38,692 nt of DNA, taken from positions 47,119 to 85,810 of the forward strand of contig JAPLES010000024.1 in the NCBI GenBank assembly GCA_026391075.1. The letters run 5' to 3'. The notes below the pieces were generated by a model. It worked only from the letters and a program-made list of their open reading frames with translations, made no database searches and was not told the origin of the DNA. The position numbers and the translations under genes are program-made. This stretch comes from Bacteroidota bacterium. Lineage in GTDB: Bacteria > Bacteroidota > Bacteroidia > Chitinophagales > LD1. Position 1 is the first letter of the stretch, and each line of letters begins with the position of its first letter. Positions 1-38,692 of the stretch are shown piece by piece.

Positions 1-28
1 ATTCACTATTTACTATTCACTATTAAAC
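1..28. repeat. Degenerate heptamer tandem tract (ATTCACT-type)
   Basis: Four consecutive 7-nt units read attcact, atttact, attcact and attaaac. The tract begins at the window edge, so it may continue upstream. It lies about 70 nt before the DUF4476 gene start. It belongs to a set of period-7 tracts with different heptamers also seen at 19562, 21162 and 28611. Confidence 0.6.
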
Positions 29-95
29 CTTGGCACCACTTTCGAACTCATACAAGCATAATTTCTTCACCAAAACAAAAAGGAGGAAACAGGTT

Positions 96-944
96 ATGAA
101 TACGATTACACAAAGCAACAACACAAGGTTTGAATCAATGATTCAAAAGAAGATGCAAACGCAAATCAAAAAATTAATGGTGCTTGCACTTTTAGGATTC
201 GCAGCATTCACAGCATTTGCACAGCATGGTCAGCCTAACATCTCCATTCTTAATTTACGATTAAGCGATGGTGCTGCATTCAAAGTTTTTATTGACGGTC
301 AACAAGCAGGCGGAACAGGAACTGTTGCAAAATTCAACAGCACACAAGGTCAACACTATTTGCAGGTTTACAGAATTGGCAGCTCATGGGGTTATGAAAC
401 TATGGACAACGCCTTTAGAGGAAACGTTGTGCTCACCGGAAATGCAGAAGCGTTTGCAACTGTTTATCCCGATATGCAGAAACTGAAATTCGACAACATT
501 GTTGCGTTGAACAACACTCCACATTTTGGAAACAACGAACCAATAGTTTGTTTTTATCCAAGACGTCCACGCCCTAATCTTCATGGAGATGTTACGCAAA
601 TGGCATACACGCATTGCAACGAAACACCGGTTATACCTCAGGCACCTGTTGCACCGCAACCCATGTGCATGAGCGAGTTCAACCAGTTGAAACAAACCAT
701 TGACCATGCAGGTTTCGAAAGCACAAGGTTGAGTATTTTCAAACAGGCGTTGCCTTACAACTACTTTACATCGGCTCAGGTTCGCGACTTAATGGATATG
801 TTTTGGTTCGAAAGCACGAAACTTGAAATGGCAAAACTGGCTTATCCTAAAACCATCGATCAAAACAACTACTACATCGTAAACAATGGCTTCAGTTTTA
901 GCAGCAGTGTAAATGAGTTAGGAGAATATGTAGCCATGAGATAA
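96..944 (+). CDS. Secreted DUF4476 domain protein
   Basis: The product is an exported protein of unknown role, found widely in Bacteroidota. The start is placed at the ATG at 96 because a strong AGGAGG lies at 81-86, nine bases upstream; this is unusually good for this genome. A signal sequence follows (hydrophobic LMVLALLGFAAFTAFAQ), so an inner ATG at 153 that begins a more conventional signal peptide is a possible alternative. The last ~90 residues, from about CMSEFNQLKQTIDH, match the DUF4476 pattern of short helical repeats with FESTRL and FWFESTKLEMAK. The middle contains a Pro-rich linker (PVIPQAPVAPQP). The function of the family is not known. The gene is monocistronic and ends at a hairpin shared with the convergent gene. 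Confidence 0.8.
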   Translation: MNTITQSNNTRFESMIQKKMQTQIKKLMVLALLGFAAFTAFAQHGQPNISILNLRLSDGAAFKVFIDGQQAGGTGTVAKFNSTQGQHYLQVYRIGSSWGYETMDNAFRGNVVLTGNAEAFATVYPDMQKLKFDNIVALNNTPHFGNNEPIVCFYPRRPRPNLHGDVTQMAYTHCNETPVIPQAPVAPQPMCMSEFNQLKQTIDHAGFESTRLSIFKQALPYNYFTSAQVRDLMDMFWFESTKLEMAKLAYPKTIDQNNYYIVNNGFSFSSSVNELGEYVAMR

Positions 945-965
945 GAAGAATTTTTTCTCAAAAGC

Positions 966-1003
966 AAAACCGGCAGCCGAATATTAGTTGCCGGTTTTTT
1001 TTG
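966..1003. terminator. Bidirectional intrinsic terminator
   Basis: Arms AAAACCGGCA (966-975) and TGCCGGTTTT (989-998) form a perfect 10-bp stem with a T run after it on the + strand and an A run before it. It sits between convergent genes; the stop codon of the minus-strand CvfB-like gene (984-986) lies in the loop. Confidence 0.85.
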
Positions 1004-1859
1004 TCTTGTCGGGTATCAGGCGAATGAGATTCTCTTTCAGATCTATTTTTCCTTCCTTGTATAAAATGCCTACTGCCTTCTTAAAGTTCTTCTTGCTAAT
1101 GCCTAGCACCTGATGAATTACTTCGGGCGGAGAAATATCGCTGAGTTGTAAAAAGCCTTTGTGTTCTTTCAATTTGTCGAGCAGCACTTGTGTCACATCC
1201 TTTGCGGCAGCAATTCCCTGGCGTTGCAAAGCCACATCAATCTTTCCGTCTTCACGAATCTTTTTCACGTAACCCGTTACGTGCGTTCCCTTTTCAATAG
1301 GTTTAAATATTTCGTTTTTGAAAAGTATACCCCAGTGTCTGTTGTTGATGATAACGCGAATGCCCACTTCGTTTTCGTAAGTAATCAGCAAATCAACTTC
1401 ATCGTTCTGCTTCAATTCCACATCGCGGTTCTTGATAAACTTGTTGAGGTTGGTAGTAGCCGCAACTCGTTTCGAAGCTTTGTCGAGATAAACAAAAACC
1501 AGATAATATTTATCTACATCCACATGTTGCGCCTGCTCACGAAAAGGCAAAAACAAATCTTTGTCTAAACCCCAATCGAGAAAAGCACCAATGCCACTCA
1601 CTTCCTTCACCAACAAATAAGCCGCTTCACCAACTTTCGCTAATGGTTTTTGAGTGGTCGCGACAGGTCTGTCCTCCGAATCTTTATAGAGAAACACTTC
1701 TACCTCTTTGCCTTCTTTCATTTCAGAAATAATGAATTTCTTTGGAAGCAAAACTTCTTCAACTTCCTCCTCTCCTTTTGGATTTGGGTCAGCCAAATAG
1801 TATCCGTTTTCGGAACGTCTTGAAATTTTAAGTGTATTGAATTTACCGAAGTGAAGCAT
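984..1859 (-). CDS. cvfB: CvfB-like S1 domain RNA-binding protein
   Basis: The 291-residue protein matches the CvfB family (conserved virulence factor B): several S1-type OB-fold modules followed by a C-terminal winged helix. Visible landmarks are the first S1-like region (LPKKFIISEMKEGKEVEVFLYKDS, residues ~39-62), a second with GAFLDWGLDKDLFLP (~91-105), a third with GYVKKIREDGKIDVAL (~196-211), and a C-terminal helical part that probably forms the winged helix. In Firmicutes the family binds RNA and influences virulence gene expression; its job in Bacteroidota is not established. Full length, with no unusual features. The gene is alone and shares a terminator with the convergent DUF4476 gene. 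Confidence 0.8.
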   Translation of the reverse strand: MLHFGKFNTLKISRRSENGYYLADPNPKGEEEVEEVLLPKKFIISEMKEGKEVEVFLYKDSEDRPVATTQKPLAKVGEAAYLLVKEVSGIGAFLDWGLDKDLFLPFREQAQHVDVDKYYLVFVYLDKASKRVAATTNLNKFIKNRDVELKQNDEVDLLITYENEVGIRVIINNRHWGILFKNEIFKPIEKGTHVTGYVKKIREDGKIDVALQRQGIAAAKDVTQVLLDKLKEHKGFLQLSDISPPEVIHQVLGISKKNFKKAVGILYKEGKIDLKENLIRLIPDKTKKTGN

Positions 1860-1927
1860 AGCCTGTTTTGTCTATTGACGAATTATAAATGAAGCCCAAT
1901 GATACGGAGATTAAAACGAAGAACAAC

Positions 1928-1954
1928 GTGCTCGGGTGATCGAGCACTTTTTTT
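1928..1954 (+). terminator. Terminator-like hairpin in a leader region
   Basis: GTGCTCG (1928-1934) and CGAGCAC (1941-1947) form a perfect 7-bp stem with a 6-nt loop and are followed by seven T. The hairpin lies between two divergent gene starts, 40 nt before the adhesin-like gene, so no upstream + strand gene needs it. It could attenuate that gene or block stray transcription. Confidence 0.5.
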
Positions 1955-1993
1955 AATTACTTTTCGACTGCAAAAAACCAAAACCCCTTTGCC

Positions 1994-3037
1994 ATGAAAA
2001 AACATTTACTCAGCTCAGCCTTGTTTCTTTTATCGTTTATTGCGTTTGCACAAACATCATCTACTGCCTGGAAAACCAATTTTGAACCGCGCAAAGTTTT
2101 TATTGAAAACAAATCGCAGTTTAATAACCGTGTAAAAGAAACAGGTTCCGAAATTTTATTCGGCACCGAACGAAATCATTGCGGTATTTATTTTACCAAG
2201 ACAGGACTTGTTTATCGTTTCGAAAAGAAGGAACGTAAACACGTAGAAGAAGATGGTTACAAGTCCGAAAAAAACAGAGAAGAAGAAGAACATGAAATAA
2301 AAACCACAACCGATGTAGTTCAACTTACTTGGCAAAATTCAAATCCTGCTGTCGAAATAATTCCTCTCGAAAAAGCTTCTGATTATTTCAGTTACGAAGT
2401 AAAAGGCAAAGGAATCAATCATGTAAACGCATTCAGCAAACTTTTGTATAAAAATATTTACCCGGGCATTGATGCCGAATATGTTTTTCATGCGCAGGAA
2501 GGAATTAAATATTCATTGATAGTGCATCCCGGTGCCGAAGTTTCGCAGGTAAAAATGAAATACAGCGGTGCATCAAAAATAAGTGCCGATGAATCGGGCA
2601 ATATTCATTTCAAAACTTTGTTCGGAGATATTATTGACCATGCGCCAATTACTTTTTACGAATTTGCTGATAACGCTACCATTGAATCGCACTTCATTCA
2701 AAACGGAAAAACAATTTCGTTTTCACTAGGCAATTACGACAAAACACAAACTGTTATCGTTGATCCCTGGACAACCGTTCCTACACTTCCAAGTGCAAAC
2801 AGTGCTTTCTATATTAAAACCGATACAAGCAATAACGCTTACGTTTATGGAGGTGATTCACCCTTTCGATTAGTGAAATACAATTCAGCGGGAACCATAC
2901 AGTGGACATACAACACTTCATGGACCGGTGGCGATTGGTTTGGCGCGCTCGCCACCAACCGTAACGGGACCTGTTTTATCACCAGAGGAAGTGAGGCAGC
3001 GCTTACTAAAATTGATTCCTCAGGTGCCTTTAAATAG
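1994..3037 (+). CDS. N-terminal part of T9SS surface protein (DUF7948-like), ended by in-frame TAG
   Basis: The reading frame starts with a clear signal peptide (MKKHLLSSALFLLSFIAFAQ) and continues with a region typical of large Bacteroidota surface proteins: FIENKSQFN, then GIYFTKTGLVYRF, NHVNAFSKLLYKNIYPGIDAEY and a VDPWTT segment near residue 257. This resembles the N-terminal DUF7948 domain that precedes bead or repeat domains in gliding-associated proteins. It then enters a propeller-like region and stops at TAG 3035-3037. The codons after the TAG stay in the same frame and continue the same kind of domain to 4672, so this is most likely the first 347 residues of a protein of about 892. 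Either the gene is a pseudogene, the base is an assembly error, or the TAG is read through. Confidence 0.8.
   Translation: MKKHLLSSALFLLSFIAFAQTSSTAWKTNFEPRKVFIENKSQFNNRVKETGSEILFGTERNHCGIYFTKTGLVYRFEKKERKHVEEDGYKSEKNREEEEHEIKTTTDVVQLTWQNSNPAVEIIPLEKASDYFSYEVKGKGINHVNAFSKLLYKNIYPGIDAEYVFHAQEGIKYSLIVHPGAEVSQVKMKYSGASKISADESGNIHFKTLFGDIIDHAPITFYEFADNATIESHFIQNGKTISFSLGNYDKTQTVIVDPWTTVPTLPSANSAFYIKTDTSNNAYVYGGDSPFRLVKYNSAGTIQWTYNTSWTGGDWFGALATNRNGTCFITRGSEAALTKIDSSGAFK
3035..3037 (+). other. In-frame TAG interrupting a T9SS surface protein gene
   Basis: The TAG follows GCC TTT AAA and is followed in the same frame by ACA AAC AGT CCC CCT GGA. No stop occurs in the next 544 codons. A single G-to-A change from TGG (Trp) or C-to-T from CAG (Gln) would explain it. 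TAG also ends other genes here (12553-13164, 16467-17378 and this gene's own 3' end), so genome-wide recoding is unlikely. Confidence 0.85.
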
Positions 3038-3112
3038 ACAAACAGTCCCCCTGGAGCACCGGCAAATGCGATTGAGTATTGGACACTTGATTTTAATTGC
3101 GACCAAACTGAA

Positions 3113-4672
3113 TTGTATGTGGGTGGCACAAAAGACATTCCTTTTTCTTTCACTTTTCGTGGCACTTTGTTCAAAATGAATATTAATAATGGTTCAGTTA
3201 TTAGTTCAGTCGATGTGGTCTTCCCAACTTTTGGTTTTGGTGCTATAGGGTTCAACGAAATACGAAGTATGTGCGCTGCACCAAACGGCAATATGTACTA
3301 TCTCACCCTTGATACTGTTGGGGCAGTATCGCCTGCACTAGCTGTTCAGTTTGGAAAAAAGAGCGGCTATGCTTTTCCTTACTATTTACCTTATAGCAAT
3401 GGAGGAACCGGTCAGGGGCAAAATAATATTCGAGTTACCTCAAACTATATTTACACTACCGATGGCGTGAACGTGCATAAACGCGATATTAACACCGGGG
3501 TAATTATTGATTCAGCAGTTATTGCAAGTGGCTCGCTAAATAACAATAGCGGTGTAGCTATTGATAGTTGCGGTTATGTTTATGTAGGTGCTCAGGACAA
3601 GGTATTGAAATACGATGCCGATTTAAATTTGATTACTACCGCTGCTACGCCCGAAGCTGTTTATGATATTTCTATCAGTAGAAATGGTGATGTATTAGCA
3701 AGCGGTCATAATTTTGCTGTAGCGTTAAACATGTCGGCATGCACGCAGATAAAACAGATTTGTTACATAACTATGCTGGCGAATGCTACTTCTACTAATG
3801 CAAACTGCGGTCAGTGCAACGGCACCGCAATTGCAACTCCCGTTAATGGCACTGCACCGTTCTCTTACTTATGGAACAATGGACAAACAACGCAAACGGC
3901 AAATTCACTTTGTGCGGGTCCATACACTGTTACAATTACTGATGTAAATAGCACTACTGCCACAGCAACTGTTACTATTTCGCAAACAGGTGGAGCAGGT
4001 TCAGCAAGTATTTCAACTGGCACAACCATCATGTGTGCAGGTGACAGTTCACAGGTTTGTTTAAGCGCAACTTACACATCGTATTTATGGAACACAGGTG
4101 CTACTACACAATGTATTGTTGCGCACACCGCAGGCAATTATTATGTAACCGTAACAGATGCCAACGGTTGTACAGCTTCTTCGAATCATCTTGCCATAAA
4201 TGTTTATCCGCTTCCGCCTGTTTCCATTAGCGTAAATGGCGACACACTTACTGCATTCAATGCCGTTACTTATCAGTGGTATTTAAACGGTGGTATTATT
4301 TCAGGGGCAACTTCAAATGTTTATGTGGCAAACCAAAGTGGTAATTATACGGTAGCAGTAACAGATACTAACGGTTGTACCGTTTTATCTAATCCAACTT
4401 ACATGAACGGAACAGGTATTAATGAATTATTGAGCCAAGGAAAAATAAGCGTGTATCCAAATCCATTGCAAAAAGGAAACTGGCATTTAGAAATAAGCAA
4501 AGAATGGTTGAATGCTGTTTGTGAAATTTTTGATGCCGAAGGCAGATTGATTTACAAAGCAGAAATCAAGAATCTGAAATCTGAAGTTCAACTCAATGTG
4601 GCTTCAGGAATTTACATGATGCGATTACATACAAGCCTAAGAAACACTGCTATTGAACTGGTGAAATTATAG
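3113..4672 (+). CDS. C-terminal part of T9SS surface protein with SprB repeat and sorting domain
   Basis: This frame is the direct continuation, across TAG 3035-3037, of the upstream signal-peptide gene. It has no ATG start or signal peptide of its own; 3113 is only a TTG. It carries the rest of a bead/propeller region (GVAIDSCGYVYVGAQDKVLKYD), a SprB-type repeat (CGQCNGTAIATPVNGTAPFS with YLWNNGQTTQT), a second repeat with CAGDSSQVCLSAT and YLWNTGATTQC, an Ig-like segment, and a type A T9SS sorting domain (KISVYPNPLQKGNWHLEI ... ASGIYMMRL). Such proteins are anchored or released at the cell surface and often act in adhesion or gliding. Without read-through this half could not be exported. 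Confidence 0.75.
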   Translation: MYVGGTKDIPFSFTFRGTLFKMNINNGSVISSVDVVFPTFGFGAIGFNEIRSMCAAPNGNMYYLTLDTVGAVSPALAVQFGKKSGYAFPYYLPYSNGGTGQGQNNIRVTSNYIYTTDGVNVHKRDINTGVIIDSAVIASGSLNNNSGVAIDSCGYVYVGAQDKVLKYDADLNLITTAATPEAVYDISISRNGDVLASGHNFAVALNMSACTQIKQICYITMLANATSTNANCGQCNGTAIATPVNGTAPFSYLWNNGQTTQTANSLCAGPYTVTITDVNSTTATATVTISQTGGAGSASISTGTTIMCAGDSSQVCLSATYTSYLWNTGATTQCIVAHTAGNYYVTVTDANGCTASSNHLAINVYPLPPVSISVNGDTLTAFNAVTYQWYLNGGIISGATSNVYVANQSGNYTVAVTDTNGCTVLSNPTYMNGTGINELLSQGKISVYPNPLQKGNWHLEISKEWLNAVCEIFDAEGRLIYKAEIKNLKSEVQLNVASGIYMMRLHTSLRNTAIELVKL

Positions 4673-4875
4673 AACTTTAAAAAAATGATAGTAGAAGGGA
4701 CTCCGTTCTAATTTTCGCGTGAAAACTATGAACTAAATTTTTTCTGTTGTATGCTCTGGCGACAGATGGAAACCCAATTGGAGAACCATAGGTGGAATTG
4801 GTTGTGCAAAACCATTTCGTGAAAATAATCCTGGCTTCAGCAGGGCGCATAAAACAAGAACATCCACATCTCGTG

Positions 4876-4912
4876 AATATCGTTCCAAAGCTTCGGAACG
4901 ATATTTTTATTT
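4876..4912 (+). terminator. Intrinsic terminator before thyA
   Basis: AATATCGTTCC (4876-4886) pairs perfectly with GGAACGATATT (4895-4905), an 11-bp stem followed by a T-rich run. It closes the T9SS surface gene unit, about 200 nt after its stop. I recognise no gene in 4673-4875. Confidence 0.75.
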
Positions 4913-4919
4913 TAGCACC
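4908..4919 (+). promoter_or_regulatory. -7-like box for thyA
   Basis: TATTTTAGCACC resembles the Bacteroidota -7 element TAnnTTTG followed by the GCACC seen in other leaders of this window (22796, 18954). It lies 38 nt before the thyA ATG and overlaps the T run of the terminator. No clear -33 TTTG is seen. Confidence 0.4.
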
Positions 4920-4957
4920 GAATCCATTTGCACTTCAATTATCAATCAGCGTTTCAA

Positions 4958-5839
4958 ATGAAACAGTACCACGATTTACTTCATCATATTATTGATACAG
5001 GCGTTTGGAAAGACGACCGCACCGGCACAGGTACCACAAGCGTGTTTGGCTATCAAATGCGGTTTAATTTAGAAGAAGGATTCCCGTTACTTACCACCAA
5101 AAAGATTTTTACCAAAGCTGTAATTCACGAATTGCTTTGGTTCTTAAAAGGCGAAAGCAATATTCAATACCTCTGCAAAAATGGTGTGCGCATTTGGGAC
5201 GACTGGCCTTATGAAACCTATAAGAAGAGTGAAGCTTTTGGTGGAGAGGAAATAAAAGCATTTGCGCAAAAAATTGCGAATGATGATGCATTTGCGAAGC
5301 AATGGGGAAATCTCGGTCCGGTATACGGTTACCAATGGAGAAGTTGGCCTGCAGCAAACGGGCAATCTATTGACCAGATTACAAATCTCATTCAGCAAAT
5401 AAAAAAGAATCCTCACTCACGCAGATTGATTGTGAGCGCATGGAACGTTCCTTACATTGAAGAAATGGCGTTGCCTCCTTGCCATACCATGTTTCAGTTT
5501 TATGTTAGTGAAGGCAAGTTGAGTTGCCAGTTGTATCAACGAAGTGCTGATGTGTTTTTAGGTGTGCCTTTCAATATTGCTTCGTATGCTTTACTCACCA
5601 TGATGATTGCGCAGGTTTGCGATTTAGGTCTCGGTGATTTTGTTCACACGTTTGGTGATGTGCATCTTTACTCTAATCATGTGGAGCAGGCAAAACTTCA
5701 ACTGAGCAGAGATTTTCGTGACTTGCCACAAATGCATATCAATCCTTCAGTAAAAAATATTTTCGATTTTAAGTTTGAAGATTTTGAATTGAAGAACTAC
5801 AACCCGCATCCGCATATTGCTGCAGAAGTAGCGGTATAA
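4958..5839 (+). CDS. thyA: Thymidylate synthase
   Basis: ThyA methylates dUMP to dTMP using 5,10-methylene-tetrahydrofolate, in the cytoplasm. The 293-residue sequence shows the N-terminal [17 protein letters not shown] (residues 20-36), the PLLTTKK motif (43-49), the active-site Cys175 in [13 protein letters not shown], and the phosphate-binding [24 protein letters not shown]. It ends in the usual form [10 protein letters not shown], close to the E. coli PHPxIKMxMAV end. It is about 30 residues longer than the E. coli enzyme, with an insertion around residues 85-115 that is common in other ThyA proteins. The start at 4958 (MKQYHDLL) matches the family; the longer frame from 4928 adds residues without support. 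The usual folate partner, dihydrofolate reductase, is not next to it. Confidence 0.97.
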
Positions 5840-5862
5840 CCAAATAATTATTTTCGCAACTC

Positions 5863-7014
5863 ATGAAAGTTTATCTCGATAACGCGGCTACCACTCCACT
5901 CAGTAAAGAAGTGCTGGACGAAATGTTGCCATACCTTACCGAGCATTTCGGTAATCCATCGTCTATTCATTCGTATGGAAGAAAGGCGAAGGCAGCAGTA
6001 GAACGTGCAAGAAAAATTGTTGCAAAATATCTCAACGCATCTACAGCAGAAATTTTTTTCACCGGCTCAGGAACCGAAGCGAGCAACACGATTATAAAAT
6101 GTTCGGTTCGTGATTTAGGAGTGAAAAGAATTATCACTTCTCGCATTGAACACCACTGTGTTTTGCATTCGGTGGAAACCATGGCGAATGAAGGTATTCA
6201 GGTTGACTATGTGAAATTAGATGAGAAAGGCGGAGTTGATTTAAACGACCTCGAAAATTTGTTGAAGGCAAGTGACAAGAAAACACTAGTGAGTTTAATG
6301 CATGCAAATAATGAAATTGGAACTATGCTCAACCTTGAAGCGGTTTCTGATATTTGCAAAACACATCAAGCAATCTTTCATTCAGATACGGTGCAAACCA
6401 TTGGCTACTTTCCTTTCGATGTACAGAAAACACAGATTCATTTTATCAGCGGCTCTGCTCATAAATTTCACGGACCCAAAGGCGTTGGTTTTATTTATAT
6501 CAATGGCGAAGCGGCTATAAAACCTTTTATAGATGGTGGCGCACAGGAGCGCAACATGCGCGCTGGAACAGAAAATGTTTACGGCATTGTTGGTTTAGGC
6601 AAAGCACTCGAACTTGCATTGGAACATGGCGAGGAAAGCAAAAAATATATTTCGGGTTTGAAGCACTACATGATTGACAAACTGAAAACCGAAATTGACG
6701 GAATTGATTTTAACGGTGATATTTCTGATGAAGGCAGTAATTATAAAGTGTTGAGTGTTTCATTGCCACCTTGCGCAAAGGCAGAACTCACTCTTTTTAA
6801 TTTAGACATGGCAGGAGTTGCAGCCAGCGGTGGCAGTGCCTGTAGTTCGGGTTCCGAAAAAGGCTCGCATGTGTTAGAAGCTATTGGTGCAAACCCAAAT
6901 CGCAAAGCTGTTCGCTTTTCGTTCAGCAAATACAATACAAAAGAAGAAATTGATTACGCGATTAGTGTGGTCAAAAAGGTGATTGAACCTGTTTTGGCAA
7001 TTCCGGTTATTTAA
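5863..7014 (+). CDS. Cysteine desulfurase (NifS/IscS family)
   Basis: A PLP-dependent enzyme that removes sulfur from cysteine and hands it to Fe-S cluster or tRNA thiolation pathways. The 383-residue protein shows the N-terminal YLDNAATTPL, the GSGTEASN motif (69-75), PLP Lys201 in GSAHKFHGPKG, and the catalytic loop with Cys327 in SGGSACSSGS. The short loop around the cysteine fits the group I (IscS/NifS) type rather than SufS. It lies 23 nt after thyA, possibly co-transcribed, though a TATTTTCG box at about 5850 could be its own promoter. There is no iscU, iscA or sufBCD gene nearby, so the acceptor cannot be named and a symbol is withheld. Confidence 0.93.
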   Translation: MKVYLDNAATTPLSKEVLDEMLPYLTEHFGNPSSIHSYGRKAKAAVERARKIVAKYLNASTAEIFFTGSGTEASNTIIKCSVRDLGVKRIITSRIEHHCVLHSVETMANEGIQVDYVKLDEKGGVDLNDLENLLKASDKKTLVSLMHANNEIGTMLNLEAVSDICKTHQAIFHSDTVQTIGYFPFDVQKTQIHFISGSAHKFHGPKGVGFIYINGEAAIKPFIDGGAQERNMRAGTENVYGIVGLGKALELALEHGEESKKYISGLKHYMIDKLKTEIDGIDFNGDISDEGSNYKVLSVSLPPCAKAELTLFNLDMAGVAASGGSACSSGSEKGSHVLEAIGANPNRKAVRFSFSKYNTKEEIDYAISVVKKVIEPVLAIPVI

Positions 7015-7045
7015 AAGTAATGTGGTGACAGGTGACGGAGGGAAT

Positions 7046-8026
7046 CTACTTCGGTAATTCAGGTTGACGATTTGGTTCGCCATATAAAGGAACAGGAATA
7101 GGGGGATTGTCGTTTTCATTAATTCCAAACGTGAAAACATTTTCAACCCAGTTCCAGTAATTATTTTTCCAAACAAAACCTTCGTAAGTGCCATCGGGCA
7201 CATAACTGAAAGTAGCGCCTTTGCCTTTATCGTTTGGTGGCGCTACATGGTCAAACACAATCATTTCAAGATTACGGTCGTAGTTCATTACCGTTGGCGC
7301 TTTGTATTTATACTCAATAAAAAAACGACTGAGTGTATCTGTTCCCTTATAACGCGTAGAGTCTTCATCGTACTTAGCAATAAAAAGTGGTGCACCGAAT
7401 TTTGGTTTGCCGTTTACATCGAAGGTCAATATCTCAATTACTTTTCTACGCGTAATGGCATCGGCACCTTCAAAACCAAAGATGGTGTAAATAGTTTTTG
7501 TGTCGGCTTGTTTTTGAACTATGCCATAGTAGAGTGCACCATACCAATTTTCGTTTGTAGTAACTATCTGCGGCTCATATTGCATGGTATCACTCAAATC
7601 GTAAAGTGGAAACATTTTGAGTTTGGTGCTGCGCATTTGAATTAAACCATGGTAACGAAAATGTCCTTTTGGCAAAACCAATTGCCAGGTAAAAATTCGA
7701 AACAAACTATCGGGCGAATAAATCTTTGAAACAGTTTCAAACGAATCGAAAGGAAAGTAGAAGGAGTTGTCGAATTTTATTGCGGCAACTAATTTTGGAA
7801 TAAAAGCATAACAGGATTTTTGGCGAACAGCAAGCAACGTATCGTATGTGAAAGCATTCGACAATTGATGCAGTGTGTCTTCCAGCAATCTTATTTTCTG
7901 CAAATCTGTTTTAAGAAGCGAATGATTTTCTTTTATAACCGGAGTAGGTTTGGGCTTATTAAATTTTTGTGCAAACAAAAAGCCCGATAGAAACAGGAAA
8001 AAAAAAGCAACGGATATTTTTTTCAT
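7046..8026 (-). CDS. Exported protein of unknown function
   Basis: The 326-residue protein begins with a typical Bacteroidota signal peptide (MKKISVAFFFLFLSGFLFAQ). The mature part is Pro/Lys rich at first, then rich in aromatic residues: FYFPFDSFETVSKIYSPD, FRIFTWQLVLPKGHFRYHGLIQM and NENWYGALYYGIVQ. I do not recognise a named domain. The repeated strand-like blocks with polar turns could form a soluble beta-rich periplasmic protein. It is convergent with the cysteine desulfurase (32-nt gap) and follows the accC gene in the same direction after 44 nt, so the two could share a transcript. No catalytic motif is obvious. Confidence 0.75.
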   Translation of the reverse strand: MKKISVAFFFLFLSGFLFAQKFNKPKPTPVIKENHSLLKTDLQKIRLLEDTLHQLSNAFTYDTLLAVRQKSCYAFIPKLVAAIKFDNSFYFPFDSFETVSKIYSPDSLFRIFTWQLVLPKGHFRYHGLIQMRSTKLKMFPLYDLSDTMQYEPQIVTTNENWYGALYYGIVQKQADTKTIYTIFGFEGADAITRRKVIEILTFDVNGKPKFGAPLFIAKYDEDSTRYKGTDTLSRFFIEYKYKAPTVMNYDRNLEMIVFDHVAPPNDKGKGATFSYVPDGTYEGFVWKNNYWNWVENVFTFGINENDNPPIPVPLYGEPNRQPELPK

Positions 8027-8070
8027 CAGCTAGTAAACGCGTTAGGGCTGCGTTTTATTGTGGCACAAAT

Positions 8071-9579
8071 TTAATCGCGATACGAACTTCGTTGTTTAAT
8101 CCAATTGCTTATACCTTCTTTAGAATTATTGTGTTTAGAAGAAGTTCCATTTTTGTTATTGGCTGCTTTGCTTGAAAAAATTCGTTCGGCAACTAACGCA
8201 GCTATTTCCATTTCATCAGCGTTTTCGCTTTTCAAATATTCAGGTTTGAAATTCTTCCCTACAAAATTCGTATCAAACTTTCCTGAAACAAAATCGGGAT
8301 GGCGCAATACAAACTTTCCGAAACCAAGCGTGTTCTTCACTCCGGTAATTTTATAGCTGTCAATAGCGCGAATCAATCGTTCAATAGCTTCTGTTCTATC
8401 TTTGCCATACGCTACCAACTTCGATAGCATAGGGTCGTAGTAAATAGGAATGTCCATTCCTTCTTCGTAACCATCATCTACACGCACTCCGGGTCCTTCA
8501 GGTTTTATGTATTGAACCAATTTACCAATGTCGGGCAGAAAATTATTCAACGGGTCTTCGGCATACACACGCAATTCAATCGCGTGTCCTCGTATTTCTA
8601 AATCGTTTTGTGTAAAACTCAATTTTTCGCCACGCGCAATTTTAATTTGCTCTTTTACCAAATCAATTCCCGTTATCATTTCAGTTACCGGATGTTCCAC
8701 CTGCAAACGCGTATTCATTTCGAGGAAATAAAAATTCAGTTGTTCATCTACTAAAAACTCCACAGTGCCTGCGCCAATGTAAGCACACGATTGCCCAACC
8801 TGCACAGCCGCTTCACCTATAGCTTTTCTTTTTTCAGGAGTAAGACAAGAACTCGGAGCTTCTTCAACCACTTTCTGGTGCCTGCGTTGTATAGAGCATT
8901 CACGCTCGAATAGATAAACAATATTACCATAGTTATCTCCAAGTATCTGCACTTCAATATGCTTTGGCGATGCCACATATTTTTCAATGAACACGCTGCC
9001 ATCACCAAAAGCACTCAATGCTTCGCTTTGAGCGCGCTGCATTTGTTCTTCCAATTCATCGGTTGAGTTCACCACACGCATTCCCTTTCCACCACCACCG
9101 GCACTTGCTTTTATTAAAACCGGATAACCGATTATTTCCGCAAGTTTTTTTGCCTCTTTCACATCAGTAATAGCACCTTCACTTCCCGGCACCATCGGTA
9201 TATTGAATTTTTTTACCGTTTCTTTTGCCGCCAGTTTACTTCCCATTATTTCAATGGCTTCGGGAGTTGGTCCTATAAAGGTGATTTTATTTTTTTCCAC
9301 CAGTTTTGCAAAAGCTGCATTTTCGCTAAGGAATCCATAACCCGGGTGAATGGCATCTACTCCTAATTTTTTAGCGACTTCAATAATTTTATCCCCACAC
9401 AAATAACTTTCTTTAGAAGGTGAAGCGCCAATGTTCACCGCTTCATCAGCATAGCGCACATGCGTAGCATTTCTATCGGCATCAGAAAAAACTGCTACGG
9501 TTTTAATGCCCATTTCGCGCGCGCTTTTCATAACACGTAAAGCAATTTCTCCTCGGTTGGCTACTAATATTTTTTTCAT
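8071..9579 (-). CDS. accC: Biotin carboxylase subunit of acetyl-/acyl-CoA carboxylase
   Basis: This ATP-grasp enzyme carboxylates the biotin carried by a BCCP partner, the first half-reaction of acyl-CoA carboxylation. Motifs include the N-terminal KKILVANRGEIALRVM, HPGYGFLSENAAFA (78-91), the glycine-rich ATP loop GGGGKGMRV (161-169), RECSIQRRHQKVVEEAPS, and the catalytic FLEMNTRLQVEHPVTE. At 502 residues it is about 50 longer than E. coli AccC, with a low-complexity, Lys/Asn/Ser-rich C-terminal tail (residues ~460-502). No BCCP or carboxyltransferase gene is adjacent, so the acyl-CoA substrate (acetyl or propionyl) cannot be decided; the gene symbol follows the family. Confidence 0.92.
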   Translation of the reverse strand: MKKILVANRGEIALRVMKSAREMGIKTVAVFSDADRNATHVRYADEAVNIGASPSKESYLCGDKIIEVAKKLGVDAIHPGYGFLSENAAFAKLVEKNKITFIGPTPEAIEIMGSKLAAKETVKKFNIPMVPGSEGAITDVKEAKKLAEIIGYPVLIKASAGGGGKGMRVVNSTDELEEQMQRAQSEALSAFGDGSVFIEKYVASPKHIEVQILGDNYGNIVYLFERECSIQRRHQKVVEEAPSSCLTPEKRKAIGEAAVQVGQSCAYIGAGTVEFLVDEQLNFYFLEMNTRLQVEHPVTEMITGIDLVKEQIKIARGEKLSFTQNDLEIRGHAIELRVYAEDPLNNFLPDIGKLVQYIKPEGPGVRVDDGYEEGMDIPIYYDPMLSKLVAYGKDRTEAIERLIRAIDSYKITGVKNTLGFGKFVLRHPDFVSGKFDTNFVGKNFKPEYLKSENADEMEIAALVAERIFSSKAANNKNGTSSKHNNSKEGISNWIKQRSSYRD

Positions 9580-9672
9580 GAATAGTTAAAAGGTTAGCAC
9601 AGCAAACATGCAAAAAATATCGGTTTGAAATATTGAATACAGAAGTAAAAATAGGTTGCTGTTTCTTTGCCT

Positions 9673-9948
9673 CTACAGGGTCTGAGGTTCACTGGCGTAG
9701 GAAGCCAATAAAAATATCATCCTGAGCTTGTCGAATAATTTTTGTCTCACAACACCCTTCGACAAACTCGTGGTGACAGTGCCTGCCTCTTCATCATCCA
9801 CAAAACGGTATTCAATAAACCCGGGCTGGTTATCGCGTATCAATACATTCGAAAGAATATTGGTGGCGGTGTAAATGGTGTCCTGAGAAAATGCGGAGGT
9901 GAAGGAAAACAGAAGTAGCAGCAGAAGAATTCTCTCTTTATTATTCAC
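9673..9948 (-). pseudogene. Exported small protein truncated by a REP-like element
   Basis: The frame begins with a good signal peptide (MNNKERILLLLLLFSFTSAFSQ). The next ~35 residues (DTIYTATNILSNVLIRDNQPGFIEYRFVDDE) resemble the common exported Bacteroidota domain built on 'DVIYKKDG...V..VNPD.IKYKRFD', which usually continues for longer. From about residue 57 on, the coding sequence coincides with an inverted REP-like repeat (9718-9778), and the encoded tail (TVTTSLSKGVVRQ...) is what that repeat yields in this frame. The gene is therefore best read as a fragment of a larger ancestor, broken by the repeat. It may still make a 91-residue exported peptide. It lies 18 nt after the EGF-repeat lipoprotein gene's stop. 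Confidence 0.5.
9718..9778. repeat. REP-like inverted repeat, copy 1
   Basis: Left arm CATCCTGAGCTTGTCGAA and right arm TTCGACAAACTCGTGGTGAC are imperfect complements about 22 nt apart. The arms match three other copies in this window (12475, 27127, 36328). This copy is the most degenerate, and it lies inside an open reading frame. Confidence 0.8.
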
Positions 9949-9966
9949 GCAGTGGTTTGGAAATGA

Positions 9967-10674
9967 TTAGTGGAGTTTGATACCTGTAAGATTTGTATTG
10001 TAACCTCCGCTTGCCGGTCCACCGCTATTGGTAAATATAACTGTATCGCTAAACGGCTTGGGAAAAACCAATCTACTCATATCGTCACCGTTTGAACAAG
10101 AATTACAAAAATAGGTATAGCCATGTGCTGGATCTGCCCCTACTGCAGTCGTGGTATAAACCAAATCATTACCATAAATTCTCAGAATTAAATCGTTCGT
10201 TTTTGTAATAGCAACTACCGCATCAATGGTATCGGTGGGTGCGAGATAAGAACCCCAATAGGTTCTGTAACCATACATGTGATAATTACCCGCAAGATTA
10301 TCAGTAGTGGGTGCTTCACAGTAAGTGCCTGTCCAGCCTGAATCGCAAACACAATTACCATCCACACAATGTCCGTGATTACCGCAATTTAAGTTGATTA
10401 CTAAACACCTGTCATAAGCAATATTGCAATGCTCTCCACCCCAATTCGTATCGCAAACACAAACACCATCTACACAATGCCCGTGCGCTCCGCAATTTAT
10501 TTTAGCACAGGCAGAAATTGTTTCGCAATGAACGCCAGACCAAAGCGAATCACAAACGCAATTACCCTTGTCGCTATGTCCGTGTTCACCGCAGTCAGCA
10601 ACCTTTTTGCAACCAGCAACGAAAAGCGTAACGTTTAAAAACAGAAGTGATAAAATGTAAATGAGCTTTTTCAT
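9967..10674 (-). CDS. Lipoprotein with EGF-like repeats
   Basis: The start at 10674 gives MKKLIYILSLLFLNVTLFVAGC, a lipoprotein signal peptide with the lipobox VAGC, so the protein is expected to be lipidated at Cys22. Then come EGF/laminin-like Cys-rich modules: a first at about residues 27-50, a second CGAHGHCVDGVCVCD, and a third CGNHGHCVDGNCVCD, each ending in W.G..C. A C-terminal ~110-residue domain (GNYHMYGYRTYWGSYLAPTD ...) has strand-like blocks and a CNSC pair; I do not recognise it. EGF-like modules suggest extracellular protein binding. A longer frame from 10743 would remove the signal peptide from the N-terminus and is rejected. It is divergent from the multicopper oxidase gene (93-nt gap). 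Confidence 0.82.
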   Translation of the reverse strand: MKKLIYILSLLFLNVTLFVAGCKKVADCGEHGHSDKGNCVCDSLWSGVHCETISACAKINCGAHGHCVDGVCVCDTNWGGEHCNIAYDRCLVINLNCGNHGHCVDGNCVCDSGWTGTYCEAPTTDNLAGNYHMYGYRTYWGSYLAPTDTIDAVVAITKTNDLILRIYGNDLVYTTTAVGADPAHGYTYFCNSCSNGDDMSRLVFPKPFSDTVIFTNSGGPASGGYNTNLTGIKLH

Positions 10675-10767
10675 TTCAGTAACTAAAAATACTTTTTTAT
10701 GATTGAATCTCCACCAAAGGAAATTCCCTCTATCATCGTCCAATCAAAAAACAAATTAACCACCCCT

Positions 10768-12465
10768 ATGCTCAAACGCATTTTTACGCTCTTCCTTTTT
10801 GCGGCTCTTACAAAATTCTCAACCGCACAATTCAACACGCTCTGGATTCCCGATACACTTTCAGGAACCACTTTCAATTTAAATCTCATTGACACCTTCA
10901 AGCAAATTCGCAGCGGCAACCAAACCGTTACTGCGGGTGTCAATTCCGATTTCTGGGGACCTACTTTGTTTTTTAATAAAGGCGATACCGTGCACATGAA
11001 CGTGCACAACTACCTCAACGATTCCACCACACTGCACTGGCACGGCATGCACCTGCCCGCGGTAATGGATGGCGGGCCTCATCAGGTTATTCCACCGGGC
11101 ACCATCTGGCAACCTTACTGGAAGGTAGCCAACAACGCGGCTACTTACTGGTATCACCCGCACCTGCACGAAATGACACAGGAACAAATGACCAAGGGTC
11201 TTGGCGGTTTCATCATCGTCCGCGACCCGCAGGAAGCCGCTCTTGCACTTCCACGCACTTATGGTGTAGATGATATTCCGCTTATGCTCACGAGCAGAAG
11301 TTACAATGGTTCCAATGCATTTCTTTATACCAACACTTCGTATGGCGACTACATGCTCACCAACGGAATCCCCAGCGCACAGGTTAATTTGCCTAAGCAA
11401 ATGGTTCGCTTACGAATCTTGAATGCCGAAATGGAACGCGCTTACAATTTAGGTTTTAGTGATGGAAGAACTTTCTACGTCATTGGCAACGATGGCGGTT
11501 TGCTGAACGCGCCTGTGGCTGAAACGCGGGTGATACTCGCGGTGGGCGAGCGCATCGAAATCCTTGTTGACCTCGGCACTAATAACATTGGTGATACCGT
11601 AAACCTCAATGCGTACAATGGTGGCTTCGCACTTGGTTTCCCCGGTGGCGAACCTGCCCAAGGCGGGCAGTTCGGAAGTTTGCTCAACAACAAAACTTTC
11701 ACCTTGTTGCACATCAACGTAACTGCTGCTACTGCCAATGCAATTACTGCTTTGCCCGTTGCGCTTGCTAACAATACATATTGGACGGCTTCCGATGCTA
11801 CCGTCAACAAAACAGTAACCGTAACAGGAGGTCTTCCGAACCAACCGGGCAATCCTTTTGGTTTCGAGAACACGCATTTCGATTTCAACGTCATCAACAA
11901 AACCGTTAACCTTAACGATATTGAAAAGTGGACCATTACCAACAGCAATGTTTTCGGTCACGCCTTCCACATTCACGATGTAGAATTTAAACTCGTTTCG
12001 CGCAGCACAGGTGCTGTTGGTGCTTACGAAAGCGGCTGGAAAGATGTGTTGTATCTTCCTCTCGGCTCTTCAGCCACCTTCGTGGCAAAGTTCGATGACT
12101 ACTCTGATTCTATTCATCCGTTTATGTATCACTGTCACTTTGGTCCGCACGAAGATGGTGGCATGATGGGGCAGTTTGTAGTAAAAGGTGATAACACTTC
12201 AGGAATTGCAGAAGCAAACGTGGGCACCGATTTCAATCTTTATCCGAACCCGGCACACAACAAATTATTTATTCAGTTTCCCGAAGAAAACGCAGGCGTT
12301 TACTACGTGCGCATGAGCGATATTGCGGGCAGAAGCGTTTACATGCTTCCTCAACCTCAACTCAATAACGGAATTGATATTGCGAATCTTCCTTCGGGAA
12401 TTTACTTAGTGGCACTTACCGATTCTAAGTTCAATACCATTACGAAGAAGTTTATTAAGGACTAA
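10768..12465 (+). CDS. Multicopper oxidase with T9SS sorting domain
   Basis: A secreted copper enzyme that oxidises substrates (phenols, metals such as Cu(I) or bilirubin-like molecules) and reduces O2 to water. Starting at the ATG at 10768, the 565-residue protein has a signal peptide (ending ALTKFSTAQ), then copper motifs HWHGMH (90-95), WYHPHLH (128-134), HAFHIHD near residue 400, and HPFMYHCHFGPHEDGGMM (450-467). The last holds the type 1 copper ligands Cys456, His461 and Met466, spaced as in CueO. The C-terminus (FNLYPNPAHNKLFIQF ... SGIYLVALTD) is a type A T9SS sorting domain, so the enzyme is expected on the cell surface or outside. CueO-like in core, but the substrate is not shown. 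The next gene is a secreted thioredoxin-fold protein. Confidence 0.92.
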   Translation: MLKRIFTLFLFAALTKFSTAQFNTLWIPDTLSGTTFNLNLIDTFKQIRSGNQTVTAGVNSDFWGPTLFFNKGDTVHMNVHNYLNDSTTLHWHGMHLPAVMDGGPHQVIPPGTIWQPYWKVANNAATYWYHPHLHEMTQEQMTKGLGGFIIVRDPQEAALALPRTYGVDDIPLMLTSRSYNGSNAFLYTNTSYGDYMLTNGIPSAQVNLPKQMVRLRILNAEMERAYNLGFSDGRTFYVIGNDGGLLNAPVAETRVILAVGERIEILVDLGTNNIGDTVNLNAYNGGFALGFPGGEPAQGGQFGSLLNNKTFTLLHINVTAATANAITALPVALANNTYWTASDATVNKTVTVTGGLPNQPGNPFGFENTHFDFNVINKTVNLNDIEKWTITNSNVFGHAFHIHDVEFKLVSRSTGAVGAYESGWKDVLYLPLGSSATFVAKFDDYSDSIHPFMYHCHFGPHEDGGMMGQFVVKGDNTSGIAEANVGTDFNLYPNPAHNKLFIQFPEENAGVYYVRMSDIAGRSVYMLPQPQLNNGIDIANLPSGIYLVALTDSKFNTITKKFIKD

Positions 12466-12474
12466 AAGGAGATA

Positions 12475-12535
12475 TGTCATCCTGAGCCTGTCGAAGGATT
12501 TGTTCGTAATACGCTTCGACAAGCTCAGCGTGACA
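12475..12535. repeat. REP-like inverted repeat, copy 2
   Basis: TGTCATCCTGAGCCTGTCGAAGG (12475-12497) and GCTTCGACAAGCTCAGCGTGACA (12513-12535) are imperfect complements separated by 15 nt. It lies between the multicopper oxidase and the thioredoxin-fold gene, where it could form a hairpin in a shared transcript. Confidence 0.85.
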
Positions 12536-12552
12536 ACTCTGTTGTTTTAGAA

Positions 12553-13164
12553 ATGAAATCAATGCATAAAACCTTTGCGCGCATGACCGTTGTTCTCCTT
12601 CTGTTTCTGTTGTGCACCAGCGCAGCAGAAACAGAAAAGAGAATCGTCAAAGATTTCTCTCTTCAAAATGTTGATGGCAAAATAATTTCCACCAAAGATT
12701 ATAAAGACGCGAAGGGCTTTGTCGTTATCTTCACTTGTATCCATTGCCCTTTCGCCAAACTTTACCACGAGCGTTTGAATCAGCTCCACGCAAAGTATTC
12801 CAAGCTTCACATTCCGCTTTTGCTGATTAACTCTTCCGACACCATCATGTTCGCCAACGAATCTTTAGCTAACATGGCAAAGGTGGCTAAGGAAATGAAA
12901 TACAGTTTCCCTTATCTCTTCGACCCATCGCAAACTGTTGCTAAAGATTTCAAGGCAGAAAAAACTCCGCACGCTTTCGTTATCTGGAAAGAAAATAAAC
13001 AATGGATAATAAAATACAGCGGTGCTATTGACGACAACGGTGCACATCCGGAACTTGTAAAATCTACTTACATCGCCAATGCGCTTGATGAATTATTAGC
13101 AGGCAAACCTGTAACCGTAAGTTGCGGCTACTCTATTGGCTGCGCCATTCATTACAGAAAGTAG
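12553..13164 (+). CDS. Exported thioredoxin-fold (redoxin) protein
   Basis: This 203-residue protein belongs to the AhpC/TSA-like thioredoxin family with the signature FTCIHCPFAKLYHERLNQL (~59-77), where CIHC is the CxxC redox motif. A signal peptide (MTVVLLLFLLCTSAAETE region) suggests export to the periplasm or beyond. Further conserved blocks are VDGKIISTKDYKDAKGFVVIF, YLFDPSQTVAKDFKAEKTPHAFVI (typical redoxin cis-Pro region, KTPHAF), and a C-terminal CGYSIGCAIHYRK with two more Cys, similar to the GCSIKW ending of this group. The true start may be an ATG at 12553, 12562 or 12583. It sits downstream of the multicopper oxidase, but whether it helps that enzyme fold or obtain copper is only a guess. 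Confidence 0.83.
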   Translation: MKSMHKTFARMTVVLLLFLLCTSAAETEKRIVKDFSLQNVDGKIISTKDYKDAKGFVVIFTCIHCPFAKLYHERLNQLHAKYSKLHIPLLLINSSDTIMFANESLANMAKVAKEMKYSFPYLFDPSQTVAKDFKAEKTPHAFVIWKENKQWIIKYSGAIDDNGAHPELVKSTYIANALDELLAGKPVTVSCGYSIGCAIHYRK

Positions 13165-13180
13165 AAAGCATACAAAAACA

Positions 13181-13212
13181 AAAACGCCCTTCGTATTTTC
13201 GAAGGGCGTTTT
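13181..13212. terminator. Bidirectional intrinsic terminator
   Basis: AAAACGCCCTTCG (13181-13193) pairs perfectly with CGAAGGGCGTTTT (13200-13212) around a 6-nt loop. It lies between the convergent thioredoxin-fold gene and clpC and serves both. Confidence 0.9.
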
Positions 13213-13232
13213 GCATAAATTAAAGAGCAGAA

Positions 13233-15800
13233 TTAAATTCCGTCTGCCTCTGCTTTTTTCAATGCAGGGATATGAAGAATCGTCAACTCTTCGGCTTCTT
13301 TATTCAGTTCAATAGTAAAGCTGTCGCCTGCTTTTGCATTGGCGCGAAGAATTTCTTCGGCAAGCGGGTCTTCCACATATTTCTGAATTGCGCGGTGTAA
13401 AGGTCTTGCACCAAACTGCGGATCGTAACCTTTATCGGCTAAGAAATCTTTTGCCTCTTCGCTTAGTTTAATTTCGAAACCAAGTTCAACTATGCGTTTA
13501 GTTACATCGCGCAGCGCAATATCAATAATGCTGTGAATTTCTTTTTTGCCCAACGAATTGAAAATGATAACATCATCAATTCGATTTAAAAACTCAGGCG
13601 AGAAAGTGCGCTTCAATGCTTTCGTAATTACGTTGCCTGCCAATTCCTCGCTTTGGTCGCTTTTCGATTTCGTAGCAAAACCAACACCTGCGCCAAAGTC
13701 TTTCAAATCGCGTGCACCAATATTCGAAGTCATAATGATGAGCGTGTTCTTGAAATCAACTCTTCTGCCTAAACTATCGGTAAGAATGCCATCATCAAAA
13801 ACCTGCAACAGAATATTGAAAACATCAGGATGTGCCTTTTCAATTTCATCGAGTAACACCACACTGTATGGTTTTCTGCGAACCTTTTCGGTTAACTGTC
13901 CGCCTTCTTCATAACCAACATATCCCGGAGGCGCACCTACTAAACGCGATACAGAAAATTTCTCCATGTATTCGCTCATGTCAATTCTAATCAGCGCATC
14001 TTCACTATCAAAAAGATAACGCGCAATAGATTTTGCTAATTCTGTTTTTCCTACACCGGTAGGTCCCAAAAAAATGAAAGTACCTATTGGTTTCTTCGGG
14101 TCTTTCAATCCTACTCTGTTGCGCTGAATAGCTTTAGTCACTTTCTTTACCGCTACATCTTGACCAATAACCGCAGCCGAAACTTCGCTCGTCATATTGA
14201 TGAGTTTGTTGCTCTCGCTCTGCGCTATTTTGTTCACAGGTATTCCCGTCATCATCGCTACAACTTCAGCAATATCTTCTTCGCTAACCGGAAAATGTTT
14301 CACCCGCGACTCTTCATCCCATTGTGTTTTTGCCTTTTCTAAATCTTCAAGCAATCGTTTTTCAGAATCGCGAAGACGTGCAGCCTCTTCATACTTCTGG
14401 CTTTTTACCACCTGATTTTTCTGCGTCTTTATTTCTTCTACCTGTTTCTCCAGTTCAATAATATTTTTAGGAACATGAATATTTTTCAGGTGAACACGTG
14501 CACCTACTTCATCCATTACATCAATGGCTTTGTCGGGCAAAAACCGATCGGTGATATAACGCACCGATAGTTTAACACAAGCAGCAATTGCTTCGGGCGT
14601 ATAATCTACACTGTGGTATTCTTCGTATTTAGATTTTATGTTCGTAAGAATTTGAACTGTTTCATCAGGCGATGGTGGGTCAACCATTACCTGTTGGAAT
14701 CTGCGTGCAAGCGCTCCGTCTTTTTCTATATACTGGCGATATTCATCTAAAGTAGAAGCGCCAATGCATTGCAGTTCGCCTCTTGCCAAAGCCGGTTTAA
14801 AAATATTAGAAGCATCTAATGAACCTGTTGCACCTCCTGCGCCTACAATTGTATGAATTTCATCAATGAACAAAATCACATCGCGATTTTTTTCGAGTTC
14901 GTTCATTATGGCTTTCATACGCTCTTCAAATTGTCCACGGTATTTTGTGCCCGCTACAAGTGCCGCCATATCGAGCATCACAATTCGTTTGTTGAATAAC
15001 ACGCGCGAAACCTTTTTCTGAACAATGCGCAATGCCAATCCTTCTACAATTGCCGTTTTACCAACTCCCGGTTCGCCAATTAAAATAGGATTGTTCTTTT
15101 TTCTGCGACTAAGAATTTGCGATACTCTTTCAATTTCATTTTCTCTTCCCACAATCGGATCGAGTGCGCCTTCTTCGGCCAAGTGTGTTACATCTCTCCC
15201 GAAATTATCGAGCACCGGTGTTTTTGATTTGGTAGCTCCCGGTTTTTTCGGTTGTTGTGTTGCCCCAAATCCCCCACCTCGGCTCTTATCATCTTCAAAC
15301 GGCTCATCATCATGCGGCTCATTCGGCAACTCCGATTTCGTTTTCTTTATTTCCTTGGTTTCATTTTGCACTACATCTAATTCTGCTTTAAAAACATCGT
15401 AATCAATATCGTATTGTGCGAGTAGTTGTGTAGCCAGGTTGTCTTTGTTTTTTAGAATCGAAAGCATCAAATGTTCAGTTCCTATGACATCGCTCTTTAA
15501 AACTTTTGCTTCCAGGACAGTAATCTTCAAAACTTTTTCAGCTTGTTTGGTCAAAGGCAAATTATTGGGAGTAAAATTTCCTTTAGCCACTTTATCTTTG
15601 ATCGAGTCTTCAATAGTTTTGCGCAGCATAACGGCATCTATCTCTAAACTTTTGAGCGCCTTAATGGCAAGACCTTCGCCTTCCCGAATAAGCCCAAGCA
15701 ACAAATGTTCTATGCCGATATAATCATGATTAAGTCGTAAGGCTTCTTCGCGACTGTAGGAAATTACTTCCTTAACTTTGGGTGAAAATTTTGCTTCCAT
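13233..15800 (-). CDS. clpC: ClpC-type AAA+ unfoldase of the Clp protease
   Basis: The 855-residue protein is an HSP100 ATPase that unfolds proteins and feeds them to ClpP. Domains in order: two Clp-N repeats (residues ~1-148; [29 protein letters not shown]), a polar linker, AAA1 with Walker [10 protein letters not shown] (~243-251) and [21 protein letters not shown], a UVR-type middle segment ([22 protein letters not shown]), AAA2 with GPTGVGKTE and the [20 protein letters not shown] region, and the small C-terminal D2 domain. The UVR segment and length fit ClpC rather than ClpA or ClpB. Firmicute ClpC needs adaptors such as MecA; none is seen here. No ctsR, mcsA or mcsB genes flank it. Confidence 0.95.
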
Positions 15801-16085
15801 ATTTTTTGTTTATCAAAACGCAAACCAAATTATAAATAGAGTCAACTTGTCTGTTTTTTGTTTTGAATTTTTGAAGATAATGCTTACGAGAATTTTTTAT
15901 TGACTTCTCTTCTACCAAAGAAAGAGGAATTCTTTTGAACTCCCAAACCATTTTAAAAATAAAACACGCACAATGCTAACATAGTTTTACAGAAAGAATC
16001 CTTTTGCATACATTGCGCCCAAGTTTTTAGTTTTCATAAAAACCAATACTTTAGAATCGTATTTCTATTAACCAAACCGAGCCAC
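15801..16085. other. Divergent intergenic region, clpC / STAS gene
   Basis: 285 nt, AT rich, without an open frame I would accept. It must hold promoters in both directions. On the minus strand a TATAATTTG-like box lies about 35 nt before the clpC ATG; on the plus strand TACATTGCGCCC lies at 16009-16020. No CIRCE-type (HrcA) inverted repeat is visible. Confidence 0.5.
16009..16020 (+). promoter_or_regulatory. -7-like box for the STAS/rnz unit
   Basis: TACATTGCGCCC is one base off the TAnnTTTG Bacteroidota -7 element and has the following GC(A/G)CC seen at other starts here. It lies 65 nt before the ATG at 16086, which leaves a normal leader. Confidence 0.4.
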
Positions 16086-16454
16086 ATGAAATTTCAAGTT
16101 GACAAAAGAGACCGATTAGTGATTGTAAAACTCAACGAAGAAAAATTGCTGAGCAATCTCGCCCCCCAATTAAAATCAGAACTCGTTATCCTAAACAACG
16201 AAGGTTTTAAGAACATCGTTCTCGACTTGACAGATGTGCAATATGTAGATTCATCGGGCTTAAGCGCGCTCTTAGTGGGCAATCGTTTATGCAAAGAAGC
16301 AGGCGGAACTTTTGTGCTCACCGGTTTGAACGCACACATTCAAAAGCTCATCAAAATTTCTCAACTCGAACCTATATTGAATATTGTTCCTTCAGTTACA
16401 GAATCGGTAGACTATGTAATGATGGAAGAACTCGACCGCGACTTAAGAACCTAA
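16086..16454 (+). CDS. STAS-domain anti-sigma factor antagonist
   Basis: A 122-residue SpoIIAA/RsbV-like single-domain protein. Such proteins bind an anti-sigma kinase and free its partner, controlled by phosphorylation of a conserved Ser. The motif DLTDVQYVDSSGLSALLVG (48-66) contains the phospho-acceptor Ser56 or Ser57 at the expected place, after the typical strand FKNIVLDL. It is followed by KEAGGTFVLTGLNAHIQKLIKISQL, also typical. No anti-sigma kinase, phosphatase or sigma factor gene is close by, so the target is unknown. It is 12 nt upstream of the RNase Z gene and probably co-transcribed with it. Confidence 0.9.
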   Translation: MKFQVDKRDRLVIVKLNEEKLLSNLAPQLKSELVILNNEGFKNIVLDLTDVQYVDSSGLSALLVGNRLCKEAGGTFVLTGLNAHIQKLIKISQLEPILNIVPSVTESVDYVMMEELDRDLRT

Positions 16455-16466
16455 TCGCGAAAGCCC

Positions 16467-17378
16467 ATGCTTTTTGATGTAACCATTCTCGGGAGCAACG
16501 CTGCCATACCAGCTCATAACCGCTACCCCAGTGCGCAGGTTTTAAATTATAACGGCAATTGTTTTTTGATTGATTGTGGCGAAGGTGCACAGTTTCGCAT
16601 GAATCATTTTGGCATTAAGCGTGCGCGCCTCGACAATATTTTTATTTCGCATTTGCATGGTGATCATTACTATGGGTTAATTGGTTTGCTCACTTCCTTC
16701 AATTTGAATTGGCGTGAACATGCGTTGAATATTTATGGTCCAGCCGGGCTAGAAGAAATCATTCACGTTCACTTAAAGCATTCGCAAACCGAACTGCGTT
16801 TCAAAATAAATTTTCATCACCTAACTGCCGATGAACCGAAAATTGTTTATGAAGATTTGATGCTAACCGCAGAGACAATTGTTCTCAGCCATCGCCTACC
16901 TACAACAGGTTTTTTATTTAAAGAGAAAAAAAATCTTCGAAAAATTATTGCCGAAAAAATTACAGAATACAATATTCCTCACCACCTAATCAATGATATA
17001 AAAAGTGGAGATGATTTTATCGATGAAAAAGGAAATGTAATTTCGAACAAGGAATTAACCCTTGACCCATTGCCACCGCGCAGTTATGCTTATTGCAGCG
17101 ATACTGTTTACACCGAAAATTTTGTGGACCAGATTAAAGGAGTAAATACGCTTTATCATGAAGCCACTTTTATTCATGAACATGAACCGCGTGCGCTGGA
17201 AACGTTTCATACTACTTCAAAGCAAGCGGCAAAAGTTGCAAAGGCAGCAAATGCAGGAAAGCTTTTACTCGGACATTTTTCTGCGCGTTATGAAAATCTC
17301 AATTTACTTTTAGAAGAAGCGCGGGAAATTTTTGCGGAGAGTTACTTAGCAGAAGAAGGAAAAATTTTCTCGATTTAG
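16467..17378 (+). CDS. rnz: Ribonuclease Z (tRNA 3'-end endonuclease)
   Basis: RNase Z cuts tRNA precursors after the discriminator base, needed where CCA is not encoded. This fits the tRNA-Leu in this window, which lacks an encoded CCA. The 303-residue protein has the metallo-beta-lactamase HxHxDH motif as HLHGDH (62-67), the early GSNAAIPAHNRYPSA loop, CSDTVYTE with a metal-binding Asp, a His in TLYHEATF, and LLLGHFSARY near the end. These are the RNase Z zinc ligands in order. Length is standard. It probably shares a transcript with the STAS gene, and it converges on the sulfotransferase gene with only 7 nt between stops. Confidence 0.95.
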   Translation: MLFDVTILGSNAAIPAHNRYPSAQVLNYNGNCFLIDCGEGAQFRMNHFGIKRARLDNIFISHLHGDHYYGLIGLLTSFNLNWREHALNIYGPAGLEEIIHVHLKHSQTELRFKINFHHLTADEPKIVYEDLMLTAETIVLSHRLPTTGFLFKEKKNLRKIIAEKITEYNIPHHLINDIKSGDDFIDEKGNVISNKELTLDPLPPRSYAYCSDTVYTENFVDQIKGVNTLYHEATFIHEHEPRALETFHTTSKQAAKVAKAANAGKLLLGHFSARYENLNLLLEEAREIFAESYLAEEGKIFSI

Positions 17379-17385
17379 TAACTGC

Positions 17386-18279
17386 TTATAACAAGTACTC
17401 CTTCAAATACGGCTCATACAATTTTTCGTTGCGAAGAATTTCTGCTTGACCTTTTAGTCCTTCAAGTGTTAGTTCCAAACCACGTAACTCCACAGAACCA
17501 TTATTAAACTTCGACAAAAACTGAATTAAAGCATTTGGTTTTTTCTCACGCAACTTAGTGGTGTAGTAACCATAAATAATTCGCTGCAAACTATAAGGCA
17601 ACGGCTGAATGATTCGAAACAGAAAATCGGAAAATCGTTTGTAAGAAAAAAGCTGATTCGCATTAAGCGAAGGGTTTATTTTTTCGGAAGTGAACACAAA
17701 TTTTTCCTTCACTCCTAATCTCTCTTCAATCAGCGAAGTGAAGGCTATAGGATTTTGTCGAAGCATTTCATAAGGCAACACGATTACATTTTCTTCTCCA
17801 AAAATATTTCTGTAGTTAGTAATCGTGCCACTATAGTTCAGCACCGAATTAAAAAATGGACCGAAGTTTTTCAGCAGCACATCAAAATCAAGAACGCCAC
17901 CCACTGATAAATATTCGGCATAAAAAGACTGAAAGAAAGAGGTATAACCACGGGTTACAATCAAAATTTTTGCATGCGGAAATAATCCATAAAGTGTAGC
18001 GACAATTTTTTTCTGATACGCCTCTACATCATAAAGTTTGGTGTTTTTCAAACCCACAATATCGGGCTCGCCTTGCCATGCACTTAAATGTTCTGCACTC
18101 AAAACAAAATATTCGTGCAGTGATTCTAGACTCTCTGCATACTTCGATAAATCGGTAGAATGATAAAAACCTGCTACTGCATTTGGCTGATAAAACATAG
18201 TAGGATGTTTTGCAAACCAATGTTGCAAATAGGTGGAACCCGCCTTCGGAAAACCAATATGAATTAACACCGCTGCCAT
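17386..18279 (-). CDS. Sulfotransferase-family protein
   Basis: A 297-residue protein with the PAPS-binding features of the sulfotransferase fold: the 5'-phosphosulfate loop GFPKAGSTYLQHWF (residues 9-22) and a later 3'-phosphate block with ILIVTRGYTSFFQSFYAEYL, in which Arg and Ser are conserved. It would transfer sulfate from PAPS to an unknown acceptor, for example a glycan or lipid, in the cytoplasm. The acceptor cannot be read from the sequence, and no sulfate-activation genes are nearby. Other proteins of this fold lack activity, so the catalytic call is moderate. It is convergent with rnz and divergent from the toxin-antitoxin pair. Confidence 0.8.
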   Translation of the reverse strand: MAAVLIHIGFPKAGSTYLQHWFAKHPTMFYQPNAVAGFYHSTDLSKYAESLESLHEYFVLSAEHLSAWQGEPDIVGLKNTKLYDVEAYQKKIVATLYGLFPHAKILIVTRGYTSFFQSFYAEYLSVGGVLDFDVLLKNFGPFFNSVLNYSGTITNYRNIFGEENVIVLPYEMLRQNPIAFTSLIEERLGVKEKFVFTSEKINPSLNANQLFSYKRFSDFLFRIIQPLPYSLQRIIYGYYTTKLREKKPNALIQFLSKFNNGSVELRGLELTLEGLKGQAEILRNEKLYEPYLKEYLL

Positions 18280-18359
18280 TGCTCAAACCTACATGAATTT
18301 GTAAAGAAGCAAAATTAGGAATGAGAAAACATGCTTATCTTCGAAATAAAATAAATCGA

Positions 18360-18617
18360 ATGAAAACACTTGCTGTAACCGTTACAAACAAGAAACAAGA
18401 ATTACTTTTTACTCATTTGGCTGATGAATTAGGAATAGAAATTACAGTAGCTAAGTTCAAGCCGCTCTCGACAAAAAATGCTGTATTAGGGATAGGCAGA
18501 AAATTTACTGCGGATGAGTTGAGTGAATATTTAGACCGAACTGCTGGTAGCAGAACAAAAGAAGCTGCAAAAGTAAAGCGCGATTTAAAAGCCCGTCTCG
18601 CAAAAAAAACAAATTAA
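18360..18617 (+). CDS. Putative antitoxin of a ParE-type pair
   Basis: The start at 18360 gives an 85-residue protein, MKTLAVTVTNKKQELL..., with a short N-terminal beta-strand region (AVTVTNKKQ) and a charged helical C-terminus (ELSEYLDRTAGSRTKEAAKVKRDLKARLAKK). The upstream ATG at 18321 adds 13 residues without support. It lies 2 nt before a ParE-like toxin gene, the expected order and spacing for an antitoxin gene. I do not recognise the antitoxin family, so the role rests on position and size. In such pairs the antitoxin binds the toxin and represses the shared promoter; a short upstream region with a TATCTTCG box is present but no palindrome is clear. Confidence 0.6.
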   Translation: MKTLAVTVTNKKQELLFTHLADELGIEITVAKFKPLSTKNAVLGIGRKFTADELSEYLDRTAGSRTKEAAKVKRDLKARLAKKTN

Positions 18618-18619
18618 GA

Positions 18620-18904
18620 ATGAACGTTAATTTTTTGCCTGAAGCTGAAGAGGCATTCTTTGAAATTGGTTCTTGGATAGAAAGCAGGAATACTTCGGAA
18701 AGCGGCATTCGCTTCATAACTAAATTCATTGATAAATTTTCTGCTTACGCATTACCTAACACAAAATATCTTATTTGTAAAAATGAGGAACTTGCAGCAT
18801 TACAACTTCGTTGTGTTGCTATTGACAACTGGGTGGTTGCGTTCAAACAAACAAAAGAAGAATTTGAAGTGCATTATATTTTATATGGGCCTGGATTGAA
18901 ATAA
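18620..18904 (+). CDS. RelE/ParE-family toxin
   Basis: A 94-residue protein with the ParE pattern of an N-terminal helix-hairpin and a C-terminal sheet: NFLPEAEEAFFEIGSWIESRN (residues 4-24), SGIRFITKFIDKF (28-40), then CVAIDNWVVAFKQTKEEFEVHYILYGPGLK. ParE toxins inhibit gyrase, while RelE relatives cut mRNA at the ribosome; the sequence does not decide which. The upstream 85-residue frame is the likely antitoxin. The gene pair is short, tightly spaced and lies between housekeeping genes, and it may be a remnant of a mobile cargo. No transposase or att site was seen near it. Confidence 0.82.
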   Translation: MNVNFLPEAEEAFFEIGSWIESRNTSESGIRFITKFIDKFSAYALPNTKYLICKNEELAALQLRCVAIDNWVVAFKQTKEEFEVHYILYGPGLK

Positions 18905-18953
18905 AAATTTGTTACCGTTCTAACTCCTCTCCCTATTTTCCCAAAACTTTTTC

Positions 18954-18965
18954 GAAGTTTGCGCC
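18954..18965 (+). promoter_or_regulatory. -7-like box abutting gmhA start
   Basis: GAAGTTTGCGCC ends directly at the ATG at 18966. It keeps the TTTG part of the Bacteroidota -7 element but starts with GA instead of TA. If it is the promoter, transcription starts at or next to the start codon, giving a leaderless mRNA. Confidence 0.4.
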
Positions 18966-19547
18966 ATGAGTAAAATCAAATCCATTATTGTAGCATCGGT
19001 TGAAGTGAAGAATAAAATTTTAGCCGATGAACTTTTTATCAAGCGCATTGAAGAAGTTTCGAAACTTATTGCTAACGCTTTTGAAAACGGCCACCGTCTT
19101 TATTTATGTGGTAACGGTGGCAGTGCAGCAGACGCACAGCATCTTGCCGCAGAATTTACCGGCAGGTTTTACAGCGACCGCGAACCACTTCCTGCTGAAG
19201 CATTGCATGTGAACACATCGTTTCTTACTGCGGTTGCAAACGATTATAGTTACGATCAAATTTATGAGCGTGCTATAAAAGCCTATGGTAGAAAAGGCGA
19301 TGTGCTGATTGGCATTTCAACGAGCGGTAACTCCAAAAATATTTTGCTCGCGCAAAAAGAAGCCAAGGAAAGAGGGATGTATGTAATTTCATTTACCGGA
19401 GAAGGTGGTGGGAAAATGAAAGACGTCTGCGACTATCTTTTCAATGTGCCAAGTAACGATACTCCGAGAATACAGGAGAGTCATATCCTTATCGGTCACA
19501 TCATTTGCCAATTGGTAGAGGAACAACTTTTTTCTACAGAAAAATAA
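18966..19547 (+). CDS. gmhA: Sedoheptulose 7-phosphate isomerase
   Basis: GmhA turns sedoheptulose 7-phosphate into D-glycero-D-manno-heptose 7-phosphate, the first step of ADP/GDP-heptose synthesis for lipopolysaccharide or glycans. The 193-residue SIS-domain protein shows LYLCGNGGSAADAQHLAAEFTGRF (residues ~45-68), TAVANDYSYDQIYERAI, the SIS phosphate loop IGISTSGNSKNI and the C-terminal IQESHILIGHIICQLVEEQLF; these match GmhA rather than other SIS proteins. Its partner, a HddC-like nucleotidyltransferase, follows after 6 nt. A GmhB-like phosphatase lies 6 kb away. No heptose kinase gene is visible, so that step must be encoded elsewhere. Confidence 0.93.
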   Translation: MSKIKSIIVASVEVKNKILADELFIKRIEEVSKLIANAFENGHRLYLCGNGGSAADAQHLAAEFTGRFYSDREPLPAEALHVNTSFLTAVANDYSYDQIYERAIKAYGRKGDVLIGISTSGNSKNILLAQKEAKERGMYVISFTGEGGGKMKDVCDYLFNVPSNDTPRIQESHILIGHIICQLVEEQLFSTEK

Positions 19548-19553
19548 TTTCAG

Positions 19554-20270
19554 TTGCCTTTTCAATCATCAATTATCAATCATCAATCATCAATTCCCTG
19601 CATTGTTCTTGCAGGTGGCTTAGGCACTCGTCTTCGCGGAGTGATTAATGATTTGCCGAAACCTATGGCCATGATTAATGGCAACCCATTTCTGCATTAC
19701 GTTTTCGTTTATCTCGCCAGGCAAAAAATTAAAAAGGTAATTCTATCAGTAGGTTACAGAGCTAATGTGATTGAATCTTATTTCGGTGATAATTATTTGG
19801 ATATAGAAATTGTTTACAGTAGAGAAGATGAGCCATTAGGTACGGGAGGCGGAATTAAGAAAGCATTTGAGCTGGTAGATGATTTTGCGTTTGTATTGAA
19901 TGGTGATACTTTTTTTGACGTAGATTTAAATGCGCTGCACAAGTTCCATCTACAAAACGTAGCCGATATTTCCCTTGCCCTGAAACCAATGAAAAGCTTC
20001 GACCGGTACGGAACTGTTCAACTACGGGAGAATAGAATCATAAATTTTGTAGAGAAAAAATTTTTAGCCGAAGGGCTCATCAACGGTGGCGTTTATTTTT
20101 TCGGCAAAAATATTTTTGAAAATATTGACCAAGAAAAATTCTCTTTCGAAAAAGAAGTTTTGGAGAAATTGGTTTCGCAAAAAAAACTCTGCGGAAAAAT
20201 CTACAACGATTACTTCATTGACATCGGTATTCCTGAAGATTATGCGAAAGCGCAGCAGCAGATGAAATAA
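19554..20270 (+). CDS. HddC-like heptose-1-phosphate nucleotidyltransferase
   Basis: Belongs to the sugar-phosphate nucleotidyltransferase family. The signature IVLAGGLGTRLRGVINDLPKPM starts near residue 16, followed by the metal/substrate motif VLNGDTFFDVD (~112-122) and the late FIDIGIPEDYAKAQQ. With gmhA it would make GDP- or ADP-D,D-heptose, hence the HddC reading, but a generic NDP-sugar role cannot be ruled out. The start is odd: the only in-frame candidate is a TTG at 19554, and the first ~14 residues are encoded by a heptamer tract (19562-19596) that reads SIINHQSS-like. Family members begin almost directly at 'xxxxIVLAGG'. The real start may be TTG, a rare ATT, or the gene may rely on coupling to gmhA. 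Confidence 0.82.
   Translation: MPFQSSIINHQSSIPCIVLAGGLGTRLRGVINDLPKPMAMINGNPFLHYVFVYLARQKIKKVILSVGYRANVIESYFGDNYLDIEIVYSREDEPLGTGGGIKKAFELVDDFAFVLNGDTFFDVDLNALHKFHLQNVADISLALKPMKSFDRYGTVQLRENRIINFVEKKFLAEGLINGGVYFFGKNIFENIDQEKFSFEKEVLEKLVSQKKLCGKIYNDYFIDIGIPEDYAKAQQQMK
19562..19596. repeat. Degenerate heptamer tandem tract (TCAATCA-type)
   Basis: Five units: tcaatca, tcaatta, tcaatca, tcaatca, tcaattc. The tract lies at the apparent 5' end of the hddC-like gene, 15 nt after the gmhA stop. It may have displaced the original start codon. Confidence 0.8.
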
Positions 20271-20273
20271 GTA

Positions 20274-21158
20274 TTACGCTTTTGCGCCTGCGCTCAACAC
20301 CTTTGCCATGGTTTCACCAATAGCAGCAGGCGAATCAACTACGGTGATTCCACACTCACGCATGATTTGCATTTTAGCAGCAGCAGTATCATCTTTTCCG
20401 CCAATGATTGCACCGGCATGTCCCATTCTTCTTCCGGCAGGTGCTGTTTGTCCGGCTATGAAACCTACTACGGGTTTGCGGTTGTTATCTTTTATCCAAC
20501 GTGCTGCATCTGCTTCCAGCGATCCACCAATTTCACCAATCATAATAATGCCATCAGTATTGGGGTCGTTCATAAAAAGTTCAACGGCTTCTTTTGTAGT
20601 AGTCCCAATAATCGGATCACCACCAATACCAATTGCAGTAGAAACTCCGAGACCGGCTTTCACCACTTGGTCGGCTGCTTCGTAAGTTAGGGTTCCGCTT
20701 TTTGAAACAATTCCTATTCTTCCTTTTTTGAAAACGAAGCCGGGCATAATTCCAACTTTTGCTTCTTCAGGAGTAATTACTCCGGGGCAATTTGGTCCCA
20801 CTAATCTTGTGCATTTATTACTCAAATAACTTTTTGCTTTCACCATATCCTGCACCGGAATTCCTTCGGTAATGCAAACTACTAGTTCAATTCCTGCATC
20901 GGCCGCTTCCATAATAGCATCGGCTGCAAAAGCCGGTGGCACAAAAATAATACTCACGTTGCAGCCTGTTGTTTTGCGCGCATCTGCCACGGTGTTGAAC
21001 ACCGGTTTATCCAAATGTTTTTCACCTCCTTTTCCTGGAGTAACTCCTGCTACTACATTAGTTCCGTAAGCAATCATTTGCTCGGCATGAAAACTTCCTT
21101 CTTTGCCGGTGAAACCCTGCACTACAATTTTCGAATTCTTGTTTACTAAAACGCTCAT
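20274..21158 (-). CDS. sucD: Succinyl-CoA synthetase alpha subunit
   Basis: The alpha subunit of the TCA-cycle enzyme that makes succinate and ATP/GTP from succinyl-CoA. The 294-residue protein has the CoA-binding region [21 protein letters not shown] (16-36) and [15 protein letters not shown] (121-130), KSGTLTYEA (153-161), and the phospho-histidine motif [13 protein letters not shown] with His247, the equivalent of E. coli His246. Full length. The beta subunit gene (sucC) is not adjacent, which is common in Bacteroidota. It is the last gene in a possible run mlaE, mlaF, sucD, but a heptamer tract and 60 nt separate it from mlaF, so it may have its own promoter. Confidence 0.96.
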
Positions 21159-21161
21159 TGA

Positions 21162-21218
21162 ATTGAATATTTAAAATTGAATATTGAATTGACTGCTAAC
21201 TGCCGCTGCCTACTGCGG
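21162..21218. repeat. Two adjacent heptamer tracts (ATTGAAT and ACTGC-type)
   Basis: Units attgaat (21162), atttaaa (21169), attgaat (21176) and attgaat (21183) are followed by gactgct (21191), aactgcc, gctgcct and actgcgg (to 21218). Period 7 holds in both halves, but the unit changes. The tract fills the space between sucD and mlaF and ends at the mlaF stop. Confidence 0.8.
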
Positions 21219-21977
21219 CTAATACTTTGCATTCCTCCTTAGGTCTTTTAAAAAATCGCTGGCGAATATAAAATCAAAAAGTTCCCCGTCAGTAATCTCC
21301 ATAATTTGCTTGTTCGTTCCTTCCCAGTATTTCAAACCCTCATGCAGGAACACCACTTTATCTCCGATACCCATTACGCTATTCATATCGTGTGTATTGA
21401 TAACGGTGGTCATGTTGTACTCCAATGTAATCTCTTTGATGAGGTGGTCGATTACAATCGCAGTTTTTGGGTCAAGTCCGCTATTGGGTTCATCGCAAAA
21501 AAGATACTTAGGATTCATTACGATAGCGCGTGCAATACCTACACGTTTCTTCATTCCTCCTGAAAGTTCACCGGGATATTTTTTATTGGTGTTTGGTAAG
21601 TTCACTCTTCCCAAACAAAAGTTTACGCGCTCCAATTTTTCTGCCGCGGTTTGGTTAGTAAACATATCGAGCGGAAACTGGACGTTCTCTTCAACCGTCA
21701 ACGAATCGAACAAAGCAGTGCCTTGAAAAAGCATTCCTATTTCTCTGCGAATATCCTTACGCGCATGAAAATCCATCTCGGTAATATTTCTTCCATCATA
21801 CATAATGGTTCCTTCATCGGGTTCAAACAAACCCACCATACATTTTAGTGTAACAGTTTTTCCGGAACCCGATTTACCAATGATGAGATTACACTTGCCG
21901 TTTTCAAACGAAGCAGAAATGCCCTTCAACACTTGTTGAGAGCCAAAATTTTTCTTTATGTTTTTTATTTCTATCAC
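21219..21977 (-). CDS. mlaF: Lipid-transport ABC ATPase
   Basis: The ATPase of a Mla-type importer that moves lipids between inner and outer membranes. It is a 252-residue nucleotide-binding domain with Walker A GKSGSGKT (34-41), the ABC signature LSGGMKKRVGIARAI, Walker B YLFCDEPNSGLDP, and the GTALFDSLTVEENVQFPL region typical of MlaF. Its start overlaps the mlaE stop by four bases, showing translational coupling. The substrate-binding MlaD and the periplasmic MlaC/B genes usually found beside mlaFE in proteobacteria are absent here. Confidence 0.92.
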   Translation of the reverse strand: MIEIKNIKKNFGSQQVLKGISASFENGKCNLIIGKSGSGKTVTLKCMVGLFEPDEGTIMYDGRNITEMDFHARKDIRREIGMLFQGTALFDSLTVEENVQFPLDMFTNQTAAEKLERVNFCLGRVNLPNTNKKYPGELSGGMKKRVGIARAIVMNPKYLFCDEPNSGLDPKTAIVIDHLIKEITLEYNMTTVINTHDMNSVMGIGDKVVFLHEGLKYWEGTNKQIMEITDGELFDFIFASDFLKDLRRNAKY

Positions 21978-22717
21978 AGTAGGAGGAAGGCTACAAAAAA
22001 GTTTACAATCATCATTACGATAGAACTAAGTACCACTGCTTGTGTAGAAGACTTTCCAATTTCCACCGCTCCGCCCTGGACGGTAAATCCTTTGTAACAG
22101 GAAATAGATGAAAGTGTGAAACCAAATAAGACTGCTTTAACCAGCATGATAAAAACATCGTAGCCGTCAAAGCCATCCTGCACACCACGAAAATATTCTG
22201 TAGTAGAAAAGAAGCCACCCAAGAGACCGGCTCCCCAACCACCTACAATACCAAGTGCCACAGCTATAACCACCAACATTGGAACCACAATAACCGAAGC
22301 CGCAATTTTGGGTCCTATTAAATAAGCGGGTGTATTCACGCCCATTATTTCATAAGCATCTATCTGTTCAGAAATTCTCATCGTTCCTAATTCCGAAGCA
22401 ATGTTTGAACCCACTTTGCCTGCAAGTAGAAGCGCAGAAACAGTTGGCGCTAGTTCGAGAATCATTCCTTTACGCACAATAGAACCTATCCACCACATTG
22501 GCACTAGGCTGATAGAGCGAAACTGGTACGCAAACTGAACGGCACTTACGCCACCAATAAAAGTAGATACAATGGCAATAATTGGCAGTGAGCCCACACC
22601 AATATCCTTTGCCTGACGAAAGGTTTCTTTCCAATACATCTGCGCTTTTTCGGGCTTCGAAAAAGCACTGTACATCAACGTCAGAAACCCGCCTAACTGT
22701 TCAAAAATTTTCAACAT
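21974..22717 (-). CDS. mlaE: Lipid-transport ABC permease
   Basis: The membrane permease partner of MlaF. The start at 22717 gives MLKIFEQLGGFLTLMYSAFSK, and the protein (247 residues) has at least five hydrophobic segments. Typical MlaE motifs include GVGSLPIIAIVSTFIGGVSAVQFAYQF, ELGTMRISEQIDAYEIMGVNT and YLIGPKIAASVIVVPML. A longer frame starts at 22750, but the -7-like TTTCTTAGCACC lies between the two ATGs, which argues for 22717. It is divergent from the SDR gene. The pair mlaE-mlaF is translationally coupled. Confidence 0.9.
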   Translation of the reverse strand: MLKIFEQLGGFLTLMYSAFSKPEKAQMYWKETFRQAKDIGVGSLPIIAIVSTFIGGVSAVQFAYQFRSISLVPMWWIGSIVRKGMILELAPTVSALLLAGKVGSNIASELGTMRISEQIDAYEIMGVNTPAYLIGPKIAASVIVVPMLVVIAVALGIVGGWGAGLLGGFFSTTEYFRGVQDGFDGYDVFIMLVKAVLFGFTLSSISCYKGFTVQGGAVEIGKSSTQAVVLSSIVMMIVNFFVAFLLL

Positions 22718-22795
22718 AGTGAGGGTGCTAAGAAAGGAAAATTTTGACAATGCTAGGAAGTGATAAGAAGATAATGCGGCTACGTGGTAAAGTTT

Positions 22796-22807
22796 TAAGT
22801 TAGCACC
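22796..22807 (+). promoter_or_regulatory. -7-like box abutting the SDR start
   Basis: TAAGTTAGCACC ends directly at the ATG at 22808. It differs from TAnnTTTG by one base and carries the GCACC seen elsewhere in this window. If used, the mRNA is leaderless or nearly so. No -33 TTTG at the usual distance is clear. Confidence 0.4.
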
Positions 22808-23509
22808 ATGAATAAGAAGATTGTAATTACTGGTGCTACCAAAGGAATTGGCAGAGCTATTGCCGAAAAGTTTGGAAGCGAAGGTTGGGATTTGGCAGTG
22901 TGTGCGCGTTCACAAAGGGACTTAGACGAAATGAATTCATCCCTCGTGCTTCGTTCATCGAGACTCGTCACTTTTGTTTGTGATGTAAGTAAACCTAAAG
23001 AAGTAAAAGCATTTGCCGAAAAAATTCTGAATGAATTTGGCGCGGTAGAGATAATTGTAAACAACGCTGGCGTTTTTATTCCCGGTCAAGTTATCAATGA
23101 AAAAGAAGGAACTTTAGAAAAGTTGATGGAAACAAATCTCTATAGTGCTTATTATTTAAGCAGAATGTTGTTGCCGAAAATGCTGGAGAAAAGAAGCGGA
23201 CATATTTTTAATCTCTGTTCGGTAGCAAGTATTCAAGCCTATCCGAATGGTGGTTCTTATTCCATCTCGAAATTTGCTTTGCTTGGTTTGTCGAAGGCGT
23301 TACGCGAAGAATTAAAAGAATATCATATTAAGGTGACGGCCTTAATTGCAGGAGCAACTTATACCGATTCGTGGAGCCAAAGCAATTTGCCTGAATCAAG
23401 ATTTATGAAAGCCGAAGACATTGCACAAGCGGTTTGGGATGTTTACCATCTTTCTGAAAACACCGTTGTGGAAGAAATTTTATTGCGACCAATGCAAGGC
23501 GATATTTAA
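22808..23509 (+). CDS. Short-chain dehydrogenase/reductase
   Basis: A 233-residue classical SDR. The cofactor motif TGATKGIG (8-15), NNAG (85-88), and the catalytic Ser138, Tyr151 and Lys155 (YSISK) are all present at the expected spacing. An RS pair after the second strand (ARSQRDLDEM) suggests NADP(H) preference. The substrate is not evident; 3-ketoacyl-ACP reductases and many sugar or sterol reductases share this shape. It reads divergently from mlaE, and no metabolic neighbours give a clue. Its ATG has no Shine-Dalgarno sequence but directly follows a -7-like box. Confidence 0.88.
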   Translation: MNKKIVITGATKGIGRAIAEKFGSEGWDLAVCARSQRDLDEMNSSLVLRSSRLVTFVCDVSKPKEVKAFAEKILNEFGAVEIIVNNAGVFIPGQVINEKEGTLEKLMETNLYSAYYLSRMLLPKMLEKRSGHIFNLCSVASIQAYPNGGSYSISKFALLGLSKALREELKEYHIKVTALIAGATYTDSWSQSNLPESRFMKAEDIAQAVWDVYHLSENTVVEEILLRPMQGDI

Positions 23510-23556
23510 TGACGGCATGACTCGCCTACCTCATACCTGGCTTAGTCAAGCCATCA
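23510..23556 (+). terminator. Imperfect inverted repeat after the SDR gene
   Basis: TGACGGCATGACTCGCC (23510-23526) and GGCTTAGTCAAGCCATCA (23539-23556) pair over most of their length with one bulge and two mismatches. It follows the SDR stop immediately. There is only a short T-rich stretch after it, so terminator use is uncertain; it may be another repeat family. Confidence 0.4.
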
Positions 23557-23654
23557 TTTGTTACTAAAATCTTGTTAATCTTGTCTGCTTCAAACCGAAA
23601 AATTTGAAAGCAGAAAACAGAAAATTACTTTTGAAAACAAATTCAACTATTTAT

Positions 23655-24221
23655 ATGAAAAAGATTTTTGCCTCACTCCTTATTCTAGCTGTTGCATTTA
23701 GTGCAAATGCTCAGGGAAAAAAAACTGAAACTAAAGAAGTAAAAAAAGCAGTTGTTGCACCTGTTGATCATTCGCACGATGGACATAATCATGGTGGTAC
23801 TGTTGCTCCGAATCCGGAAGAAAAAAAGGCTGAAACGCCACCAAATCCAAATGCGGCTACCATCATTTTGAAAGAAGAAAATTATCTTTTTGGCGAAGTG
23901 CCCGAGGGTCCTCAAGTAACGCACGAATTCAAATTTAGCAATACGGGCAAAGAGCCATTGATTCTTTCAAACGTTCATGCAAGTTGCGGATGCACTACAC
24001 CCAGCTGGCCCAAAGAACCAATTTTGCCCGGCAAAGAATCAACCATACTGGTTACTTACAACACACAAGGTAGACCAGGACCTTTCACCAAATCAATTAC
24101 CATTACTTCAAACGCAAACGAACCCAATAAAGTAATTTACATTAAAGGCGAAGTAGTAAAAGCAGAACCGGAAAAATCAGTTCCATTGGAGCAGCCAAGT
24201 TTGTTGACACCAAAAAATTAA
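23655..24221 (+). CDS. Exported DUF1573 protein with His-rich stretch
   Basis: The start at 23655 gives MKKIFASLLILAVAFSANAQ, a clear signal peptide; the longer frame from 23604 adds an unlikely N-terminus. After a low-complexity Lys/Ala region and a His-rich stretch (DHSHDGHNHGG, residues ~37-47) comes DUF1573, an immunoglobulin-like fold: FGEVPEGPQVTHEFKFSNTG, then the family's ILSNVHASCGCTTP motif, GKESTILVTYNTQGRPGPFTKSITI and VIYIKGEV. The CGC cysteines are a hallmark of this family. Its function is not known. The histidines could bind metal, which is a guess. The gene is alone and ends at a strong terminator. Confidence 0.85.
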   Translation: MKKIFASLLILAVAFSANAQGKKTETKEVKKAVVAPVDHSHDGHNHGGTVAPNPEEKKAETPPNPNAATIILKEENYLFGEVPEGPQVTHEFKFSNTGKEPLILSNVHASCGCTTPSWPKEPILPGKESTILVTYNTQGRPGPFTKSITITSNANEPNKVIYIKGEVVKAEPEKSVPLEQPSLLTPKN

Positions 24222-24222
24222 A

Positions 24223-24257
24223 CCTCACCTTAACCCTCTCCTGCCGCGAAGGCGAGA
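24223..24257. repeat. CCTCACC...CCCTCTCC repeat fragment
   Basis: CCTCACCTTAACCCTCTCC starts two nt after the DUF1573 stop. It matches the minus strand of the element at 35400-35430 (CCTCACCCTGCCCTCTCC), here with its second arm degraded. Two copies in 39 kb suggest a dispersed family. Confidence 0.55.
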
Positions 24258-24283
24258 TGAAACAAAACTAGAGTGAACAATAC

Positions 24284-24320
24284 AAAAAACTCTGCTGTAA
24301 CGAAACGGCAGAGTTTTTTT
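24284..24320 (+). terminator. Intrinsic terminator after the DUF1573 gene
   Basis: AAAAAACTCTGC (24284-24295) and GCAGAGTTTTTT (24308-24319) pair perfectly, and the stem can extend inward through a G-U pair. A T run follows. It lies 60 nt before the aminotransferase start. Confidence 0.85.
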
Positions 24321-24381
24321 ATTTCTTCGCGCGGTATTTCATTTACTCATTTTCTAATTTCCGAATTCACTCATTCTCGTT

Positions 24382-25578
24382 ATGCCTAAAGTTTCTCAGA
24401 AAGGTTTATTGATGCCCGCTTCGCCCATTCGCAAATTGGTACCTTATGCCGATGCTGCAAAAATTAAAGGCGTAAAAGTTTATCATCTAAATATTGGTCA
24501 GCCCGATTTAGAAACACCAAAACAGTTTTGGGATAAGCTGAAAAATTTAGACACCAAAGTTTTAGAATACTGCCCTAGCAATGGCATTGAATCGTATCGT
24601 AAAAAATTTGCTCAGTATTATAATAATGTAGGCATTGCTGTTGATGGTTCAAACTTTATGATTACAGAAGGAGCTAGCGAGGCACTTTCTTTTGGTATGC
24701 TTAGTTGCCTCGATGAAAATGATGAAATCATTATTCCCGAACCCATGTATGCGAACTACATTGGTTTTGCCACTGTTGGAAAAATTAAGGTGAAACCGAT
24801 TCCTACTTCTATTGAAAATGGTTTTGCGCTTCCGCCTATCGAAGATTTCGAAAAAGCAATTACGGAAAAAACGAAAGCCATTCTCATTTGCAATCCGAAT
24901 AATCCTACAGGATATTTATACAGCAAAGAAGAATTGCTGGTGCTTCGCGAAATTTGTTTGAAGCACGATTTGTTTTTGTTTGTTGACGAAGTGTATCGCG
25001 AGTTTTTGTATGGAGGGAAAGCGTTTTTCAGCGCGTTGAACTTGGAAGGAATGAATGAGCATGTGATTGTGTTCGATTCAATTTCAAAAAGATTTTCGGC
25101 TTGTGGTGCACGTATTGGCGCAATTGTAACGCGTAATAAAGAAGTGCTGGCATCGGCTTTGAAATTCGGACAAGCGAGATTGTCACCAAATTCAATCGGA
25201 CAAATTGCGGGAGAAAATTTATTTGACCTGGGTGCAGATTATTACAACGGAATTATTGCTGAATATCAAAAACGCAGAGATGTTTTGATTGAAGGGTTAA
25301 ACAAAATTCCGGGAGTGTTTTGTCCAAACCCTGGCGGAGCTTTTTATGCTGTGGCTTCTCTACCAGTAAAAGACACGGATGATTTTTGTCAATGGATGCT
25401 TGAAAATTTTTCTTACGAAAATGCTACGGTGATGATGGCTCCTGCTTCGGGATTTTACTCTACAACTTCATCAGGCAAAAACCAGGTGCGCATTGCTTAC
25501 GTGTTGAACGTTGATGATTTAAAAGCCGCAATTAAATGTTTGGAAGAAGGATTGAAAGCATATAATGGCTCCCGATGA
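24382..25578 (+). CDS. Fold-type I PLP aminotransferase
   Basis: A 398-residue class I/II aminotransferase. Visible landmarks are YHLNIGQPDLETP (34-46), the cofactor phosphate region TEGASEALSFGM (95-106), NPNNPTG (171-177), VDEVYREF (201-208) and the PLP Lys236 in SISKRFSACGARIG. These are typical of aspartate/aromatic aminotransferases of the AspC type. The substrate cannot be read out, but aspartate or an aromatic amino acid is most likely. The N-terminus is slightly unusual (MPKVSQKGLLMPASPIRKL) and fits the family. Convergent with the GmhB-like gene. Confidence 0.9.
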   Translation: MPKVSQKGLLMPASPIRKLVPYADAAKIKGVKVYHLNIGQPDLETPKQFWDKLKNLDTKVLEYCPSNGIESYRKKFAQYYNNVGIAVDGSNFMITEGASEALSFGMLSCLDENDEIIIPEPMYANYIGFATVGKIKVKPIPTSIENGFALPPIEDFEKAITEKTKAILICNPNNPTGYLYSKEELLVLREICLKHDLFLFVDEVYREFLYGGKAFFSALNLEGMNEHVIVFDSISKRFSACGARIGAIVTRNKEVLASALKFGQARLSPNSIGQIAGENLFDLGADYYNGIIAEYQKRRDVLIEGLNKIPGVFCPNPGGAFYAVASLPVKDTDDFCQWMLENFSYENATVMMAPASGFYSTTSSGKNQVRIAYVLNVDDLKAAIKCLEEGLKAYNGSR

Positions 25579-25621
25579 AACATGCGGGATGAAACAAGTC
25601 GTCAGTAGCAGTAGGTAGTGA

Positions 25622-26182
25622 TTACTCGAAAGCATTTGAAAATGCAGAGAGTGAGTCGAAATAAAAGTCAACTAAAGGTTTTTCATCTTCCTTAATTTTC
25701 GAATCATCACCAACAAATACGGTAAACATTCCTGCATTTTTTCCAAATCGCATATCGCTTCCTGTATCGCCAACCATAATTGATTTTGTGAAATCAATTT
25801 CAACAAAATCTTTCTGTGCTTTAAGCGCCATGCCAATGTTTGGCTTGCGCAGTTTATGAATATCGTTCTCCACTAAATCAGTAGCTGTATAAATGGCGTG
25901 AATACGCCCACCGTACTTGCGCACCTCTTTTAACATGCCATCATGAATAGTTTGCAGGTCTTCTTGGCTCATCAATTTCTTACCAACTCCTTGCTGATTG
26001 GTTACCACAATGATTCGTTTAAAAACCGGAGAGAGATTTTTCAACGCATCCATTACTCCTTCCAGAAAATAAAATTCACTCCATTTTTTAACATAGTCGT
26101 TCGGATAGTGCAAATTAATAACCCCATCGCGGTCGAGGAAGAGCGTCCATGTTTTGTCAATAGAAAGTTGATTCAAATTCAT
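25622..26182 (-). CDS. GmhB-like HAD phosphatase
   Basis: A 186-residue HAD-IIIA hydrolase, the GmhB/histidinol-phosphatase group that would remove the C7 phosphate from heptose 1,7-bisphosphate. The motif LFLDRDGVINLHYPNDYV carries Asp17 and Asp19 of the DxDxV active site; VVTNQQGVGKKLMSQ is motif II; MVGDTGSDMRFGKNAG is the last acidic motif. Unlike E. coli GmhB, it lacks the zinc-binding Cys/His loop (here TATDLVENDIHKLRKPNIGM, without Cys). This may be a loop-less variant or another substrate. gmhA and a HddC-like gene lie 5 kb away, which supports heptose use. Confidence 0.8.
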   Translation of the reverse strand: MNLNQLSIDKTWTLFLDRDGVINLHYPNDYVKKWSEFYFLEGVMDALKNLSPVFKRIIVVTNQQGVGKKLMSQEDLQTIHDGMLKEVRKYGGRIHAIYTATDLVENDIHKLRKPNIGMALKAQKDFVEIDFTKSIMVGDTGSDMRFGKNAGMFTVFVGDDSKIKEDEKPLVDFYFDSLSAFSNAFE

Positions 26183-26306
26183 TTACAAGTGTAAGCCATA
26201 ATTATAAAAAAATATACCTGCTGAATTGGAGTAACAGCTTTTAAGACAGTAGAAAAAATGCCTGTAGAAAACGGAAGGCACGTCATATCTAAAACTTTTC
26301 CCTTCT

Positions 26307-27038
26307 CTAAAAAATATTTATAAAGCCTAACTGAAACACAAAGCCTGTTCTATAAAGTGAATTTTGTGCCCCAACTGCCGAGTGTAAAACATCATAAGAA
26401 ATAACGAGAGGGATAAAAATATTTTTGCTTTGAAGAAGATTGTAACCCAGGCCTACCAACAAGGCCGGATAAAATTTATGGATGTAGTTGACGTGAAAAG
26501 TAGGGTTACTTAAACTTCCATATACATCAACCGTTGATGGAATTTTTCTTCCTAGCAATTCCAATTTTGCTCGGGTAAAAAACCCTTTGAAAATATTATA
26601 CTGCAATAAAACTCCCCCTCCATAAGTGTGCACATTATAAACGATTGAGCTGTTGCCAAATGTTGTTTTGTCGGTTATGCGGTCGTAACGATAGGTAATT
26701 CCGCCACCTACAAACAATCCTACATTTCCTGCACGAGGTTTCGCATTTTTAGGTTGAAATACTCTATAACCAAAGTAAGGAGATAAACCTAGAGCAAGGT
26801 AATTGGAAGAAATAGAAAAATTAAAACTAGGTTCAATAATGACTTTCGAAAAGTCGAACTTCTTCTTTTTTTGAAATCCCTGAAAGTCTTTCGGGTCAGG
26901 AGGTTTTTGGTCGTTCTTATTTTCTACTGTGTTTCCAGGTTTGCTACTGGGCGGTGGCAATTCATCATCCTGCGCAAATGCAACTGTTGTTGCAAAAGCA
27001 AAGAGAGAAAGGAGAAGCAGTATTTTTTTCACGTACAT
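26307..27038 (-). CDS. Exported protein, probable outer-membrane beta-barrel
   Basis: The 243-residue protein begins with a signal peptide (MYVKKILLLLSLFAFATTVAFAQ), followed by a short acidic and Pro-rich, then Lys-rich linker (residues ~24-60). The remaining ~180 residues alternate aromatic and polar positions in the style of an outer-membrane barrel: FNFSISSNYLALGLSPYFGY, NVGLFVGGGITYRYD, LQYNIFKGFFTRAKLELL, YPALLVGLGYNLL, FIPLVISYDVLHS, ending in FVFQLGFINIF. The terminal aromatic (F) fits the BAM recognition signal. I do not recognise a specific family. It lies between the GmhB-like gene and a GlcD-type oxidase without an obvious functional link. Confidence 0.75.
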   Translation of the reverse strand: MYVKKILLLLSLFAFATTVAFAQDDELPPPSSKPGNTVENKNDQKPPDPKDFQGFQKKKKFDFSKVIIEPSFNFSISSNYLALGLSPYFGYRVFQPKNAKPRAGNVGLFVGGGITYRYDRITDKTTFGNSSIVYNVHTYGGGVLLQYNIFKGFFTRAKLELLGRKIPSTVDVYGSLSNPTFHVNYIHKFYPALLVGLGYNLLQSKNIFIPLVISYDVLHSAVGAQNSLYRTGFVFQLGFINIF

Positions 27039-27126
27039 AAATTTAAGATTGATAACGAAGATAGGCCGAACTTGTTTTGCAGAACAAAAAATTTGTGAAA
27101 GGTTTAGTCAGAAAGCTAAATAGCCA

Positions 27127-27176
27127 TGTCACGCTGAGCTTGTCGAAGCGCATCCTTCGACAAGCTCAGGATGACA
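27127..27176. repeat. REP-like inverted repeat, copy 3
   Basis: TGTCACGCTGAGCTTGTCGAAG (27127-27148) pairs with CTTCGACAAGCTCAGGATGACA (27155-27176) around a 6-nt loop, with only two mismatched pairs. It is the tightest of the four copies and lies between the barrel protein start and the GlcD-type oxidase stop. Confidence 0.88.
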
Positions 27177-27191
27177 ACTTCACATACCGTT

Positions 27192-28595
27192 TTAATTAAA
27201 AATCTTACCCGGGTTCATAATATTATTTGGGTCAAACACACGCTTAATGTTTCGCATCAAATCAATTTGCATAGCCGAAAACTTGATATCCATATAAGGA
27301 ATTTGAAACCAACCAATGCCATGTTCGCCACTGATAGTTCCTTTTAACGCAACTACCTTCTCAAAAATTTCACGAATTCCTTTTGGCACTTCATTCTTCC
27401 AATAGGCATCGCTAAGTTCATCTTTTAAAATGCGCACGTGCACATTACCATCGCCTGCGTGCCCATAGCACACGCTACGGAAATTATATTTTTTGCCAAC
27501 GGCTTTGATGTGTTTTAAAAGTTCAGGTAAATCGGCACGAGGAACAACCGTGTCTTCTTCCACTGTTACGTTTGTCTTTTTTACCGCGTAAGCAATGTTT
27601 CTGCGCATACGCCACAAATCAATTTTCTGCGCTTCGTTATCAGCAAAAAGAATTTCACCTACTTCAAATTGCGAAAGGACTTCGTAAATTTTTTCGCAAT
27701 CTTTTCCGATAATATCGAGATCATTTCCATCCACTTCAATAAGCAATATAGCGTGTGTATCATCGGCTATCGGGATAGTTACATCGCCCAAAAATTTCAT
27801 TACATACTCGACTGCATCGCGCTCCATAAACTCAATACAACTCGGAATTATTCCCGCGCGAAAAACTGCGCTTACAGCCGCACTGGCATCGTCCATACTT
27901 TTAAAAGGAGCCAGCATTACGTTATTGAACTTAGGGTAGGGCAACAATTTCAAAACAATTTTTGTGATGATGCCAAGTGTTCCTTCGCTGCCTACAAAAA
28001 GCTGAGTGAGATTGTAACCGGTTGAATTTTTGAGTGTGTTTGCACCCGTCCACATAATTTCTCCGGTAGGTAGAACCACTTCCAAATTCAAAACAAAATC
28101 TTTCACCACTCCATATTTCACCGCGCGCGGACCTCCGCTATTGCAAGCCACATTGCCGCCAATAAAACACGAGCCGCGGCTTGACGGGTCAACAGGATAG
28201 AACAAACCTTTTTCCTGCAACGTATTTTGCAACGCTTCGGTAATCATTCCCGGTTCCACAGTTACCTGCAAACTTCTTTCATCAATTTGAAGAATGCTGT
28301 TCATGCGCTCTACACTCAACATTACTCCGCCATGCACACACAAGCTATTGGCACTAAGTCCTGTGCCGGCAGCGCGTGGCGAAACGGGAATTAAATTTTG
28401 GTTACAATATTTTACAACGGCCGAAATTTCTTCCACCGTTTTAGGTTTAATGATTACTTCGGGAGGAAAAGCGCAGCCGTCTGTTTCATCGCGACTGTAT
28501 TTTTCGATATTAGCCACATCGGTAAAAACAAAATCGTTACCTGCTATTTTTTTGAAGTGTTCAAGGTCGGCTTCTGCAATTCGCTTGTAGTTCAT
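27192..28595 (-). CDS. GlcD-type FAD-linked 2-hydroxyacid oxidase
   Basis: A 467-residue flavoenzyme of the glycolate oxidase/D-lactate dehydrogenase group. It has the FAD_binding_4 region PEVIIKPKTVEEISAVVKYC, SPRAAGTGLSANSLCVHGGV, FIGGNVACNSGGPRAVKYGVVKDF and then the FAD-oxidase C-terminal domain with SVCYGHAGDGNVHVRIL, TISGEHGIGW and NPGKIFN at the end. These are typical of D-lactate or glycolate dehydrogenases that feed electrons to the respiratory chain. The substrate is not decided by sequence. A TATATTCGCCCC box stops directly before its ATG at 28595, and a heptamer tract lies just upstream, where a -33 element would be. Confidence 0.9.
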   Translation of the reverse strand: MNYKRIAEADLEHFKKIAGNDFVFTDVANIEKYSRDETDGCAFPPEVIIKPKTVEEISAVVKYCNQNLIPVSPRAAGTGLSANSLCVHGGVMLSVERMNSILQIDERSLQVTVEPGMITEALQNTLQEKGLFYPVDPSSRGSCFIGGNVACNSGGPRAVKYGVVKDFVLNLEVVLPTGEIMWTGANTLKNSTGYNLTQLFVGSEGTLGIITKIVLKLLPYPKFNNVMLAPFKSMDDASAAVSAVFRAGIIPSCIEFMERDAVEYVMKFLGDVTIPIADDTHAILLIEVDGNDLDIIGKDCEKIYEVLSQFEVGEILFADNEAQKIDLWRMRRNIAYAVKKTNVTVEEDTVVPRADLPELLKHIKAVGKKYNFRSVCYGHAGDGNVHVRILKDELSDAYWKNEVPKGIREIFEKVVALKGTISGEHGIGWFQIPYMDIKFSAMQIDLMRNIKRVFDPNNIMNPGKIFN

Positions 28596-28607
28596 GGGGC
28601 GAATATA
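28596..28607 (-). promoter_or_regulatory. -7-like box abutting the GlcD-type gene start
   Basis: On the minus strand TATATTCGCCCC ends directly at the ATG (28593-28595). It is one base off TAnnTTTG. The sequence 4 to 38 nt further upstream is a heptamer tract, so the -33 position falls inside the repeat. Confidence 0.45.
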
Positions 28608-28610
28608 TTG

Positions 28611-28645
28611 GGAATGCTGAATTTGGAATGCAGAATGCGGAATGT
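28611..28645. repeat. Degenerate heptamer tandem tract (GGAATGC-type)
   Basis: Units ggaatgc (28611), tgaattt, ggaatgc (28625), agaatgc and ggaatgt (to 28645). It lies between the bactofilin stop and the GlcD-type gene start. Confidence 0.78.
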
Positions 28646-28659
28646 GAAAACAAAAATTC

Positions 28660-29067
28660 TTACTGCTGTGTAGCTTCTGGCGCTCTTTGCTCCAGAGGTT
28701 TTGCCATTACCGCACTACCCATACTGCATTTGCCATTGAATTTGGCTCCTTCCTGCACTACAAATTTTTGAAGTTTTAAATCGCCCGTAATGTTGGCTGT
28801 AGCACTGAGAATAAGCAATTCGCTTACTTCAATATTGCCATTAACGCGACCGTCAATGTATCCGTTTTGACATAAAATATTGCCTTCAATTACGCCTGTG
28901 GTGCCTATCACAACTTTCGATTTAGAAGTTACGTTGCCCGTTACTCTTCCGTCAATACGCACATCGCCTTCGGTACTTACATCGCCTGTAATAATAGTTC
29001 CCTGACCAAATTGGTTCATCACTCGCAACGCTGCGTTTGTTTCTTCTACTTTGTTCTTTCCAAACAT
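28660..29067 (-). CDS. Bactofilin
   Basis: Bactofilins are small bacterial cytoskeletal proteins that polymerise without nucleotide and help shape the cell wall. The 135-residue protein has the beta-helix core with repeated short strands separated by Gly turns: TIITGDVSTEGDVRIDGRVTG, KVVIGTTGVIEGN, GYIDGRVNGNIEV and GDLKLQKFVVQEGAKFNG. The N- and C-terminal tails are short and polar, as is typical. It lies 54 nt after an M23 peptidase gene in the same direction, a common pairing: the peptidase is membrane-anchored, and the bactofilin may place it. Confidence 0.92.
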   Translation of the reverse strand: MFGKNKVEETNAALRVMNQFGQGTIITGDVSTEGDVRIDGRVTGNVTSKSKVVIGTTGVIEGNILCQNGYIDGRVNGNIEVSELLILSATANITGDLKLQKFVVQEGAKFNGKCSMGSAVMAKPLEQRAPEATQQ

Positions 29068-29121
29068 GGTTTTAAATTTAAAAGTTGATGGATTTCTGTA
29101 CTTCCTAGCAAAGGAAAAAAA

Positions 29122-29997
29122 TCAGAATGCAATATAATCTTTTGGGTTTAAACTTTTGCCCTCGTGCCATAGCTCGAAGTGGAGGTGAGGTCCGGTTGAA
29201 AGCTCGCCTGTGCTACCAACAATTGCTATCACATCGCCAGCTTTAACCACACTGCCTGCTTTTTTAATAATGCGTGAATTGTGTTTATAGAACGACACCA
29301 AATTGTTCGGATGTTGCACAGCAATTACATACCCTGTTTCTAATGTATAAGCCGCTGAAATTACTTTACCATCGAGTACCGTTTTTACAGGCGCATCTTC
29401 CTTGGCGGCAATGTCCACTCCGTAATGTTCTTTGGCGGCATTGTATTCATCGGTTACATATCCATCAATTGGTTTCATAAGGTGCATCTGTTTTACCTCA
29501 TCTACGGCACCGTTGTTTAGGTTCCCGTTCATGCTCAACGAAAAATTATCTTCTTCCTCTACTTGCTTGCGTAATTCTTCCTCATCGGCATTTATTTCGT
29601 TCAGTTTTATTTTCGACTTATCAATGTTTCCACCGGCCTCGGGTTTTGGGCGCGTGCTGTCAATATTTCCTTCTGCCACTGCCATTACATTTTCAAGCCA
29701 CACCTGCCTGCCTTTCATTTCTTCCTGCAGGGAATCGGTTTTAAACTGCAACTTCAAAATTTGTGAGCGGTAATTGTAATCGCCAAAGCCCGGAATAAAA
29801 TATTTGAGCGGGGTGTAAATAATTGCAGCCGCTGTTAAAAAGATAAGCGTAAAAGCCACCACACTCAAAAACACCCACACGTTTCTGCGCGTGAGCGATA
29901 GTGAAAATTTTTCTTCAAAGGTTTCATCGTTAAGCACTACAAACCTGAAACGGTTGCGCAGGTTTTTGTTTTGCGATGTCTTTATCTTTTCAGCCAT
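29122..29997 (-). CDS. Membrane-anchored M23 peptidoglycan peptidase
   Basis: A 291-residue LytM-type endopeptidase predicted to cut peptide cross-links in the periplasm. The N-terminus is cytoplasmic and basic, then one transmembrane segment (residues ~41-62) and a coiled-coil-like region (~75-150) precede the M23 domain. All zinc and catalytic motifs are present: HYGVD (His191, Asp195), His239 in SFYKHN, and HLH (His271, His273) in STGPHLHFEL. So the enzyme looks active rather than a degenerate regulator. It is followed by a bactofilin gene in the same direction. The ATG is preceded by TACATTTGCGGCTCC, a clear -7-like box. Confidence 0.93.
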   Translation of the reverse strand: MAEKIKTSQNKNLRNRFRFVVLNDETFEEKFSLSLTRRNVWVFLSVVAFTLIFLTAAAIIYTPLKYFIPGFGDYNYRSQILKLQFKTDSLQEEMKGRQVWLENVMAVAEGNIDSTRPKPEAGGNIDKSKIKLNEINADEEELRKQVEEEDNFSLSMNGNLNNGAVDEVKQMHLMKPIDGYVTDEYNAAKEHYGVDIAAKEDAPVKTVLDGKVISAAYTLETGYVIAVQHPNNLVSFYKHNSRIIKKAGSVVKAGDVIAIVGSTGELSTGPHLHFELWHEGKSLNPKDYIAF

Positions 29998-30012
29998 GGA
30001 GCCGCAAATGTA
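29998..30012 (-). promoter_or_regulatory. -7 element before the M23 peptidase gene
   Basis: On the minus strand TACATTTGCGGCTCC runs up to the ATG, with TACATTTG matching TAnnTTTG exactly and 7 nt left before the start codon. The expected start of transcription lies at or within a few bases of the ATG. It probably drives both the peptidase and the bactofilin gene. Confidence 0.55.
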
Positions 30013-30168
30013 AATTAGATATGCAAAGGGCGAAGAGATGACGCAATAGAGAGTCTATGTTCTCTCACCTCACAGCAACATTTTATCTGCCTTACTAAAC
30101 AACTCATTGATTTTCAAACTCATTTTTCGGCACCACTTTATCACGGCCTTACCTTAACTATTCATAAA

Positions 30169-30336
30169 AATTTCGAAACGAACAGTGCATGTTTCCGAAT
30201 GAACACAAATAGTTTCGAAACGAACAGTAAAGATTGCGCGGTGAACAGTTTTAGTTGCGCGGTGAAACGTAAAAGTTGCGCGATGAAATGTAAAGGTTAC
30301 GCGGTGAACAGAAAAAGTTTCGAAACGAACAAAAAT
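30169..30336. repeat. Eight-unit array of 21-nt direct repeats
   Basis: Eight consecutive units of exactly 21 nt fill 168 nt (starts at 30169, 30190, 30211, 30232, 30253, 30274, 30295, 30316). Positions 3-4 (TT), 6 (C) and 12-14 (GAA) are invariant. Positions 8-11 switch between AAAC (units 1, 3 and 8; unit 2 is degenerate) and CGGT or CGAT (units 4 to 7). The A-class contains the palindrome TTTCGAAA. There are no spacers, so it is not a CRISPR array. The spacing equals two turns of B-DNA. Confidence 0.88.
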
Positions 30337-30420
30337 AGGTGGACTTGAAGGACAAACCTTCGGTAGTACTAACTATTCGTAATTAGTGATTGAAATCCCA
30401 AAAAGGAAAATAAGTAGGAG

Positions 30421-30744
30421 TTACTTTGGGCTACAAGTAGCCTTGCCGCCTTTGTTGAAATAAGCCGGGTAAGGTTCTTCACCCGATTGATTGGTGCAGA
30501 AATCGTAATTATAAGTAGAAGCTGTAGGAGCACAGATATAACCGTAAGTTGAGTCGGCTGTAATAGCGGCTTTGTATTGCTGCTCGGTAGCAAAACTATC
30601 GCGGCATAGAACGTGTGAGAAGGAGTGGGTGCCTACTGTGAGCGTGCATTGCTGACAGTCATTAAAACAGTGAAAACATTTTTTGCAGGCGGCATTGCAC
30701 AACAAAAAAACAGCGGCAGTAAATCCAATAACCAGTTTTTTCAT
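30421..30744 (-). CDS. Small Cys-rich lipoprotein
   Basis: A 107-residue protein with a lipoprotein signal peptide (MKKLVIGFTAAVFLLCNAAC) and a lipobox ending at Cys20. The mature part begins CKKCFHCFNDCQQC, a tight cluster of five cysteines in 14 residues, and contains three more (CRD, CAP, CTN) plus one near the C-terminus (ATCSPK). The cluster could bind a metal or form disulfides; the sequence cannot decide. I do not recognise a family. No partner gene is evident: the 21-nt array lies downstream of its stop and a tRNA gene lies upstream on the other strand. Confidence 0.7.
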   Translation of the reverse strand: MKKLVIGFTAAVFLLCNAACKKCFHCFNDCQQCTLTVGTHSFSHVLCRDSFATEQQYKAAITADSTYGYICAPTASTYNYDFCTNQSGEEPYPAYFNKGGKATCSPK

Positions 30745-30830
30745 GAAGTTTAATTGATGGAGTAAAGATATAAAGAGGAGGGAGAGGGCAAAGGTTAACG
30801 CAATAATGCAAACGGGGTTTTATATCAACT

Positions 30831-30865
30831 TTGATTTCTACTTCTAATTTTTACTTTTGCGCTCC
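30831..30865 (+). promoter_or_regulatory. Promoter of tRNA-Leu
   Basis: A -33 TTG (30831-30833) lies 18 nt before TACTTTTG (30852-30859), which matches TAnnTTTG. The following CGCTCC is like other start regions here. The first base of the mature tRNA is at 30893, leaving a short 5' leader for RNase P. Confidence 0.6.
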
Positions 30866-30892
30866 CTTTTTAAAGAGGGCAGTTCATTGAAT

Positions 30893-30974
30893 GCGGGCGT
30901 GGCGAAATTGGCAGACGCACTAGACTTAGGATCTAGCGCCTCACGGCATGTGGGTTCAAGTCCCTCCGCCCGCA
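30893..30974 (+). tRNA. tRNA-Leu (anticodon UAG)
   Basis: 82 nt fold as a class II tRNA: acceptor stem GCGGGCG (30893-30899) with CGCCCGC (30967-30973) and discriminator A at 30974; anticodon stem CTAGA/TCTAG around loop CTTAGGA, giving anticodon TAG (UAG, reads CUA); an extended variable arm; T-loop GTTCAAGTC. CCA is not encoded, so the tRNA end needs RNase Z (rnz is in this window) and CCA transferase. Confidence 0.95.
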
Positions 30975-30990
30975 CAAGATCATGGTGTAA

Positions 30991-31040
30991 TGTGCAAACG
31001 TGTGTATGTGTTTTTGTAAAACACATTGACCGTTTGCGCA
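30991..31040 (+). promoter_or_regulatory. Two-stage hairpin between tRNA-Leu and tig
   Basis: The outer stem is TGTGCAAACG (30991-31000) with CGTTTGCGCA (31031-31040), 10 pairs with one G-U. A small internal loop follows, then a perfect inner stem ATGTGTTTT (31006-31014) with AAAACACAT (31018-31026) and a 3-nt loop. No T run follows, so it is not a normal terminator. It ends 39 nt before the tig ATG and would lie in its leader if tig is transcribed from the tRNA promoter. Confidence 0.65.
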
Positions 31041-31079
31041 TAAACGCCTTAACACAATTACACATAAACACAGTTCCCC

Positions 31080-32450
31080 ATGACCATTACACAGGAAAAA
31101 ATTGACACGCTTCGCTCAAAGGTGAAAGTGATTTTGAAAAAAGAAGACTACGAGCCGAAGGTGAAGCAACAGCTTAAAACACTTTCTAAGCAAGTGCAGT
31201 TAAAAGGTTTTCGCCCGGGCATGGTACCTATGGATATGGTGAAGAAAATGTATGGCAATGGAGTGCTGGTAGAAGAATTGAACAAAGTACTGAACGAAGA
31301 GGTTTACAAATACATCAACGAGAACAAGATTGAAATTATTGCTTCGCCAATTCCTTCAAGCGATCAGAAATTGGATATTGATATCAATAGCTTGCGCGAT
31401 GTAGACTTTGCATACGACCTTGGTCACGCTCCTGATTTTACGCTTGATTTTATTGAGCAAATTCCTTCGCTCATTAAATACAAAATTTCTGTAGACGATA
31501 AAATGCTTGAAGATGAAATGCTTCGTATTCGCAATCGCTTTGCTACTTACGAGTATCCTGAAAGCATTGGTGAAAAAGATGTGCTTACGTTTACCGTAGA
31601 AGAAATAGATGCCGATGGAACAAAACGCGAAGGCGGACAAAACACGGTAACTACTTTGATGGTTGATTTGATGAAGGACGATGCAAAAGCAAAAGTTCTT
31701 CCGCTTAAAAAACAAGGGAGTTTCGATTACAACGTTTTTGAATTGATGGATCGCGACCGCGAAGGCGTTGCTAAGAATGTGTTGAACATGAACGACCTTT
31801 CTAAGTTAGATGAGGTTGGAAATTTGTTCCGCTTAACGCTGAATAATATTACACGTTCAAAACCTGCAGAAATAAACGAAGAGTTCTTTGTGAAAGTGTA
31901 TGGCGAAAATGGTGTGAAGACCGAAGAAGACATGCGTAATCTGATTAAGACAGATTTGGAAGCATACTTCGATGGCAATACCGACAGATTATTAGTGAAC
32001 GATATTTACAAAGGATTAATGGACAAGTTGGATTTTCCATTGCCCGATGATTTTTTGAAAAGATGGATCGAAATTACCAATGAAAAACCTGTTGCAGCTG
32101 AAGACATTGAAAAAGAATATGATGGTTTTGCAAAATCGCTTCGCTGGAGTTTGATTCAGAAAAAAATAATTGCTGCACAGGGTATTGAAATTACCGATGA
32201 AGACGTAACGAGCCGTGTTCGCGCTAATATGATTCAGCAGTTGTATGGCTACGGTCTTAAAAATATTGGTGAAGATTGGGTAGAACAATTTGTACAAAAA
32301 CAATTAGCCGATAAGAAAGTGGTTCAACAAACCCGTGAGCAACTTTTTGAAGATAAGGTTTTGGAGTACATCAAAACCAAAGTGGCGCTTACTACTAAGG
32401 ATACTACACTCGATGCCTTCAATGAGTTGGTGTCGAAAGCGAATGGATAA
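31080..32450 (+). CDS. tig: Trigger factor (ribosome-bound chaperone)
   Basis: Trigger factor binds at the ribosome exit tunnel and helps new proteins fold. The 456-residue protein starts MTITQEKIDTLRSKVKVILKKED, has the ribosome-docking signature GFRPGMVPMDMVKKMYG (residues 43-59), and carries a PPIase-like middle region, then a long helical C-terminal arm domain. The PPIase region is divergent, as in other Bacteroidota trigger factors. The usual neighbours clpP and clpX are missing. It lies 105 nt after tRNA-Leu, with a strong hairpin between, so the two might share a transcript. Its stop touches the pyrF stop with no base between. Confidence 0.93.
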   Translation: MTITQEKIDTLRSKVKVILKKEDYEPKVKQQLKTLSKQVQLKGFRPGMVPMDMVKKMYGNGVLVEELNKVLNEEVYKYINENKIEIIASPIPSSDQKLDIDINSLRDVDFAYDLGHAPDFTLDFIEQIPSLIKYKISVDDKMLEDEMLRIRNRFATYEYPESIGEKDVLTFTVEEIDADGTKREGGQNTVTTLMVDLMKDDAKAKVLPLKKQGSFDYNVFELMDRDREGVAKNVLNMNDLSKLDEVGNLFRLTLNNITRSKPAEINEEFFVKVYGENGVKTEEDMRNLIKTDLEAYFDGNTDRLLVNDIYKGLMDKLDFPLPDDFLKRWIEITNEKPVAAEDIEKEYDGFAKSLRWSLIQKKIIAAQGIEITDEDVTSRVRANMIQQLYGYGLKNIGEDWVEQFVQKQLADKKVVQQTREQLFEDKVLEYIKTKVALTTKDTTLDAFNELVSKANG

Positions 32451-33269
32451 TTAGAGTTTGGTAACAAACTTCGCCATTGCATCTTTCACTTTTGATGCTT
32501 CTGCTCTTGCCGCTTGCGCAAAGTCTTCGCCTTTTGATGCGTAAATAATTTGGCGTGCAGAATTGATGATTAAGCCGCACTGGCTATTCATTCCGTTTTC
32601 GCAAATTTTTTCTAAGTCGCCACCTTGTGCACCTACACCCGGAACAAGAAAGAAATAATCAGGAGCCAGTGCGCGAATGTTTTTGAATTCTTCGGGATGT
32701 GTTGCACCCACCACAAACATGAGTTGGTCGGGGCTTGCCCATTGTTGCGCTTTGCGAATTACGTTCTCATACAACTTCCCGTTTCCGGTTTCAAGAAATT
32801 GAAAATCATTGCTGCCTTTATTCGAAGTTAAACCGAGGAGAATAACCCATTTGTTTTCGTAGCTCAGAAAAGGTGTAACTGAATCTTCACCCATATAAGG
32901 AGCAACCGTCACGGAATCAAAATCAAAATTTTCGAAAAATGCTTTCGCATACATTTTTGAAGTGTTGCCTATATCTCCGCGCTTGGCATCGGCAATAGTG
33001 AAGAGTTCATTTTTGAATGGCGCGAGATACTGCATGGTCTTCTCTAAACTTTCCCAGCCCTTTAACCCCATGCTTTCATAAAAAGCAAGATTGGGTTTGT
33101 AGCCAATACACAAATCGTGAGTGGCATCAATAATGGCTTTGTTGAATTCAAAAACGGGGTCTTGTAGTTTTAAAAGATGAGGCGGGATGAGGGAAAGTTC
33201 AGTATCTAAACCGATACAAAGAAAAGATTGCTTCTTTTTAATGAGTTGAAAAAGCCCGCTGCGATTCAT
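32451..33269 (-). CDS. pyrF: Orotidine 5'-phosphate decarboxylase
   Basis: PyrF makes UMP from OMP, the last step of de novo pyrimidine synthesis. The 272-residue length and motifs fit the longer type found in Bacteroidota: [11 protein letters not shown] (16-26), the catalytic [10 protein letters not shown] (94-103) with Asp94, Lys96 and Asp99, and [10 protein letters not shown] with the phosphate-binding region near NSARQIIYA. It is convergent with tig at zero spacing, so transcripts from both sides must overlap or end inside the partner gene. A TACATTCGCGCGC box directly precedes its ATG. Confidence 0.95.
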
Positions 33270-33282
33270 GCGCGCGAATGTA
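33270..33282 (-). promoter_or_regulatory. -7-like box abutting pyrF start
   Basis: On the minus strand TACATTCGCGCGC ends at the pyrF ATG. It is one base off TAnnTTTG and leaves 5 nt before the start codon, so a leaderless or near-leaderless pyrF mRNA is likely if this box is used. Confidence 0.45.
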
Positions 33283-33298
33283 AGAAACTCAAAGCGTT

Positions 33299-35437
33299 CT
33301 AAAACCTCAGGCGCATCTGCACTTTAATTTCGCTGGCGTGATTGGTGTTGAGTAAATCTAGGGAACTTAGGAAAACACTTCGGTCAAGCATTTGTGTTTG
33401 CGCAAAACGAACCCAGAAATCAAGATTGCGCATGGCTGCATACCGCATCGTTAAATAATAACGCATACCGTTTCCGCTTACCGCAGGAATAGAAAAAGAA
33501 TAAAGCACATCGTTTTCATACGTATAAATACGAGTGTTGTAGGAGCTTGTTTTAAAAATATCTAATCGTGCATTGAACGAAACGGGAACACTCAACATTT
33601 TGAAATTGATGTCTTGATAAATTAGAAAGCCGTTTTCAGGTTTGTCTTTACCAAAAGTGTAATGGCTCCATTCAATACGCGTGGATAAGGTAACCGAAGG
33701 TGACACCGCATACTTGGCGTTGAAGCGAAGTGCCTGACGAGTTTCGTTCACTAAATAATCGAATGCTCCATCGTTGTTAGGTTGATTTTTCTTTTTTAAC
33801 TCAAAGCGATAACGCGCATACATCTCCATTTTTTTTGTAGGCGTAAATGTTGCCTGTAAAAAATTATCACTTCCCCAACTTGGCGCATCGGTTAAATATT
33901 TCAACCACTTGCTCATGTATAAATCGAAATAAGCATCAAAGCGTAACATGTTTACAGGGCGAACAGTTAAGCCCAAGTACAAACCATTTTCATTTTGCGG
34001 GCGACTGCCTTCGGCAAAAGCGCTGGCATATAGTGTTTGAAAATTTTTGCTGAAAAAACGATGAAGAATGCAGAAGTCAACATTTTTATCGGCACTTAGC
34101 AAAATACCGTTGACAAAACCATAACCGCCATTATCGCTCACGGCTCCTTCACCAAACAACTGAACATTGCGAATAACCCAATGATAATCTACACTGGCAT
34201 TCACCAATTGACTGCGATTAAAATCAAACTGACTATAAGGATTTAAGTTGCGCTGATAGTTGCCAAAAAATTTTGTGTACACAGCATTAACACCAACATG
34301 CCATTTGCGTTTGTTGTAAGAAATATTTCCACCGGCTATCAATTGATTTATGGTATTGCGGTCGTCCACTTCGCGTTGCGTGCGATGAAAACCCGATTGT
34401 AAATAAGAGGAGAATGACGCTTCGTAAGTAAAGCTGGTGTCAATAATCGTAATAACGTTGGCATCAATTTGTTTGAACGATGCAAAGCCGGTAATTTCAA
34501 TTCCTTTTACACCAACAGTAAAAGCTGCACCGCGCATAAAATTAAATTCGTTCACCGAAGTATAAGGACGCAACGTGGTACCCTCGCGTTTAATGTGCAT
34601 GACAGCCGGTCCTTTGCGTTGCGAAAAGCCGGCCCACATAATTAAGCCCTGACCCAACCGAACTTCATAATCGCCTAAGGCTAGTGCTTTCAATTGTTTG
34701 ATGTTTCGCAAAAAGAAATGGCCGCTGTAAAAATCGAATCCCTTTTTGTTTGAACCTTTAAAAAATTCTTCCCCCGGGTCTTTCTCCGCAGTAATTCCAT
34801 AACTCAACGTGTTGCCAAAGTTGTAGCGAAAGCGCACTGTCAACCCAAAAGGTTTTCCTAAATAACCGGTGCCATCGATGCGCTTATAGCCTTCCGACTT
34901 TTCAATGATTTGCCTATAGCGCGAAACAAAAACAAAACTGCCTTTGCTAAATAATTGTTTGGCAGTGAAATGTGCTTGTTTGAAATTATCCTCCACTTTT
35001 ACATAAGGCAAAATGCTATTGATAAGCCGCACATCGAAACCATTTACTGCTTGCAATTCAAACATCGAAATCAATTTTCCATTGTCGGTAATGTATTGCA
35101 ACAGCGAAGCAATTTGTTGCGCATTTAACATGGGCAGGTCGTCTAAGGTATTTGCATCGGCTGTATTTAAATCAATAGGATGCTTTTTGAAATTTTCTAA
35201 ATCATCTATCGAAGCATCGTAATCAAAGGTTTCGCTTTCGTTTTGTTGTGCGCTGTTTTCAATTACATCCTGCACATCGTTTCCATCGGTTTGCGGCACA
35301 ACGGGTTTTGTTGGTGCTTGTGAAAAGGAATTGTTGAGAAGAAAAAAAAGACAAGCCACCATTAAAGAGCCCTTAAAAAACAATGCACTGTATTTAAGTC
35401 CCTCTCCTTCGGAGAGGGCAGGGTGAGGTGATTTCAC
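33299..35437 (-). CDS. Outer-membrane beta-barrel protein with helix-hairpin-helix domain
   Basis: A protein of up to 712 residues. After an export signal ([15 protein letters not shown] region) comes a low-complexity Gln/Asn/Glu stretch and then a ComEA-like HhH region: [31 protein letters not shown] and a second unit with [23 protein letters not shown]. The rest (from ~residue 150) alternates strand-like segments and ends MRLRF with a terminal Phe, as in outer-membrane barrels. HhH motifs usually bind DNA; in this setting a role in DNA or ligand uptake is only a guess. The start is uncertain: the GTG at 35437 overlaps the upstream stop by 4 nt, but its first residues are encoded by the 35400-35430 repeat; the ATG at 35362 is an alternative. 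Confidence 0.78.
35400..35430. repeat. CCCTCTCC hairpin repeat with CAGGGTGAGG flank
   Basis: CCCTCTCC (35400-35407) and GGAGAGGG (35411-35418) form a perfect 8-bp hairpin around TTC, followed by CAGGGTGAGGTG. The related element at 24223 has the same outer sequence with a decayed hairpin. It overlaps the apparent N-terminus of the HhH/barrel gene. Confidence 0.7.
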
Positions 35438-36267
35438 TTTTTCTGTTTCTTGGTAAACGAATAAATTAGCGCCAACTGCGGAGTAAAACCAAGCACTGCG
35501 TGATAAGAAGATGCGAGGTCAATGTTCAGCCCCTTCACATTTACACCAAAACCAAAAGATGCACTGAACGGAGTTGTTTGTGCGCCCGCTCGAATGTGGA
35601 AGTATTTGATGGGACGATATTCAATTCCGCCTTTGAAGCGTGGTTTGTAGTGAATGTCCTGTTCGTATTCTGCCGCCAGTAAAACTTTTGGCGATGGCTC
35701 ATAACCCATTCCGAACTTGATAACTGTTGGTAAGCGGTCGTTAAAATTTTTATCAACTTTATAAGGAATAGGATTGTAGATGTGAGCGCCCAAGGTAAGC
35801 ACCTTCCACGGTTTGTATTGAAAGCCGAGCTCGAGCGTGTAGAAATTTTTGCTGCCGTTTTCAAAAATCATCATACGCAAAAAATCGAATTGCAAACCGA
35901 TAGAAAATTTCTCACCGAATTTGCGCGCATAAGCCAGACCGATTTTTGTTTCGTTGTAATATTTGTAGCCGTAATAATTCACACTCAACCCAAAAGTTCC
36001 AATTTTGTTGTTTACCGGAATTACGACTGAACCATTAAAATTATTGATAGACGCATTCAGAAATTTTCGGTCGGTATAAATGCCCACCGAATAATTATTC
36101 ATGAACGCAATACCCGCTTGATTGGTAGTAGTAGAAAAAACATCGGCATTTGAAATAGAAGCATCGCCCATAGCGGCACCGCGTGCTCCTGCTGAAAAAT
36201 TATCGCCACTGGCGCGGCTGAATTGAAAAACTAAAAGCGATAAATAAAGGAGTAGAAGTTTCTTCAT
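35434..36267 (-). CDS. PorV/FadL-like outer-membrane beta-barrel protein
   Basis: The start at 36267 gives MKKLLLLYLSLLVFQFSRASG, a signal peptide. A longer frame to 36384 adds 39 residues from the REP-like repeat and is rejected. The ~277-residue protein begins SAGARGAAMGDASISNADVFSTTTNQAGIAF, the 'hatch' pattern of PorV/PorQ and FadL-type outer-membrane barrels, then has repeated strands (GTFGLSVNYYGYKYY, KIGLAYARKFGEKFSIGLQFDF, KVLTLGAHIYNP, FRGGIEYRP-like FKGGIEYRPIKYFHIRAGA). PorV proteins help the T9SS deliver cargo; this homologue may have that or another role. Its stop overlaps the next gene's GTG. Confidence 0.8.
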   Translation of the reverse strand: MKKLLLLYLSLLVFQFSRASGDNFSAGARGAAMGDASISNADVFSTTTNQAGIAFMNNYSVGIYTDRKFLNASINNFNGSVVIPVNNKIGTFGLSVNYYGYKYYNETKIGLAYARKFGEKFSIGLQFDFLRMMIFENGSKNFYTLELGFQYKPWKVLTLGAHIYNPIPYKVDKNFNDRLPTVIKFGMGYEPSPKVLLAAEYEQDIHYKPRFKGGIEYRPIKYFHIRAGAQTTPFSASFGFGVNVKGLNIDLASSYHAVLGFTPQLALIYSFTKKQKK

Positions 36268-36327
36268 TGGTTCTAAAGTAAACTCTTTTTGTAAAAAGTA
36301 ACTGACTATAAGTTGATAAAAGTAGGA

Positions 36328-36388
36328 TGTCACCCTGAGCTTGTCGAAGGGTTTAAAGGCAAGATGCTTCGTCAGGCTCAGCATGACA
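36328..36388. repeat. REP-like inverted repeat, copy 4
   Basis: TGTCACCCTGAGCTTGTCGAAGGG (36328-36351) and GCTTCGTCAGGCTCAGCATGACA (36366-36388) are imperfect complements. It lies between the PorV-like gene start and the gldC stop and creates a false N-terminal extension on the former. Confidence 0.85.
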
Positions 36389-36393
36389 TAATA

Positions 36394-36744
36394 TTATTTA
36401 CTGTCTTCCCAATCGGCAGTTCGCTTAGCTACTGACTGCGCAAATTTTTTCATTTCTTCTACCGCATAAGGGTTGCCCGTTGCTTTTGCATATGATTCGG
36501 TCATTGAAAGTAAAGTCTGAAAATAGTGCGAATGCATTTCGTCAGTGGTCATGTCGTTCGTCCACAAATCAATTTTAAGCGTTTGGTTTTGCACCATATC
36601 CCAAATGGAAATCATAATGCTTTTGCAATCGCGCAGTTCATTATTTTTTGAATCAGTCGCCATCCATTTAATATCAAGCGGAACATTTTTTTCGTCCAAA
36701 CAAATTTTGAATCGTATCTCCGATTGCTTTACCACTTTGCTCAT
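36394..36744 (-). CDS. gldC: Gliding motility protein GldC
   Basis: GldC is a small cytoplasmic protein of the gliding/T9SS set in Bacteroidota; its exact role is unclear. The 116-residue sequence matches in order: SEIRFKICLDEKNVPLDIKWMATDS (~8-32), CKSIMISIWDMVQNQTLKIDLWTNDMTTDEM (40-70) and HYFQTLLSMTESYAKATG (73-90). The alignment from WD..T..L.IDLWT.DM..DEM is especially diagnostic. No other gld gene is in this window. It follows the Trx-fold gene in the same direction by 22 nt, so the two probably share a transcript. Confidence 0.87.
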   Translation of the reverse strand: MSKVVKQSEIRFKICLDEKNVPLDIKWMATDSKNNELRDCKSIMISIWDMVQNQTLKIDLWTNDMTTDEMHSHYFQTLLSMTESYAKATGNPYAVEEMKKFAQSVAKRTADWEDSK

Positions 36745-36766
36745 GTTTTTGTGTTTATGTGTTTAA

Positions 36767-37384
36767 TTATTTTTTGTCTTTCCAATCTTTTACCAAATCA
36801 ATTATTTCTTCCTGGATGCTACGAGTCATATCTGCATCATACCAGGCATGAATAGCCCGCACACTTTCGCGATAATCGAAATTCGGATTTTTCATTTTCT
36901 CCAAAACTTCCTGATGTAAAATATTTGGTCGCGGTCCCCAGGTGCCTAATTCTTTTTCATCGCTTTTGCGAATGCAAATGAGTTTCGGAATTGAATCACT
37001 TCCTGCGGTTTGGTAGTGCTTTATAATTTCAGGATTGGTATCGCGCAGCAAAATTTTAAAATCAATTTTGTCGCTGCTAGATGCAATCATATAAAGTGCA
37101 GGAGTTCCCCAACTTGCATCGCCACACCAAGGCTCGGTCAATACTACCCAAGTCCATTCTTCTTTCAATTCGCTCAACAGGTTATATAGCTTTTGATTAA
37201 GCACAATGTTTTGCAACACTTTGTTCATGCGCTCTAAATTTGAACGCGTGTAACGAAATGTATTATCGGGCAAATATTTTCCGGCACGCGAAATCTTTCC
37301 TTCCACAATATCTTTTGTGAGTTGCAGATAATCATCGAACGATAACGCCTGTTGAAGTATAGTAGAAGAAATTGCCTGACTCAT
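36767..37384 (-). CDS. Thioredoxin-fold protein, WCGDA type
   Basis: The start at 37384 (MSQAISSTIL) gives 205 residues; a longer frame to 37441 has weaker support. The C-terminal part is a thioredoxin fold of the Thioredoxin_9 type: WVVLTEPWCGDASWGTPALYM (~97-117), FKILLRDTNPEIIKHY, SIPKLICIRKSDEKELGTWGPRP. The active-site motif is WCGDA, with a single Cys instead of CxxC, so it is more likely a monothiol or binding protein than a full disulfide oxidoreductase. It is predicted to be cytoplasmic. It is divergent from the next gene (56-nt gap) and probably co-transcribed with gldC. Confidence 0.8.
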   Translation of the reverse strand: MSQAISSTILQQALSFDDYLQLTKDIVEGKISRAGKYLPDNTFRYTRSNLERMNKVLQNIVLNQKLYNLLSELKEEWTWVVLTEPWCGDASWGTPALYMIASSSDKIDFKILLRDTNPEIIKHYQTAGSDSIPKLICIRKSDEKELGTWGPRPNILHQEVLEKMKNPNFDYRESVRAIHAWYDADMTRSIQEEIIDLVKDWKDKK

Positions 37385-37440
37385 AAGCGCACGAAAAAAG
37401 GAAAGTTTCGGTAAACAGATACAGTTAATTTCCCGCCTCA

Positions 37441-38692
37441 ATGGTGTCTTCTAAAAATCGCTGGTCGCTTCTTGTTTCTTGGTTTGCGTTACTATTGTTT
37501 CTCTCCATTACAATTGCCGGAGGAAAATGGAAACGGCACACTGTTATTAAAAGTGATGCAGCAGGTTACTATGTATATCTGCCTTCGCTTTTTATCTACC
37601 ACGATATTTTAAAATGCAATTTCTACCCTTATATAGATTCGGTATACAATCCGGCAGATGGTATGGTTTACTATGCTGTTCAGCAAAATCATGAAACAGG
37701 AAATATGTATTTCAAATACACTTACGGAGTTGCCGTTTTTGAAGCTCCGTTGTTTTTTATTGCGCATTCGATAACACTTCTTACTCATCAATATCCCGCA
37801 GATGGTTACTCTGCATTTTATCAATTATCGGTAGCCATCAGCACTGTGTTGTTTTCTTTGCTTGGCTTGTTGGTGCTTCGCAAATTCCTCCTGAGTTTTT
37901 TTGAGGATTATGTCGTAGCCATTACCCTGTTTATCCTTTCCATTGGAACTAATTTTTTTACACAGACAATTACACAGCCGGGCAATAGTCACATCTACCT
38001 GTTTTTTCTTTATGCTGTAATCCTGTATAGCACAAATCGTTGGTATGAATATTTTTCATGGCGATATAGTTTGTTACTCGCGTTTTCTCTTGGCTTGTGC
38101 ATAGTTACACGTGCTACCGATGTGGTTATCATTTTCTTTCCATTGCTTTGGTGCTTTATTACTCTGAGAATGGCTTCGGTGTGGAGAGCGCAAAAACAGA
38201 AAATATTTTTTATGCTTGTGTTAATTGCTGTTTTAGTTTTTGTCCAACTTGTTTATTGGAAACTTTCTACAGGTGATTGGTTTTTCTATACGTACAAAAA
38301 CGAACATTTTAATTTCGGCAACTGGCAAATTGTGAATGGATTATTCAGCTATAGAAAAGGATGGTTTGTTTACACACCACTTGCGCTCTTAGGATTTTTA
38401 GGAGCACTTTTGCTGCGCAAAAACCAGAAATTGAAATTTTATCTCTTGCCTTTTCTGATTTATTTCTTGGTTACACTTTACGTTGTTTTTTGTTGGTGGC
38501 AGTGGTATTATGGAGGAAGTTTTGGTTGCCGTGTAATGATTGAATCCTTGGCTTTACTGGCTTTGCCCATGGCTGCGTTAGTTGAATTTATCTTGCAGCA
38601 AAATCAACTTGTCAGAAATTTTTCTTTTGCAGCAATTGCTTTGCTCATATCGCTCAATCTCTTTCAAACGGCACAATACGCCAGAGGAATTA
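37441..38692 (+). CDS. Polytopic membrane protein, GT39-like (cut by window end)
   Basis: An open frame runs from the ATG at 37441 (MVSSKNRW) to the window edge without a stop, at least 417 residues. It has a first transmembrane helix (LLVSWFALLLFLSITIAGG), then the polar loop SDAAGYYVYLPSLFIYHDI, followed by about eight more helices, e.g. ISTVLFSLLGLLVLRKFLL, AITLFILSIGTNFF, LLLAFSLGLCIVTRATDVVIIFFPLLW, FMLVLIAVLVFVQLVYW and PLALLGFLGALLL. The loop with an early Asp and the C-terminal GGSFGCRVMIESLALL resemble GT39/ArnT-like glycosyltransferases, which add sugars from lipid carriers on the periplasmic side. The family assignment is moderate because the C-terminus is missing. Confidence 0.78.
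   Translation, partial: MVSSKNRWSLLVSWFALLLFLSITIAGGKWKRHTVIKSDAAGYYVYLPSLFIYHDILKCNFYPYIDSVYNPADGMVYYAVQQNHETGNMYFKYTYGVAVFEAPLFFIAHSITLLTHQYPADGYSAFYQLSVAISTVLFSLLGLLVLRKFLLSFFEDYVVAITLFILSIGTNFFTQTITQPGNSHIYLFFLYAVILYSTNRWYEYFSWRYSLLLAFSLGLCIVTRATDVVIIFFPLLWCFITLRMASVWRAQKQKIFFMLVLIAVLVFVQLVYWKLSTGDWFFYTYKNEHFNFGNWQIVNGLFSYRKGWFVYTPLALLGFLGALLLRKNQKLKFYLLPFLIYFLVTLYVVFCWWQWYYGGSFGCRVMIESLALLALPMAALVEFILQQNQLVRNFSFAAIALLISLNLFQTAQYARGI

Follow-up and report, generated by a model that had tools for sequence, protein, structure and literature searches.

The repeat array and its neighbourhood

Within the window (the whole stretch of 38,692 nucleotides that was analysed), an intergenic gap lies between two genes of the reverse strand. 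On one side is a gene for a Peptidase_M23 protein of 291 aa, identified with Pfam (29122-29997, reverse strand), and on the other an ORF of 107 aa (30421-30744, reverse strand) that looks lipoprotein-like by eye and has no Pfam match; a tRNA-Leu and trigger factor follow past it. The gap between the end of the M23 gene at 29997 and the next ORF at 30421 measures 423 nt and holds an array of 21-bp units (30169-30336, no strand assigned), which lies upstream of the M23 gene and downstream of the stop of the 107-aa ORF.

Direct reading and alignment of the array give eight contiguous 21-nt units without any indel, built around the core TTNCGNNNNGAAC. The lag-21 autocorrelation of the array reaches a z of 10.3; among the 168-bp stretches of the window that do not overlap it, the highest value is 5.4 (lag 54). 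TRF also calls period 21 at the array. The units fall into classes according to the block at positions 8-11, which reads AAAC in class A, GAAT in the single A' unit and CGGT or CGAT in class B. Read on the forward strand, the order is A (30169-30189, TTTCGAAACGAAC), A' (30190-30210, TTTCCGAATGAAC), A (30211-30231), four B units (30232-30252, TTGCGCGGTGAAC; 30253-30273, with GAAAC at its end; 30274-30294, the CGAT variant; 30295-30315, a TTACG variant) and a final A (30316-30336). Position 5 tracks the class, being T in A and A' and G or A in B, and the unit ends carry GTT on the left in six of the eight units and AAC on the right in six of the eight. A preliminary description of this DNA had reported the exact contiguous units, the block that switches between AAAC and CGGT, the unit order and the length of the gap, and all of these hold. 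The search core that it proposed, TT.CG......GAACA, has two positions too many: it matches 58 times in the genome and never in the array. Pairs of TTNCGNNNNGAA at 21 bp match exactly five times in this 3.6-Mb genome, always inside the array.

The array is followed by a 27-bp tail, AGGTGG.CTTGA.GGACAAACCTTCGG (30337-30363, no strand assigned, direct reading). Array and tail together are bracketed by a 13-nt direct repeat with 12 of 13 positions identical (30155-30167 and 30370-30382). Promoters of Bacteroidota have a -7 box with the consensus TAnnTTTG, which TACATTTG (30005-30012, reverse strand, direct reading) fits. Because it sits in 25 bp beside the M23 start (30004-30028) that are identical in the genome of the window (G000) and in two congeners, G004 and G015, a promoter specific to the M23 gene may lie between gene and array, which would place the array upstream of that promoter. 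Between 29990 and 30440 there are no inverted pairs of at least 12 nt, and within 29900-31000 a tRNA alone passes the Rfam cut-off. A CRISPR array was rejected as an identification, the units being contiguous and diverged rather than identical repeats with unique spacers. Elsewhere in the window, short tandem repeats with periods of 7 and 14 nt occur at 1-24, 19562-19594, 21162-21189 and 28607-28648.

Conservation of the locus

A relative of the M23 protein is present in all 60 genomes searched. Among the 29 M23 loci with scannable upstream sequence (of 30 loci), two carry the array: that of the window and that of G015, whose M23 protein is 91% identical. The G015 array adjoins the same gene and has a similar class order in nine units, namely A, A', two intermediates (TTGCGAAGC and TTCCGCTAT), B, B, B, B and A, and 25 of the 27 tail positions are the same beside it. 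An IS256-like transposase, recognised by eye, lies directly past this array (locus L035), followed by the end of the contig. The class layout is, judged from the orthologue, old: G015 has A at both ends, A' in second place and B in units 5-8. Over the 17 units of the two arrays, six of the 21 columns (3, 4, 6, 12, 13 and 14) are unchanged, which are the very positions first listed as invariant, and the changes are unevenly spread (p 0.03). Unit number differs by whole units, eight in G000 and nine in G015; at another locus, L104, the counts are 15 and 13 (trimmed by eye).

The preliminary description had read the difference between A and B as selection for two binding or pairing states. Since G015 holds intermediate units, duplication with point mutation would fit the class difference as well. 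It had also named, as an observation that would speak against a function, a close relative whose homologous gap lacks the array without effect. G004, the nearest congener (M23 protein 96% identical), is such a relative in having no array at the locus, but its gap is not homologous, because a different gene lies upstream and the copy of the lipoprotein region is on another contig. In the order as a whole, a strict unit-junction pattern matched G015 alone, that is at least 1 of 396 genomes, a lower bound because the pattern misses the window array itself.

These comparisons bear on the possibility that the array is a mobile minisatellite element, a MITE with tandem units, of the BrickBuilt kind. 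In the passages of PMC4596501 that we draw on, BrickBuilt of Porphyromonas gingivalis has a 23-nt unit, is found 19 times and possesses a leader, a tail and inverted-repeat ends. The arrays described here resemble it, as far as those passages go, in belonging to Bacteroidota, in being intergenic, in consisting of contiguous, spacer-free short units and in occupying many loci per genome, and the imperfect 13-nt repeat around array and tail also speaks for an element of this kind. They differ from the element of those passages in their 21-nt units and mostly locus-specific sequences. The gap has no inverted repeats of the kind searched for, and the exact core pairs confined to this one locus leave the window array single in its genome, with no copies of the same element elsewhere. 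The upstream copy of the 13-nt repeat, moreover, is not seen in G015 despite the orthologous array, so that the repeat is possibly due to chance. We consider a mobile element quite improbable.

Arrays of the same period in related genomes

An initial pattern search gave 26 matches in 10 of 99 genomes (13 for the reversed control pattern) and by chance exposed other 21-nt arrays with a different sequence. A motif-free scan by lag autocorrelation (periods 12-60 or 10-60) found intergenic arrays in G000, G004, G010, G015, G016 and G017 with periods of 21 (14 rows), 42 (10), 41 (4), 40 (1) and 14 (1). In an array-rich set of 1.13 Mb sampled from six congeners and scanned with a single threshold per period, there were 21 intergenic matches at 21 nt, 19 at 42, three at 41 and one at 40. 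The 17 periods of 13-30 other than 21 together gave two intergenic matches, one each at 14 and 24, and nothing was found at the remaining eight periods from 37 to 47. From every period two N-masked loci had been subtracted, listed as such for periods 20, 21, 22, 41 and 42 and inferred for the others from the constant background of two. Having 21 of 23 matches at period 21 corresponds to p ~1e-24 under equally likely periods, a value less extreme in truth since the 21 matches are 18 distinct places. Matches at 21 or 42 make up 23 distinct places, which include two on G016 contigs chosen by pattern, the window array and one G017 array known beforehand.

An array-poor set (1.13 Mb from seven congeners and two family members) gave three intergenic matches at 21 nt, one of them coding-looking. 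A set of 80 named Bacteroidota loci (1.46 Mb) gave five raw intergenic matches at this period, namely two N runs, one coding-looking repeat, one heptamer repeat and one weak match. In a crude spectrum with ORFs of at least 300 nt removed, lag 21 is raised in the rich, poor and named sets alike (z 13.4, 4.0 and 9.5), and the series 42, 63, 84, 105 and 126 is conspicuous in the rich set only; coding leakage into this spectrum is likely because other multiples of three are raised too. The window array is one of many non-coding arrays in related uncultured bacteria. Their occurrence is patchy among congeners, some show a 42-bp higher-order structure, and by rough ORF calls they lie in six convergent, 12 codirectional and five divergent gaps (23 rows with both flanks called). 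Small fibronectin-III gene copies at L104 in G000 and at L286 and L292 in G004 each have a 21-nt array upstream, and between the two G004 copies the array sequences have diverged with the period unchanged.

A period of seven codons naturally raises the question of protein-coding heptad repeats. Both 21 and 42 are divisible by three, two frames of the window array are open, and purines in the motif-free sets have a 3-bp signal (p 0.001 to 0.018, nominal). Coding repeats of 21 nt are also common in the named set, with 14 raw matches, of which five or six are N-run background. In the array-rich set, coding matches are most numerous at periods 18, 27 and 45; period 21 has a single one and period 42 has four. 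Against a coding role, 10 of the 26 arrays examined have stops in all six frames, and open frames (14 of 23) are not commoner than after column shuffling (15.0 +- 2.0). The 3-periodicity of conservation is not significant (p 0.078), the window array has no third-position excess (0.29, 0.41, 0.26), and arrays of 41 bp exist. Translation of the array as part of a conserved small protein, the other counter-argument foreseen at the outset, finds no support in these open-frame tests, and we regard a coding role as very improbable. Long coding repeats with a collagen-like look (GXX) do occur at L101, L111 and L284, with periods of, for example, 18, 45, 51 and 54.

Two further sources were considered. 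Mobility of the REP/RAYT type is not informative here, since array-rich and array-poor congeners do not differ in it: 18 of 18 have Y1_Tnp at E <= 0.001, and 17 of them are over the cut-off. Viral contigs were searched with two patterns, one giving a single match that lacks an array and the other none.

Sequence drift, indels and helical spacing

The arrays differ in sequence far more than in format. Among 26 arrays, consensus agreement is high between orthologues (0.96 for the window and G015 arrays, 0.90 for L104 and L286) and in one G017 pair (0.91). Overall, 26 of the 325 pairs lie at or above 0.47, where the 99% level of a column-shuffled null falls, with about three expected; most of these are orthologues, paralogues or members of a TTTCC..GGAA group largely picked by pattern. 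Five pairs outside these groups (L259-L106, L266-L116, L116-L106, L116-L108 and L282-L261) may reflect a weak common sequence trend. One motif shared by all arrays was rejected, the consensus differing between most of them. Column-wise constraint in single arrays is low, with 1 of 15 other arrays at p < 0.05. Two of 60 genomes have a TTCC-N4-GGAA pair spaced at 21 bp, namely G017, which was known beforehand, and G010, the sole independent case; none of the 60 has such a pair at 20 or 22 bp.

Length, by comparison, hardly changes. When the 26 arrays, with their 303 units and 6364 nt, are aligned by profile, they show 1647 differences from the consensus and four indels, three of them in one array; four flank alignments contain 171 mismatches and five gaps (Fisher p 0.0007). 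Indels per substitution are therefore about 12 times rarer in the arrays than in these few flanks, a ratio to be read with the makeup of the samples: one flank alignment is only 60% identical and two make use of a single L104 flank, the ends of the arrays were set by eye, orthologues and paralogues are among the arrays, the count of differences goes by unit rather than by event, and array and flank alignments were made by differing methods. Substitutions have an ordinary spectrum, with a ts/tv of 0.87 for 21 arrays and 0.99 for flanks, for which reason the divergence of the arrays looks like normal ageing and A-directed or error-prone copying is not supported. Taken together, the data suggest that spacing, rather than sequence, is being kept.

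Column conservation in 20 motif-free arrays stands out most at 10.5 bp (p 0.028; adding the window array gives 0.018, and the 15 longer arrays give 0.051), values that are nominal, ten harmonics and three features having been examined. This is suggestive of a helical signal. An earlier p of 0.003-0.005 for the same harmonic was inflated by motif-picked arrays and has been withdrawn, and two other harmonics, one of A/T (5.25 bp) and one of purines (21 bp), are gone in the unbiased set; an A/T signal at 2.6 bp is present in the motif-free sets (p 0.002 to 0.009, nominal). Intrinsic curvature was rejected as a common property, since the summed wedge bend of 25 arrays shows no excess over column-shuffled 21-bp repeats (mean rank 0.505).

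Self-complementarity of the units opens the possibility of transcribed tandem hairpins, in which each unit would form an RNA stem-loop with a role in recruiting a protein or in protecting or terminating the transcript. In 14 of the 26 arrays, self-complementarity exceeds what three non-Watson-Crick rules give (e.g. L106 0.75, L077 0.80 and L063 0.78), several of the high values belonging to arrays that had been picked with a dyad-like pattern. In L116, Watson-Crick pairing gives a clearly higher covariation (1.05, at most 0.61 otherwise), in L106 covariation peaks at the hairpin centre (1.48, with one other rule at 1.63), and paired changes are visible in L106 and L121. Summed over the 26 arrays, however, Watson-Crick covariation is 12.5, compared with 11.7, 13.2 and 11.8 for the other rules, and the Rfam result for the region names no structured RNA other than the tRNA. 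The window array itself shows neither an unusually stable fold nor unusual covariation: its complementarity is 0.47 against 0.49 under a mirror rule, and its RNA folding is ordinary (z 0.13 and -0.46), which also weakens the idea of pairing states. The other arrays are mixed. As RNA would not explain an exact 21-nt pitch either, we judge hairpins improbable.

Two candidate readings: phased binding rows or a mutational process

Iterons and multi-operator arrays consist of direct repeats at whole helical turns, which allow bound proteins to share one face of the DNA; iteron repeats are about 17-22 bp long and spaced by whole helical turns. The window array resembles them in its direct repeats at this spacing, and the whole-turn spacing noted early on gains support from a 21-bp period that recurs in arrays of differing sequence across the genus, from the depletion of indels and from the trend at 10.5 bp. 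It is unlike them in that no Pfam initiator is found among nine window proteins round the array (two without a Pfam match), so that nothing points to an iteron here, and in that many differing arrays occur per genome.

We tentatively favour, with a little less than even confidence, the reading that the arrays are rows of DNA sites, kept at a distance of two helical turns so that proteins can bind them cooperatively on one face. The array would offer eight short, loosely dyad-shaped sites round TTNCGNNNNGAAC on one face of the helix. A candidate dimeric or polymerising protein, nucleoid-associated or repressor-like, would bind the units side by side and so form a row. An indel of 1-2 bp would twist part of that row off the face, which is why spacing would be held as the unit sequence drifts, and units would be gained or lost in whole 21-bp steps. 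A spacing held to whole helical turns is seen in the period lock and the indel depletion, with the 10.5-bp signal in support; binding, cooperativity and any effect on neighbouring genes or on chromosome folding are our inference. As the consensus differs between most arrays, one specific binder is not indicated; the different sequences would require several binders or a loosely specific one.

The main rival would dispense with function altogether. The arrays would be neutral minisatellites that arise by mutational duplication in two-turn steps (e.g. by paired nicks or by slippage with a fixed 21-bp geometry) and then age as point mutations build up, while indels are purged through loop-directed repair or through exchange between units. 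Differing sequences in a single format, the representation of every gene context, whole-unit changes in number between orthologues and the 42-bp higher-order structure would all follow from such a process. The evidence divides accordingly: the differing sequences, mixed gene contexts, patchy occurrence among congeners and little column-wise constraint in most arrays lean towards a mutational process, and the indel depletion, the class order kept in G015 and the 10.5-bp signal lean towards selection on spacing. A neutral process requires a length-measuring step not known so far, must account for four indels against 1647 differences in diverged units, and does not predict the 10.5-bp conservation or the class layout kept in G015. 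We regard it as a real possibility and would nonetheless lean against it.

If phased binding rows are the correct reading, the broader hypothesis would be that part of one genus carries a genome-wide "phased satellite" system, with dozens of intergenic arrays that are free in sequence, selected for a two-turn spacing of B-DNA and used as docking rows by a putative DNA-binding protein, cooperative in its action, whose role would be to organise the chromosome or to insulate genes. This wider proposal seems to us doubtful.

Relation to known repeats

Bacterial non-coding minisatellites usually have assorted unit lengths or are copies of one element. Among the literature matches listed, which leave subscription papers largely outside their coverage, there is no description of an array class locked to 21 bp. 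The available passages on the tandem repeats of archaeal Borgs (PMC9879509) describe locus-specific sequences thought to have arisen locally, some of them intergenic, and in these respects the present arrays are similar; Borg repeats are there generally perfect and of variable unit length, with 14-38% of intergenic unit lengths divisible by three, whereas the arrays here have diverged units of fixed length. The TAACTGA heptamer arrays of Beggiatoaceae, Cyanobacteria and a few Bacteroidetes are likewise intergenic direct-repeat arrays across the genome, and differ, in the part of the account at hand (PMC4679880), in having one fixed 7-nt sequence where 21 nt and many sequences are found here. 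Lake bacteria also carry intergenic tandem repeats, in passages that do not state the unit length (PMC9426551).

A clade whose arrays mostly differ in sequence, keep 21 bp (or 42) and contain few indels would offer a natural experiment on helical phasing. The 21-bp lock suggests one of two causes, an architectural DNA-binding protein not described so far or a mutational mechanism with a ruler of two helical turns. The intergenic arrays of period 41 bp, at L092 in G000 and at L110 and L123 in G017, are perhaps a sister class of the 21-bp arrays, and two of them (L092 and L110) contain GC-rich inverted repeats recognisable by eye.
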